Assembly: GCA_021806645.1 (NCBI GenBank) | Contig: JAJZQX010000005.1 | Coordinates: forward strand, 1 to 64,000 | Direction: 5' to 3' | From: Myxococcales bacterium | GTDB taxonomy: Bacteria > Myxococcota > Myxococcia > Myxococcales > Anaeromyxobacteraceae | Length of the DNA: 64,000 nt | Shown here: piece by piece, positions 1 through 64,000 of the stretch | How positions within the stretch are numbered: the stretch's first letter is position 1 | How the letters are laid out: each line of letters opens with the position of its first letter | The notes under the pieces: generated by a model | Seen by the model: only the letters and a program-made list of their open reading frames with translations | The model's database searches: none | What the model was told of the DNA's origin: nothing | Translations under genes and position numbers: made by a program

Positions 1-118
1 CGGCTCCCTCGCTCGTCCCCTGCCTGATGGCCTCGAAGCACGAACCACGAGGAGCAACCAAGCCGAGAGACACATCGACACAAACCAACGAGACAGCGGT
101 CTTGACAGGTCGTTCCAT
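1..118 (-). CDS. possible 5' end of a gene downstream of lemA (runs off the window)
   Basis: An ATG lies one base after the lemA stop codon, in the same direction, and the frame stays open to the window edge (39 codons). The peptide starts MERPVKTAVSLVCV and is moderately hydrophobic, so it could be a signal sequence. LemA genes are often followed by a TPM-domain or peptidase gene, which would fit, but no domain is visible in so short a stretch. It could equally be non-coding. Confidence 0.25.
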   Translation of the reverse strand, partial: MERPVKTAVSLVCVDVSLGLVAPRGSCFEAIRQGTSEGA

Positions 119-119
119 C

Positions 120-701
120 CTAGAACTTCACCTTGGGCGCGGTGGCCGCGTCCGGCGTGGTGGCCTGGAACTGCGGCTTGGGCTGCTTCTTGTAGAACAT
201 CGAGTTGGTCCAGGAGGTGGGCGGCACCGTGACCAGGTTGTTGAAGCCCTGCACCGCCTCGATGTAGCGGCGGCGGGCGATGGCGATCCGGTTCTCGGTC
301 CCCTCGAGCTGGGCCTGCAGGTCGCGGAAGTTCTCGTTGGCCTTCAACTGCGGGTAGTTCTCGGCGACGGCCAGCAGCCGGCCCAGCGCCCCGCGAAGCT
401 GTCCCTGGGCCGCCTCGAAGGCCTTGAGCTTCTCCGGCGTCAGGTCGTTGGCGGAGACCTGCACCGAGGTGGCCTTGGCGCGAGCCTCCATCACGCTCTC
501 GAGCGTCTCCTTCTCGTGCGAGGCGTAGCCCTTCACGGTCTCGACCAGGTTGGGGACGAGATCGGCGCGGCGCTGGTACTGGTTCTCGACCTCCGCCCAG
601 CCGGCGGAGACGGCGTTCTCGGACTGTGGGATCGACTGGTAGCCACAGCCACCGAGCATGACGGCGGCGGCGAGCGCGAGGACGGTGCGGGTGTTGGTCA
701 T
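120..701 (-). CDS. lemA: LemA family lipoprotein
   Basis: The 193-aa product belongs to the LemA family, envelope proteins of unknown biochemical role that are mostly helical. The start at 701 gives an N-terminus MTNTRTVLALAAAVMLGGC, a lipoprotein signal with the lipobox cysteine at residue 19. The body has the family signature around residues 35-60 (ENQYQRRADLVPNLVETVKG) and the conserved helical section ending in RRRYIEAVQGFNNLV. Longer upstream frames run antisense through the ATL gene and were rejected. It reads divergently from the ATL gene, with 53 bp between the two starts. Confidence 0.9.
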   Translation of the reverse strand: MTNTRTVLALAAAVMLGGCGYQSIPQSENAVSAGWAEVENQYQRRADLVPNLVETVKGYASHEKETLESVMEARAKATSVQVSANDLTPEKLKAFEAAQGQLRGALGRLLAVAENYPQLKANENFRDLQAQLEGTENRIAIARRRYIEAVQGFNNLVTVPPTSWTNSMFYKKQPKPQFQATTPDAATAPKVKF

Positions 702-754
702 GCGGGTTAGCCTAATCCGGAATGGGCGGGGCGTGGGGACCCAAGGAGGGCTGT

Positions 755-1138
755 ATGGCGCGAGCTGGAGAGAAGCGCGGGAGCGGCGGCGTGGTGCTGC
801 GCTTCGAGCCGTTCTACCGCGTGGCCCGCCGCATCCCGCGCGGCCGGGTGGCCACCTACGGGCAGGTGGCGGCGCTGGCCGGCCGGCCGCGCGGCGCCCG
901 GCTCTGCGGGTACGCGCTCTCGGCGCTGCGCAACACCGTCCACGACGTCCCCTGGCAGCGGGTGCTCGGGGCCCGCGGCGCCGGGCGCGCCGGCATCTCG
1001 CTGCGCGATCCGATCGGGGCCGCGGCGCAGCGGGCGCTGCTGGAGCGCGAGGGCGTGGTGCTCGACGCGCGAGGGCGTGTGGAGCTGGGGAAGTTCGGGT
1101 GGAAGAGGGGCGCGGCCCGGAAAACGTCGATCCCCTGA
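755..1138 (+). CDS. alkyltransferase-like (ATL) DNA-binding protein
   Basis: A 127-aa protein of the O6-methylguanine-DNA methyltransferase fold. ATL proteins bind alkylated guanine and hand the lesion to nucleotide excision repair without removing the alkyl group. The helix-turn-helix part is seen in RVATYGQVAALAG (about residues 31-43). The reactive PCHR cysteine motif is replaced by PWQR (residues 66-69), the tryptophan substitution typical of ATLs, so no methyltransferase activity is expected. The start at 755 is set by a perfect AAGGAGG at 743-749; an ATG at 722 has no such site. The last codons (RKTSIP) differ from the second partial copy at 3874-4063, which ends AGR, so one of the two 3' ends has been altered. 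Confidence 0.88.
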   Translation: MARAGEKRGSGGVVLRFEPFYRVARRIPRGRVATYGQVAALAGRPRGARLCGYALSALRNTVHDVPWQRVLGARGAGRAGISLRDPIGAAAQRALLEREGVVLDARGRVELGKFGWKRGAARKTSIP

Positions 1139-1189
1139 TGCACTCCAAGGGAATCGGCGACGGACGCAGCGAGGGTCACCCAGCCACAG

Positions 1190-1218
1190 TTGACGCATAC
1201 CTATGTTATAGCTATGTT
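1190..1218 (+). promoter_or_regulatory. promoter and repeat operator of the BrnTA module
   Basis: TTGACG (1190-1195) and TATGTT (1213-1218) are separated by 17 bp, a good housekeeping -35/-10 pair that stands out in this GC-rich DNA. Over the -10 lie two CTATGTT direct repeats (1201-1207 and 1212-1218, 11 bp apart) and the inverted repeat CTAT-GTT-ATAG (1201-1211). BrnA-type antitoxins repress their own promoters, so this is the expected place for an operator. Binding is inferred. Confidence 0.65.
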
Positions 1219-1224
1219 GTCCTG

Positions 1225-1548
1225 GTGAAGCTGGCCGCTGACCCAGAGATGGCCGCTTGGCTGGCAGCCGGGCCGTCGATGCAGTGGGACGCCGGCAACA
1301 GCACCAAGAGCGAGGCGAAGCACGGCTTCTATGCGGCGGACGTGGAGTCGATCCTCGGCGGGGCCGTGCTGTTCGCAGGGCGAATCGTCGAGCCGGAGCA
1401 CGAGGAAGCGCGATACCTGCTTCTCGGCGCCACCTCGGACGGTCGCCGCGCGGCTCTGATCTTCGCCCGCCGTGGCGAGAAGCTCAGGCCGATCAGTTGC
1501 CGAGCGATGAGGAAGAAGGAGAAGGAGGCATACGATGAAGCGACGTAG
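1225..1548 (+). CDS. brnT: BrnT family toxin
   Basis: BrnT toxins are small RelE-fold ribonucleases that halt translation until neutralised by BrnA. The sequence shows the usual order: WDAGN near the N-terminus, then KHGF, a central hydrophobic strand region (ARYLLLGATSDGRRAALIFARRGEKLRPISCR) and a terminal basic RKKEKEAY tail. The frame could start at GTG 1225 (107 aa, giving the LAADPEMAAWLAAGPS leader seen in some BrnT proteins), ATG 1249 or ATG 1279 (89 aa). None has a strong ribosome-binding site, and GTG 1225 sits about where the promoter at 1190-1218 should begin transcription, so a leaderless start is possible. It overlaps brnA by 14 bp. Confidence 0.8.
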   Translation: MKLAADPEMAAWLAAGPSMQWDAGNSTKSEAKHGFYAADVESILGGAVLFAGRIVEPEHEEARYLLLGATSDGRRAALIFARRGEKLRPISCRAMRKKEKEAYDEAT

Positions 1549-1801
1549 CACCAGGAAGCTGAGGATGAAGAACGCCGTGAGCGCGCGGGATGCGACGCTA
1601 CGCTCGTTTGAGAAGCGGGACCTTGGCAGCGACATCAACGCCGCGGGGACTGCCGTCATCGTTCGCCCCCAGCGGCCCACGTCGATCCTGCTCAGCGACG
1701 AGCTTAAGGCCCAGCTCCGCCGGCGCGGCGAGGAACTCGGCGTGGGGTATCAGACAGCCGCCAAGATGATCCTGTCCAGGTACGTCAACGCCAAGCTGTA
1801 G
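1535..1801 (+). CDS. brnA: BrnA/CopG-like ribbon-helix-helix antitoxin
   Basis: An 88-aa partner of the upstream toxin. The N-terminal half is basic and probably disordered. The C-terminal half (about residues 49-85: RPTSILLSDELKAQLRRRGE, then GVGYQTAAKMILSRYV) is a strand followed by two helices, as in ribbon-helix-helix DNA-binding antitoxins. The start is supported by AAGGAGG at 1522-1528, inside the toxin gene, so translation is coupled. It probably binds the toxin through its N-terminus and the promoter repeats at 1201-1218 through the RHH dimer. It could be filed as CopG-type rather than strict BrnA. Confidence 0.8.
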   Translation: MKRRSTRKLRMKNAVSARDATLRSFEKRDLGSDINAAGTAVIVRPQRPTSILLSDELKAQLRRRGEELGVGYQTAAKMILSRYVNAKL

Positions 1802-2019
1802 CTGGAGCCACCGGGGTGGGGGTCGGGGTGTAAGGCATCCAACCCACCGTTCGAGCCCGATGTCTCTTGCGGTGACACGGCGTCTACAGCTTCAGTGGAT
1901 GGTTGCAGGTGCGACGTTGGGCTCCACCTCCAGGAGATCCGCCCGGGGAGGTCAATGCAGCCATACGGGGGGCGCGCCGGAGGTGCCGCCTCGCGGCCTC
2001 CGTGGCATCCTCGTGGGCC

Positions 2020-3669
2020 ATGAGCAACATGAGCAACGTGATCGCCGCGCGGATCCTGGCCGCGCTCCTGCCGGTCCTCGCCCAGGCCTCGCCCGCGGCG
2101 CCGGCCGGGCTGGTCGCGGCGACGGCCGAGGCGGCGCCGTCCGCCGCTCCCGCCGGCGACCCCGAGGCCACGCCACGGGGGCTGGTGGAGCGGTTCCTCG
2201 ACCTGGCCAGTGAGGCCCGGTATCGCGAGGCCGCCGCCCTCCTGGACCTCCCACCGGGCGAGCAGGCGAGCGGGGAGGCGCTGGCCCGCCAGCTGAAGGC
2301 GGTGCTGGACCGGCACCTCTGGATCGACCTCCAGGCGCTCTCGGCCGCGGCGGAGGGCCGCATGGGGTACGGGCTGCCGGACGACCTGGAGGAACTGGGC
2401 CGGATCCCGGGCTCGGCCGGCCCGCTTGAGCCGGTGCGCCTGGTCCGGCTGGAGGAGGGCGGGGCGCGGAGGTGGCGCTTCGCGCGCTCGACGGTGGAGC
2501 GCATCCCGCGCTGGTACTCGAACCTGCCCGGCCGCTGGGCGCTCGAGCGCCTGCCGGCCCCGCTCCTCCGGCCTGGACCCATGGACCTGCCCTGGTGGCA
2601 GTGGCTGGCCCTGCTGGCCGTCGCCCCCGTGGCCTGGGCGCTCGGCGCCCTGCTCGGCCGCCTCAGCCGCGCCGTGCTCCTGCAGTTCACCAGGCGGACC
2701 AGGTCCCGCTGGGACGACGACGTGGTCGGGAGCCTGGGCGGGCCGCTGGCGCTGGCCTGGAGCCTCGCCGTCGCCGGTCTCATCCTGGACCGGCTCGACC
2801 TGTCCCAGCCCATCCAAGTCTTCACCGGCCGGGTGCTGCGCGTCGGTCTCCTGGCGGTGGTGTTCTGGTCGATGCTGCGCGCCGTCGACATCACCGCCAG
2901 CACGATGGGGCGGGCGCCCTGGGCCCGCGACCGTCCCGGCTCCCGGTTCCTCCTGTCGATCGCCGGCCGCATCGCCAAGGCGCTGGTGATGGCGCTGACC
3001 TTGGTCGCCGCCCTGTCCGAGCTCGGCTACCCGGTCGCCAGCCTGCTGGCCGGCCTCGGCCTGGGCGGACTCGCCTTCGCCCTCGCCGCGCAGAAGACGG
3101 TGGAGAACCTGTTCGGCGCCTTGGCCATCGGCTTCGACCAGCCCATCCGCGAGGGCGACTTCATCAGGGTGGAGGACGTGGTCGGGAACGTCGAGGCGGT
3201 GGGGCTGCGGTCGACCCGGATCCGCACCCTGGACCGGACCCTGGTCTCCATCCCCAACGGGCGGTTGGCCGAGATGCGGCTCGAGTCGTACGCCGCGCGT
3301 GACCGGATCCGGCTGGCCTGCGAGCTCGGCCTGGTCTACGAGACCACCGCCGGCCAGATGCGGGAGGTGCTGGCGGGGATCGAGGCCGTGCTCCGCGCCC
3401 ACCCGCTCATCTGGCCCGACGCCGTGGTGGTCCGCTTCAAGCAGTTCGGCGCCTCCTCGCTCGACATCGAGATCATGGCCTGGTTCCAGACCACCGACTG
3501 GGGCCAGTTCCAGGAGATCCGCCAGGAGGTGCTCCTCCAGTTCATGGCCGTGGTCCAGGCCGCCGGCACCTCCATGGCCTTCCCGACCCAGACCTTGCAC
3601 CTCGATCACCAGGACGCCCGTGGAACGGCCACCCGCGGTCCGGCCTGGAGGACGAGGACGTCGGGCTAG
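2020..3669 (+). CDS. MscS family mechanosensitive channel
   Basis: A 549-aa inner-membrane channel of the small-conductance mechanosensitive type, which opens on hypo-osmotic shock. The N-terminus (MSNMSNVIAARILAALLPVL, ending near AQA) is a signal peptide. Residues 40-180 form a periplasmic domain, followed by four or five membrane segments. The MscS pore helix and beta domain are clear: GLGLGGLAFALAAQKTVENL at about 345-365, then REGDFIRVEDVVGNVEAVGLR and STRIRTLDRTLVSIPNG. The C-terminal cytoplasmic domain ends near TLHLD; the last 20 or so residues are low-complexity and abut a pseudogene fragment, so the end may have been rewritten. ATG 2029 is an equally possible start. Confidence 0.88.
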   Translation: MSNMSNVIAARILAALLPVLAQASPAAPAGLVAATAEAAPSAAPAGDPEATPRGLVERFLDLASEARYREAAALLDLPPGEQASGEALARQLKAVLDRHLWIDLQALSAAAEGRMGYGLPDDLEELGRIPGSAGPLEPVRLVRLEEGGARRWRFARSTVERIPRWYSNLPGRWALERLPAPLLRPGPMDLPWWQWLALLAVAPVAWALGALLGRLSRAVLLQFTRRTRSRWDDDVVGSLGGPLALAWSLAVAGLILDRLDLSQPIQVFTGRVLRVGLLAVVFWSMLRAVDITASTMGRAPWARDRPGSRFLLSIAGRIAKALVMALTLVAALSELGYPVASLLAGLGLGGLAFALAAQKTVENLFGALAIGFDQPIREGDFIRVEDVVGNVEAVGLRSTRIRTLDRTLVSIPNGRLAEMRLESYAARDRIRLACELGLVYETTAGQMREVLAGIEAVLRAHPLIWPDAVVVRFKQFGASSLDIEIMAWFQTTDWGQFQEIRQEVLLQFMAVVQAAGTSMAFPTQTLHLDHQDARGTATRGPAWRTRTSG

Positions 3670-3671
3670 GC

Positions 3672-3881
3672 TTTCCGGGCTCGGCGGGCGCCGTGGCAAG
3701 GAACAGGTCGTCGTCGGGGTCGGCCTTCACGACGTGAAGGTCCGGCAACATCTCGGCCGCCACCATGTCGGCGCCTGCAGCGAGGCCGGCCACCACCTGA
3801 CGCGCGTACTCCTGTCGTCTTGCGGGCGCCAGGACCTTCGCGATGTGGGTGTAGGCCAGCACCCGCTACCACTCGTCCACG
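3672..3881 (-). pseudogene. remnant of a PIN-domain toxin gene
   Basis: Read on the minus strand, the frame gives DEW-stop-RVLAYTHIAKVLAP, then ARRQEYARQVV and HVVKADPDDDLFLATA. This resembles the C-terminal half of the 'putative toxin-PIN' family, whose members carry a similar EW..VL helix and a late DPDDDxFL motif holding catalytic acidic residues. An in-frame TAG interrupts the EW-RVL helix, the N-terminal catalytic half is missing, and after FLATA the frame leaves the family where the mscS 3' end begins. No complete partner antitoxin is adjacent. Decayed and non-functional. Confidence 0.6.
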
Positions 3882-4063
3882 ACGTGCCGTGGCAGCGGGT
3901 GCTGGGGGCCCGCGGCGCCGGGCGCGCCGGCATCTCGCTGCGCGATCCGATCGGGGCCGCGGCACAGCGGGAACTGCTGGAGCGCGAGGGCGTGGTGCTC
4001 GACGCGCGAGGGCGGGTGGAGCTGGGGAAGTTCGGGTGGAAGAGGGGCGCGGCGGGGCGGTGA
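3874..4063 (+). pseudogene. 3' fragment of a second ATL gene copy
   Basis: Bases 3874-4053 match 937-1116 of the intact ATL gene without gaps, with 7 mismatches counted by eye (about 96% identity). The fragment encodes the last third of the protein, including the PWQR motif, and keeps its own stop codon (TGA 4061-4063). The 5' two-thirds, with the start and helix-turn-helix, are absent. Its left edge overlaps the right end of the PIN remnant. It cannot make a functional ATL protein. Confidence 0.85.
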
Positions 4064-4228
4064 TGGATCCCAGGTCGCGGCCGACAGTTCCCGCGTCCAG
4101 GTCGTCCGCTGCCATGGACCGTGTGTTGGCGAGGCACAGCCAGGCATCACCGCGAGCCGGGCCATGGCCGCTTCGACCAGCCTGCAGCGATGTTGCGTAG
4201 GCAGCCAAAGACCGTCACGCCGGCGCCT

Positions 4229-4513
4229 TCAACGTCGTTCCTCCCGTCCGTGCCAGACCCGGACGACAAAGACGGCGTCCTCGTCGATCCGGTAGCGGAG
4301 AACGAAGGCGCCCCCGCCGAACGGCGCGAGCAGGTCACGAAACACCTCGCCCTCCACGGCTTGGCCGAGCTCGGGCTGCGCGCGCAGCAGCTCCGCGGCC
4401 TCCCGGATGCGCTGGGCGGCTCGTGCCGCGGCGGCCGTGCTCTTGTCGCCGAGAAAGGCGCGCAGCCTCGCCAGGTCGGCGACGGCTCCGGGCGCCCAGC
4501 GAAGCGGGATCAT
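4229..4513 (-). CDS. ParE/RelE superfamily toxin
   Basis: A 94-aa basic protein of the ParE/RelE fold. Visible marks are the N-terminal LRWAPGAVADLARLRAFL helix pair, the central RIREAAELLRAQPELGQAVEG, and the C-terminal strands FVLRYRIDEDAVFVVRVWHG with the usual final R/H-rich turn. Members either poison DNA gyrase (ParE) or cleave mRNA (RelE); the sequence alone does not decide. The ATG overlaps the antitoxin stop by 4 bp (ATGA), so the two are co-translated. This is the classical antitoxin-first order, opposite to the BrnT-BrnA order at 1.2-1.8 kb. Confidence 0.82.
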   Translation of the reverse strand: MIPLRWAPGAVADLARLRAFLGDKSTAAAARAAQRIREAAELLRAQPELGQAVEGEVFRDLLAPFGGGAFVLRYRIDEDAVFVVRVWHGREERR

Positions 4514-4809
4514 CGCGATGACGCCCGACGCTTGCGGGTCGGGGCAGGGCGCTCACGCGGCTTTCCCCAGGTCGCGAGCCAGCCGTCCACGTCCTCGCCG
4601 GCGATGAACTCGCCGGTGGCGTCGTAGAGCGCCAACCGTTCGCGAGCCTCCGCCTTGCCGCGCTCCACCTGCTCCGCGTGCTCGACGTAGAGGCGGATGG
4701 CCTCGCACATCAGCCAGTGCGGCGTCCGGCGCCGCGCAGCCCCGAGGGCCTGCAAGCGCCTTCGGAGCTCAGGCTCGATCTTCACTGCAAGGTTGGACTT
4801 CCCTGCCAT
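4510..4809 (-). CDS. ribbon-helix-helix antitoxin (ParD/CopG type)
   Basis: A 99-aa protein starting MAGKSNLAVKIEPELRRRLQ, a typical ribbon-helix-helix dimerisation strand (NLAVKIEPEL) followed by two helices ending near VEHAEQVERG. The C-terminal half (GEFIAGEDVDGWLATWGKP) is the kind of extended segment that wraps the toxin. GGAGG precedes the ATG by 5 bases. A perfect inverted repeat at 4835-4848 lies just upstream and is the likely autoregulatory site. The gene begins 45 bp after the glycogen phosphorylase stop, in the same direction, so read-through from glgP could also express the module. Confidence 0.82.
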   Translation of the reverse strand: MAGKSNLAVKIEPELRRRLQALGAARRRTPHWLMCEAIRLYVEHAEQVERGKAEARERLALYDATGEFIAGEDVDGWLATWGKPRERPAPTRKRRASSR

Positions 4810-4834
4810 GGCGACCTCCGATGCCAGGATCTTA

Positions 4835-4848
4835 CTACGAGGTCGTAG
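4835..4848 (-). promoter_or_regulatory. inverted-repeat operator upstream of the ParE/RHH module
   Basis: CTACGA-GG-TCGTAG is a perfect 6-bp inverted repeat with a 2-bp centre, 26 bp upstream of the antitoxin start. On the minus strand it directly precedes TAAGAT, a plausible -10. Short palindromes of this kind are typical operators of RHH antitoxins. No convincing -35 was found. Confidence 0.5.
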
Positions 4849-4854
4849 GACAGA

Positions 4855-7380
<2,526 letters not shown>

Positions 7381-7559
7381 CTTCGGCCTCCTGCGGCGGA
7401 TTGACGGCGACGGCTCCCGATCCCAAGGGAGCGCCGGGGCGCGCGCATCCTACCCGACCCCGATGCGGGGCGCGCCTGGTCCTCGGCCTGGAGCGCCAGG
7501 CGAAGCTCACCTCCCCGGGCTTCGAGATGGAGTAGGATTCGGGTTCACCAGGAGCGTCC

Positions 7560-7910
7560 ATGGGCACCATCCTCCGTCACGCCATCCCCATCCAGACCAC
7601 CTTCGACCCGCCCCCGGGCCACGTCATCGAGCGGCTCATCGGACCGTGCTGGGGGATCACCGTGCGCAGCCGCAGCGTCATCGGGACCACCTGCGCCGGC
7701 CTCCAGACCATCTTCGGCGGCGAGATCACCATGTTCACCGAGCTGGCCAACGACACCCGCAACGAGGCCATGAACCGGCTCGAGCAGCACGCCCGCGAGA
7801 TGGGCGCCAACTGCGTGCTCGGCTTCCGCTTCGACTCGTCCGAGCTGATGCAGAACACCAACGAGATCGTGGCCTACGGCACGGCGGTGGTGATCCGGCC
7901 CGGGGCGTGA
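7560..7910 (+). CDS. YbjQ family (UPF0145) protein
   Basis: A 116-aa cytoplasmic protein of the YbjQ/UPF0145 family (heavy-metal-binding-type domain, function unproven). Family features visible are GPCWGITVRSRSVIG, the central ELANDTRNEAMNRLEQHARE helix and the closing GANCVLGFRFDSSEL...IVAYGTAVVI. AGGAG precedes the ATG. It is divergent from glgP with about 180 bp between them, and is followed after 34 bp by a membrane protein gene. Confidence 0.85.
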   Translation: MGTILRHAIPIQTTFDPPPGHVIERLIGPCWGITVRSRSVIGTTCAGLQTIFGGEITMFTELANDTRNEAMNRLEQHAREMGANCVLGFRFDSSELMQNTNEIVAYGTAVVIRPGA

Positions 7911-7944
7911 TGGCCGCCGGGCCGCCTCGAGCCGCGCCGCCGCC

Positions 7945-8568
7945 ATGAGCAGGCTCTCACCGGCGCTGGCCAGCCGCCTCGACCGGCTGGCGCGCCACGC
8001 CCACCGGTTCCACCGCTTCGCCCACCACCCGCTCTGCGGAGCCTACGCCGGCGAGGTGGTGCGGGTGGGCCGGCGCACCCGGCTCTGCCGCGGCTGCGCG
8101 CTGGCGGCGCTGGGGGCCGTCGCCGGGGGCGCGGCGGGGCTCCTCGCCCCGGCCCTCTCCTCCTCGCCGTTGCTCGCTGGCCCGCTGCTCCTGGCCGGCT
8201 GGGGCGCCGTGGCGCTCGCCCCGCGCGCCGGGCGCCCGCTGTCGAAGTGGACCACCCGCGCCGGCCCCACGGCGCTGGCGGCGTTCCTCCTGGTCGCCGG
8301 CCTGCGCGCCGCCACCGGCGACGGCCCTGCCAGGTGGGCCGGCTTCGCGGCCGCCGCGGCCGCCGCCGCCATGGTCGCCCTCGGCCTGGCCCGCTACCGC
8401 CGCCGCGGCCCGGACCGGACCGCCTGCGCCCGCTGCCCACAGGCGCCGCCCGGCCCGCGCTGCGAAGGCTTCCGCGAGGCGGCCCGGCGTGAGCGGGCGT
8501 TTTCACGGCTGGCGTCGCGCTGGATCGACCGCGCCTCCGGCCGTTCGTGCGAGACTGCGCGGCCATGA
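7945..8568 (+). CDS. small membrane protein with paired cysteines, unknown function
   Basis: A 207-aa protein not assigned to a family. The N-terminus has HRFHRFAHHPLCGAY and, 20 residues on, RLCRGCAL, a histidine/cysteine set that could bind a metal; a second cysteine group (CARCPQAPPGPRCEG) is near the C-terminus. Between them are three or four hydrophobic segments (about residues 52-80, 90-115 and 128-146). The arrangement recalls, but does not match closely, small membrane proteins in which a cysteine knuckle precedes the helices (DUF2085 type). Its stop overlaps the next start (ATGA at 8565-8568), so it is translationally coupled to the S9 peptidase. Confidence 0.65.
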   Translation: MSRLSPALASRLDRLARHAHRFHRFAHHPLCGAYAGEVVRVGRRTRLCRGCALAALGAVAGGAAGLLAPALSSSPLLAGPLLLAGWGAVALAPRAGRPLSKWTTRAGPTALAAFLLVAGLRAATGDGPARWAGFAAAAAAAAMVALGLARYRRRGPDRTACARCPQAPPGPRCEGFREAARRERAFSRLASRWIDRASGRSCETARP

Positions 8569-10763
8569 TCGCCCTGCTCGCCCCCCTGCTCCTCGCCGTC
8601 GCCGCGCCCCACTCGACCGCCTCCGCCTCCTCCACCGCCGAGGGCGAGCCGTTCCTGAAGCGGTACCTCGAGACCCGCCGCTTCTCGGCCGGCCGCCCGT
8701 CGCGCGTGGCGCTCACCCCCGAGGGCGACGCCGCCATATTCCTCCGCACCGGCCCCCGCTCGGCGGTCGCGGCGCTTTTCAGCACCGACCTCGGGAGCGG
8801 CGAGACCCGGGAGCTGGCCAGCTCCGAGACGCTGCTGGCCGGCGGCTCCGCCGCGCTCACCGCCGCCGAGCAGGCTCAGCTGGAGCGGCGGCGGATCACC
8901 ACCCGCGGCATCACCGCCTTCGAGCTCTCCAGGGACGGCAAGCGGCTCGCGCTCACCGTCGGCGGCAAGCTCTACCTGCTGGAGCGGGCCACCGGCGCCA
9001 TCACGCCGCTCACGCCGAGCGGCCGCCCGCTCGATCTCCGCTTCTCGCCCGACGGCAGGACCCTCTCCTACGTGGTGGACCACGACGTTAAGCTGCTCGA
9101 CCTGGCCACCGGCGTGGAGCGGGCGCTCACCTCCGGCGGCACCGAGGACGTCCCGCACGGTCTCGCCGAGTTCGCCGCCCAGGAGGAGCTGGGGCGCTTC
9201 TCCGGGTACTGGTGGTCGCCCGACTCCAGGCTGGTGGCGTGGCAGGAGACCGACCAGCGTGCCGTCGAGCGGTTCACCATCCACGACCCGCTCCACCCCG
9301 AGCAGCCCGCCGACACCTTCCGCTACCCGCGCGCCGGCCAGGCCAACGCCACGGTGAAGCTGGCGGTCACGCCGGCCGCCGGCGGCGCGCCGGTCTGGCT
9401 CGCCTGGGATCACGAGAGGTACCCGTACCTCGGCGCGGTGAACTGGACGGAGGGTGGACCGCTCTCGCTGGTGGTGCTCAACCGGGCGCAGAGCGAGCTG
9501 GCGCTGCTCACCGCCGATCCGGCCACCGGCGCCACGCGCCAGCTGCTGGTGGAGAAGGACGCCGCCTGGGTCAACCTGGTGCAGGGCTTCCCGCGCTGGA
9601 AGGCGGACGGCTCCGGGTTCTTCTGGCTCTCCGAGCGGAGCGGCTGGCCGGAGCTCGAGCTGCGCCGGCCGGACGGCTCGCACGTGGCCACCTGGGTGAA
9701 GGGGAGCGCGGGGCTCGCCAGGCTGGTCGGCTACGACGAGAAGCGGCGCTGGCTCTGGTTCACCGGCGGCCCCGAGCCGACGCAGACCCGGCTCTACGTG
9801 GTGAAGGACGGCGCGGCGCCCGAGGAGTGGCTGCCCCCGGTGGTGCCGGTGGCCACCAGCGCGCAGCTCTCCAGGAACGGCGAGGTGCTGCTGGTGTCGC
9901 GGGCCACGCTCTCGACGTGGGGTGGGCTCGCCGCCTACCGGATCGACGGACGGCACCTGGCCGAACTCCCCTCCGTGGCGGAGAAGCCGCCCTTCGAGCC
10001 GAAGGCGGAGCTCTACACGGTGGGGCCGGCTCCCGGCTTCCACGCGGTGGTGACCCGGCCGCGCCGCGCCAGGCCGGGCCAGAAGCTCCCGGTCTACCTC
10101 GCGGTCTACGGCGGGCCCCATGCGCAGGTCGCCAGCGTCCACCCCGACCACCTGGCGCAGTGGATCGCCGACCAGGGGTTCATCCACGTCGCCATCGACG
10201 GGCGCGGCACGCCGCGGCGCGGGCGCGACTGGGAGCGGGCCATCCGGGGCGACTTCGCCGGCCCGGCGCTCGACGACCAGGTGACGGCCCTGAAGGCGCT
10301 CGGCGCGCTCGTCCCCGAGCTGGACCTCGCCCGCGTCGGCGTCGAGGGCTGGTCGTTCGGCGGTTACTTCGCGGCCCTGGCGGTGATGCGCTACCCGGGG
10401 ATCTTCAGGGCCGCGGTGGCCGGCGCGCCGGTGGTGGACTGGGCCGACTACGACACCGCCTACACCGAGCGGTACCTCGGGCTGCCGGGGGAGGCGCCGG
10501 AGGCGTACCGGCGTTCGTCGCTGCTCACCTGGGCCCCCAGGCTGGAGCGGCCGCTGCTGATCATCCACGGCACGGCCGACGACAACGTCTACTTCTTCAA
10601 CTCGCTCAAGCTCGCCGACGCGCTGATGCGGGCCGGCAAGCGGTACGAGCTGCTGGTGCTCCCCGGCCTCACCCACCTCGCGCTCGCCACCGGCGACCCG
10701 GCCTACCTGGCGCGGATCTGGGAGCGGACGCTCGGGTTCTTGAAGGAGAACCTGGCGAGGTAG
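8565..10763 (+). CDS. S9 family prolyl oligopeptidase (dipeptidyl-peptidase IV-like)
   Basis: A 732-aa secreted or periplasmic serine peptidase. The N-terminus (MIALLAPLLLAVAAPHSTAS) is a signal peptide. Residues 40-480 form the DPP-IV beta-propeller and include the substrate-amine-binding double glutamate motif AAQEELGRFSGYWWSPDS. The C-terminal alpha/beta-hydrolase has the nucleophile motif GWSFGGY (Ser near residue 599), the aspartate in GTADDNVYFFN and the histidine in LPGLTHLAL. It probably cleaves dipeptides from proline-containing peptides. It overlaps the upstream membrane gene by 4 bp and converges on an M20 dipeptidase gene 7 bp away, so two peptide-degrading genes face each other. 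Confidence 0.92.
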   Translation: MIALLAPLLLAVAAPHSTASASSTAEGEPFLKRYLETRRFSAGRPSRVALTPEGDAAIFLRTGPRSAVAALFSTDLGSGETRELASSETLLAGGSAALTAAEQAQLERRRITTRGITAFELSRDGKRLALTVGGKLYLLERATGAITPLTPSGRPLDLRFSPDGRTLSYVVDHDVKLLDLATGVERALTSGGTEDVPHGLAEFAAQEELGRFSGYWWSPDSRLVAWQETDQRAVERFTIHDPLHPEQPADTFRYPRAGQANATVKLAVTPAAGGAPVWLAWDHERYPYLGAVNWTEGGPLSLVVLNRAQSELALLTADPATGATRQLLVEKDAAWVNLVQGFPRWKADGSGFFWLSERSGWPELELRRPDGSHVATWVKGSAGLARLVGYDEKRRWLWFTGGPEPTQTRLYVVKDGAAPEEWLPPVVPVATSAQLSRNGEVLLVSRATLSTWGGLAAYRIDGRHLAELPSVAEKPPFEPKAELYTVGPAPGFHAVVTRPRRARPGQKLPVYLAVYGGPHAQVASVHPDHLAQWIADQGFIHVAIDGRGTPRRGRDWERAIRGDFAGPALDDQVTALKALGALVPELDLARVGVEGWSFGGYFAALAVMRYPGIFRAAVAGAPVVDWADYDTAYTERYLGLPGEAPEAYRRSSLLTWAPRLERPLLIIHGTADDNVYFFNSLKLADALMRAGKRYELLVLPGLTHLALATGDPAYLARIWERTLGFLKENLAR

Positions 10764-10770
10764 CCGCGCA

Positions 10771-12174
10771 TCAGGCGCCCGGCCTCAAGGCGCCGGCCAG
10801 CTCGGCGTAGAGGTGGATGGCGCTCCGGATCCCCTTCTGGAAGTCGCCGAGATCGAGGCTCTCGTTCTCCGAGTGGGCGTTGGAGTACGGGTCCTCGACG
10901 CCGATGAGGATGGCCGGCGCGCCGCCCAGCGCCTGGGCGAAGGGCTCGACGAAGCCGATCGAGCCGCCGCAGCCGATGGCCAGCGCCTTCTTGCCGTACC
11001 CCTTCTCCAGCGCCCGGAAGGCCGCCCCGAAGGCCGGGTGGCCGAGGTCGGTGATCCAGGGCGCGCCGCTGGAGACCCCGGTGATGGTCACCTCGACGCC
11101 CCACGGCGCCGCCGACCTGAGTGCCGCCTCCAGCTGCCGGCGCACCGCCTCCGGCTCCTGGTCGGGCACCAGCCGGACCCCCACCCGGGCCCAGGCCACG
11201 TCGTTGATGATGTTGCGGGCGTCCTTCCGGTTGGAGGCCTGGATGGCGTTCACCGAGATCGACGGCTGCCACCAGGTGGTCTCGAGCGGGTGGCGCCCGC
11301 CCAGCAGCCTCGAGCCCGGGCGCATCCGGGCCTGCTTGCGGAAGTCGTCGGCCGTGACCGGCAGCGCCACGATCGCCTCGCGCTGCGCCGGCGTGAGCGG
11401 ACGCACCTGCTCCAGCAGGCCGGGCACGGCGACGTTCCCATCGGCGTCCACCAGCCCGGCCAGCATCCTGGCCAGCGCCAGCACCGGGTCGGGGACCGGC
11501 CCGCCCCACATGCCGGAGTGGACCGACTGGTCGAGCGACCGCACCTCCACCTCGACGCAGACCAGCCCGCGCAGCGCCACCGTCACCGACGGCACGCCGG
11601 TCTCGACGTTGCCGGTGTCGGTCAGGATCATGGCGTCGGCGTCGAGCCGGGCGCGGTACCTGGTGAGGAAGGCGCCCAGGTGCTCGGAGCCGATCTCCTC
11701 CTCCCCCTCGATGACCAGCTTGACGTTGACCGGGAGCCGCCTGGCCCCTCGCACCCAGGCGTCGACGGCGGCCACGTGGGTGAGGATCCCGGCCTTGTCG
11801 TCGGCGGCCCCGCGGCCGTAGAGCCGCCCCTCCCGCTCGGTCGGCTCGAAGGGCGGGCTCCTCCAGGCACCGGCGTCGCCGGCCGGCTGCACGTCGTGGT
11901 GGGCGTAGAGCAGCAGCGTCGGCAGGGCCGGGTCCTCGATCCGCTCGGCGTAGACGTAGGGGTGCGCCCCGTCCACCTTGAGCACCTCCACGTGCGTGAA
12001 GCTGCGGCGGCGCAACAGCTCGGCCACCGCCTCGGCGCTCCGGTTCACCTCGGCCTCGGGGAAGCCGGGAAAGGAGACCGAGGGGATGCGGACCAGCCGC
12101 TTCAGCTCGTCGAGGTAGATGGCGGCGTTCCGCTCGTAATGGGCCAGCGCCTGGGTGGTCGGGTCATCGCTCAT
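10771..12174 (-). CDS. M20 family dipeptidase
   Basis: A 467-aa zinc metallopeptidase of the M20/CNDP type, which hydrolyses dipeptides or short peptides in the cytoplasm. Metal and catalytic motifs are visible: LLLYAHHDVQPAGD (zinc His and catalytic Asp), GRGAADDKAG (bridging Asp), EGEEEIGSEHLG (catalytic and metal Glu), DTGN, and the late SNAHSENESL histidine. The dimerisation lid lies between about residues 205 and 350. The start at 12174 leaves only 23 bp to the divergent YcaO gene, so the two promoters must overlap or lie within coding sequence. No signal peptide. Confidence 0.92.
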   Translation of the reverse strand: MSDDPTTQALAHYERNAAIYLDELKRLVRIPSVSFPGFPEAEVNRSAEAVAELLRRRSFTHVEVLKVDGAHPYVYAERIEDPALPTLLLYAHHDVQPAGDAGAWRSPPFEPTEREGRLYGRGAADDKAGILTHVAAVDAWVRGARRLPVNVKLVIEGEEEIGSEHLGAFLTRYRARLDADAMILTDTGNVETGVPSVTVALRGLVCVEVEVRSLDQSVHSGMWGGPVPDPVLALARMLAGLVDADGNVAVPGLLEQVRPLTPAQREAIVALPVTADDFRKQARMRPGSRLLGGRHPLETTWWQPSISVNAIQASNRKDARNIINDVAWARVGVRLVPDQEPEAVRRQLEAALRSAAPWGVEVTITGVSSGAPWITDLGHPAFGAAFRALEKGYGKKALAIGCGGSIGFVEPFAQALGGAPAILIGVEDPYSNAHSENESLDLGDFQKGIRSAIHLYAELAGALRPGA

Positions 12175-12197
12175 GGGTCGGGATATAAGGGGGAAGG

Positions 12198-13316
12198 ATG
12201 CCTGCCTCACGGACCCATCCGGAGCGTGACCTCCAGCGGCTCGGCGAGGCCATCGGCGTCACCCGGATCGCCCGGATCACCGGGCTAGACCGGGCCGGCG
12301 TCGAGGTGGCCGCGGCGGTCCGGCCCGGTGGCCACGTCCTGCAGGTCTCCACCGGCAAGGGGGAGACCTGGGAGGAGGCGGCCCGCGGCGCCCTCTCCGA
12401 GGCGGCCGAGCTCGACGCCGCCGAGCGTCCCCGCGTGGACGCGCGTGGCTCCTTCGCGGCGCTGGCCGGCCAGTTCGGCGACGCGGTGGTGGACCCGGCC
12501 GCGCTGGCCCCCGCCGAGGCGGCCCCCGGGTGGCGCGATCTTCGCCTGGCCTGGCGGGAAGCGACCGATCTCGCCAGCGGCACGCCCCGCCTCGTCCCCA
12601 CCCACGCCGTCCACTGTCCGCCCCCGGGGAGCGAGTCGCTCGGGCTGGCGGTGGTGCCCTGGACCTCCTCCGGCCTGGCCGCCCACCCCGACCGCGACGC
12701 CGCGCTCGTCCACGCGCTGCTCGAGCTCTGCGAGCGGGACCAGCTGGCGCGGGCGCTGCCCCGCGGGTTCACGCCTCGAGCCGTGAAGGCGCGGCTGCTC
12801 GCTCCGGCCTCGCTGGCGCGCGGCGCCCCGCGGACGGCCGCGTGGCGCGAGGCGCTGGAGGCGCGCGGCTTCACCGTCCACCTCCTCGACGTCGGCGGCC
12901 CGCTCGGCCTCCCCACCGCCGCCGCGCTGCTCGGCGACCGCGACGGTGGCCCGGTGCCGCTCACGGCCGGCTACGCCTGCCGGCTTGGCCGCGACGAGGC
13001 GCTGCTGGCGGCCCTGCTGGAGGCGGCCCAGTCGCGACTCACCGAGATCCACGGGGCCCGCGAGGACGTGCTCCACGGCGAGCGCGACGCGGCCGCGCCA
13101 CTCCTCGGCTGGTGCGACGCCGCCCATCCCGAGCGGCGCGCCGGCCGGCTCCCAGATCACCCGCCGCGCCCGCCCGCCGGGCAGGTGGCGTGGCTGGTCG
13201 GCCGGCTCGCCCGCGCCGGCTTCGCGCCCATCGCCGCCGACCTCGACGGCCCACCGGGCCTCGCGGTGGTGAAGGTGCTGGCCCCCGGCCTGCGGCGCTC
13301 GGAGCTGCTCGGATGA
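12198..13316 (+). CDS. YcaO-domain protein (TfuA-associated)
   Basis: A 372-aa YcaO family enzyme. YcaO proteins use ATP to activate backbone amides, forming azolines, amidines or, with TfuA, thioamides. The ATP-binding signature STGKGETWEEAARGALSEAA is seen near residues 51-70, followed by ELDAAER, and the second conserved helix ALVHALLELCERDQLARAL near residues 174-192. There is no proline-rich PxPxP tail of the azoline-forming class; the protein ends PGLRRSELLG. GGGGAAGG directly precedes the ATG. The stop overlaps the TfuA start (ATGA). No precursor peptide or cyclodehydratase partner is visible nearby, so the substrate may be a cellular protein. Function is inferred from the pairing. Confidence 0.85.
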   Translation: MPASRTHPERDLQRLGEAIGVTRIARITGLDRAGVEVAAAVRPGGHVLQVSTGKGETWEEAARGALSEAAELDAAERPRVDARGSFAALAGQFGDAVVDPAALAPAEAAPGWRDLRLAWREATDLASGTPRLVPTHAVHCPPPGSESLGLAVVPWTSSGLAAHPDRDAALVHALLELCERDQLARALPRGFTPRAVKARLLAPASLARGAPRTAAWREALEARGFTVHLLDVGGPLGLPTAAALLGDRDGGPVPLTAGYACRLGRDEALLAALLEAAQSRLTEIHGAREDVLHGERDAAAPLLGWCDAAHPERRAGRLPDHPPRPPAGQVAWLVGRLARAGFAPIAADLDGPPGLAVVKVLAPGLRRSELLG

Positions 13317-14539
13317 CGCCTCGCCTGCGCCCCGGCGACGTGGTCGCCTTCCTCGGCCCGTCGCTGGCCGCCGACCAGGCCCGGGCGCTCGGGCCGGTTC
13401 GCTTGAGGCCGCCGGCCCGCGCCGGCGACGTCCACGCCGTGCTCCAGGCGCGGCCGCTCGCCATCGCCCTCGTGGACGGCCTCTTCGACGCCGCGCCGTC
13501 GGTCTGGCACCACGAGCTGCTGGCGGCGCAGGCGGCCGGCGTGCAGGTCTTCGGGGGCGGGTCGATGGGGGCGCTGCGCGCGGCAGAGCTGGCGCGCCAC
13601 GGCGTGGTCGGCGTCGGCCGCATCTTCGCCGGTTACCGCGACGGCACGCTCACCGGCGACGACGAGGTGGCGCTGCTCCACGCCCCGGCGGCCCAGGGGT
13701 ACCGGCCGCTCACCGCCCCGCTGGTGGACGTGCGGCGAGCGGTCGCCGAGGCTCGCGCCGCCGCGCTGGTCACGGCCCGCGAGGCGGCGCGCGTCGTGAA
13801 GGCCGCCGAGGCGCTCTTCTACCAGGACCGGAGCTGGGGGCGCGTCGTCGAGTCGGCCAGGCTGCCCCCGGCGGTCGCGGCCACCCTGCGCCGCTTCCTC
13901 CCCACCGCGCCGTCGCAGAAGGCGGAGGACGCCCGCGCCACGCTCCAGGCGGCCCTCGCCTACGCCCGGGCTCGCCGGGCCGGTTCGCCGCCACCGCCAC
14001 CGCCCCATCGCCCACCGCCTCCGACCCAGGCGCGCCGGCTCGCGCTCGACGCGTCGCTGGCGCTGGTGGGCGACGCCGAGGTGGCCGGGCGCGAGGTGCT
14101 GGCGGCGCTGGCCAGCCGCCCCGACGCCGGCCGGCTGGCCGCCGATGGGCTGATGCGGCTCCTGCTGGCGGCGCAGGCCCGCGCGCTCGGCCTCTCCGCC
14201 GGTGAAGCCGAGGTGGCCGGCGCCGAGGCCCGCTGGCTCGCGGCGCTGGGCGTGCCGGCCAGGTCGCGCGGCGCCTTCCTGGCGGCCTGCGCCCTCGACG
14301 ACGGGGAGGCCCGGCGGCTGGCCGAGGGGCTGGCGCTCGAGGCCCGGCTGCGCACCGTGGCGTCCATCGCCATCCCCGACGGCCCCGGCTGGCTGGAGGG
14401 GCTGGCGCTCGAGGCCCGGCTCAGCGGAGCGTGGGCGGCGGAGGCGGCGCGGCTGGCGCGCGTCCCCCTCGTGTCGAGCGGGCGCCCCCGCCCCGCTCAC
14501 GCGGCCCGTCGGGTCACCAGGGCTCGCGCAGGCCGATGA
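13313..14539 (+). CDS. TfuA-like protein with long C-terminal extension
   Basis: A 408-aa partner of YcaO. The TfuA core occupies roughly residues 1-150: VVAFLGPSLAADQARALG, ALVDGLFDAAPSVWHHELL, the signature GGGSMGALRAAELARHGVVG, and YRDGTLTGDDEVALLHAP. In studied systems TfuA assists YcaO in thioamide formation, probably in sulfur delivery. Beyond the core are an alanine-rich helical region, a proline run (about 225-235) and about 170 further residues with an internal in-frame repeat (EGLALEARL twice). The last 9 codons overlap an aldo/keto-reductase remnant on the other strand, so the C-terminus may have been created by a rearrangement. Confidence 0.85.
   Translation: MTPRLRPGDVVAFLGPSLAADQARALGPVRLRPPARAGDVHAVLQARPLAIALVDGLFDAAPSVWHHELLAAQAAGVQVFGGGSMGALRAAELARHGVVGVGRIFAGYRDGTLTGDDEVALLHAPAAQGYRPLTAPLVDVRRAVAEARAAALVTAREAARVVKAAEALFYQDRSWGRVVESARLPPAVAATLRRFLPTAPSQKAEDARATLQAALAYARARRAGSPPPPPPHRPPPPTQARRLALDASLALVGDAEVAGREVLAALASRPDAGRLAADGLMRLLLAAQARALGLSAGEAEVAGAEARWLAALGVPARSRGAFLAACALDDGEARRLAEGLALEARLRTVASIAIPDGPGWLEGLALEARLSGAWAAEAARLARVPLVSSGRPRPAHAARRVTRARAGR
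14324..14421 (+). repeat. 26-bp in-frame direct repeat inside the TfuA gene
   Basis: Bases 14324-14349 and 14396-14421 are identical and 72 bp (24 codons) apart, each encoding the peptide EGLALEARL. The repeat lies in the C-terminal extension of the TfuA-like protein and suggests local tandem duplication of a helical unit. Confidence 0.7.
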
Positions 14540-14680
14540 AGTCGTAGGGGTAGCCCCAGGCCAGCGTGCTGGCCGCGTCGAGCGCCGCCACCTCACCGTC
14601 CGTGAGCTGGACCCGCAGCGCCGCCAGGTTCTGCTCGAGCTGCGCCACCGTCCGGGCGCCTCGGCCTTCCAGAGCGACTC
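14514..14680 (-). pseudogene. C-terminal fragment of an aldo/keto reductase gene
   Basis: On the minus strand a frame reads GARTVAQLEQNLAAL, then LTDGEVAALDAASTLAWGYP and YDFIGLREPW before a stop at 14514-14516. This matches the C-terminal helix region of aldo/keto reductases, where GARTxxQLxxNL contacts the cofactor. The upstream part is not recognisable and there is no start, so only about 55 residues survive. It overlaps the last 26 bp of the TfuA gene on the opposite strand. Confidence 0.7.
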
Positions 14681-14691
14681 GGTGAGCCGGT

Positions 14692-14708
14692 AGCCGGTAC
14701 CACCGGCT
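14692..14708. terminator. hairpin between the AKR remnant and the PAP2 gene
   Basis: AGCCGGT-ACC-ACCGGCT is a perfect 7-bp inverted repeat with a 3-base loop and no T-tract. It could stop TfuA read-through or serve as a protein-binding site ahead of the PAP2 gene at 14761. Confidence 0.35.
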
Positions 14709-14760
14709 CCCGGTACCACGCCCCCTTCACCCGGCCAACCGGCCATGGCACGCTGCCGCC

Positions 14761-15615
14761 ATGCTCGCCCGGCGTGCCGCGGTCCTCGCCTCGCTCCTCG
14801 CCTCGCTGGCCCTCCCCGCCCAGCCCCACGCCGCGGACCCGCAACCCGCGCTGGCGCCGGCCGGGGTTCCGGCGGCCGCGCCGGTTCCGGTGACGCCCAC
14901 GGCGCCGGAGCTCACCGTCGACCTCGGCACCGCCGCGGCCATCAGCGGCGCCGAGCTGGGCCTGAGCGGCCTGACGGTGGCCTTCAAGGCCCAGCTGGTG
15001 GCCCCCACCTGCCGCTGGTGCGAGCCGCCCCGCCTCGACCGTTGGGCCCGCCGGAGACTGGTCTGGCACGACCCCGGGGCCGCCGGAACCGCCTCCGACC
15101 TCTTCCAGTTCGTGGTCCCGGCCGGCGCCATGGCCACGCTCTGGATCCAGGCGACTCCGCACGGTGACCGCGAGGTGGCCGAGGATCTACTGGTCCTCGC
15201 CGAGTCGGCCAGCACCGCCATCCTGCTCACGCAGGTGGCGAAGCTCTCGGTGGGTCGGCTGCGCCAGGATGCCTGGGCGCGCGGGACCATCGAGTCGCCG
15301 GACGACAAGCTCTCCTTCTGGTCCGGCCACACTTCCTTCGCCTTCGGCGCCGCCGCCGCGGCGACGCAGATCGCGCGCCTGCGGGGCCGGCCGGGCTGGA
15401 GGTGGCTCGGGCTGGCGACCTTCAGCGCGGCGGCGATCACCGGCTACCTGCGGGTGGCGGCCAACCGCCACTGGCTGACCGATGTCGTCTCCGGCGCGGC
15501 GGTGGGCGGCGCCACCGGGCTGCTGGTGCCGCTGCTCGCCTACCGCCCGGCCGGCGGCCGCAAGCCGGCGGTCTTGCTGGTCCCCGCGCCTGGCGGGTTC
15601 GCGGTGGTATTCTAG
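14761..15615 (+). CDS. PAP2 superfamily phosphatase
   Basis: A 284-aa membrane-associated acid phosphatase of the PAP2 type, which removes phosphate from phosphatidate, undecaprenyl pyrophosphate or related lipids at the periplasmic face. An N-terminal signal peptide (ending near AHA, residue 23) is followed by a proline/alanine-rich linker. The three PAP2 motifs are present in reduced form: KLSVGRLRQDA (about 161), FWSGHTSFAFG (about 186) and RVAANRHWLTDVVSG (about 230). The substrate cannot be told from sequence. It is followed after 13 bp by an FHA-domain gene. Confidence 0.85.
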   Translation: MLARRAAVLASLLASLALPAQPHAADPQPALAPAGVPAAAPVPVTPTAPELTVDLGTAAAISGAELGLSGLTVAFKAQLVAPTCRWCEPPRLDRWARRRLVWHDPGAAGTASDLFQFVVPAGAMATLWIQATPHGDREVAEDLLVLAESASTAILLTQVAKLSVGRLRQDAWARGTIESPDDKLSFWSGHTSFAFGAAAAATQIARLRGRPGWRWLGLATFSAAAITGYLRVAANRHWLTDVVSGAAVGGATGLLVPLLAYRPAGGRKPAVLLVPAPGGFAVVF

Positions 15616-15628
15616 TGGGGAGGCGAGA

Positions 15629-15940
15629 ATGAGCCCGACCGGCGTGAAGGCCACCCTGCATGTGATCCACGCCGCCGACCGGCCGCTGCAGGACAGGACC
15701 TACCCGCTCGACGGCGAGGTGAGCATCGGGCGCGACGAGGAGAACACGCTGGTGCTCAGCTCCGACCAGGCCTCCCGCCGCCACGCCTCGATCCGGCCCG
15801 AGGCCGGAGGCCACCTGCTCGCCGACCTCGGCTCCACCAACGGCACCTTCGTCAACTCGAAGGCGGTCAAGGAGCGGCGGCTGGTCCACGGCGACGTGAT
15901 CCGGATCGCCTCGACGGTCCTGAAGTACGTGGTCGGCTGA
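15629..15940 (+). CDS. single FHA-domain protein
   Basis: A 103-aa protein that is almost only a forkhead-associated domain, a phosphothreonine-peptide reader. Conserved positions are visible: GEVSIGRDEENTLVL, QASRRHASI, and DLGSTNGTFVN. GGGGAGG (15617-15623) precedes the ATG. Such small FHA proteins usually relay signals from Ser/Thr kinases; one kinase gene lies at 42-44.5 kb but there is no direct link. Its position between a PAP2 gene and a methyltransferase gene suggests co-expression of the three. Confidence 0.9.
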   Translation: MSPTGVKATLHVIHAADRPLQDRTYPLDGEVSIGRDEENTLVLSSDQASRRHASIRPEAGGHLLADLGSTNGTFVNSKAVKERRLVHGDVIRIASTVLKYVVG

Positions 15941-15967
15941 GCATCGCCGGTGCCATCAGGAGAGCGC

Positions 15968-16603
15968 ATGCGCGGCCTCGAGCAGATCCCCTGGCTCTAC
16001 GACCTCGGCCTCTCGGTCGCCGAGCGGTTCGGCTTCATCCGCTGGCGCCGCTGGCTGGCGGAAGGAGCCACCGGCCGGACGCTCGACCTCGGCACCGGAA
16101 CGGGGCGCAACCTGGCCTGGTTCGCCGCCACGGGCCCGGTGGCGGCGGTCGATCCAAGCCACCACAACCTGCGCGCCGCCCGCAGCCGCGCGCCCGGCGC
16201 CGTGCTGGTGCTGGCCCGCGCCGAGGCGCTCCCGTTCCGGGACGGCGCCTTCGACACGGTGGTCTCCGGCCTGGTCTTCTGCTCGGTGGACGACCCGGCC
16301 GCCGGCTTCGCCGAGGTCAGGCGGGTGCTGGCGCGGGGCGGCTCGCTCCGGATGATCGAGCACGTCCGCTCCACCTCGACGCTCGGAGGCTGGTGGCAGG
16401 ACCTGATCCAGCCGGCCTGGACCTGGGTGGCGGGCGGCTGCCGCAACAACCGCGAGACCGAGCGGTCGGTGGCCGAGGCCGGCTTCGAGATCGAGCCGGC
16501 GACGCGCAAGGCCAGCGGGACGATGCGGAGGTTCGTGGCCAGGGCCATACCCTCCCCGAGCGAGCAGCTAGAGCGCGTCCCAGCTGGTCCGGGACGGGCC
16601 TGA
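15968..16603 (+). CDS. class I SAM-dependent methyltransferase
   Basis: A 211-aa cytoplasmic methyltransferase. Motif I (LDLGTGTGRNLAWF, about residues 37-50), the acidic AVDPS after strand 2, the LARAEALPFRDGAFDTVVSG segment and the post-motif EVRRVLARGGSL are all clear, as in the UbiE/phospholipid-N-methyltransferase group. The substrate is unknown; its position among PAP2 and phospholipase-like genes makes a lipid plausible. The start is set by AGGAGA four bases before ATG 15968. It begins 27 bp after the FHA gene. Confidence 0.85.
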   Translation: MRGLEQIPWLYDLGLSVAERFGFIRWRRWLAEGATGRTLDLGTGTGRNLAWFAATGPVAAVDPSHHNLRAARSRAPGAVLVLARAEALPFRDGAFDTVVSGLVFCSVDDPAAGFAEVRRVLARGGSLRMIEHVRSTSTLGGWWQDLIQPAWTWVAGGCRNNRETERSVAEAGFEIEPATRKASGTMRRFVARAIPSPSEQLERVPAGPGRA

Positions 16604-16621
16604 CCGCTCCCCGGGGCGCGC

Positions 16622-16639
16622 GAACGTTCACAAACGTTC
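16622..16639. promoter_or_regulatory. 18-bp perfect palindrome upstream of the fusion gene
   Basis: GAACGTT-CACA-AACGTTC is a 7-bp inverted repeat with a 4-bp centre, each arm holding the self-complementary AACGTT, the two copies 10 bp apart (one helical turn). It lies 19 bp after the methyltransferase stop and about 100 bp before the next start, a good place for an operator. The protein that binds is unknown. Confidence 0.45.
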
Positions 16640-16738
16640 TCGATCGTGTCGCCTCGCCGCTCCGTCCCGGCAGGCGGCCGGCCCGCCGTGGTTTCCGCCG
16701 GCCCGACGGCCGGCACGCAACGTGCTGTCTGTGAGGTG

Positions 16739-18448
16739 ATGAGCAGACCACGCGCCGTCACGGCGACCGGGGCGACCGTCGCCATCCTGCTGGGGCTCGT
16801 CGCCATCCCCGGCTCGACGAAGGCCTACACCGTCTCGTCGCTGTTCACGCCTGGGTGTCACGAGCAGATCGCGGGCGAGGCGCTCCGGAGCGTGCGCCTC
16901 ACCCTGGCCACGGCCGCGCCGCTGCCCCGGACGTCCGACGAACAGGCGCTCATCAACGACCTGCAGTTCACGCCCGACCCGGACATGATCGACCTGGGCG
17001 GCGCGACGCTCCTGATCGGCACGCGCGACAACGACCTGAAGGGCCGGTCGTCGGACAACCTCGCCTACCTGGGGGCGGTCCACGGGGATCCCAACAACCA
17101 GGACGAGCACTGCCTGCGCAGCGCCGGGCAGGACGAACCGGGTGGTACCGAGGCCGCGGTCGCCAGTTGCCGGGCCTTCATTCGCGGACGGGTGGCCGAG
17201 GCGCTCGACGGACTGGGCGCGGGCGGCGCCCCGGACCTGGCCAGGCGCACCTCGCTGCCCCTCTACCTGTCGCTCCGGGGCCAGGTCGACGCCCTGCTCC
17301 CCACCTACTACGTCCGCATCGGCCAGGCGATCCACGCCCTGGACGACACCTTCTCGCACACCTATCGAACCCTCGACGGCATGAAGATCACCGTGGCCAT
17401 GAACTGGATCGACGCGGCCGACCGGACCCTGGTGGAGTCGCGAGACGGACCAGGCCACGCATCCGAGCTGGATGCCTGCGACGATCGCGACCTGTTGAGG
17501 GCGAAGAAGCGCCAGCTGGCGACCGAGGCCACCGCCGCACTCCTCCGTGCAACGCTCGATCCCGTGACGACCAAGGACCAAAAAATGGCTGCGACCGAAG
17601 CGATCCTCGACACCTACGTCAGCTACTCGCCTGGTTGCACCTTCGACAACAACTGGTGCGACGCACCCGAACGGCAATACAAGGACGCCCCCACCAGGTG
17701 GCCCGGCTGTTCATCCACCGGCGGCATGGGCCTCGTGGGCGGTCTCTGGGCCCTGCTGGCCCTCGCCATGCTGCCGCGCCGCCGCAAGGCGACCGTCCCG
17801 ATCGTGGCCGCGCTGCTGGTGGTGGGCGCGCTCTCCTTCCCGGTGGGCGACGCCCGCGCCGACACGCAAGACCCCGCTCCGGCCGCTGCCCCCGCCAAGC
17901 CCGCTCCGGGCGAGCCGCACGCGCCGCCGCTCCCGGTCACGGTGCCGGTGAAACAGCCGGGGCCGACCGATCCCGCCAAGGGGGCCTGGGGCGCCGAGCT
18001 GGGCTTCTTCGGCTCGGTCAACAAGCCGGCGGTCGCCGTCCACCTCGGCGTGCGCCGCCGGCTCAGTACGCACTGGACCGTGGGCGTGGACGGGGAGTGG
18101 AACAGCTGGATCTCGCTCTATGGCCCCTCCCAGGTCCGGGCCGGCGTCGCCAACGCCTACGGCACCGCCATCCTCCGCTTCCCCCTGGCCTACGAGAACT
18201 TCAACCTGCGGACGACCGCGAACCTCGGCATCTCCTACCTGCTCCTAGACCTCTATGGAGCGCCCAAGGGGAGTCTCGGCCTGTACGGCGCCCTCTACCC
18301 GCTGGGGCTGGAGTGGAAGGTCTCTCGCGAGTTCCTGCTCATCATCAACCCGATCGGCATCGCCGTCCCGGTTCCCCAGCTCCGCGGTATTCCGCTCGCC
18401 TACTGGCAGTATCGTTTCGGCTTCAGCATCGGGATCATGAAGGGCTGA
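16739..18448 (+). CDS. fusion protein: phospholipase C-like domain, internal MYXO-CTERM-like segment, outer-membrane barrel
   Basis: One uninterrupted 569-aa frame joins two exported modules. Residues 1-30 are a signal peptide. Residues 35-320 contain FTPGCHEQIAGEAL and GQAIHALDDTFSHTYR, a His/Asp pattern like zinc-dependent phospholipase C-type proteins (inferred). Residues 322-350 (PGCSSTGG, a hydrophobic stretch, then LPRRRK) look like a MYXO-CTERM sorting signal, normally found only at a C-terminus. It is followed at once by a second signal-like segment (VPIVAALLVVGALSFPVGD, then ARA), a Pro/Ala linker, and residues 400-569 with alternating strands typical of a small barrel. An in-frame ATG at 17769 could start the barrel part on its own, but has no visible ribosome-binding site. 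Confidence 0.8.
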   Translation: MSRPRAVTATGATVAILLGLVAIPGSTKAYTVSSLFTPGCHEQIAGEALRSVRLTLATAAPLPRTSDEQALINDLQFTPDPDMIDLGGATLLIGTRDNDLKGRSSDNLAYLGAVHGDPNNQDEHCLRSAGQDEPGGTEAAVASCRAFIRGRVAEALDGLGAGGAPDLARRTSLPLYLSLRGQVDALLPTYYVRIGQAIHALDDTFSHTYRTLDGMKITVAMNWIDAADRTLVESRDGPGHASELDACDDRDLLRAKKRQLATEATAALLRATLDPVTTKDQKMAATEAILDTYVSYSPGCTFDNNWCDAPERQYKDAPTRWPGCSSTGGMGLVGGLWALLALAMLPRRRKATVPIVAALLVVGALSFPVGDARADTQDPAPAAAPAKPAPGEPHAPPLPVTVPVKQPGPTDPAKGAWGAELGFFGSVNKPAVAVHLGVRRRLSTHWTVGVDGEWNSWISLYGPSQVRAGVANAYGTAILRFPLAYENFNLRTTANLGISYLLLDLYGAPKGSLGLYGALYPLGLEWKVSREFLLIINPIGIAVPVPQLRGIPLAYWQYRFGFSIGIMKG

Positions 18449-18532
18449 CGCGCCCCCGCGCCGGCGGACGCGGTCCGCTGGCGCAGTTGGCGTCCCCGAC
18501 ACGGACCGCTGGTTTCTTGATAGGAGTGGTGG

Positions 18533-19510
18533 ATGCGCACCTACACCGCCGCATGCTCCGCGCTCGTCCTGGCCTGGGTTGGATGTGCCGGCGTCGCCCG
18601 AGCCGATACGGCCGGCACCGCTGCTGGCGAGACTCCCCCGGCCAAGGGCCGGCCGGCACGTACCACCCCGCCGCCCGTCGCGACGCCCATCGCTACGCCC
18701 TCGCCCGAGGCTTCGCCCCAGAAGGTCGAGGAGGCCAAGTCCACCGCCAAGGCCGCCGAACTCACCCCCATCGTCCCGAGCCCGCGGAATCCCCTGCACC
18801 CGGCCTTCCAGCTCTACTCCGAGATCGACCTGCCCATCCTGGGGATCGGCACGGTCTTCGCGGCCGCGCGGCTGGTCCGGAATCAGAAGGCCTACTGTGC
18901 CCCACTCTGCGACCGAGTCGAGCTCAACCGGCTCGATCGCACCACGGCCGGGTACTGGAACCCAGGCTGGCAAGGCGCCTCGAGCTACCTGCTCGTCGGC
19001 ATCGGCGCCGGCGCCTTGACCATGCTCGTCGTGGAAGAGGGGTTCTTGCCGGGCCTCAACGACGCCGCCGTGGTGGCCGAGTCGGCGCTGGCCGGAATCG
19101 CCGTCGTCTCCATGATGACGCTGGCGGCCGGCCGGCCGCGCCCCTTCCTCTACGGGGAGAAGGCGCCGCTGTCCGATCGCAACGGCGCCGATGCCGGCCT
19201 GTCCTTCCTGAGCAACCACACCGTCGCCGCCTTCGCGATCGCCACCTCCACGTTCGTGGCCATGAGCCGGCTGCGCCCCGGCTCGAAGGCCGCCTGGATC
19301 GTGCTCGGTGTCGGCGGCGCGATGGCGACCGCCGTCGCCATCGCGCGGGTGATGGGCGGCATGCACTTCGTCACCGACACGCTGGGTGGCGCGATCGTCG
19401 GCTCGTCGGTGGGGATGCTCATCCCCTCCCTGCATGGCTCGCCGGTGGCCATCGTGCCGGTCGCGGCCTCGGGTGGCCAGCGCGGCCTCGCGCTCAGCCT
19501 CCGGTTCTGA
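18533..19510 (+). CDS. PAP2 superfamily phosphatase with SNH variant motif
   Basis: A 325-aa exported or membrane phosphatase. After a signal peptide (cleavage near ARA, residue 24) come a Pro/Thr-rich linker and several hydrophobic segments. PAP2 motifs: AAGRPRPF (about 198-205), FLSNHTVAAFA (about 225, with Asn where SGH normally has Gly) and ARVMGGMHFVTDTLGG (about 271-286). AGGAG precedes the ATG. This is the second PAP2 gene within 4 kb; the two proteins are not close copies. It converges on the lipoprotein gene at 19590. Confidence 0.83.
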   Translation: MRTYTAACSALVLAWVGCAGVARADTAGTAAGETPPAKGRPARTTPPPVATPIATPSPEASPQKVEEAKSTAKAAELTPIVPSPRNPLHPAFQLYSEIDLPILGIGTVFAAARLVRNQKAYCAPLCDRVELNRLDRTTAGYWNPGWQGASSYLLVGIGAGALTMLVVEEGFLPGLNDAAVVAESALAGIAVVSMMTLAAGRPRPFLYGEKAPLSDRNGADAGLSFLSNHTVAAFAIATSTFVAMSRLRPGSKAAWIVLGVGGAMATAVAIARVMGGMHFVTDTLGGAIVGSSVGMLIPSLHGSPVAIVPVAASGGQRGLALSLRF

Positions 19511-19512
19511 GT

Positions 19513-19526
19513 CCCCGACGTCGGGG
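19513..19526. terminator. palindrome between convergent genes
   Basis: CCCCGACGTCGGGG is a perfect 14-bp palindrome starting three bases after the PAP2 stop. It can form a CCCCG/CGGGG stem with an ACGT loop. There is no T-tract, so termination is only suggested by position. Confidence 0.4.
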
Positions 19527-19529
19527 CGA

Positions 19530-19575
19530 CCGGGTAGGTGGTGGACCAGCTGGCCCAGGCGGCCGAGCGGCCGGC
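19530..19575 (+). pseudogene. possible remnant of an RNase HI 3' end
   Basis: A plus-strand frame reads stop-VVDQLAQAAERPAARPAL. The first residues and about 25 of 28 bases match the C-terminal [14 protein letters not shown] of the RNase HI gene at 27624-28187. It may be a tiny duplicated tail or chance similarity in GC-rich coding-like DNA. Confidence 0.22.
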
Positions 19576-19589
19576 CGCGAGACCCGCGC

Positions 19590-20840
19590 TCAGCGCCAGG
19601 AGACGTTGGAGGCCTTGCCGACCGCGCCGGCGCCACTCGCGCCGTAGAGCAGCGTGGGGCCGCTGGTGACCGCCCTGGCGACCGGATCCCAGGAGAGGAC
19701 GATCAGGTCGCCGGCGCCGAAGGCCCCGCCCGCGCCGAATGGGTTCACCACCAGCACCAGCCGATCGTCCGCGCCGGCGGTCTCCGGGGCCCAGGCGATG
19801 TCGGTGATGTTGGCCTGGCCGGCCGCCCCGCCGTACAGGTGCGTCGCCGCCGACCAGACGTTGGCGTGGCCGGAGGCGCTCACGCGCGTCGCCTGCACCG
19901 CGTACCCGCGGTTGAAGGCGAGGTCGAGCGTGCCCGAGGCGCGGAGCGGAGACCAGGCGGGGTAGTAATCGTTGGTGATCGTGGAGGAGATCTTCTCCGG
20001 CACCAGGAAGGAGTCGGTGAAGTAGGGGAAGGCGGTGTAGATGCCATCCCCCTTCACGAAGGCGAGCATGTTCCCCGAGATGGGGGTCGGCCCGAAGTAG
20101 CCGAAGGCGGCCGGCGAGGCGTCGGGCTGGATGCCGGCCCAGGTGTAGTTGAAGCCGCTCGGCGCGCCGCTCGGCTCGCCGGCCATGACCACCGCGTCGG
20201 CGCTGCCGTTGTTGGTCCAGACGAAGGTGGCGCGCGGCGCCCAGGCCAGGCTGATGATGCTGCTCCCGGCCGGCGCGGTCCAGACGGCGCGGGCCCCCGA
20301 GCCGTCCCACGCCGCCTCCATCACCTTTCCGCTGGTGGTGTCGGCCCAGCGAAGGTTGAGCCCCGACTCGTCGCGGGCCGGCGAGACCTCGGAGTCGCCG
20401 GTCGCCGCGATGGGGATGAGCGCGCCGCCACCTCCGGCGCGGATCATGTAGATGTCACCGCCCACGGTGGAGAAGAGGATCTCGTCCTTCGAGACGATCC
20501 GCCGGGCTCCGGTCGAGGTCGACGTGGACGTCACCGAGACCGTGGCCTGGTACGGGCGATACCCCGCGTGGGTGACGCGGAGGTACGAGGCCGAGCCGGA
20601 GCCGTCGACGGTGAGCGAGAAGGTGCCATCGGCCGCGGTGTTGGCGCTGCCGGTGTCGAACTCGTTCCAGATGACGACGTGGGCGCCCGCGACCGCCACG
20701 TCTCCACGGACGTCGAGGACCGAACCGGTCACGGTCAGCCCCGGGAACGGCGATGTCTTCGGCGCGGAGGTGGCCTGGCCGCAGGCGGTGGCGGCCAGGG
20801 CGAGCAGCACGGCGGCGAGGCGGCGGGAGCGAAGGGCCAT
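19590..20840 (-). CDS. lipoprotein with carboxypeptidase-regulatory-like domain and beta-propeller
   Basis: A 416-aa lipoprotein. The signal MALRSRRLAAVLLALAATAC ends in a lipobox (AATAC, Cys at residue 20). Residues 33-100 (LTVTGSVLDVRGDVAVAGAH, then NTAADGTFSLTV and YRPYQATVSV) form a carboxypeptidase-regulatory-like beta-sandwich. Residues 110-416 contain repeated WAP/WSP blades (SLAWAPRATFVWTN, YYPAWSPLRASG, DIAWAPETAGADDRL) as in TolB-type propellers. GGAGG precedes the ATG by 6 bases. The role is unknown; such proteins are usually surface or periplasmic binding modules. Confidence 0.8.
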   Translation of the reverse strand: MALRSRRLAAVLLALAATACGQATSAPKTSPFPGLTVTGSVLDVRGDVAVAGAHVVIWNEFDTGSANTAADGTFSLTVDGSGSASYLRVTHAGYRPYQATVSVTSTSTSTGARRIVSKDEILFSTVGGDIYMIRAGGGGALIPIAATGDSEVSPARDESGLNLRWADTTSGKVMEAAWDGSGARAVWTAPAGSSIISLAWAPRATFVWTNNGSADAVVMAGEPSGAPSGFNYTWAGIQPDASPAAFGYFGPTPISGNMLAFVKGDGIYTAFPYFTDSFLVPEKISSTITNDYYPAWSPLRASGTLDLAFNRGYAVQATRVSASGHANVWSAATHLYGGAAGQANITDIAWAPETAGADDRLVLVVNPFGAGGAFGAGDLIVLSWDPVARAVTSGPTLLYGASGAGAVGKASNVSWR

Positions 20841-21031
20841 TGGAATCCTCCATGTGCAAGAATTCGTTTGCCACGATATCACGCCCGACCAGGCCGGCTT
20901 CCGGAGCCGGCACCCGGTCCTCGGCCCCTGCCGGCGGCCGGAATTCGCGCCGCGGCGCGTAAAGCCCCGGGCTGGGGGTGCTGCGCTATATGTTCCGGCG
21001 CTCGATCGCGCCCACCACGCAGAGGACCTCG

Positions 21032-22156
<1,125 letters not shown>

Positions 22157-22160
22157 CCCG

Positions 22161-22229
22161 GGTCGCTGGTGGCCGGGGCCCGGGCGCGAGGCGCTCGGCA
22201 CGGCGCTCCCCGGCCCCCTGGCGGCGACC
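22161..22229. terminator. long imperfect hairpin between convergent genes
   Basis: Outer arms GGTCGC (22161) and GCGACC (22224-22229) and inner arms GGCCGGGG (22171) and CCCCGGCC (22208-22215) can pair, giving a GC-rich stem between the KAS III stop and the glcF stop. It is a likely bidirectional transcript end; no T-tract is present. Confidence 0.5.
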
Positions 22230-22239
22230 AGGTTCCGAT

Positions 22240-23517
22240 TCACTCGCCGTCTGGGCGGGATGCCCCGCGGATGGAGGCGTCGAGGATCTCGATGGGCTGG
22301 GCCGCCTGGATGGTGGCGCCCCGCTCGCGGAGCTGGCGCTGGATGTGGAGCGTGCAGCCGGGGTTGGCGCTGGCGAGCCACCGGGCGCCGGTGGCCTGCA
22401 CGGCCGCCGCCTTGCGCGCGCCGATCAGATCGGCGCTGGCCGGCTGGACCAGGTTGTAGATGCCGGCGCTGCCGCAGCACTGGTCGCCGTCGGCGATCTC
22501 GACCAGCTCGAGCCCGGGGATGGCGCGCAGCAGCGCCCGGGGTGGCGCGACCAGGCGCTGGGCGTGGCCGAGGTGGCATGGCGAGTGGTAGGCGACGCGC
22601 TCCGGGAGCGGGTGGCGGACGGCGCGCGCCGGCAACGACGCCGCCAGCTCGTTCACGTCGCGGACCTTCTTCGAGAAGGCGGCCGCCCGCGGCGCGAAGG
22701 CGTCCCCCTCGAAGAGCCGCTCGCAGTCCTTGAGGTGGGAGCCGCAGCCGGCCGAGTTGACGACCACCAGCTCCACCTCGACCGCCTCGAACCGCTCGAT
22801 GAGCCGGCGCACCAGGCGGCGCGCCTCGTCGAGGCGGCCGGCGTGGGAGGAGAGGGCCCCGCAGCAGCCCTGGCCGGGCGGCACCACCACCTCGCACCCC
22901 TCGGCCACCAGCACCCGGGCCGTGGCCGCGTTGACGTTGGGGAAGAAGACGCCCTGCACGCAGCCGGTGACCAGCCCGACCCGGGCCCGGCGCTCGCCGT
23001 CGGCGGGCCAGGTGCCGGAGAGGCGTGGCCGGAGGCTGGCGGCCCCGATCCGCGGCGCCAGGGCGTCGAGCGTGGCGAGCCGCGCCGAGACCAGGCGCAG
23101 GAGCCCCGAGACCCGCAGCAGCCACTGCAGCCCGCTCCGCGAGTAGACGAACAGGAGCGCCGCCGCGACCCGCAGCCGCCTCGGGTACGGGAAGAGGCCG
23201 AAGAGCATGGCGCGGTGGAGCCGGTCGAACAGGCCGCGCGGCACCTGGCGCTCCCGCTGGGCTCGCGCCTCCTCGATGACCAGGTCGTAGCGGACCCCCG
23301 AGGGGCAGGCGGTCAGGCAGGCCATGCAGCCGAGGCAGCGGTCCAGGTGGAGCGCCACCGTCCCGTCCAGCTCCACCTTGCCGTCGCGCACGCCGCGCAG
23401 CAGGTCGATGCGCCCGCGCGGCGAGTCCATCTCCTCGCTCCAGTTGATCCAGGTCGGGCAGACCGGGAGGCAGAAGCCGCAGTGGACGCAGTCGTCGAGG
23501 TGGCCGCGGGTCGTCAT
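22240..23517 (-). CDS. glcF: glycolate oxidase iron-sulfur subunit
   Basis: A 425-aa electron-transfer subunit of membrane-associated glycolate dehydrogenase. Two 4Fe-4S ferredoxin motifs, CVHCGFCLPVCP (about residues 10-21) and CLGCMACLTACP (about 61-72), are followed by two cysteine-rich CCG domains with PGQGCCGALSSHAG, NSAGCGSHLKD, YHSPCHLGHAQ and DGDQCCGSAGIYN. It takes electrons from the flavin subunits GlcD/GlcE and passes them to the quinone pool. The ATG follows immediately after the glcE stop. It is the last gene of the glyoxylate operon and faces a hairpin terminator. Confidence 0.93.
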   Translation of the reverse strand: MTTRGHLDDCVHCGFCLPVCPTWINWSEEMDSPRGRIDLLRGVRDGKVELDGTVALHLDRCLGCMACLTACPSGVRYDLVIEEARAQRERQVPRGLFDRLHRAMLFGLFPYPRRLRVAAALLFVYSRSGLQWLLRVSGLLRLVSARLATLDALAPRIGAASLRPRLSGTWPADGERRARVGLVTGCVQGVFFPNVNAATARVLVAEGCEVVVPPGQGCCGALSSHAGRLDEARRLVRRLIERFEAVEVELVVVNSAGCGSHLKDCERLFEGDAFAPRAAAFSKKVRDVNELAASLPARAVRHPLPERVAYHSPCHLGHAQRLVAPPRALLRAIPGLELVEIADGDQCCGSAGIYNLVQPASADLIGARKAAAVQATGARWLASANPGCTLHIQRQLRERGATIQAAQPIEILDASIRGASRPDGE

Positions 23518-24747
23518 CTAGATCCCCCCGACGAAGCGCCCCGGGGCCAGCCGGCCCTCGGGATCGAAGCGGGCCTTGAGCCGGCGCATGACCTCGATCG
23601 CCGCCGGGGGCGCGCCCCAGGCGTCGAAGCCGGTGCGGACCCCGGGCGGCGCGGCTGCCAGGGTGAGCGAGCCGCCCAGCGCCACCAGCGCGCGCCGGGC
23701 CCGGTTGAGGGCCTCCACCGCGGAGCCGGTGTCGGTCGGGGTGCCGCCCGCGAAGCCGGCGCCGGCCCACGGATCGAACGTCGCCCAGCCCGGCCCCAGC
23801 CCGCCGGTGAGCGGGCCCACCGCGCCCTCGAGCACCGCCGCCACCGCCGACGGCGGCGCCGCCAGCCGCACGCGCACCGCGCCCGAGGTGCGGGCCAGCT
23901 CGTGGCGCGCCCAGAACGCCTCGGCGCCGGCGCCGTCGAGCAGGTCGAAGCGCAACCCGAGCGCCGGACCCAGGCCGGCTAGCCGCTCCACCTGCTGTCG
24001 CACGCCAGGTCCGAACCCCTCGAAGCGCACGCCCAGGCTCGGCCCATCGGGACCGGCCAGCAGCGTCACGCTGGCGGGATCGAGCTGGGCCTCCCGGAGG
24101 GCGACCACCACCGCCCGCGCCTGGGCCCCGGTGGGCCGCGCCACCGTCATGGTGGCGCTCGCCTCGGGGAGCGGGTGGAGCCTGAAGGTGACGGTGGTGA
24201 TCAACCCGAGCGTGCCGAGCGAGCCGACGAAGAGTCGCGGCAGGTCGAAGCCGGCCACGTTCTTCACCACCTTGCCGCCGCCCCGGGCCACCACCCCGTC
24301 GGCCCGGACCATGGAGAGCCCGATGATCAGGTCGCGGGCCGTGCCATGGCGGGTGCGGCGCGGGCCGAAGGCGTTGGCGGCGACGATGCCGCCCACCGTG
24401 GCCCGCTCCGCGAAGGGCGGATCGAGCGCCAGCCGCTGGCCGTGGGCCGCCAGCGTCCGCTGCAGCGCCGCCAGCGGCAGGCCGGCCTCGGCCACCACGA
24501 TCTGATCCGAAGGCGAGTGCTCCACGACGCGGGCCAGCTTCCCGGTCCGCAGCACCACGTCGAGCCCGGCCGGCGGCGCGCCGACGCCGAGATCGGTCCC
24601 GCCGCCCACGAAGGCGACGCGCTGCCGGTCGCGGGCGCAACCTCTCATCGTCTCGACCGCCTCCTCCACCGTGGCCGGCTCGGCCACCCAGCGGGGCGCC
24701 ACGCCCAGGATGGAGTCCTCGGCCTGGGCCGGACGGAGGGGCGTCAC
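23518..24747 (-). CDS. glcE: glycolate oxidase FAD-binding subunit GlcE
   Basis: A 409-aa FAD-binding PCMH-type protein. The FAD-binding region includes [17 protein letters not shown] (about residues 43-59), [20 protein letters not shown], and [15 protein letters not shown]. It ends in the FAD-oxidase C-terminal form [17 protein letters not shown]. The GTG start at 24747 overlaps the glcD stop (GTGA), so the subunits are co-translated. GlcE pairs with GlcD in the heterotrimeric enzyme. Confidence 0.9.
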
Positions 24748-26216
24748 CAGCGCTCCGCGAGCCCGGCCACCTCGGCGGGGTGGGGGCGGTAGGGGCCGGG
24801 ACGCTCGCCGCAGAGGCGCGGCGTGGGGAAGACCTTGCCGGGGTTGAAGCGGGCGTCGGGATCGAAGGCGCAGCGGACCAGGGCCATGGTCTCGAGATCC
24901 TCGGGAGAGAACATGTCGGCCATGTAGGCCGCCTTCTCGGCCCCCACCCCGTGCTCGCCGGTGATCGAGCCGCCCAGCCGCACGCAGAGCCGGAGGATGT
25001 CGCCGCCGAGCCGGACGGCCCTGTCCTCCTCGCCCGGGTTCCGCGCGTCGTAGAGCACCAGCGGGTGGAGGTTGCCGTCGCCGGCGTGGAAGACGTTGGC
25101 CACCCGCAAGCCCGCCTCGGCGGCCATCCGGCCGATCTCCCGGAGCACGCGGGCGATCTCGGAGCGCGGGATGACGCCGTCCTCGACCATGTAGTTGGGG
25201 CTGATGCGCCCCACCGCGGCAAAGGCGCTCTTGCGCCCCTTCCACATGAGCTGGCGCTCCTCCTCGTCCTTCGGGACGCTCACCTCCAGCGCACCGGCGC
25301 GCCGGGCGATCTCGATGGCGCTGGCGGCCGTGTGCTCCACCTCGGCCAGCGGGCCGTCCACGTCCATGAGCAGGATGGAGCCCACCTCCGGCCAGGCCAG
25401 CCCGGTGGCCGCCTTGGCCGCCTGGATGGCGAGCGTGTCCATCATCTCGATGGCGGCCGGGAGGATGCCGGCGGCGATGATCCCGGAGACGGCGTCCCCG
25501 GCCTCGTCGGAGGACGGGAAGGTGGCGAGGAAGGTGCGCGTGGCCTCGGGCTTCCGCAGCAGGCGCAGGGTGATCTCGGTGACGATCCCGAGCATCCCCT
25601 CGCTGCCCACCAGCGCGGCCAGCAGGTCATAGCCGGGCGTGTCGGGCGCCGGCCCGCCCAGGTCCACCACCTCGCCGCCGTCGAGCACCAGCCGCGCCCC
25701 GAGCACGTGGTTCACCGTGAAGCCGTACTTGAGGCAGTGGGCGCCGCCGGAGTTCTCGGCCACGTTGCCGCCGATGGAGCAGATCGACTGCGACGACGGG
25801 TCCGGGGCGTAGTACCAGCCCCGCCCCTGCACGGCGCGGGTCACGTCGAGGTTGATGACGCCAGGCTCCAGCCTCACCCACCCGTCCTCCAGGTCCACCT
25901 CGAGCACGCGGCGCATGCGGGAGAGCACCACCACCACGCTCCCCGTGGTGGGGCGGGCGCCGCCCGAGAGGCCGGTGCCCGAGCCGCGGGGCACGATGGG
26001 GACGCCGGCGGCGCGCGCCAGGCGGACCACCTGCACCACCTCCTCGGTCGAGCCGGGCAGCACCACCAGCCGCGGCCGGACGCGGCCATGCGAGAGTCCG
26101 TCGCACTCGTAGACCGAGAGTTCGGCCGGGTCCGAGATGCAGTGGGCCTCGCCCACCACGGCGGCCAGCTGCCGGGCGAGCTCCCTGGTCTCGGCGTCCA
26201 CGTGCGCTTCGGGCAT
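24744..26216 (-). CDS. glcD: glycolate oxidase subunit GlcD (FAD-linked)
   Basis: A 490-aa catalytic flavoprotein of the FAD-linked oxidase family that oxidises glycolate (possibly D-lactate) to the 2-oxo acid. Visible features: [20 protein letters not shown], the FAD pyrophosphate-binding [32 protein letters not shown], and the C-terminal [14 protein letters not shown] and [14 protein letters not shown] histidine motifs. Context decides for glycolate: glcE and glcF follow, and a glyoxylate aminotransferase gene precedes by 48 bp. Confidence 0.92.
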
Positions 26217-26264
26217 GCACGGCTCCAGGCGGGCATGAGCAAGTGCCCCGCGGTCCCTGGTCGG

Positions 26265-27452
26265 CTAGGCGGCGTAGACCTCCAGGGCGGCGGCGACCGA
26301 GGCGCCCGGCCGCTGCACCTTGCCGGCCCGCTTGAGCAGCACCTCGAGCGCGGAGAGGACCGCCACCACGTTGTCCTGGCGGGAGGACTCACCCATCAGG
26401 CCGACGCGCCAGACCTTGCCGGCCAGCGGGCCGAGGCCGCCGCCGATCTCGATGTTGAACTCGAGGAGGAGGGCCCTGCGGACCGCCGCCTCGTCGATGC
26501 CGGACGGCACCTGGACGCAGTTGAGCGAGGGGAGCCGGTGCCCTTCCTGCGCGTTGGGTGCGCAGCCCAGCGCCGCCAGGCCGGCCATGAGCGCCTTGGC
26601 ATGGAGCCGGTGGCGGGCGAAGCGGGGTTCGAGCCCCTCCTCGAGCACGATGCGGAGCGATTCGCGCAGCGCGTAGACCATGCTGATGGGCGCGGTGTGG
26701 TGGTAGGCGCGCTTCCCCTCCGCCCAGTAGTCCGCGATCATCCCCAGGTCGAGGTACCAGCTCGGGCACTTGCCCTTGCGCGCCTTGATCACCTCCAGCG
26801 CGCGCGGCGAGACGGTGAGCGGCGCCAGGCCCGGCGGGCAGGAGAGGCACTTCTGCGTGCCGCTGTAGACCACGTCGGCGCCCCAGGCGTCTACGGTGAC
26901 CGGGATGCCGCCCAGCGACGTGACGGTGTCCACCACCAGCAGGGCGCCGTGGTCGTGGCAGAGCTGGCCGAGGTCTTCGATCGACTGCTGGGCGCCGGTG
27001 GAGGTCTCGGCGTGGACCAGCGCCACCGCCTTCACCTTGCCCGCCTTCTTGACGGCCTCCTCGATGGCGGTCCGGGTGAAGGTCTGGCCCCAGGGGACCT
27101 CCAGCTTCACCAGGTTGCCGCCGGAGCGCCCCACGATGTCGGCCATGCGGGTGCCGAAGACGCCGTTCACCCCGACGATGACGGTGTCGCCAGGCTGGAT
27201 GACGTTGACCAGCGCCGCCTCCATGCCGGCCGAGCCGGTGCCGGAGATGGCGATGGTGAACGGGTTCTGGGTCTGGAAGGCGGCGCGCAGCATCGCCTGG
27301 ACCTCGTTCATGATGACCAGGAAGGCCGGGTCGAGGTGGCCGATGAGCGGCGTGGCCATGGCGCGCAAGACCCGGGGGCTCACCATGCTCGGACCAGGTC
27401 CGAGGAGCAGGCGCTGGGGGGGGTTGAGCTCGGCGGGGATGGGTGCGGTCAT
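26265..27452 (-). CDS. class V aminotransferase, probable alanine (or serine)-glyoxylate aminotransferase
   Basis: A 395-aa pyridoxal-phosphate enzyme of the AGXT type that would turn glyoxylate into glycine. The N-terminus has [18 protein letters not shown]. The cofactor lysine is in [17 protein letters not shown], the aspartate in [11 protein letters not shown], and the C-terminal [14 protein letters not shown] loop is typical. It leads the operon with glcDEF, so glycolate is oxidised to glyoxylate and then transaminated. It is divergent from RNase HI with about 170 bp between starts. Confidence 0.9.
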
Positions 27453-27623
27453 GTGCTGCCTCCGGACGGTGCGGTCGGCGGTGGCTCGGATGGTGACGGC
27501 ATGATAGGCCCCGCGCCTCCCCTGCCGACAACCGAATTCCTCGCGGCGAGGCCAGGGACCCGACCAGGAGGGGACTCGGCCGCCTCGACCGGCGAAGGGC
27601 GAACGGGTACCGTGCCACCCCCC

Positions 27624-28187
27624 ATGACCACCCCCGCGCGCTTCGTGGCCTTCTGCGACGGCTCCGCCCTCGTCAACCCCGGCGGCCCGGGCGGCACCGG
27701 CCTGGTGGTGCTCGATCGCTCGCGCCAGGCGCTCCGCTTCGGCGGCACCCGCTGGGTGGTGGACGGCCCGTACGCCGTCACCAACAACCGCATGGAGCTG
27801 CGCGCCGTGCTGGAGGCGCTGGACGGGCTCCCCGCCGGCGAGCAGGTCGAGGTGATCAGCGACTCGCGCTACGTGGTCGACGCCCTGGGGAAGTGGATCC
27901 AGGGCTGGCGGCGCAAGGGCTGGCGCACCGCCGCCGGCGAACCGGTGTCGAACCGGGACCTCATCGAGGCCATCGACGCCCGGGCGCGGGAGTTCAAGGT
28001 CCGCTACTCATGGGTGCGAGGCCACGCCGGCCATGCCGTCAACGAGGTGGTCGATCAGCTGGCCCAGTCGGCGGCGCGCGGCGTCACCGGTCCGGACGAG
28101 GCGGCGGTGAGGGCGGCGCTGCGGGCCGAATCCTTCCTGGGCGCCGAGGGCCCCGCCCTAGTGCCCCGCCCCAGTGCCCCGCCCTAG
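27624..28187 (+). CDS. rnhA: ribonuclease HI
   Basis: A 187-aa enzyme that cleaves the RNA strand of RNA-DNA hybrids. The four acidic catalytic residues are in place: the Asp of [18 protein letters not shown], the Glu of [13 protein letters not shown], the Asp of [13 protein letters not shown], and the Asp of [11 protein letters not shown]; the SWVRGHAGH histidine loop is also present. About 30 extra residues follow the core. The stop codon shares the palindrome CTAG (28184-28187) with the stop of the convergent sufT gene, an overlap of 4 bp. Confidence 0.93.
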
Positions 28188-28741
28188 AGCATCCCCAGCT
28201 CCAGCCTCGCCGCCTCGCTCATCCGCGACGGATCCCAGGGCGGGTCGAAGACCAGCTCCACCTCGGCCTGCTTCACCCCCGGCACCGAGAGGCACTTGCG
28301 CTTGACGTCCTCGACCAGCATCGGCCCGACGCCGCAGCCGGGCGCGGTGAGCGTCATGTGGACCAGCACCTGGTGGCCGCCCTCGACCGGCTCGCTCACC
28401 ACCGAGTAGACCAGCCCGAGCTCCACGATCGAGGCGGGGATCTCCGGGTCGAAGACGTCCTTCAGCGCCGTCCAGATCTTCTGCTCGTCGAACGGCCCCT
28501 CCAGCGAGGCGGCCCGCGCCGACGCGGTCGCCTGGGCCTCGGCCAGGTACTGGAGACCGAGCGCGTCGGCGTCCTTGCCGTCCACGCGGATCAGCTGGCC
28601 GCGCTCGGTCATGAGCGTGAAGCTGCCCCCCAGCGCCTGCTGCATGACGAGCCAGGTGCCGGCCGGCACCACCGCCACGCCGCCCTGCGGGATGAAGGTC
28701 GCCTCGACGTCGCGGATGAGGATGATCGGCTCGCGCGCCAT
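28184..28741 (-). CDS. sufT: SufT family Fe-S assembly protein
   Basis: A 185-aa protein. The N-terminal 85 residues ([37 protein letters not shown]) match the extended SufT form found in SUF operons, and the rest is a MIP18/DUF59 domain with [15 protein letters not shown] and [17 protein letters not shown]. SufT helps mature a subset of iron-sulfur proteins. It is the last gene of the SUF operon, 8 bp after sufU. Confidence 0.88.
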
Positions 28742-28749
28742 CTGACTAG

Positions 28750-29199
28750 TCACTCGGTGCTCGCGGTGCCGCCGCCCTGCAGCGCGGACCGCAGCGTGTG
28801 CCACGCCAGGCTGGCGCACTTCACGCGGGTGGGAAACTCGTGGACACCCCCGAAGACCGCCAGCTTGCCCAGCGCCTCGAGGTCCGGGTGCGCCCCGGGC
28901 CCCTCGGTCACCAGGGTGTGGAAGACCTGGAACATCGCCTCCACCTCCGCCGCCGTCTTCCCCTTCACCAGGCCGGTCATCACCGACGCCGAGGCGCGCG
29001 AGATGGCGCAGCCGGTGCCGGTGAAGCGGGCCTCCTGGACCTTGCCGCCGGCCACCTTCACCTGGAGTACCAGGTGGTCCCCGCAGAGCGGGTTGAGCCC
29101 CTCGGCAGAGGCGGTCGCCCCGTCCAGCGGCCCGAAGTTCCGCGGGCGCTTGCCGTGGTCGAGGATGACCTCCTGGTAGAGATCGGTGAGCTCGCTCAT
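28750..29199 (-). CDS. sufU: SufU-type Fe-S scaffold or sulfur-relay protein
   Basis: A 149-aa NifU/IscU-like protein. The ligand set is visible: Cys in LNPLCGDHL (with the Asp), Cys in FTGTGCAISRASASV, and Cys in RVKCASLAWHTL. The insert between the second and third cysteines marks the SufU subgroup, which takes sulfur from SufS in a zinc-dependent way. It begins 7 bp after the sufS stop. Confidence 0.92.
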   Translation of the reverse strand: MSELTDLYQEVILDHGKRPRNFGPLDGATASAEGLNPLCGDHLVLQVKVAGGKVQEARFTGTGCAISRASASVMTGLVKGKTAAEVEAMFQVFHTLVTEGPGAHPDLEALGKLAVFGGVHEFPTRVKCASLAWHTLRSALQGGGTASTE

Positions 29200-29206
29200 G
29201 GCGCCC

Positions 29207-30460
29207 TCAGGCGAAGACCTTGATGGCGGCGTGGAGGGCGCGGACCAGCGCCTCGACGTCGTCGAGCGTGGAGTAGAGGGCGAAGGAGGCGCGGGCGGTG
29301 GCCGGCAGGCCGTACCGCTGCATGAGCGGCTGGGCGCAGTGGTGGCCGGCCCGGATCGCCACCCCCTGCCGGTCCACGATGGTGGCGAGATCGTGCGGGT
29401 GGATGTCGCCCACCATGAAGGAGATGACCCCGGCCCGCCGCCGCGGCGCGCCGACTAGCCTCACCTCCGGCACCGAGCGAAGCGCCGCCTCGGCTGCGCG
29501 CAGCACCGCCGCCTCGTGCGCGGCGATGGCGGGGAGCCCGATGGCGCCGACGTAGTCGAGCGCCGCCGCCAGCCCGACCGCGCCGGCGATGTCCGGCGTG
29601 CCGGCCTCGAACTTGTAGGGCAGGTCGTTCCAGGTGGACTTCTCGAAGGTGACCGACCTGATCATGTCGCCACCGCCCTGCCACGGCGGCATGGCCTCGA
29701 GGTGCTCCCGCCGCGCCCAGAGCACGCCGATGCCGGTTGGTCCGTAGAGCTTGTGGCCGCTGAAGACGTAGAAGTCGGCGCCCAGCGCCCGCACGTCCAC
29801 GCCCAGGTGCGGCGCCCCCTGCGCCCCGTCCACCAGCACCGGGATGCCCCGCGACCTGGCCAGCGCCACCACCGCCTCGATCGGCGTCACCGTGCCGAGC
29901 GCGTTGGAGACCTGCGTCACCGCCAGCAGCTTCACCCTGGGACCGAGCAACTCCGAGAGCGCGCCGAGATCGAGGTCGCCGGCGTCGTCGATGGGGGCCG
30001 CCACCACCCGCGCCCCCTGCGCGGCCGCCAGCAGCTGCCAGGGCACGATGTTGGAGTGGTGCTCCAGCGTGGTGACCACGATCTCGTCGCCGGCCCGCAC
30101 CCGCTGGCGGCCGAAGGTCTGGGCCACCAGGTTGACGGCCTCGGTGGCGCCGCGCACGAAGATCACGTCGCGGGCGTCGGCGTTGAGGAACCGCGCCACC
30201 GTGGCGCGCGCCCCCTCGAAGGCCTTGGTGGCCCGCTCGGAGAGGGCGTGGACGCCGCGGTGGACGTTGGCGTTGTCCCGCTCGTAGAAGTGGGAGATGG
30301 CGTCGATGACGGCGCGCGGCTTCTGCGTGGTGGCGGCGCTGTCGAGGTAGACCAGCGGCTTGCCGTGGACCTGCTGGTCGAGCGCCGGGAAGTCGGCGCG
30401 CCGCTCCGCGACGTCGCCCGGGGCCGGGCCAGCCGGCCCCAGTGTGGTGACCGTGGTCAT
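29207..30460 (-). CDS. sufS: cysteine desulfurase SufS
   Basis: A 417-aa pyridoxal-phosphate enzyme that takes sulfur from cysteine as a persulfide. The N-terminus carries YLDSAATTQKPRAVI. The cofactor histidine region is TTLEHHSNIVPWQ, the lysine is in VFSGHKLYGPTGIG, and the persulfide cysteine in IRAGHHCAQPLMQRYG, which marks the group II (SufS) class. The ATG overlaps the sufD stop (ATGA). Confidence 0.95.
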   Translation of the reverse strand: MTTVTTLGPAGPAPGDVAERRADFPALDQQVHGKPLVYLDSAATTQKPRAVIDAISHFYERDNANVHRGVHALSERATKAFEGARATVARFLNADARDVIFVRGATEAVNLVAQTFGRQRVRAGDEIVVTTLEHHSNIVPWQLLAAAQGARVVAAPIDDAGDLDLGALSELLGPRVKLLAVTQVSNALGTVTPIEAVVALARSRGIPVLVDGAQGAPHLGVDVRALGADFYVFSGHKLYGPTGIGVLWARREHLEAMPPWQGGGDMIRSVTFEKSTWNDLPYKFEAGTPDIAGAVGLAAALDYVGAIGLPAIAAHEAAVLRAAEAALRSVPEVRLVGAPRRRAGVISFMVGDIHPHDLATIVDRQGVAIRAGHHCAQPLMQRYGLPATARASFALYSTLDDVEALVRALHAAIKVFA

Positions 30461-31791
30461 GCCGCCTCCACCAGCCGGGCCCCGGCGGGCAAGCGGGACG
30501 CCACCAGCTGTCGCGCCCGGGCTCGCAGCGGCTCGGGCCGGACCAGCTCCACCATCCCGGCCGCGAAGGCGTAGATGAGCAGGCTCCTGGCCGCCGGCTC
30601 GGACAGGCCTCGCGTGCGCAGGTAGAAGAGCGAGGTCGGGTCGAGCTGGCCCACCGAGCCGCCGTGGCTGCACTTCACGTCGTCGGCCAGGATCTCGAGC
30701 TGGGGCCGGGTGTCCACGGTGGCGTCGTCGGAGAGCAACAGGTTGGAGCTCGACTGCTGCGCCGAGGTCTTCTGCGCGCCGGGCGCCACGCGAACCCGCC
30801 CGGTGAAGACGCCGCGGGCGCGCCCGTCGAGGACGGTCTTGAAGGTCTGGGTGCTGGTGCAGCGCGGCGCCACGTGCTCCACGTTGACGAAGGCGTCGGT
30901 GATCCGCGAGGCGCTGGCCATGCCGAGCCCGGAGGCGGTCAGCTCGGCCCTCTCGCCCAGCAGCCGGGCGTGCAGCTCGGCGCGGGCCACCTGCCCGCCC
31001 AGCGCCAGCGAGTGGGAGGTGAAGCGGCTCTCGGCCGCCTGCTCGACGTGGAGCGAGGCCAGCTCGAAGGTCTCCAGCCCCTCCTCCTGGAAGCGGTAGT
31101 GGTTCACCTCGGCGCCCGGGGCCAGCACGATCTCGGCCACCGGCGCCACCAGCGCGCGCCCCCCCTCGGCGGAGATGGAGTGCTCCACCACCGTGACCAG
31201 CGAGCCCTCGCCCGCCACCAGCAGCAGGCGCGGGAAGGTGGCCACGGCGCGCCCGGGCAGCGAGGTGAGGTGGACGATCCGGATGGGCGGCGCCACCGCC
31301 CCGGCGACCGGCAGGTGGAGCAGCACGCCGTCGTCGAAGAGCGCGGTGTTGGCCGCCACCAGCGCGTGGCGATCGACGCGGGCCAGCCGGCCCAGGTGGG
31401 GCCGGACCAGGTCCGGCACCTCGCGCAGCGCCTCGCCGAGCGAGATGAGCACCGCGCCGGGCGGGAGCCCTTGCGCCCAGGAGAGGTCGGAGCGGTAGCG
31501 CCCGTTGGCGAAGACCAGCTGCGGACCGTTCCAGCTCCCGGCCCGCTCCAGCAGCGCCGCCGCCGCGTCCCCCTCGTCGGGGCGGGCCCGCTCGAGCCGG
31601 TGCGAGGCGAGCGCCGTGAGGCTGGTGTAGCGCCAGTCCTCGTGCCGGGTGGTGGGCAGCCCCCCCAGCGAGCGCAGGCCTGCGATGGCCTCCTCGCGCA
31701 GGTCGCCGAGCCAGGCCGGATCGTCGGGGCCGATGGTGAAGGCGGCCGCCAGGCTCTCGGCCGCCGGCGTGACGCTGCCGCCCAGGGTCAT
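30457..31791 (-). CDS. sufD: Fe-S assembly scaffold subunit SufD
   Basis: A 444-aa SufBD-family protein that pairs with SufB and the SufC ATPase. The N-terminus has PTTRHEDWRYTSL; the beta-helix core includes VVEHSISAEGGRALVAPVAE and the conserved TFKTVLDGRARGVFTGRVRV, and near the end ADDVKCSHGGSVGQLDPTSL holds the conserved Cys-His. The start overlaps the sufC stop (ATGA). Confidence 0.93.
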   Translation of the reverse strand: MTLGGSVTPAAESLAAAFTIGPDDPAWLGDLREEAIAGLRSLGGLPTTRHEDWRYTSLTALASHRLERARPDEGDAAAALLERAGSWNGPQLVFANGRYRSDLSWAQGLPPGAVLISLGEALREVPDLVRPHLGRLARVDRHALVAANTALFDDGVLLHLPVAGAVAPPIRIVHLTSLPGRAVATFPRLLLVAGEGSLVTVVEHSISAEGGRALVAPVAEIVLAPGAEVNHYRFQEEGLETFELASLHVEQAAESRFTSHSLALGGQVARAELHARLLGERAELTASGLGMASASRITDAFVNVEHVAPRCTSTQTFKTVLDGRARGVFTGRVRVAPGAQKTSAQQSSSNLLLSDDATVDTRPQLEILADDVKCSHGGSVGQLDPTSLFYLRTRGLSEPAARSLLIYAFAAGMVELVRPEPLRARARQLVASRLPAGARLVEAA

Positions 31792-32572
31792 GTCCGGGCC
31801 TCGGTGAGCGGCACCGGCGCCTTGTCGCCGGCCCAGGCGTAGCCGGTCTTCTCCAGCTCGTGGGCCAGCTCGCGTCCCCCGGTCTTGACGATCCGGCCCC
31901 CGGCCATGACGTGGACCACGTCGGGCGTGACGTGGTCGAGCAGTCGCTGGTAGTGCGTCACCATGAGGAAGGCCCGCCGCCCGTCGCGGAGGGCGTTGAC
32001 GCCCCCTGAGATGACGCGGAGCGCGTCGATGTCGAGGCCCGAGTCGATCTCGTCGAGGATGGCCAGCCTGGGCTCGAGCACCGCCATCTGGAAGACCTCG
32101 TTCCGCTTCTTCTCGCCGCCGCTGAACCCCTCGTTGACCGAGCGCGAGCCGAAGGACGGGTCGAGCTCGACCAGCTTCATCTTCTCCCTGGCGAAGGCGA
32201 GGAAGTCCATGGCGTCCAGCTCCTCCTCGCCGCGCGCCTTGCGGATGGCGTTGAGCGCGGTGCGGAGGAAGTAGAGGTTGCCGACCCCGGGGATCTCCAC
32301 CGGGTACTGGAAGCCGAGGAAGAGGCCGGCCACGGCTCGCGCCTCGGGGGGAAGCGAGAGCAGGTCCTTGCCGGCGAAGCGGACCGAGCCCGCGGTCACC
32401 TCATAGGCGTCGCGCCCGGCCAGCACGCCGGCCAGCGTCGACTTGCCCGAGCCGTTCGGCCCCATGATGGCGTGGACCTCCCCCTCCCGGACGGTCAGGT
32501 CCAGCCCCTTCAGGATCTCCTTCTCACCGACCCGGGCCCGCAGGCCCCTGATCTCAAGCAGCACCGCCCCGC

Positions 32573-32576
<4 letters not shown>
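31788..32576 (-). CDS. sufC: Fe-S assembly ATPase SufC
   Basis: A 262-aa ABC-type soluble ATPase of the SufBCD complex. Walker A is [18 protein letters not shown] (about residues 36-53), the signature [20 protein letters not shown], and Walker [18 protein letters not shown], followed by the H-loop [12 protein letters not shown]. The start at 32576 overlaps the sufB stop. It has no transmembrane partner, as expected of SufC. Confidence 0.95.
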
Positions 32577-34008
<1,432 letters not shown>

Positions 34009-34012
<4 letters not shown>

Positions 34013-34461
34013 GGCGTGGTCACCACGGTGAGCGCGGCGGCGGGGGCGCCGCGGCCGAGGCGGAACGGGCCGATCTCGGAGAGCGGCAGGGCGCGGAGCG
34101 CCGTCTGCACGGCGCGCGAGACCGGATCCCAGGTCTCCTTGGAAAGGCAGAACGGCTCGATGCCGCAGGGCTCGGCGCTCGGGGAGCAGCAGTCGGTGAG
34201 CGAGATGGGCCCCTCGAGCGCCTCGACCACCTCGGCCACCGAGATCTGGCCGGGGGGGCGGGTGAGCGAGTAGCCACCGTGGCGGCCGCGGTGCGACTGG
34301 AGCAGCCCGGCGCGGGAGAGCTCCTTGCAGAGCTTCGAGACGGTGGGGAGCGGCACCCGCGAGCGGGACGACAGGGCCTGGGCGGTGATCGTGCGATCGT
34401 CGCGCGCCAGGTGCGCGAGGATAACGATGGCGTAGTCGGTCAGCTTGCTCATCCGGATCAT
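34009..34461 (-). CDS. Rrf2 family Fe-S sensing regulator of the SUF operon
   Basis: A 150-aa winged-helix regulator. The N-terminal DNA-binding part reads [20 protein letters not shown], followed by [19 protein letters not shown]. The cluster-binding cysteines are in [16 protein letters not shown], close to the three-cysteine pattern of IscR. The start could be ATG 34461 or 34452. As first gene of the SUF operon it probably represses the operon when it carries a cluster. The palindrome at 34515-34531 is its likely operator. Confidence 0.88.
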
Positions 34462-34514
34462 CTGGTCGGCCTCACACCCCCCGGCGGCGCTAGTCCACCG
34501 TCGAGCAGGCATCT

Positions 34515-34531
34515 TGGACTGAAAGAGTCCA
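34515..34531 (-). promoter_or_regulatory. palindromic operator of the SUF operon
   Basis: TGGACT-GAAAG-AGTCCA, a perfect 6-bp inverted repeat with a 5-bp centre, lies 54 bp upstream of the regulator start. Its GACT...AGTC half-sites resemble IscR-type sites of the Rrf2 family. The surrounding 30 bp are notably AT-richer than the genes, consistent with a promoter; exact -35/-10 elements could not be fixed. Confidence 0.6.
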
Positions 34532-34601
34532 GATATGACCGGTTCTAACAGATGCGAGCCCGCTTTCACCAAAAAGAGCCGGCTAGGGTGCTGACTCGCG
34601 C

Positions 34602-35153
34602 CTAGACCGTGGCCCGGACCAGCGGGCTGTCGATCGACTCTCCCCCCAGATCGAGGTAGAGGTGGTCGGCCACGATGGTCAGGCCGACCTTCTGACGGCG
34701 CTCTTCACGCTGCGCCAGAACCCGAAGGAGCATGTCCGGCACCGCGGCCAGCTCCGCCCTGGCCAACCGTTCGGGGCGCCCCGAACGGGCCTCGGCGAGA
34801 AAGGCCTCGAGCCTCCGTTCTCCCTCGAAGAGCACCGCCACGCGCGCGCCGCCACCCCTGGCCAGATCCTTCTCGATCCGGGAGACCTCTGGCCGCCCGA
34901 CCCGGACCAGCAACGTCCGGGTGGACCCGTCCGGCCCCAGGGCCACCAGCTCAGGCTCGTCCGGCTCGCAGATCCCCGGCCCGAAGGCGATGGTCTCCTC
35001 CCACTGCCAGCAGTAGGCGAGGAGCCGGAGCCAGAGCCGCTCGACGGTCTCGGAGGGATGGCGTGCCGCCTTGACCGCGAACTTCAGGTCGAGCCCACGA
35101 TCGACGTGGGAGAGGGTGACGTCGAAGTGGTGGAGCGTGGAGGGGAGCGCCAT
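34602..35153 (-). CDS. YaeQ family protein
   Basis: A 183-aa cytoplasmic protein of the YaeQ family, which has a PD-(D/E)XK nuclease-like fold and no settled function. Diagnostic stretches are KAARHPSETVERLWLRLLAY, the following FGPGICEPDEPEL, and the C-terminal VADHLYLDLGGESI. Full length for the family (about 180 aa). It is separated from the SUF regulator by about 140 bp and is divergent from the barrel gene at 35281. Confidence 0.85.
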   Translation of the reverse strand: MALPSTLHHFDVTLSHVDRGLDLKFAVKAARHPSETVERLWLRLLAYCWQWEETIAFGPGICEPDEPELVALGPDGSTRTLLVRVGRPEVSRIEKDLARGGGARVAVLFEGERRLEAFLAEARSGRPERLARAELAAVPDMLLRVLAQREERRQKVGLTIVADHLYLDLGGESIDSPLVRATV

Positions 35154-35280
35154 GGGGCCCGTCTATCGCAGAACTCCGGGGTTTTCTCCACCTTGCCTCA
35201 CCCGCGGGACTTGGCGATTGGGTGGCCGGAGCCTAGGATCCCGGGTCCCTGGTCAGGGCGACTCCACGCCCGGAGGTTCG

Positions 35281-36009
35281 ATGCGCCCGCGCCCGCTCCC
35301 CCTGCTGCTCCTCCTGCTCGCCACGCCGGCACTCGCCGAAGACCCGGCGCCCACGACCGCGCCCGCCGCCGACCCGGCTGCTGCACCCGCTGCGGAATCG
35401 CCACCACCGCCGCCCGCCATCGAACCGGCGCCTGCAGCGGCCTCGCTGGCCGCCTCGACCCAGGCGCCGGCCGCCGAGCCCGCCCCGCCGCCGCCGCCGC
35501 CGAGGGAGGCCCCGCTGCCGAGGCTCGGGCTCCGGCTCGGCCTCGGCTTCCCCGACGGCGCCACCGCCAACGCGGTCTATCGCCCCCTCCCCTACCTGCG
35601 CGTGCAGGCGGGGCCGGCCTGGAACTACCTAGCCTTCGGCCTGCAGGCCGGCGTCGCCGTCACGCCCATTCGCTGGGCCGTCTCGCCGGTCCTCGAGGCC
35701 AGCTATGGCCACTTCTTCGGCGCCGACCTGAACAAGGTCATCAAGAACGTCCCCACCGAGGTCCAGCCGCTGGTGAAGGACGTCGGCTACGACTACTTCA
35801 ACGGCCAGGTGGGCGTCGAGTTCGGCTCCCCGCGCGGTTACACCTTCTCGCTGGGGGTGGGGCTCTCCTACCTCTGGAGCAACGTGAAGGGGACCGCCAC
35901 GGTGGTCCGCAACCCGGGCACCGCCAACGAGGCGACCGTGACCGTCGTCAACCCCAGCCTCCGCGCCGTGACGCCGTCATTGCGGCTCGGCATGCTCTAC
36001 TACTTCTAG
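35281..36009 (+). CDS. outer-membrane beta-barrel protein with Pro/Ala-rich linker
   Basis: A 242-aa exported protein. The signal peptide MRPRPLPLLLLLLATPALA is followed by about 60 residues of Ala/Pro/Glu-rich linker with a run of seven prolines, then about 160 residues of alternating amphipathic strands (RLGLRLGLGFPDG, FGLQAGVAVTPIRWAVSPVL, YTFSLGVGLSYLW) ending in LRLGMLYYF, a C-terminal aromatic typical of outer-membrane barrels. The function is unknown. A lipoprotein gene follows after 10 bp, so the two are probably made together. Confidence 0.8.
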   Translation: MRPRPLPLLLLLLATPALAEDPAPTTAPAADPAAAPAAESPPPPPAIEPAPAAASLAASTQAPAAEPAPPPPPPREAPLPRLGLRLGLGFPDGATANAVYRPLPYLRVQAGPAWNYLAFGLQAGVAVTPIRWAVSPVLEASYGHFFGADLNKVIKNVPTEVQPLVKDVGYDYFNGQVGVEFGSPRGYTFSLGVGLSYLWSNVKGTATVVRNPGTANEATVTVVNPSLRAVTPSLRLGMLYYF

Positions 36010-36019
36010 CGAGGCGACC

Positions 36020-36589
36020 ATGCGCCGACTCCTCCCCGCTCTCCCCGCCCTCGCGCTCCTCGCCGGCTGCGGGCTCCTCTACGCCGAGGTGGAACTCCCC
36101 AGCACCACCATCACGCTCAAGCGGCAGAACTTCACCGGCACGGTCGCCGGAGCGCCACTGGTGAAGGAGATCGCCTTCGACATCGGCACGCAGCTGCCCG
36201 TCACCACCGGCAAGGACATCACCTTCGAGCTGCGGCTCACCCAGATGCTGGTGAACATCGCGACCGGCTCGCTGATGGGCGACTTCGGCGACATCCAGTC
36301 GGTGACGCTCTCGGTACTGCCACCGGCCGGGCAGACGCTGCCGGAGGAGGCCATCATCGCCTCCTACACCAAGGCGCCGCCGCCGGCCGATCAGTACCCC
36401 ACCACGATCTCGGTGGCCGGCATGTCCAACCTCGACCTCGCCCCCTACATCGCCTCCGGCGTCATGACGCTCAAGCTCAAGGCGGTCTCGGAGTCCGGCC
36501 TGGCCATCCCCGACTGGACCGCCGACGTGGGCGGGGAGTTCTACCTGAAGGTGCACGCAGACTACGGGAACCTGCTGACGAAGAAGTGA
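36020..36589 (+). CDS. lipoprotein of unknown function
   Basis: A 189-aa protein with a lipoprotein signal ([17 protein letters not shown], Cys at residue 17) and no recognised domain. The mature part is beta-rich, with several Thr/Val strands ([44 protein letters not shown]). Ten bp after a barrel gene, it may be that barrel's lipoprotein partner. Its last 113 bp overlap the convergent recQ frame. Confidence 0.75.
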
Positions 36590-38012
36590 CCGGAGGCTCG
36601 AGGCCGCAGCCGTCGCAGGCGTCGCCGCACGGCCCGGCCACCTCGCCGAAGTGGCCGACCAGCCGCTCGTGGCGGCAGCCCGGCTCGTCGGCGAAGCGGA
36701 ACATGGCCCGCGACTGCCGCCGCTGCATGGCCGCGAACTGCTCGTCGTCGCCGGCCATCCGGTCGAGCGCCGCCACGTCGGCCCAGGAGTAGAAGAGGAC
36801 GCAGTCGGAGTCCTGGCCGTCGCGTCCGGCGCGACCGATCTCCTGGTAGTAGGCCTCCAGCGAGCGCGGCATGTCGCGGTGGATGACGTAGCGGATGTCG
36901 GCCTTGTCGATCCCCATGCCGAAGGCGATGGTGGCCACCACCACCTCCACCGCCCCGGCGGCGAAGGCGTCCTGGACCCGCTCCCGCTCGGCCGGCTCGA
37001 GCCCGGCGTGGTAGGCGGCGGCCCGCACGCCGTGGCCGGCGAGGAACCCGGCCACCGACTCCACCGTCTTGCGCGAGAGCGCGTAGACGATGCCGCTCTG
37101 CCGCCGCCGCGCCTTGACCAGCCGCAGGATGGCGTCGCGCGACGAGGGGCCGTCGCCCCCCTTCTTGACGGCGTGCAGCTTCAGGTTGGTCCGCAGGAAG
37201 GAGCCGGTCACCAGCAGCGGCTCCACCATGCCGAGCTGGCCGGCGATGTCGCGCGTCACCTCGCGGGTGGCGGTGGCGGTGAGCGCCAGCACCGGGGCGC
37301 CGAAGCGGTCCTTCAGGCCGGCCAGGTTCCGGTAGGCGGGGCGGAAGTCGTGGCCCCAGTGGCTGATGCAGTGGGCCTCGTCCACGGCCAGGAGGGAGAG
37401 GCCGAGCCCGGAGAGCGCGCTCCCCACCGAGGCCTCCAGCCCCTCGGGCGCGGCGTAGAGCAGCTCCACCTCGCCGCGCCGCAGCGCCGCCACCCGGGCG
37501 CGCCGCTCCTCGGGCGCCAGCGTGGAGTTGAGGAAGGTGGCGCGCAGCCCGGCCCGGGACATGGCGTCCACCTGGTCCTTCATCAGCGCGATGAGCGGCG
37601 AGATGACCAGCGTGGTGCCGCCGAGCAGGCGGGCCGGGAGCTGGTAGGTGAGCGACTTGCCGGCCCCGGTCGGCATGACGCCGACGCAGTCGCGGCCGCC
37701 CAGCACCGCCTCGACGATGGCCGCCTGGCCGGGCCGGAAGTCGGCGTGGCCGAAGAGCTCGCGCAGCACGGCCCGCGCCGCGTCCAGGGTCGGGACCGAA
37801 GGCGGCCGCGGGGGCCGCAGCGAGCCGGCCAGCGCCTTGAGCCGGTCCACCAGGTCGGGGCTGAAGTCGGCGGGCCGGGCCCGGTAGCGGGCCCGCAGCG
37901 CGGTGAGCCGGGCCGCCGCCTCGGCGTGGCCACCGCCGCCTGGCGCGTCGAGCGCGCGGGCGATGGCCGCCACCTCGTCCTCGATCACCGCCGCTCGCCC
38001 GCCGCCCTTCAT
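36477..38012 (-). CDS. recQ: RecQ-type ATP-dependent DNA helicase, C-terminally shortened
   Basis: A 511-aa SF2 helicase, 3'-5', acting in recombination and repair. Motifs: [19 protein letters not shown] (motif 0), [15 protein letters not shown] (I), [16 protein letters not shown] (II), [10 protein letters not shown] (III), [31 protein letters not shown] (V) and [20 protein letters not shown] (VI). A zinc-binding domain with four cysteines follows ([11 protein letters not shown] to GDACDGCG). The winged-helix and HRDC domains of full RecQ are missing; instead a Ser/Arg/Pro-rich tail of about 40 residues is read from the antisense of the lipoprotein gene, suggesting loss of the original 3' end. 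Confidence 0.88.
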
Positions 38013-38085
38013 GCGGCGGACTCTATACCGCGCCTCCCACCCCACCGGGCGGGCCGTGGCCGAAAATGAGGCGGGCGCCGAGCGG

Positions 38086-38862
38086 CTACTTCGACAGCTT
38101 GGCGTCCTCGACGATGACCGGGTAGGCGTAGCCGGCGCCGAAGTCCTTGTCGGTGCGGACCGTCCCCTTCACCACCACGGTGTCGCCGACCGAGGTCATG
38201 TCCTGGGTGGTGACGGTGATGTCGTTGTCCTGCCTGTCGGCCTTGCCGGTGCCGTCCTGCAGGTGGACCCAGTTCTTGCCCATGATGCCCGGGTTGAACT
38301 TGACCACCTTGCCGCGCACGGTGACCGGCTTCTCCTTGAGCGCGACCTTCTGCGCGTAGACCTCGGCGATGGTGCGAGCGTCGGCGCCGGAGGCCTTCGC
38401 GACCTTCACGTCACCGACGTTGCTCGGCCCCTGGGCGGCCATGGCGTGCTGCTGCGCCATGCCGGCGGGGGTGCCGTCCATGCCAGGCGGGGCGGCGGGC
38501 GGGGCGGCGGGGGCCGAGCCCTCCAGCGTGCCGAAGAAGACCACGTCGAACTTCCGCTTCAGGGTCTTCGACTCGAAGTTGGCCATGGGCATGGCGTTGA
38601 GGACGGTGACCTCGGTCCCCTTGGCCACCTCGGACTTGGGCACCGCGGCCCACGTCTCCTCCTGGCCCGACTGGATCTTCAGGTAGCTGTACGGCGGGGC
38701 GTCCAGCCGCTCCAGCACCTTGCCCTTCAGGCTGGCCGAGGGGGGCGCGACCTGGGCCTCCATCGCGTTGCTGGCGGCCGGCGGCGCGACGGCCGGCGGC
38801 TCGCTCTTCTTGCAACCCGCCACGGCCACGGCGACGAGCAGGACGGCGCTGAGACGACGCAT
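38086..38862 (-). CDS. lipoprotein with OB-fold-like C-terminal domain
   Basis: A 258-aa lipoprotein with signal [17 protein letters not shown] (Cys17). The first half ([40 protein letters not shown]) and the second half ([40 protein letters not shown]) both look like OB-fold nucleotide-binding-like modules, the second following a Pro/Gly/Met-rich linker. GGAGG precedes ATG 38862, deciding this start over ATG 38877. The role is unknown; related proteins are periplasmic. Confidence 0.78.
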
Positions 38863-38990
38863 CGGTGAAACCTCCATGGAGACGGGATACGGGTGGTGCC
38901 CCGTGAGGGGCCGTACGGTGAAACAATCTGGCCCCGGGTTGGATTCCGGGACCTGGGCGACAAGTCGTGGAGAGGCCCCCTCTACCACGC

Positions 38991-39752
38991 TCAGCCGCGA
39001 AGCCGCCAGCCAGACCGTAGGAGCATGTAGGCCGCGGTGAGCGCCCCCGCCGCCAGCAGGAAGACCAGCCCCGCCCCGGCCCACGGCGAGGCGTCACTCG
39101 ACCCCAGCACCGCGAAGCGCAGCCCGTCCACCATGTAAAAAACCGGATTGGCCCGGGCCACGGCCGCCAGCCCGGGCGAGAGCATCCGGACCGAGAAGAA
39201 GACCCCGCCCAGGAAGGTGAGCGGCAGGATGAAGAAGGTCGGGAAGAAGTTCACCTGCTCGAAGGTCTGCGCCCAGATGGCGCTGGCCACGCCTCCGGCC
39301 GCGAAGGCGACCGCGGCCAGCGTCACCACCGCCAGCGCCAGCAGCGGGTGAGCCACCTCGAAGCCGGTGAAGATCCCCGCCACCGCCCAGGTGATGCCGC
39401 CGACCAGCAGCCCTCGCACCACCGCCGCCAGCACGAAGGCGCCCAGCATCTCGGCGTAGGAGAGAGGAGAGACCAGCACGTCTACGATGGTCCCCTGCAG
39501 CTTCATGACGAAGAGCGAGGAGGCGCTGTTGAGGTAGGCGTTCTGCACCACCCCCATCAGCACCAGCCCGGGGACGATGAAGCGCGCGTAAGGCACCCCG
39601 CCCACCTCGCGCAGCTGGTGGCCGATGGAGACGCCGAAGACGATGAAGTAGAGGGTGGTGGTCAGCAGCGGCGTCGCCAGGGTCTGCCCGGGGACGCGCA
39701 GGAAGCGGCGGATCTCCTTCGACAGCAGGGTGCGGAAGCCGAGCGAGATCAC
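38991..39752 (-). CDS. ABC-2 type exporter permease
   Basis: A 253-aa inner-membrane protein with six predicted helices and the ABC-2 pattern: an N-terminal amphipathic KEIRRFLRVPGQTLATPLL, then segments around FIVPGLVLMGVVQNAYLNSA, SPLSYAEMLGAFVLAAVVRG, and PLTFLGGVFFSVRMLSPGLA. It resembles the YadH permease group. The GTG start overlaps the ATPase stop (GTGA), so it is the partner of the upstream gene. The substrate is unknown. Confidence 0.88.
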   Translation of the reverse strand: MISLGFRTLLSKEIRRFLRVPGQTLATPLLTTTLYFIVFGVSIGHQLREVGGVPYARFIVPGLVLMGVVQNAYLNSASSLFVMKLQGTIVDVLVSPLSYAEMLGAFVLAAVVRGLLVGGITWAVAGIFTGFEVAHPLLALAVVTLAAVAFAAGGVASAIWAQTFEQVNFFPTFFILPLTFLGGVFFSVRMLSPGLAAVARANPVFYMVDGLRFAVLGSSDASPWAGAGLVFLLAAGALTAAYMLLRSGWRLRG

Positions 39753-40489
39753 GGCGCGGCCGCCTCCTTCCGCCCCACCAGCTCCACGTAGATCTCCTCC
39801 AGCGAGCGCCCCCCGGAGCGGGCCATCAGCGCCGTCTTCTCCTCCACCAGCCGCAGCAGGCCACGGTCGATGATGCCGATCCGGTCGGCCAGCGCCTCGG
39901 CCTCCTCGAGGTAATGGGTGGTGAGCACCACCGTGGTGCCGCGGTCGCGCAGGGTCCGGACATAGGCCCAGAGGGCGCGGCGCAGCTCCACGTCCACGCC
40001 GGCGGTCGGCTCGTCGAGGAAGAGCACCTTCGGCTCGTGGACCAGCGCCTTGGCGATGAGGAGCCGCCGCCGCATGCCGCCCGACAGGGCGCGGGCGCTG
40101 GTGTGGCGCTTGGCGGTCAGGTCGAGGGCGGTGAGCAGCTCGGTGAGCCGGGCCTCGGTGAGCCGCACGTCGAAGTAGCCGGCCTGGAAGCGGAGGCTCT
40201 CCTCGACGGTGAAGAAGGGGTCGAAGTTGATCTCCTGCGGCACCAGCCCGACGTGCCGGCGCGTGAACCGGTAGTCCCGCACCACGTCGCGCCCCAGCAC
40301 CCGGGCCTCGCCGGCGGTGGCCCGGGCCAGGCCGGTCACGATGGAGATGAGCGTGGTCTTCCCGGCGCCGTTGGGGCCGAGCAGGCCGAAGATCTCGCCG
40401 GCGCGGATGTCGAGATCGACACCGCCGAGCGCCACCAGGTCGCCGTAGCGCTTGGTGAGGCCGCGGATCTGGACGACCGGTTCGGGCAC
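39749..40489 (-). CDS. ABC-2 type exporter ATPase
   Basis: A 246-aa ATPase of the YadG/CcmA-like class. Walker A GLLGPNGAGKTTLISIVTG (about residues 35-53), Q-loop VPQEINFDP, signature ALSGGMRRRLLIAKAL, Walker B VLFLDEPTAGVDVELRR and the H-loop VVLTTHYLEEAEALADR are all present. The start is GTG 40489. It forms a two-gene exporter with the following permease gene. Confidence 0.92.
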   Translation of the reverse strand: MPEPVVQIRGLTKRYGDLVALGGVDLDIRAGEIFGLLGPNGAGKTTLISIVTGLARATAGEARVLGRDVVRDYRFTRRHVGLVPQEINFDPFFTVEESLRFQAGYFDVRLTEARLTELLTALDLTAKRHTSARALSGGMRRRLLIAKALVHEPKVLFLDEPTAGVDVELRRALWAYVRTLRDRGTTVVLTTHYLEEAEALADRIGIIDRGLLRLVEEKTALMARSGGRSLEEIYVELVGRKEAAAP

Positions 40490-40529
40490 GGGCGGGCAAT
40501 GTAACCCGGGGCGGGACGGCTAGCACGAG

Positions 40530-40596
40530 GCGGGGCGCCGCCCCGGCCGCCGTTCCCGGGGCCGGGCGACCCGCATCTTGCGGGGCGCCGCCCCGG
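40530..40596. repeat. two palindromic GC repeats, 50 bp apart
   Basis: CGGGGCG-C-CGCCCCG, a 15-bp palindrome, occurs at about 40531-40545 and 40581-40595 within 17-bp identical copies. Each can form a short hairpin. They may be a dispersed repeat of this genome. Confidence 0.55.
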
Positions 40597-40909
40597 AGCC
40601 TTCACTGGTCCGACTTCGCCCCGATGATCGACTCCGGTCGCCCTCGCCCGACCGCACGCTGGCCGACGCTGCCGCCGTAGGGCGAAGCGGGCGATCGCGT
40701 GCCGGTGTGCGGAGGTGAGCGGTTCGGTGAGGTGAGGCCGCCCTGGCGCCAGCCCGGCTGCGAGATGCGTGACGGCCGGGCACCGCCACCAGGGAGCACC
40801 TGGTCCAGCGACCGGCTGGCGCGCACTCTCGCCCGGGGGTGTTGCGATCGAAGCCGATGGCCCATCCCTCACGACGGCTCTCACCGGAGCACCCGGACGC
40901 GATCAGCCC

Positions 40910-41026
40910 GCGCAGCCCGCGAGGCGGCGCCGGCCGACGAACGGGCGGAAGCTTGGCGCAGCCCGCGAGGCGGCGCCGGCCGACGATCCGGGCGCTCGAC
41001 GCCCGCGCAGCCCCCGAGGCGGCGAA
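40910..41026 (+). repeat. three tandem-like GC repeats (31-bp unit)
   Basis: A 31-bp unit at 40910-40940 recurs identically at 40956-40986 (period 46) and in a shorter, partly diverged form at 41005-41026 (period 49). All share the core GCGCAGCCC.CGAGGCGGCG. The repeats are just upstream of the RluA-type gene and in no clear coding frame. Confidence 0.7.
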
Positions 41027-41102
41027 GGAGGAGCGCCTTGACCCTCGCCGATGGCGCCCCCTGCCCGGAGCGTGGTACGGCGCGGGGCGAGGCCAGCCAG
41101 CG

Positions 41103-42023
41103 ATGAACCACGGTCACACCTACCGGGAGCAGATCGACGCCCGCGACGCCGGCCGCGCCGTGCTGGCGCACCTCGGCGAGCGGTTCGGGCGCGCCACCCC
41201 GTCCACCTGGCAGGCGCGGATCGAGACCGGGCAGGTGAAGCTAGACGATGCGCCCACCACCGCCGGGGCGCTGCTGCGCGCCGGCCAGTGGCTCTGCTGG
41301 GACCGCCCGCCCTGGACCGAGCCGCCGGTGCCGCTCGACACCGCCGTGCTCTACGAGGATGCGCTGCTGCTCGCCGTCGCCAAGCCGCGCGGGCTCCCCA
41401 CCATGCCGGCCGGCGGCCTCTACCTCGAGCACACCCTCCTCGCGGTGGTGCGCCGCCGCGCCCCGGAGGCGAGCCCCATGCACCGGCTGGGGCGCGACAC
41501 CTCCGGCCTGGTGCTCTTCGCGCGGACCGCCGCGGCGGCCCGCGTCGTCCAGGCGGCCTTCCGGGCCCGCCAGATCGGCAAGGTCTACCGGGCCCTCTGC
41601 AGCGGCCACCCGGTGGCAGACGCCTTGACCATCGACGTCCCCATCGGCGAGGTGGCCCATCCGCTGCTCGGCACCGTCCACGCCGCCTCACCGGGCGGCC
41701 GCCCGTCGAGGAGCCACGTCCGGGTGCTGGAGCGGCGCGGCGGCGGCGGCCTGCCACCGTGCGCGCTGGTAGAGGTGACGATCGAGACCGGCCGCCCACA
41801 TCAGATCCGGATCCATCTGGCCCACGCCGGCCATCCGCTCGTGGGCGACCCGCTCTTCGGCCCGGGCGGCCTGCCGCTCCCCGGAACCCGCGCCCTGCCC
41901 GGCGATCCGGGCTACCTGCTCCACGCCGGGCGGCTCGAGCTCGACCACCCGGTGAGCAAGGCCCGGCTGGTGATCGAGTGCCCGCCGCCGCCGGCGCTGC
42001 GGCTCGGCGCTGGACGCACCTAG
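41103..42023 (+). CDS. RluA family RNA pseudouridine synthase
   Basis: A 306-aa enzyme that isomerises uridine to pseudouridine in rRNA or tRNA. The catalytic aspartate is in MHRLGRDTSGLVLFA (about residues 127-141). The preceding AVAKPRGLPTMPAGG and the later GKVYRALCSG and VEVTIETGRPHQIRIHLAHAGHPLVGDPLFG are typical. A short S4-like N-terminal part (STWQARIETGQVKLDD) is present. The start at 41103 is where similarity begins; upstream in-frame sequence is repeat DNA. Confidence 0.9.
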   Translation: MNHGHTYREQIDARDAGRAVLAHLGERFGRATPSTWQARIETGQVKLDDAPTTAGALLRAGQWLCWDRPPWTEPPVPLDTAVLYEDALLLAVAKPRGLPTMPAGGLYLEHTLLAVVRRRAPEASPMHRLGRDTSGLVLFARTAAAARVVQAAFRARQIGKVYRALCSGHPVADALTIDVPIGEVAHPLLGTVHAASPGGRPSRSHVRVLERRGGGGLPPCALVEVTIETGRPHQIRIHLAHAGHPLVGDPLFGPGGLPLPGTRALPGDPGYLLHAGRLELDHPVSKARLVIECPPPPALRLGAGRT

Positions 42024-42068
42024 GGTGTCTTGCCGCCGCTTCTCCGGGCGTGCAAGCTTCGCCGCACC

Positions 42069-44498
42069 GTGCCGCCAGGATCCCCCGTCCCGGAGAGGCC
42101 CGAACCGGGCTCGATCTCCGCGCTCCTCGCCGACCTTGCTCACACCCCGTCCATCGACGAGGGCGTGACCTGGTCTCCCGAACTCCGGCCCGGCGCCCGC
42201 GTGGACCGGTTCGAGCTGGTGCGCGAGCTAGGGCGCGGCGCCTTCGGCGTGGTCTTCGAGGCGCGCGACACCTCGCTCGGCCGGCTGGTGGCCTTCAAGG
42301 TGGTCCGCGCCGGCCGGACCGAGGTGGCCGAGGACCAGCTCCGGCGCGAGGCCGAGACCATCGCCCGGCTCGCCCACCCGAACCTGGTGACGCTCTACGA
42401 CTACGGCCGCTGCGCCCACGGCCCCTACCTGGTGCTCGAGCTCCTGCACGGCCAGACCCTCTCGGCCCGGCTGGCCCGCGGGCCGCTCTCCCCCGCCGAG
42501 GCGGTGGGCGTCGCCGTGGACGTGACCCGTGGCCTGGCCTGGGCCCATGCCCACGGCGTGGTCCACCGCGATCTCAAGCCGTCCAACATCTTCCTGGTCG
42601 AGGGGGGTGGCGCCAAGGTCCTCGACTTCGGGCTGGCGCAGGCCTTCGGCCGGAGGCGGCTGGGCGGCGGCACGCCCAACGGCATGGCTCCGGAGCAGTG
42701 GCGCGAGGCGCCCGAGGACGAGCGGACCGATGTCTTCGCGCTCGGCGTGGTCCTCTTCCGGATGCTGGCCGGCCGGCTCCCCTTCCCCGACGACGAGGGG
42801 CGCTCGGTGCTCGGGCCTGAGCCGGCGCCGCGGCTCACTGTGCCGGGCCACCCCGATCTCGCCAGGCTGATCGCGCGGTTGCTGGAGAAGGATCCGGTCC
42901 GCAGGCCGCGCGACGGCGCCGCCGTGCTGGCCGGGTTGCTGGTGACGCAGGCGGAGCTCTCGCCGCCAGAAGCCGGCGGCCCGGCGGCCGGGTCGGTCCG
43001 CGTCCAGCCTCGCTGGCGGCGCTGGACCGGCTGGATCGCGGTGGCGGCGGTGGCGCTCCTGGCCGGGTCGGCGCTGGTGGCGGGGTGGTTCGAGTGGCAG
43101 CGCCGGACCGAGGCGGACCCGACGCCGTCGGTCGCCGTCCTTCCCTTCTCCGACCTGAGCGAGGGGCAGGACCAGCGCTATCTCTCCGACGGGCTGGCCG
43201 AGGAGATCGTGGTGGCGCTGACGCGGCTGGAGGGGCTGCGGGTGACGGGGCCGACCTCGGCGGCCACCTTCCGGCATCCCTTCCCCGACCTGCGAAAGGT
43301 CGGCCGCGACCTCGACGTCGGCACGGTGCTGGAAGGGAGCGTGCGCCGCGACGGTGGCCGGGTGCGGGTGACGGCCCAGCTGGTCAAGGTGCCGGACGGC
43401 TACCACCTCTGGTCGCGCACCTTCGACCGCGACGTCGGCGACCTCTTCGCCGTCCAGGACGAGATCGCCGGCGCGGTGGTCCAGGCCCTCCAGGTGAAGC
43501 TGCTGGCCGGGCGAGCGCCCAGCTCCCAGCTCCACCGGACCGCGAACCCCGAGGTCTACGCGCAGTTCCTGCTGGGCCGGCAGCTGGTCCGGGAGGACCA
43601 GGTGCTGGCGGCGCGGCAGGCGGTGGCCGCCTACCGGCGCGCCCTGGCCGTCGATCCGACCTACGCGCCGGCCTGGGCGGGGCTCTCCCAGGCGCTCTTC
43701 TGGGGCTATGCCAACATCGACGGCACGGCCGCCGAGCTGAAGCGGGCGCGCGACGAGGCCATGGCCGCCGCCGAGCAGGCCGTGTCGCTGACGCCAGGGC
43801 TGGCCGAGGGGTTCGCCGCCCGCGGCTTCCTGCGCGCCACCCTCGACTGGGACTGGACCGGCGCCCGCTCCGACTTCGAGCGGGCCGTGGCGCTCGAACC
43901 GGGCAACGCCGAGATCCGGCAGCGCTACGCCCGCAACGTGCTCGCCCCCATCGGCCTGCTGGCCGACGCCCGCGCCGTGGCGCTCATGGCGATCCGCCTC
44001 GACCCGCTCTCCAGCAGCGCCTGGTCGTCGCTGGCCGCCATCTACCTCGCCGAGGGAGAGCTGGGCCGGGCGCGGCGGGCCGCCAACCGTTCGCTGCAGC
44101 TGCAGCCGCGCCAGGACTTCGCCTCCACCTACCTCTCGCTGGTCGAGCTGGTGGAGGGACGGCCCGAGGCGGCGCTCCAGGTGGCCGAGCGGTGCAACCA
44201 GGAGCTGTTCCGGCTGCAGCTGACCGCGGCGGCGCTCCACTCGCGGGGCCGGCGCGCCGAGGCGCAGGCGGCGCTCGACCAGCTCATCGCCCGCCACGCC
44301 GACGACGGGCCATTCCAGATCGCCACCGTCTACGCCTGGCGCGGCGAGTCCGATCGGGCCTTCTGGTGGATGGGGCGGGCGCTGGCGGCGCGCGACGGCG
44401 GGTTGATGGACCTGCGGCTCGACCCGCTGGTCCGCGGGCTGATCCCCGACCCGCGCTTCAAGGAGCTCCTCGCCCGGATCCGGTTGCCGCCGGACTGA
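42069..44498 (+). CDS. Ser/Thr protein kinase fused to TolB-like and TPR domains
   Basis: An 809-aa membrane signalling protein. The kinase (about residues 45-300) has GRGAFGVVFEARD, VAFKVV, VHRDLKPSNIFLV, KVLDFGLA and APEQWR. One transmembrane helix lies at about 320-342 (WIAVAAVALLAGSALVAGWF). The outer part starts with a TolB/FlgO-like domain (SVAVLPFSDLSEGQDQRYLS, AEEIVVALTRLEGLRV, VGTVLEGSVRRDGGRVRVTA) and continues with TPR-type repeats (about 490-790). The start is uncertain: GTG 42069 or TTG 42030. The domain order suggests a kinase that senses through a periplasmic scaffold; the target is unknown. It converges on the efflux operon. Confidence 0.85.
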   Translation: MPPGSPVPERPEPGSISALLADLAHTPSIDEGVTWSPELRPGARVDRFELVRELGRGAFGVVFEARDTSLGRLVAFKVVRAGRTEVAEDQLRREAETIARLAHPNLVTLYDYGRCAHGPYLVLELLHGQTLSARLARGPLSPAEAVGVAVDVTRGLAWAHAHGVVHRDLKPSNIFLVEGGGAKVLDFGLAQAFGRRRLGGGTPNGMAPEQWREAPEDERTDVFALGVVLFRMLAGRLPFPDDEGRSVLGPEPAPRLTVPGHPDLARLIARLLEKDPVRRPRDGAAVLAGLLVTQAELSPPEAGGPAAGSVRVQPRWRRWTGWIAVAAVALLAGSALVAGWFEWQRRTEADPTPSVAVLPFSDLSEGQDQRYLSDGLAEEIVVALTRLEGLRVTGPTSAATFRHPFPDLRKVGRDLDVGTVLEGSVRRDGGRVRVTAQLVKVPDGYHLWSRTFDRDVGDLFAVQDEIAGAVVQALQVKLLAGRAPSSQLHRTANPEVYAQFLLGRQLVREDQVLAARQAVAAYRRALAVDPTYAPAWAGLSQALFWGYANIDGTAAELKRARDEAMAAAEQAVSLTPGLAEGFAARGFLRATLDWDWTGARSDFERAVALEPGNAEIRQRYARNVLAPIGLLADARAVALMAIRLDPLSSSAWSSLAAIYLAEGELGRARRAANRSLQLQPRQDFASTYLSLVELVEGRPEAALQVAERCNQELFRLQLTAAALHSRGRRAEAQAALDQLIARHADDGPFQIATVYAWRGESDRAFWWMGRALAARDGGLMDLRLDPLVRGLIPDPRFKELLARIRLPPD

Positions 44499-44539
44499 CG
44501 GCGCTGCTCGCCTTCCTCGCGACCTGCCGCGGGTGCCGC

Positions 44540-45697
44540 TCACCCGAGCTGGGTGCGGAAGCGCGCCACCGCCAGCGCCATGACCCCGACGCCGAGCGCG
44601 GCCAGGCAGGCGAGCTGGAACCAGAGGTCGGTGAAGCCGGCCCCGCGCAGCAGCACGCCCCGCATCACCTCGGCGAAGTGGCGCACCGGGTTGAGCCAGG
44701 TGATCGCCTGCAGCCACCCCGGCATGCCGCGGATGGGCGTCATGACGCCGGAGAGCAGGATGGCCGGCATCATGAAGATGAAGCCGCCCAGGAAGGCCTG
44801 CTGCTGGTTCTGCGAGAGGGTCGAGATGAGCAACCCGACGCCGAGCGTGGAGAAGAGGTAGAGCAGCACCCCCACCGCCCCCACCAGCAGGCTGCCGCGC
44901 AGCGGCACCTCGAAGAGCCAGCTCCCCACCGCCACCAGCAGGAGCACGTCGAAGATCCCGATGACCAGGAAGGGGAGCAGCTTGCCGATGAGCAGCCAGA
45001 GCGGCCGGATGGGGGTCACCATCACCTGCTCCATGGTCCCCATCTCACGCTCGCGCGCCAACCCCATGGCGGTCACGAGCGTGGTGACGATGACCAGCAG
45101 CGTGCCGGCGATGCCCGGAACGATGTACGGCGCGCTCTTGAGCCGCGGGTTGTAGAGGACGCGTGGCACCAGCACCACCTGCGCCGGGGCCGGGCGTCCC
45201 GCGGCCTCCAGCCGTTCGCGGATGAGCCGCTCTCCGACCTCGCCGAAGTAGCGGGAGACGGCGCCGCTGGCCACCATGGCGCGGTTGGGGTCGCTGCCGT
45301 CGAGCAACACCTGCACCTCGGCCGGCCGCTGGCTGGCCAGGTCGCTGGCCAGCCCCGGGGTGAAGATCAGGGCCGCGGCCGCCTTCCCGTCGTCGAGGTC
45401 CTGTTCGGCCTCCGGGATGCCGCCCACCTGTCCCGCGAAGCGGAGCGTCTGGTCGGCCAGCAGGCGCCGGGCGTGGAGCCGGCTCTGGTCGCTCCGGTCC
45501 TGATCGACCAGCACGGTGGGCACCCGGTCCACGTCGAAGTCCACGGCGAAGCCGAAGATCACCGTCTGGACGAGCGGCGCCACGATGAGCAGGACCATCA
45601 CCCGCTTGTCGCGGATGGTCTGTCGAACCTCCTTGCGGAAGACCGCCGCCAGCTGCCGCCGCGCCGTGGACCAGAACTTCTCGCTCTCCGCGCTCAA
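44540..45697 (-). CDS. ABC-2 efflux permease (YbhR-like), second subunit
   Basis: A 385-aa permease with one N-terminal helix (VMVLLIVAPLVQTVIFGFAV), a large periplasmic domain (to about residue 180) and five C-terminal helices beginning PYIVPGIAGTLLVIVTTLVT. The conserved EREMGTMEQVMVTPIRPLWL cytoplasmic loop identifies the ABC-2 drug-efflux class. The start appears to be TTG 45697, overlapping the previous stop (TTGA); no ATG lies near enough to keep the first helix. Confidence 0.87.
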   Translation of the reverse strand: MSAESEKFWSTARRQLAAVFRKEVRQTIRDKRVMVLLIVAPLVQTVIFGFAVDFDVDRVPTVLVDQDRSDQSRLHARRLLADQTLRFAGQVGGIPEAEQDLDDGKAAAALIFTPGLASDLASQRPAEVQVLLDGSDPNRAMVASGAVSRYFGEVGERLIRERLEAAGRPAPAQVVLVPRVLYNPRLKSAPYIVPGIAGTLLVIVTTLVTAMGLAREREMGTMEQVMVTPIRPLWLLIGKLLPFLVIGIFDVLLLVAVGSWLFEVPLRGSLLVGAVGVLLYLFSTLGVGLLISTLSQNQQQAFLGGFIFMMPAILLSGVMTPIRGMPGWLQAITWLNPVRHFAEVMRGVLLRGAGFTDLWFQLACLAALGVGVMALAVARFRTQLG

Positions 45698-46830
45698 GCC
45701 ACCCTCCGCTTGAAGCGCGCCGTCGCCAGCGCGAGGATGCCGACCGCGAAGATCGCCATCGCCAGCAGGTCGGGCCAGAGCACGCCGAGCCCGTTCCCCT
45801 TGAGCAGGATGCCGCGCAACCCGTGGACCAGGTAGCGCGCCGGGATGAGACGCGAGATCGCCTGCAGCGGCAGCGGCATGTTCTCGATGGGGAAGATCAT
45901 GCCGGAGAGGATGATGGAGGGGAGCATGGCCGAGAGAGCGCCGGCCTGCGTCGCCACCAGCTGGTTCCTGGCCACCACCGAGATGAAGAGCCCCTGCCCG
46001 AGCATGCCGGCCAGGAACACCAGCCCGAAGAGCATGACGAGCGCGACGCTGCCGCGGATGGGCACGTCGAAGACCAGCGCGCCGAAGGCGACCACCAGCA
46101 GCAGTTCGAGGAGGCCGAGCGCCAGGTAGGGCAGCAGCTTGCCGAGCACGATCTCCAGCCGCCCCACCGGCGAGGCGAAGAGCTGCTCCATCGAGCCGCG
46201 CTCCCACTCGCCGGCGATGGCCAGCGCCGTGAGCATCACCGCGGTGATGGCCAGCAGGAAGGCCGAGATCCCCGGCACCATGTAGAGCGCGGACCGTCCC
46301 TCCGGGTTGTAGCGGGTCCAGACCTTCACCTGCAGCGGCGGCTGGAGCCCGGCGAAGGCGGCGCCGGCCAGCCGCTGGCTCTCGGCCCGGGCGATGGCGT
46401 CGGCCTTGGCGAGGACCTGGTTGCCGACCACCGGGTCGGCGCCGTCGAGCATGAGCTGGACCTGCGCCTTCCTGCCCAGCAGCAGGTCCCGCTGGTAGCC
46501 GCGCGGCACCACCAGCGCTGCCACGGCGGTGCCGGTGCGGAAGAGCGACTCCACCCCCTCCGTCATCGGGTGAGCCACCACCTCGAATTCCCGCGAGCCT
46601 TCGAAGGCCCGCGCCAGCGCCCGCGAGGCCTCGCTCCGGTCCTGGTCGGCGAAGGCCAGCGGGAGGTGGTCCAGGTCGGTGGAGATGCCATAGCCGAAGA
46701 GGAAGAGCATCACCACCGGCATAACCAGCGCCAGCGCCAGCGTGCGCGGATCCCGCCGGACGTGGATGGTCTCCTTGCCGGCCATGGCGCCGACGCGGCG
46801 GAGCGAGCGTAGCAGCGCGGCGCCGGTCAC
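45694..46830 (-). CDS. ABC-2 efflux permease (YbhS-like), first subunit
   Basis: A 378-aa permease with the same layout as the following one: an N-terminal helix (LALALVMPVVMLFLFGYGIS), a periplasmic region with the DLDHLPLAFADQDRSEASR beginning, and C-terminal helices from ALYMVPGISAFLLAITAVML. The loop EWERGSMEQLFASPVGRLEI is the family mark. The start is GTG 46830, overlapping the ATPase stop. The two permeases form a heterodimer in YbhFSR-type exporters. Confidence 0.9.
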   Translation of the reverse strand: MTGAALLRSLRRVGAMAGKETIHVRRDPRTLALALVMPVVMLFLFGYGISTDLDHLPLAFADQDRSEASRALARAFEGSREFEVVAHPMTEGVESLFRTGTAVAALVVPRGYQRDLLLGRKAQVQLMLDGADPVVGNQVLAKADAIARAESQRLAGAAFAGLQPPLQVKVWTRYNPEGRSALYMVPGISAFLLAITAVMLTALAIAGEWERGSMEQLFASPVGRLEIVLGKLLPYLALGLLELLLVVAFGALVFDVPIRGSVALVMLFGLVFLAGMLGQGLFISVVARNQLVATQAGALSAMLPSIILSGMIFPIENMPLPLQAISRLIPARYLVHGLRGILLKGNGLGVLWPDLLAMAIFAVGILALATARFKRRVA

Positions 46831-47777
46831 GGCGCGCCCCCGGCGTCGCGATCGACGACGGCCAGGAAGACGTCCTCCAGCGTGGGCGCCGCCTCCTCCA
46901 CCTCCACCGCCTCGGCCCCGGCTTCGCGAAGCGCGGCCGCCACGCGAGCCGCGTCGAAGCGCTCGGGATCGACGCGCAGGTGGAGCCCGGCACCGAACGG
47001 CGCCACCGCCCGCACCCCAGGCGCGCCTCCGAGCCTCGGCCCGGCCTCCGCCAGGCCCCGTCCGCGGGCCACCAGCACCCGGTCCGGCACCCAGGTCCGC
47101 TTCAGCCCGGCCGGCGTGTCGAGCGCCACCAGCTTGCCGTCCACCATCAGCCCGATGCGCCGGCAGTACTCCGCCTCGTCCAGGTAGTGGGTGGTGACGA
47201 AGACCGTGGTGCCGCCGCGCGCCAGCTCGCGGATCAGGTCCCAGAAGGCCCGCCGCGCCACCGGGTCGACGCCGGCGGTCGGCTCGTCGAGGAAGACCAG
47301 GCCGGGCCGGTGGAGCAGCGCGCAGGCCAGCGCCAGCCGCTGCCGCTGGCCGCCCGGCAGGTCGCCGGTGGTGGCCTCGTGCTGCGCGTCCAGCCCGACC
47401 CGCTCCAGCAGCTCGGCGGCGCGGGCCCGCAGCGCCGTCCCTTCCAGCCCGTAGGCGGCGCCGAAGAAGAGCAGGTTCTCCTCCACCGGCAGGTCGAGGT
47501 AGAGGGAGAACTTCTGCGACATGTAGCCGATCGACTCCTTGACCCGGCCGGGCGCGGTGGCCACGTCGTGCCCCGCCACCGTGGCCTGGCCGCTGGTCGG
47601 CGCCAGCAACCCGATGAGCATGCGGATGGTGGTGCTCTTCCCGGCGCCGTTGGCGCCGAGATAGCCGAAGATCTCCCCCTGCTCCACCTCGAAGGAGACG
47701 CGATCGACGGCCACGAAGGTGCCGAAGCGGCGGGTCAGGTCGCGCACCACGATGGCCGGGCCCACGCGCGCCGTCAC
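46827..47777 (-). CDS. ABC efflux ATPase (second nucleotide-binding protein)
   Basis: A 316-aa ATPase. Walker A YLGANGAGKSTTIRMLIG, Q-loop MSQKFSLYLDLPV, signature DLPGGQRQRLALACAL, Walker B LVFLDEPTAGVDPVARR and H-loop VFVTTHYLDEAEYCRR are clear; the C-terminal 80 residues form the regulatory extension of drug-export ATPases. The start is GTG 47777, overlapping the stop of the first ATPase gene (GTGA). Confidence 0.92.
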   Translation of the reverse strand: MTARVGPAIVVRDLTRRFGTFVAVDRVSFEVEQGEIFGYLGANGAGKSTTIRMLIGLLAPTSGQATVAGHDVATAPGRVKESIGYMSQKFSLYLDLPVEENLLFFGAAYGLEGTALRARAAELLERVGLDAQHEATTGDLPGGQRQRLALACALLHRPGLVFLDEPTAGVDPVARRAFWDLIRELARGGTTVFVTTHYLDEAEYCRRIGLMVDGKLVALDTPAGLKRTWVPDRVLVARGRGLAEAGPRLGGAPGVRAVAPFGAGLHLRVDPERFDAARVAAALREAGAEAVEVEEAAPTLEDVFLAVVDRDAGGAP

Positions 47778-48541
47778 TCCGCCCTCCCGATCGAGTCGAC
47801 GAAGAGCTCCTCGAAGGTGGGCCTGGGGTGGCCGGCCCGCTCGAACTCGACGAGCAGCCTGGCCGGCTCCCCTTCCAGCAGCAGCCGGCCGTGGTGGACC
47901 AGCCCGACCCGGTGGCACCGCTCCGCTTCGTCCATGTAAGGCGTGGAGATCAGCACCGCCATGCCGTGCTCCACGAACTCGTGGAGCAGCCCCCATAGCT
48001 CGCGGCGGGAGACCGGGTCTACGCCGTTGGTCGGCTCGTCGAGCAGCAGCACCTCGGGCTCGGTGAGCAGCGCGCAGGAGAGCGCCAGCTTCTTGTACAT
48101 GCCGCCGGAGAGCTGGTCGGCCCGCCGATCGACGAACGGAGCCAGCCGGGTCAGCGCCAGCAGCCGGGCAGAGCGCTCGCGGTAGACCGCGCCGGGGAGG
48201 GTCGCCAGCCGCCCGAAGAAGCGCAGGTTCTCCGCCACGGTGAGGTCGCGGTAGAGGCTGTACTGCTGGGGCATGAGCCCGAGCCGCTCGCGCACCGAGT
48301 CGTCGTGGGCCGGGTCGAGGCCGAGGATGCGCGCCTCGCCGCCGTCGAGGTCGATGAGACCGGCCAGGGCGCGGATGGCGGTGGTCTTTCCGGCGCCGTC
48401 GGGACCGACCAGGCCGTAGAGCTCGCCGCGGGCCACCTCGAAGCCGAGCCCGTCGAGCGCGGTCACTGCGCCGAAGCGGCGCCGCATCCCGCGCGCCAGC
48501 ACGGCCGGACCGCCCGCCATGGCGGTGACCGCCTCGCCCAC
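47774..48541 (-). CDS. ABC efflux ATPase (first nucleotide-binding protein)
   Basis: A 255-aa ATPase with Walker A LVGPDGAGKTTAIRALAG (Asp at the position usually Asn), Q-loop MPQQYSLYRDLTV, signature QLSGGMYKKLALSCAL and Walker B VLLLDEPTNGVDPVSRR. The H-loop position reads LISTPYMDEAERCHR, with Pro in place of the usual His, which hints that this ATP site is degenerate and works with that of the next gene product. The start is GTG 48541 or ATG 48520. In E. coli the two ATPases are fused as YbhF; here they are separate. Confidence 0.9.
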   Translation of the reverse strand: MGEAVTAMAGGPAVLARGMRRRFGAVTALDGLGFEVARGELYGLVGPDGAGKTTAIRALAGLIDLDGGEARILGLDPAHDDSVRERLGLMPQQYSLYRDLTVAENLRFFGRLATLPGAVYRERSARLLALTRLAPFVDRRADQLSGGMYKKLALSCALLTEPEVLLLDEPTNGVDPVSRRELWGLLHEFVEHGMAVLISTPYMDEAERCHRVGLVHHGRLLLEGEPARLLVEFERAGHPRPTFEELFVDSIGRAE

Positions 48542-48542
48542 C

Positions 48543-49583
48543 TCAGCGCCCCGTGCCCGGGATGGTGACCTGCACCGGCATCCCGGCGCGCAGCTCGTGC
48601 TCCGGGTCGCGCACGGTCACCTCGACCGGGTAGACCAGCCGGTCCCGATCGGTGCGCGTCTGGATGTTCCGGGGCGTGAACTCGGCCTCAAGCGAGACGG
48701 TCCGCACCGTCCCCGCGAAGGTCTTCCCGGGCCAGGCATCGGCCACCACCACCGCCGCCGCACCCGGCCTGACCGCGCCCACCTCGGCGTTGGGCAGGTA
48801 GAAGGTGGCCTTCGGTTCGGAGAGGTCTACCAGCCGGACCAGCACCGCCCCCGGGCTCACCAGCTCGCCCGCCTCGTGCGGCAGCTTCCCGACCTCGGCG
48901 TCGCGCGGCGCCTTAAGCTGGCACTCCCCCGCCAGCAGGCGGGACCGCGCCACCGCCGCCGCGGCCGCCTTCACCTGCGCCGCCGCGGCCCGCGCCTGGG
49001 CCTCGGCCGCTCCCACCCCGGCCTCGGCGGCCCCGGCCTGCGCCGCGCTGGCCACGGCCATGGCGCGCGCCGCCTCGGCCTGGTGCTGCAGCCCCTCCGC
49101 GGCGGCCTGGGTCTGATCGACGGCGGCCTCGGTGACGCTGTCGGGCGTCGAGGCGATCCGCCTGGCCTGTCGCTCGGCGGCGTCTCGCTGCGCCGCCAGG
49201 GACGCGGCCTGGGCCCCGGCCGCCTCGTTGCCGGCGCGCGCCGCCAGCGTCGATCGGGCCGCCGACTTCCCCTGCGCCTCGGCCGCCGCCGCCTGCGCCC
49301 GCGCCGAAGCCAGCCGCGCCTCGGCCTCCGCCAGCATCGCCTCCGGGTCGGCGCAGTCGAGCCGGAGCAGCAGGTCGCCGGCCTTCACCGCCTGCCCCTC
49401 GCGCACCTTGACCTCCACCACCCGCGCGCCTACGCGCGAGGAGAGGTCCACCACCACCGCCTCGATCTGGCCGGAGCCGCCCGACGGCGCGGCCAGGGCG
49501 CGGGCCTGCAGCCAGACCTTCAAGGAGATGAGCGTGGCGAGGAGGATGGTGAAACCGGCGAGGGCGATGACGACGCGGCGCAT
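48543..49583 (-). CDS. HlyD/YbhG-type periplasmic adaptor (membrane fusion protein)
   Basis: A 346-aa adaptor. One N-terminal helix (VVIALAGFTILLATLISLKV) anchors it. A lipoyl half-motif (SRVGARVVEVKVREGQAVKA, about residues 50-69) is followed by a long Ala-rich coiled coil (about 80-215), the second half-motif (ECQLKAPRDAEVGKLPHEAG) and a beta-barrel. It would link the inner-membrane exporter to an outer-membrane channel; no TolC-like gene is in the operon. First gene of the five-gene efflux operon. Confidence 0.92.
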   Translation of the reverse strand: MRRVVIALAGFTILLATLISLKVWLQARALAAPSGGSGQIEAVVVDLSSRVGARVVEVKVREGQAVKAGDLLLRLDCADPEAMLAEAEARLASARAQAAAAEAQGKSAARSTLAARAGNEAAGAQAASLAAQRDAAERQARRIASTPDSVTEAAVDQTQAAAEGLQHQAEAARAMAVASAAQAGAAEAGVGAAEAQARAAAAQVKAAAAAVARSRLLAGECQLKAPRDAEVGKLPHEAGELVSPGAVLVRLVDLSEPKATFYLPNAEVGAVRPGAAAVVVADAWPGKTFAGTVRTVSLEAEFTPRNIQTRTDRDRLVYPVEVTVRDPEHELRAGMPVQVTIPGTGR

Positions 49584-49930
49584 ATGGCTGGGTCTCCGGG
49601 GGGCCGCTCATGGGACCCCACTTCGCGCTCCAAGGGCAAGGGGCGTGCCGGCGCGCGCCGGCGCTCCCGGCCCGGTCCCCATGCGCCTTTCCGAGCCGGC
49701 GGCGGGTCCGGGCCGTCGGATTCCCGACAGGTCGTTCGGACCGGCGTACGCATCTGGCCACCTCCTCATCCCTGGGTGCGGCGCCTGGCGCGGTGATCCC
49801 CCGCGGCCTCGCCTCGGCATCCCGCTTGCTCGGGAGACTCCACATGCCCTGGTTCGGGAAAGGCGACGAGGTGCGCGGTGTCGCTCCACGTCGTATCCTT
49901 CCGGCGCGGCCTTCGCCGCACGAGGTTTCT
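49584..49930. other. 347-bp divergent control region between efflux operon and two-component genes
   Basis: No gene is supported. It holds a 16-bp perfect palindrome of alternating GC (49647-49662). ATG 49844, in frame with the kinase and preceded by GGGAG, would lengthen the kinase by 29 residues. No clear -35/-10 pair or sigma-54 (-24/-12) element was found by eye. Confidence 0.5.
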
Positions 49931-51253
49931 GTGACCCCGCGGGACGGCTTCGAGGAGATCCAGCGACAGGAGATGTCCCGGCTCTTCGGGCTCTTCACGC
50001 GCGCCCGGCTGGCCCTCATCCCGGCGCTGGTGGTGCTCTTCGCCTGGACCTGGTGGGTCGATCCCACCGGCTGGCGAATCATCATCCTCGCGGTGGCGGT
50101 GCCGGTGCTGGCCGCCATCTTCGTCATCGAGTACCGGCGCTGGCAGCGCCGCGGACTCTCCCGCCACGCCATCGACCGGAACCTGGTGGTGGGCATCCTC
50201 GGCATCGTCACCTTGAGCGTGGTGAGCGGCGGCCTGGAGAGCCCCTTCCTGCCGGTGATGGTGGTGCTGACCGTGGCCATCGGACTCTTCGGCTCCCCGG
50301 CCGTCGCCACCTGGTTGATGGGCTTCGAGATGTTCGCGGTCCTCACCTTCACCGTCCTGGAGCTGACCCGGGGCGACCGGTGGCTGCGGCTGCCGGCCCT
50401 CTCCGGCGAAGGCCGCATCCCGACCGCCCGCACCGTCACCGTGGCCGTCACCTTCACCGTGCTGCTGGCGCTCAGCCGCCACCTCGGCCGCTTCGTCCGC
50501 CGCGCCTTCGACGCCATGCTGCGCCGGACGGTGCGCGCCCAGACCGAGTCGCTCCGCGCCCACGCCGAACGGGCCGAGGAGCTGATCGCCCTCTCGGCCG
50601 AGATCGCCCACGAGCTGAAGAACCCGCTGGCCTCGGTGAAGGGGCTGGCCGGCCTGCTGGCGCCGGCGCTGGCCGGCGGCAAGGGGGCGGAGCGGCTGGC
50701 GGTGCTGCGCCACGAGGTGGACCGGATGCAGGCCATCCTCGACGAGTTCCTCAACTTCTCGCGCCCGCTTGTCCCGCTGGCGCTCGGCGACCACGATGCG
50801 GGCGAGCTCTGCCGCGAGGTGGCGGCGCTGCACGAGGGGCTGGCGCACGAGCGCGGCGTGGAGCTCGAGGTGGCGGCCGAGGCCCCGGCCCCGGCTCGCT
50901 GCGACCCACGCAAGGTGAAGCAGGTGCTCATCAACCTGGTGCAGAACGCGCTCGACGCCGCGCCGCCGGAGTCGGTGGTGCAGCTGCGCGCCAGCGCCGA
51001 GCCCGGCGGCGGCGCCAGGGTGGTGGTGGCCGACCGCGGGCTCGGGCTCGACCCGGCGCTGGGGCGCCAGGTCTTCGACCCCGGCGTCACCACCAAGGCC
51101 CAGGGGAGCGGCCTCGGCCTGACCATCGCCCGGGCGCTGGCCCGCCAGCACGGGGGCGACCTCTCGCTCAGCTCGCGCGACGGGGGCGGCACCGAGGCGG
51201 TGCTGCTCCTGCCGGGCGGCGACGAGGCCGCGTCGAGCGCGGGGTGCGCTTGA
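49931..51253 (+). CDS. sensor histidine kinase (NtrB-like)
   Basis: A 440-aa membrane kinase. About six hydrophobic segments occupy residues 25-190 without a large periplasmic loop. The H-box is LSAEIAHELKNPLASVKGLA (His near residue 227), the N-box VLINLVQNALDA, the D-box ADRGLGLDP and the G-box GSGLGLTIARALARQHGG. It resembles kinases that partner sigma-54 activators. The start is uncertain: GTG 49931 (GAGG just upstream) or ATG 49844. Its stop is one base before the response regulator start. Confidence 0.9.
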   Translation: MTPRDGFEEIQRQEMSRLFGLFTRARLALIPALVVLFAWTWWVDPTGWRIIILAVAVPVLAAIFVIEYRRWQRRGLSRHAIDRNLVVGILGIVTLSVVSGGLESPFLPVMVVLTVAIGLFGSPAVATWLMGFEMFAVLTFTVLELTRGDRWLRLPALSGEGRIPTARTVTVAVTFTVLLALSRHLGRFVRRAFDAMLRRTVRAQTESLRAHAERAEELIALSAEIAHELKNPLASVKGLAGLLAPALAGGKGAERLAVLRHEVDRMQAILDEFLNFSRPLVPLALGDHDAGELCREVAALHEGLAHERGVELEVAAEAPAPARCDPRKVKQVLINLVQNALDAAPPESVVQLRASAEPGGGARVVVADRGLGLDPALGRQVFDPGVTTKAQGSGLGLTIARALARQHGGDLSLSSRDGGGTEAVLLLPGGDEAASSAGCA

Positions 51254-51254
51254 G

Positions 51255-52613
<1,359 letters not shown>

Positions 52614-52640
52614 CCTGGTCGCCGCGATCCGGCCAGCCCT

Positions 52641-53168
52641 TCAGCCCTGGCGACGCCGGCCTCGGCCCGGGCTCCGGCGGGGGCCGGCGCGGACCGCCAC
52701 CTCGTGGATGGAGTCCCTGGTGACGTAGGCGGTACCGTGGAAGAGGGCCACCTGGGCCCCCTTGCCGTTACGCACCTCCACCTCGACGCGGGAGAGGCGA
52801 GCGGAGCGGGAGACCTCCGTCGCCGTGGCCGTGAGCGTGCCGCGGGTGGTGGCGGCCAGGAAGGAGATGGAGACGTCGATGGCCAGCGCCACCGGCCCGC
52901 GCGAGTTGCAGGCCACCGCGAAGGCGAAGTCGGCCAGCGTGAAGACCGCGCCACCCTGCACCACCTCCACCCCGTTCATGTGGCCGGCCTTGAGCGTCAT
53001 GCGGGCCACGGCCCGCCCCGGGCCGCAGTCGACGAGCCGGATCCCGGCGCCGGCCGCGAAGCGGTCACGGCGGAAGAAGCGGCGGAGGAAGGCGGGGGTG
53101 GGGACGGGAGGCGGCGGTGCGCCCGTGGCGCGCTCGTTGGGTCTCGGCGTGGTCTTCGGCGTGGTCAT
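52641..53168 (-). CDS. PaaI-type hot-dog thioesterase
   Basis: A 175-aa protein of the PaaI thioesterase class that hydrolyses acyl-CoA esters in the cytoplasm. The core has AVARMTLKAGHMNGVEVVQG, with the HMNGVEVVQGGAVFTLADFA stretch of the hot-dog helix, and ALAIDVSISFLAATTRGTLT. About 35 residues before and 25 after the core are Pro- or Arg-rich. It is convergent with the response regulator gene. The substrate is unknown. Confidence 0.85.
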   Translation of the reverse strand: MTTPKTTPRPNERATGAPPPPVPTPAFLRRFFRRDRFAAGAGIRLVDCGPGRAVARMTLKAGHMNGVEVVQGGAVFTLADFAFAVACNSRGPVALAIDVSISFLAATTRGTLTATATEVSRSARLSRVEVEVRNGKGAQVALFHGTAYVTRDSIHEVAVRAGPRRSPGRGRRRQG

Positions 53169-53225
53169 GGGGTGGGATATTGCAGCGCGGCCCTCATGCC
53201 ACGCAATCGGGGAGGGCCACCGGCC

Positions 53226-53861
53226 TCAGCCCTTGAAGAAGACCATGGAGAGCAGCACACCGGTGCCACCGAAGCCCTCCACGGGGAGGAAAGCCTTCCG
53301 GACCTCCACTCCGAGGAGCATCCAGCTCCTCACGGCCACCTGGATCCCGGCCGCCGCCACCGATCCGTGGGTCGACCCATCGAGCTGGGCGGTGGATGAA
53401 CCGGTGGGGATGCAGTGGAAGGAGGTGAGGCAGAAGGGCTGGTTTGGCGTGGTCGGCCCGTCGCCGCCGAGGCTGGCGGCCATCAGGCCACCGCCGATCC
53501 AGGGCTGGAGGTCGCCGACGCGGTAACCGAGGCGCAGTTCGGCCGAGGCGCGACCCAGCACCGCGTCATACCCGGGGATCGACGGCTGGCCGAGCGCCAC
53601 GGTGCCGACCAGGTCCAACCGGATCGAGGAGGCCGGCGAGAAGCCGAGGCCGAGGCGCATGGCCAGGAACGGGCCCGAGTCGTCGATGCCGGCCCCCAAC
53701 CCGAAGGTCAGCGGCCGCTCGGAGATCGAGCCGGACGGGATGTCCATTGGCCGGGCCTCCGGGATCGGCTCGACCGGCAGCCCCGGCTCCTGGGCCCGCG
53801 CCGCGGAGGCCAGCGTGAGCAGCAGGGTGGCGACGTGCAGGGCGGGGCGGCGAGAGCTCAT
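53226..53861 (-). CDS. small outer-membrane beta-barrel protein
   Basis: A 211-aa exported protein. The signal peptide (MSSRRPALHVATLLLTLASA, cleavage near ARA) is followed by a short Pro/Glu-rich segment and about 150 residues of alternating strands (RPLTFGLGAGIDDSGPFLAM, RLGLGFSPASSIRLDLVG, GIQVAVRSWMLLGVEVRK) ending MVFFKG. Two cysteines in FCLTSFHC could form a disulfide. GGAGG precedes the ATG. Divergent from pruA with 109 bp between. The function is unknown. Confidence 0.75.
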   Translation of the reverse strand: MSSRRPALHVATLLLTLASAARAQEPGLPVEPIPEARPMDIPSGSISERPLTFGLGAGIDDSGPFLAMRLGLGFSPASSIRLDLVGTVALGQPSIPGYDAVLGRASAELRLGYRVGDLQPWIGGGLMAASLGGDGPTTPNQPFCLTSFHCIPTGSSTAQLDGSTHGSVAAAGIQVAVRSWMLLGVEVRKAFLPVEGFGGTGVLLSMVFFKG

Positions 53862-53970
53862 TGGGTCCTCCATGCGGGGAGAGAGGCCCGGCACCGACCA
53901 CGGTGTGACATCGCTCCGCAGGCCACCGCTTTGGGAGTATCTTCCCGCCGCACCGATCCGCGAGGCCCGA

Positions 53971-55602
<1,632 letters not shown>

Positions 55603-55730
55603 CCGCCGGCCCGCGCACGACCCCGCAGCCGCGCCCAACGGCACGAATCGTGGACGGGAGCGGCGGTGAGCGATACCATCCGGTCCAGGCGCGCCCGCGC
55701 TCGCCCTCCACCCTCACCATCGGAGCTTCA

Positions 55731-56312
55731 ATGATCCGTTCGCTCGCTCGCGCTACCGTCCTGCTCGCCGCTCTCGCCGTCGCCTCCCCCGCCCTCGCCG
55801 AGGAGAAGGCGGCCAGCGACACCAAGGCCCAGGTCGGCATCGGTGTCTCGATCGACGCCTTCGACTTCGCCGGCCTCGCGATCACCAACCGGCTCCCCAC
55901 CAACCAGATCTACGTCCCCATCAACATCGGCGTTCTACGGATCGAGCCCTCGCTCGGCTACTTCAGCTACGACGAGGACGCCGGCGGCTCGGGGAGTTCC
56001 CTGTTCCTCGGAGTCGGTGGGTTCTACGTGATGAAGCCGGCCCCGGCCTTCAACTACTACGCCGGCGCCCGGATTGGCTTCAACTTCGTCAACTTGAAGA
56101 ACACCGGGGGCGCCACGGCCTCGGGCACCGACTTCCGGCTTGCCGCCGCCGTCGGCGGGGAGTGGATGGCCACGCCGCGCTTCTCGCTCGGCGCCGAGGC
56201 CCAGTTCGGCCGCACCGGCTACGGCCAGTTGGAGAGCGCCGGCGTGGTCATCCAACCCGCCGTCTCCAGCGTCAACACGGTCGGCCTCGTCTTCGTCCGC
56301 TTCTACCCGTAG
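55731..56312 (+). CDS. outer-membrane beta-barrel protein
   Basis: A 193-aa exported protein. Signal peptide MIRSLARATVLLAALAVASP, cleavage near ALA, then a barrel-like series of strands (AQVGIGVSIDAFDFAGLAI, SSLFLGVGGFYVMKPAPAF, YYAGARIGFNFVNLKN, RFSLGAEAQFG) ending VGLVFVRFYP, with aromatic residues near the C-terminus as in outer-membrane proteins. Unknown function. It stands alone between pruA and the ABC-F gene. Confidence 0.78.
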   Translation: MIRSLARATVLLAALAVASPALAEEKAASDTKAQVGIGVSIDAFDFAGLAITNRLPTNQIYVPINIGVLRIEPSLGYFSYDEDAGGSGSSLFLGVGGFYVMKPAPAFNYYAGARIGFNFVNLKNTGGATASGTDFRLAAAVGGEWMATPRFSLGAEAQFGRTGYGQLESAGVVIQPAVSSVNTVGLVFVRFYP

Positions 56313-56380
56313 CGCCAGGCGCCCTCCGGACCGGCGCGCGCCTTGCCGGCCGCGCCGGGACGCGATACTGACCGCTGCCG

Positions 56381-58357
<1,977 letters not shown>

Positions 58358-58358
58358 A

Positions 58359-58394
58359 CGCGCCGCCGTCCACTCGACGTGGATGGGCGGCGCG
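58359..58394. terminator. hairpin between convergent ABC-F and tpx genes
   Basis: Arms CGCGCCGCC...CCAC and GTGG...GGGCGGCGCG pair around a 5-base loop (TCGAC) with a small internal mismatch. It lies one base after the ABC-F stop and 27 bp from the tpx stop, so it can serve both genes. No T-tract on the plus strand. Confidence 0.6.
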
Positions 58395-58421
58395 CGGTCC
58401 GGCGAAAGGCCCGGGGCCGGC

Positions 58422-58919
58422 CTACTTGAGCGCGGCCAGCGCCTTCTCGTAGTTCGGCTCCTGCTTGATCTCCGGGACCAGCTCCTCGTAGACCACCTTG
58501 TCGTGCTCGTCGAGGACCATCACGGCGCGGCCGGTGACCCCGGCCATGGGACCGTCCACCAGCGCGATGCCGTAGTCCTTGGCGAAGCTGGAGCGGAAGG
58601 TCGAGAGCGGCGTGACGTTGGCCAGCCCCTCGGTGGCGCAGAACCGCTTGGCGGCGAAGGGCAGGTCGGCCGAGATCACCAGCACCACCACGTTGGGCAG
58701 CTTGCCGGCGTCGGCGTTGAACTTGCGGGTGGAGGTGGCGCAGACCGGCGTGTCGAGCGACGGAACGATGTTGAGCACCTTCTTCTTGCCCTTGAAGTCG
58801 GCGAGCCCGAGATCCTTGAGATCCCCCGCCGTCAACTTGAAGTCGGGCGCCTTGGCGCCCACCGCCGGCAGGTTGCCGCTGGTCTGGATCGGGTTGCCGC
58901 CGAGCGTGATCTTGGCCAT
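58422..58919 (-). CDS. tpx: thiol peroxidase
   Basis: A 165-aa peroxiredoxin of the Tpx class that reduces hydrogen and lipid peroxides using thioredoxin. The peroxidatic cysteine is in [19 protein letters not shown] and the resolving cysteine in [11 protein letters not shown], the atypical 2-Cys arrangement. Typical length and the N-terminal [20 protein letters not shown] are seen. GGAGA precedes the ATG. The gene is monocistronic and ends at a shared hairpin. Confidence 0.95.
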
Positions 58920-59065
58920 GTGCCGTCTCTCCTGGTTCAGGTGGTGTGCGGATGGAATCTGCCGCCGAATGAGGCCGGGATCGAGGTCCCACGCGGGTAC
59001 ATACCGACGAAGGACCCGCCGCGCCACACCACCTGCGGCCGCTTGCCACTCACTCCCAGTACCAG

Positions 59066-61201
59066 TCAGGCGGGGCGCAGCGACGAGAGCAGCGGCGACG
59101 GCGTGCCGACCGCGGCGATCCAGAGCTGGTGGGCGGCGCGGGTCACGGCCACGTGGAGCCGGCGGCGGGCCTCCGGCTCGTCCGGGTAGGCCCGCGCCGA
59201 GGCGTCGGGGATCACCACGTAGTCGAACTCCAGCCCCTTGACGCTGGCCACGTCGGTGACGTCCACGCCGGGCCGGAAGGTGAAGCGGCCGTCGAGCGCC
59301 AGGCGGGCCTCGGGCAGGTCGCTGAGCAGCTGGTGGAAGGCGCGCGCCGTCTCCGGCGACGAGGCCACCACCGCCAGCGAGGCCTCCGGCTCGCGCTCCA
59401 GCAGCTCCCGGATGGCGCCGGAGAGGAAGAGCTGGGCGTGCGCCTCTCCCGGGAAGTCGAAGCGGACCACCGGCGAGCCCTCCCTGCCGGCGCGCGGCGG
59501 CTCCGGCGGCGCCAGCGGGCCGAGGATCTCGTGGGCCAGCGCCGCCACCGGGGCCGGGCAGCGGTAGGTGGTGGCGAGCCGGACGGTCGCCGCGTCGGGG
59601 GCGCCCACCGCCTCCAGCGCCTCCGGCCAGCCGGCGTAGGAGGTGAACGTCTGCTGCGCCTCGTCCCCGGCGACGGTGACGCTCCGCTTTCCATCGAGCT
59701 GGCTGCCAAGCACCGCCAGCTCCACCAGCGAGACGTCCTCCGCCTCGTCCACCACCAGGTGGGAGAGCCGCCGCGCCCCCGGCCCGCCGCGCAGCGTGGC
59801 GAGGAAGACTAGGAGCGGCAGGTCCTCGGCGTCGAGCGTGCCGGCCAGCGACTCGGGCGTGTCCTCGTCCACCGCCAGCCCGTCAATGGTGGCGAGCCGC
59901 TCGGGATCGATCCCGGCCAGCCCCATGGGCTCGACCAGCTGCAGCCGGGTGTGACGGACCAGCTCGTCGATGGCGGTGGTGGGCAGGTCGCCGGCCGCCG
60001 AGGCGACCACCCGGGCGGCGAACTCCGGGTCCACCAGCAGGTCGCCGAGATCGCGGCGCAGCGCGCGCAGCGTCACCGCGCCGGCCGGACGGGCGCGGGC
60101 GGTGAGCGCCCGGTGGAGCGCCGGGTGGCGCTTCAGGCGCGAGACCAGCGCCGGAGGCTCGGCGCAGAGGCGCGGCGGCGGCACGCCGAAGGTGGACTGG
60201 AAGGCGGCGCGGGCCCACTCGTCGAGCGTGCGGACCGCGACCTTGTCGAGCCCGAGCGGCGCCAGCAGCCGGGTGGCCAGGCGCGCCAGCCCGGGCTCGG
60301 GCACCACCACCTGGATCCGCGAGGCCGGGTAGCGGCGCGGGTCGGCGGCGGCGATGCGCGCCAGCCGGTGGAGCGCCACCGTGGTCTTGCCGCTGCCGGC
60401 GCTGCCGAGCACCAGCAGCGGCTCGGAGGCGGGGGCGCTCACCGCCTCCCACTGCTCGCGGTCGAGGAGCGCCGTCACCTCGACGCTGGCGGCCCGGTCA
60501 CGCGCGCCGATCCCCACCCCGAGCACGCCGGCGCGCGCCGCGGTCCCGGCGCCGCCGCCCAGCCGCGCCCCGGAGACCGAGGCCCGCTTCCAGCCGCCAG
60601 GCCCGCGCTCCAGCGCCGTGGAGCCGGTGGTGATGCGGACCAGCCGGCCGCGGTCGATCACCACCACGCGGCGCGCCTCCACCACGCCGCGCGCCACCCG
60701 TCCCGGGAACGGCTCCTCGTACTCCTCGCCGTCGCGGTAACGGTAGAAGATGCCGGCCACGGGCGCGGCGCGCCAGTCGACCACCCGCACTCCCTTCTCG
60801 CGCTCGAAGAAGGTGGCGCGACCGAGGCAGTAGTCGCGCACCTCCCTCCCCTCGCGCAGCCGGAGGTGGGCGAAGTACGGCGCGGCCGGATCCGGGGGGG
60901 CGCCTCCGCGGCTGCGCTCCATCACGGCGCGGACCAGCCCCATCTCCTGGAAGACGGTGGGGAGGTCCTTGGCGGTCAGCTCCAGCGCGTCATCGCGCAG
61001 CTCGCGCAGCCGCCCCTCCAGCTCGGCGCCGTCGTCGCGCCCGGCCCGCCGGGCGGAGAGGGCCGCGCGGACGGCGGAGAGCAGCTCCTCCTCCTCCTCG
61101 ATGAGCTGCCGCTCGGCCGGGGTGAGGGCCCTGGGCGTGGAGTCCGGGGTGGTGGGGTCGGGCTGGCGCAAGGTCGCAAAGTGTAAGCCGGCCCCCGTCA
61201 T
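59066..61201 (-). CDS. UvrD/HelD-like superfamily 1 helicase
   Basis: A 711-aa ATPase. An N-terminal helical region ([20 protein letters not shown]) is followed by a domain with [40 protein letters not shown], as in HelD proteins that bind RNA polymerase. Walker [21 protein letters not shown] is near residue 267; Walker [20 protein letters not shown], then [13 protein letters not shown], and the C-terminal [15 protein letters not shown] and [14 protein letters not shown] motifs. The start is not certain; ATG 61201 was chosen because upstream sequence has no coding character. It is divergent from the SDR gene. Confidence 0.85.
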
Positions 61202-61392
61202 CCTGCACGGCAACCGTTCCCCCTCGACGGGGCGTGCCGGCCGTACCACGACGCCGGGGATGCGCTGGGTGGTCGCGGCCGCCAGCTCCGCCCTGGTGGC
61301 GGTGGGGCGGCCGGCGGTGGCGCCAGCGCCGGCGGGTCGCGCCGGCCGAGCGGCTCCGCGCGAACGACCGGCGGTTTGCTATCCTTCGCCGC

Positions 61393-62145
61393 ATGACGAC
61401 ACTCGACCAGGCGGGGCAGGTGGTGGTGATCACCGGGGCGAGCTCCGGCATCGGCGCGGCGCTGGCGGCGGAACTCGCGCGCCGCGGCGCCAAGCTGGTG
61501 TTGCTGGCCCGCCGGCGCGAGCCGCTCGAGGCCGTGGCCAGCGCCACCGGCGGGGAGCCGGTGGTGGCCGACGTGACCCGGCGGGAGGACGTCGAGCGCG
61601 CCCTCGGCGTGGCGCTGGCCCGGTTCGGCCGTGTCGACGCCTGGGTGAACAACGCCGGCCGAGGCATCACCAGGCCGCTCGCGGCGCTCCGCGACGAGGA
61701 CCTCGACGCCATGATGCGGGACAACGTCAAGTCGGCGCTCTACGGCATGCAGGCCGTGCTGCCCCACTTCAAGCAGCGCGGCACCGGGCTGGTCGTCAAC
61801 GTCGCCTCGATGCTCTCGCGCGTCCCCTACATCACCGTCCGGGCGGCCTACAGCGCCTCCAAGGCGGCGCTCGCCTCGCTCACCGAGACGCTGCGGCTGG
61901 AACTGGCCAAGGACCACCCCGGGATCCGCGTGCTGCTGGTGCTGCCGGGCGTGGTGGCGACCGAGTTCGGCGTCAACGCGCTCGGTGGCGGCCCCGACTC
62001 CCGCACGCTGCCGGGGGCGCAGCCGGTCGAGGAGGTGGCCCGGCTCGTCGCCGACGGCATGCGCACCGGCCGCGGCGATCTGTACACCCGCCCGGAAGGG
62101 TTGGATCGCGTGCTCGAGCACCTGCGGGGGCTGGCGGCACCCTAG
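61393..62145 (+). CDS. short-chain dehydrogenase/reductase
   Basis: A 250-aa Rossmann-fold oxidoreductase. The cofactor motif is VITGASSGIGAALAAELARR, with a following LLARRREPL that suggests NADP preference. The structural motif VNNAGRG, the catalytic Ser in VNVASMLSR and the Tyr-Lys pair in YSASKAALASL are present. The substrate is unknown. It is followed by several small hairpins and a long spacer. Confidence 0.9.
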   Translation: MTTLDQAGQVVVITGASSGIGAALAAELARRGAKLVLLARRREPLEAVASATGGEPVVADVTRREDVERALGVALARFGRVDAWVNNAGRGITRPLAALRDEDLDAMMRDNVKSALYGMQAVLPHFKQRGTGLVVNVASMLSRVPYITVRAAYSASKAALASLTETLRLELAKDHPGIRVLLVLPGVVATEFGVNALGGGPDSRTLPGAQPVEEVARLVADGMRTGRGDLYTRPEGLDRVLEHLRGLAAP

Positions 62146-62466
62146 TTCCGCTCCGCGGAAGTCCTGGACCAGTGGCTCAAGCCTGCTCCGCGGCACTTCG
62201 CGGAGAGGGGCGGATCGGGCGTCCCGGATTGATTTCCGTCAATCGCCCCTCGGTCACGGGTGGGCCGAGCTACTCACAGAGCCGTTGTCCCCTGTTCACG
62301 GGTCAGCCCGGAACCCTTGAGGGATATGGCGGGCGGTCGCAATAAAAACACATGATTCCCGCGCCAGAGCGACTTCCTGGCGACGCGGCCAACGGATGGA
62401 TTCATTCACTGAGGGGAACACACACACCGGCTACACTGTAGGTTTATTGTTTTTTGGGGGGGTACC
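62146..62466. other. 321-bp spacer with hairpins and an AT-rich leader before the multicopper oxidase gene
   Basis: The first 100 bp hold three perfect inverted repeats: 62146-62160 (TTCCGC/GCGGAA), 62186-62205 (CTCCGCG/CGCGGAG) and 62227-62244 (GATTGA/TCAATC). The last 150 bp are much AT-richer than the genes and include AATAAAAACACATG around 62340 and a T6G7 tract just before the ATG, probably promoter and leader. No gene is seen. Confidence 0.6.
62186..62205. terminator. hairpin downstream of the SDR gene
   Basis: CTCCGCG-GCACTT-CGCGGAG, a perfect 7-bp stem with a 6-base loop, 41 bp after the SDR stop. No T-tract follows, so an intrinsic terminator is only probable. Confidence 0.4.
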
Positions 62467-64000
62467 ATGTCGATTCGATCGAAGAGGCACACGCTGCTGG
62501 TCCTGCTGGGTCTGCTGGCGCCGATCACACCCGCCTGGCCCCAGGCTCCGCTCAAGGGGAGCCCACAGGTCCCGCTCCCGGGAAGCGCCATTCCGCAGTT
62601 CGTCCAACCCCTGCCCAGCCTCGATCTGCAGGGCGGCACCATCATGACCGTGCTGCCGCCCGCGGGCGCGGCCCAGCAGCGGGTCACGGTCCGGATGTGC
62701 GAATTCCAGTCGAACATCCTCCCGCCCGGGACCATCGCGCCCGGGATGCCCAATCCATCCTGGGTCTGGGGCTACGTCACCGGGGCGACGTGCCCGGATC
62801 CGGCCACACCGCGGGACACCTACATCGGACCGATCATCGTCGCCCGGCGCGGCCTGCCCACCGAGGTGACCTACGTGAACGACCTCGGGACCTCCCGTGG
62901 GACCAACGTCCTCGCCTACAAGTACGGCACCGACCAGACCCTGCACTGGGCGGACCCGCTCAACGACGAGGCCAACGACTGCATGATGAAGACGTCCATG
63001 TTCGGCGTGCTGCCACCGGGCGACCCCTGCACCGACAACTACGACGGTCCGATCGCCGCGACTACTCACCTCCACGGCGGCGAGGTGCCGCCCGCCATCG
63101 ACGGCTCGCCCGACTCCTGGTTCACCAGCGACGGCCTGCACCAGGGGCACAAGTACTATTCGAGGAACGTCGAGGGCCTCCCCGGCAACGCCGCGGTCTA
63201 CACCTACCCCAACTCCCAGGAGGCCTCGCCGGCCTGGTTCCACGACCACACCCTCGGCGCCACCCGTCTCAACGTCTACGCGGGGCTGGCCGGCGGCTAC
63301 TTCGTCACCGATCCCGCGCTCAGCCTGCCGGCCAACCTCCACTCCGTCGGCGAGGTGGTCCCGGTGGTCATCCAGGACCGCCAGTTCGACGGCAACGGCC
63401 AGCTCTTCTTCCAGGCCGGGCAAGCCGGCGGCGTGCTCTGGACGCCCACGGCCGACCACCCGTACTGGACGCCCGAGTTCGTCGGCGACGCCATCGTCGT
63501 CAACGGAAAGGCCTGGCCGTACCTGAACGTCCAGCCGAGGCGCTACCGCTTCCTCTTCCTCAACGGCTCCAACGCCCGGACCTACGAGCTCGGCCTCCAG
63601 GACCAGGCCACCGGCGCGGTGGGTCCGAAGCTGTGGGTCATCGGCAACGACGGCGGCTACCTGGACGCGCCGGTCGCGCTCGACCCGGCCGCGGGCCAGA
63701 AGCTGGTGATGATGCCAGGAGAGCGTTACGAGGTCATCATCGACTTCGCCGCCCATCCGGGCGCGAACCTGATCCTGAAGAACACCGGCCGCACGCCCTA
63801 CCCCTTTGGCGGCCCACCGCAGGGCGCCACGCTCGGCCGGATCATGCAGTTCCGGGTCGCACCGGGCCCCGCGGCCGACGCGAGCTACGATCCGGCCCTG
63901 GGGACGCCGCTCCGCACCGGCTCGCAGACCATGCCACGTCTCGCCGACCCGGTGACCGGGACGGCGCTGGTGACCCCGGCCCTGGTGCGCCAGCTCACGC
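62467..64000 (+). CDS. multicopper oxidase (CotA/bilirubin-oxidase-like), 5' part only
   Basis: The frame is open to the window end (511 codons). A signal peptide (MSIRSKRHTLLVLLGLLAPI, cleavage near AWP/QAP) shows export. Copper-ligand motifs of the first half are present: THLHGGEVPPAIDGSPDSWF near residue 201 and PAWFHDHTLGATRLNVYAGL near residue 257. This spacing and the PAWFHDH sequence resemble CotA-type laccases and phenoxazinone/bilirubin oxidases. The C-terminal HxxHxH and HCHxxxH motifs would lie beyond the window, so the type 1 copper centre cannot be checked. GGGGGG precedes the ATG. Confidence 0.88.
   Translation, partial: MSIRSKRHTLLVLLGLLAPITPAWPQAPLKGSPQVPLPGSAIPQFVQPLPSLDLQGGTIMTVLPPAGAAQQRVTVRMCEFQSNILPPGTIAPGMPNPSWVWGYVTGATCPDPATPRDTYIGPIIVARRGLPTEVTYVNDLGTSRGTNVLAYKYGTDQTLHWADPLNDEANDCMMKTSMFGVLPPGDPCTDNYDGPIAATTHLHGGEVPPAIDGSPDSWFTSDGLHQGHKYYSRNVEGLPGNAAVYTYPNSQEASPAWFHDHTLGATRLNVYAGLAGGYFVTDPALSLPANLHSVGEVVPVVIQDRQFDGNGQLFFQAGQAGGVLWTPTADHPYWTPEFVGDAIVVNGKAWPYLNVQPRRYRFLFLNGSNARTYELGLQDQATGAVGPKLWVIGNDGGYLDAPVALDPAAGQKLVMMPGERYEVIIDFAAHPGANLILKNTGRTPYPFGGPPQGATLGRIMQFRVAPGPAADASYDPALGTPLRTGSQTMPRLADPVTGTALVTPALVRQLT

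Follow-up and report, generated by a model that had tools for sequence, protein, structure and literature searches.

Bacterial proteins are commonly assumed to carry a single export signal, located at an end. In the DNA analysed here (the window, 64,000 nucleotides of a Myxococcales contig), one reading frame places a C-terminal sorting tag immediately before an N-terminal signal peptide (Table 1), raising the question of whether the gene gives rise to one exported protein or to two. The assembly of the host genome comprises 33 contigs, totals 4.14 Mb and is 99% complete.

An internal sorting tag and a second signal peptide

At the window tag (residues 321-350, WPGCSSTGGMGLVGGLWALLALAMLPRRRK), as in homologues, a hydrophobic helix is followed by an Arg-rich cluster. 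The tag has one Cys, instead of GCGC. In a protein scan, TIGR03901 (MYXO-CTERM) matched residues 323-349 with 17.0-17.8 bits (curated cut-off 20), and in a six-frame genome search the internal tag scored 22.4 bits, above the cut-off. The string PGCSSTGG is found identically at the end of an ordinary, terminal MYXO-CTERM protein of another genome (L096). In the window protein 220 aa lie downstream of the tag; in the split homologues described below (G085, G086 and G189) the tag is at the C-terminus. The second segment, ATVPIVAALLVVGALSFPVGDARA↓D (residues 351-374; the arrow marks predicted cleavage here and below), follows in frame straight after the MYXO-CTERM. The sequence-only reading had noted a MYXO-CTERM-like sorting signal in mid-protein. 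This is confirmed: the elements (a Cys motif, then a helix, the Arg cluster, a second hydrophobic segment and A-x-[AG]) came in the same order at 28 of 28 junctions checked. Judged from these sequences, the combination of tag and second signal at the seam is more than chance.

Table 1. Features of the fused gene and its downstream neighbour (positions in the window).
Feature	Coordinates	Strand	Evidence
Fused ORF, 569 aa, no internal stop	16739..18448	+	ORF call; 30 fused homologues in tree
Order of parts: signal peptide, Zn-PLC-like enzyme, MYXO-CTERM, second signal peptide, 8-strand barrel	16739..18448	+	
N-terminal signal peptide, residues 1-29, KA↓Y	16739..16825	+	Sequence; aromatic +1 residue in homologues
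Predicted mature enzyme domain, zinc phospholipase C / S1-P1 nuclease fold, ~290 aa	16826..17704	+	AF2, VIA, invariant residues
Internal MYXO-CTERM-like signal, residues 323-350: GCSS (Cys324), hydrophobic helix, RRRK	17705..17788	+	TIGR03901, homologues
Second, internal signal peptide, residues 351-374, end DARA↓D	17789..17860	+	A-x-[AG] in 28/28 junctions
Low-complexity Ala/Pro linker	17861..17944	+	Sequence; length variable among homologues
Predicted 8-strand outer-membrane β-barrel domain, residues 403-569	17945..18445	+	AF2 pLDDT 91.3; eight strands
Exported PAP2-family phosphatase, probable cassette partner	18533..19510	+	PF01569 60.4 bits; homologues adjoin fused gene

The window protein begins with a signal peptide, as judged from its sequence, and the myxosortase MrtX is encoded in the same genome (NF040593, 193.5 bits, cut-off 180), as is the type II secretion protein GspD (508.7 bits, cut-off 351). 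MrtX has been shown to cut MYXO-CTERM both in M. xanthus and in E. coli (PMC11980579). It was found in 15 of the 16 genomes that carry the gene, the exception being G133, in whose assembly (87% complete) no MrtX was found. Since MrtX is also present in 135 of the 145 genomes of the order, its occurrence is permissive and not discriminating.

Predicted folds of the two halves

Neither half of the window protein could be assigned directly to a family in Pfam or NCBIfam, and searching PDB sequences with the enzyme profile returned no match. Alignments were built from 34 sequences of each half; PF00882 matched 7 of the 34 enzyme homologues weakly (best E 0.0055) and did not match the window protein. 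The enzyme half was modelled by AlphaFold2 with a pLDDT of 93.3. In VIA-align, the top 23 rows for this model were all zinc phospholipases C or S1-P1 nucleases (Z 11.4-7.4), the best with Z 11.4, rmsd 3.4 and 161 aligned residues, and the next unrelated row followed at Z 4.8. Foldseek by itself returned only weak PLC matches (E 0.3), which VIA-align then settled. Residues H41, D99, H124, H199, D203, H207, H240 and D245 show no variation among the enzymes aligned at these positions (up to 34), and the predicted mature N-terminal residue (Y30 here) is aromatic (Y, F or W) in 33 of 33 homologues. In zinc PLCs, an N-terminal Trp and a comparable set of His and Asp residues bind metals; note that the metal-ligand-like set of the window enzyme (Y30 and the eight invariant residues) was assigned by chain order, not by coordinates.

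The window enzyme thus resembles Bacillus cereus PC-PLC, clostridial PLC and the S1-P1 nucleases in fold (Z 7.4-11.4), in the His/Asp metal-ligand-like set and in the aromatic mature N-terminus. In contrast, identity to these proteins is only 11-18%, the window member has no Pfam match, and an Asp takes the place of E146 of PC-PLC. The phospholipase-like module described from the sequence is right at the level of the modelled fold and the metal-ligand residues, with phospholipase activity as a putative function.

The AlphaFold2 model of the barrel half (pLDDT 91.3, eight strands) aligned with OmpA, OprF and NspA at Z of about 16, and the models identify it as a predicted OmpA-type 8-strand outer-membrane barrel. 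Its export signal is the internal segment ending ARA↓D in the fused protein and a free N-terminal signal peptide in the split and reversed genes. Separate searches of the 145 genomes of the order with the enzyme profile (A3) and the barrel profile (A4) identified the identical 16 genomes. Pairwise distances of the two halves correlated with r 0.94, a value reached by 0 of 2000 permutations, none of which exceeded 0.33. Both the model and this strict co-occurrence speak for the suggestion that the enzyme comes with an outer-membrane barrel of its own, whose role as a partner is proposed by analogy.

Relatives, natural splits and the seam between the halves

In-frame fused homologues, 30 in number, were found down to about 30-35% identity. 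Besides those in the 16 genomes, fused genes came from named environmental MAG loci and a search of the phylum. Note that the carriers are mostly MAGs, several of them closely related. A tree was built from 40 proteins, comprising the 30 fused, 3 split and 7 with reversed order (barrel gene ahead of enzyme gene). The reversed arrangement forms one side of a fully supported branch; the root was placed there by choice and is not itself a result. Both split lineages are nested within the fused clade. Given the chosen root, the sequences indicate that the fusion is ancestral in its deep clade and that the splits are secondary, the fusion having been broken at least twice.

Split versions in relatives, the check proposed with the sequence-only reading, were thus found in G085, G086 and G189. 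In G085 and G086 the enzyme ends with the MYXO-CTERM and a stop, and the barrel lies in another frame with an ATGA overlap, beginning MKRPLLLWFGLVAA(A/T)LPSAAPA. In G189 the enzyme ends with the MYXO-CTERM and a TAG stop, and the ATG of the barrel, which has its own signal peptide, follows about 29 nt on. In both lineages the break is at the seam: the enzyme keeps its MYXO-CTERM, now terminal, and the barrel starts with a complete signal peptide. The halves are also encoded by two genes in reversed order, where the N-terminal signal peptide of the barrel is likewise free. That splits at the seam yield two complete, export-competent proteins is the strongest evidence for two working products.

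Since relatives keep both signals and some are split exactly at the seam, it is highly probable that two exported proteins are cut from the chain. The best-supported reading, which we consider likely, is an export polyprotein in which one chain gives rise to a surface enzyme and a barrel. The N-terminal signal peptide would direct the zinc-phospholipase-C-like domain through Sec, with signal peptidase I cutting at KA↓Y30. The MYXO-CTERM helix would then act as a stop-transfer segment, leaving the RRRK loop cytoplasmic, and the second hydrophobic segment would restart translocation, placing the barrel domain in the periplasm as well. The loop between the hydrophobic segments has a net charge of +2 to +9 (median +5) and is positive at all 31 junctions, which meets the positive-inside rule. 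Signal peptidase I would cut at ARA↓D375 and MrtX at the presumably lipidated Cys324. By analogy, the enzyme may reach the cell surface via type II secretion, and the barrel, inserted by BAM, may serve as its outer-membrane partner. A single mRNA would in this way supply two exported proteins in equal amounts.

The main alternative is that the barrel is made separately from an in-frame internal start, the ATG at 17768 (MLPRRRK...), the full-length protein being minor or degraded. Such an ATG is well placed in the window gene and in G039, and the split form with the ATGA overlap indicates that coupled translation is possible in the family. However, in 9 of 27 fused genes the stretch from the Arg cluster to the second hydrophobic segment lacks any in-frame ATG, GTG or TTG, and a Shine-Dalgarno-like match at the seam was present in 3 of 27 only. 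The poor conservation of internal start codons favours proteolysis over re-initiation. Moreover, without a stop codon the enzyme half would always still be joined to the barrel, and 8 of the 10 long-tailed cases found elsewhere (see below) have no Met ahead of the second signal. We consider this explanation unlikely, and an internal start was rejected as the main route because the start codons are not conserved.

Alternatively, the protein may remain uncut, forming a helical hairpin in the inner membrane that holds the enzyme in the periplasm and, via the linker, the barrel in the outer membrane. While both hydrophobic segments are long enough for membrane residence, the signal peptidase motif A-x-[AG] after the second segment is kept at 28 of 28 junctions, the linker varies widely in length among homologues, and the halves are separate proteins in the split lineages, making an uncut hairpin improbable. 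A further possibility is decay of the signals, leaving a vestigial CTERM and, as the only product, a secreted barrel whose N-terminal domain is inactive. The protein-scan score of TIGR03901, which lies below cut-off, would fit such decay. In contrast, the metal-ligand-like residues do not vary among up to 34 enzymes, the Cys motif (GC[SAGNQ], or a near variant retaining Cys) is found in every fused homologue, the Arg cluster is conserved and the split enzymes retain the tag, so that we regard decay as very unlikely.

Finally, the host is the sole carrier among 24 genomes of its family (0 of the 23 others), as might be expected if a sequencing or assembly error concealed a stop or if neighbouring genes had recently fused by chance, but the same in-frame fusion in 30 homologues rules out the former and the tree, with its chosen root, the latter, leaving this explanation a negligible probability. 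Between the two outcomes put forward from the sequence alone, two exported products or a recent fusion, it is the two-product outcome that is best supported, by the splits and the conservation of the seam, and the recent fusion that falls, the tree placing the fusion as ancestral.

Should both proteases act as proposed, the gene would be a cellular bacterial counterpart of a processed polyprotein, with surface enzyme and outer-membrane partner in a fixed 1:1 ratio. The fused proteins would be natural substrates, with matched split homologues as controls, for defining the requirements of myxosortase. They would bear on whether a C-terminal tag must be C-terminal and on why MYXO-CTERM proteins pair with outer-membrane barrels.

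Known systems, recurrence and gene neighbourhood

The idea of processing at an internal tag is not new, having been published for MXAN_5598 of Myxococcus xanthus, in which an adhesin is followed by one internal MYXO-CTERM and then by a barrel and an OmpA domain (PMC11980579). Guo, Haft and Wall described this protein as atypical, likened it to TraA-TraB and proposed that it is processed at the internal tag (PMC11980579, 2025). Like the window gene, MXAN_5598 has an outer-membrane β-barrel after an internal MYXO-CTERM in the same protein. It differs in that its N-terminal half is a large adhesin rather than a Zn-PLC-like enzyme and its C-terminal half has an extra OmpA cell-wall domain. Furthermore, MXAN_5598 was reported as a single case, whereas the window family is deeply conserved, with natural splits and a second signal peptide at every junction. 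In TraA-TraB, the gene of a MYXO-CTERM surface protein lies directly ahead of that of its outer-membrane barrel partner, similar to the window halves, and the two ORFs overlap (PMC11980579), resembling the split forms of G085 and G086. Unlike the fused halves of the window gene, TraA and TraB are separate proteins with unrelated domains and a role in kin recognition and outer-membrane exchange. A tripartite sorting signal away from the C-terminus, as in the window tag, was reportedly described by Abdul Halim et al. in 2017 for an archaeosortase substrate; that signal belongs to the archaeal ArtA system. As far as the literature found goes, what is new is the deep conservation of the enzyme-barrel family, an explicit second signal peptide at each of its junctions, the natural splits and the recurrence of such junctions in unrelated families.

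The recurrence was seen among strong MYXO-CTERM sites (E<=1e-4; n=111, from 60 genomes). The tail beyond the Arg cluster had a median length of 3 aa, being shorter than 30 aa at 98 sites, 32-49 aa at 3 and at least 286 aa at 10, so that long in-frame tails make up roughly a tenth of the strong sites sampled. By eye, all 10 long tails open with a second export signal (7 of lipobox type, 3 of signal-peptidase-I type). A strict signal-peptide detector recognized 8 of the 10, compared with 0 of 143 control windows from the same tails and 2 of 444 windows from enzyme and barrel domains; the two missed, L106 (ALSC) and L115 (GPAC), have atypical lipoboxes. What these sites join is unrelated to the window gene: a MopE-motif protein is paired with a TIG lipoprotein, PD40 proteins are joined to amidase and CarboxypepD_reg proteins, and an Ig-domain protein is also among them. 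Because several of the ten resemble members of a single orthologous family, there are fewer than 10 independent origins. In a separate sample from genomes G050 and G086, internal sites were 0 of 15, indicating that their frequency varies by lineage.

On balance, we lean towards the view that an export polyprotein junction exists across Myxococcota in several unrelated families, at which myxosortase and signal peptidase I or II would make the cuts and release equal amounts of both products. That the junction is in general a MYXO-CTERM tag directly before a type I or type II signal peptide, to be read in the same way, seems to us slightly favoured. The back-to-back arrangement itself is kept over deep time and in several unrelated protein families.

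Reversed-order paralogues of the enzyme in L102 (G138:C113) and L103 (G143:C326) have a MYXO-CTERM that runs in frame into a lipobox (SLSLTAC↓G and ALLLVAC↓G) and then a domain of ~175 aa, which in L102 had no Pfam match. By their sequences, these represent an independent fusion of tag and signal peptide on the same enzyme.

The strongest MYXO-CTERM of the host genome (C23:31450, 34.3 bits) is likewise an internal one, with a lipobox after it and mrtX at a distance of about 3.4 kb. The gene (L017, or L101 2821-8793 on the minus strand, at about 29.3-35.3 kb of contig C23) has mrtX nearby on the other strand. It carries MopE motifs upstream of the tag, and its junction, RRRRRPAHRGAALLGLLLLATVASGC↓KK, leads in frame into a lipobox signal and a TIG-domain protein of ~700 aa. 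Similar genes are present in G002, G022, G009 and G014. The lipoprotein halves in L101 (2824-4992, minus strand) and L106 (1-1500, minus strand) share TIG domains and a Cys-rich stretch that is MXAN_6577-like (NF041328, score below cut-off). In G022 and G041, mrtX also lies within about 3 kb of genes combining tag and signal. In G041 (L138, C12:38600-43800), about 3 kb from mrtX, these form a tandem pair, each with an internal MYXO-CTERM, a signal peptide and PD40; one signal peptide is of lipobox type and the other of type I, and one N-terminal half is an N-acetylmuramoyl-L-alanine amidase.

In the window, the fused gene is flanked by two genes for exported PAP2-family phosphatases, at 14761-15615 and 18533-19510. 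A scan of viral contigs gave no matches. Homologues of the downstream phosphatase, about 59-72% identical, adjoin fused genes in environmental MAG loci (L032, L034-L038 and L040), and the gene was absent from 59 other relatives at E<=1e-30. Its presence beside fused genes in distant MAGs and its absence from close relatives suggest joint horizontal transfer, and the fused gene and this PAP2 gene probably arrived together. It is our guess that the enzyme of the fused gene and the PAP2 phosphatase act on one lipid pathway.
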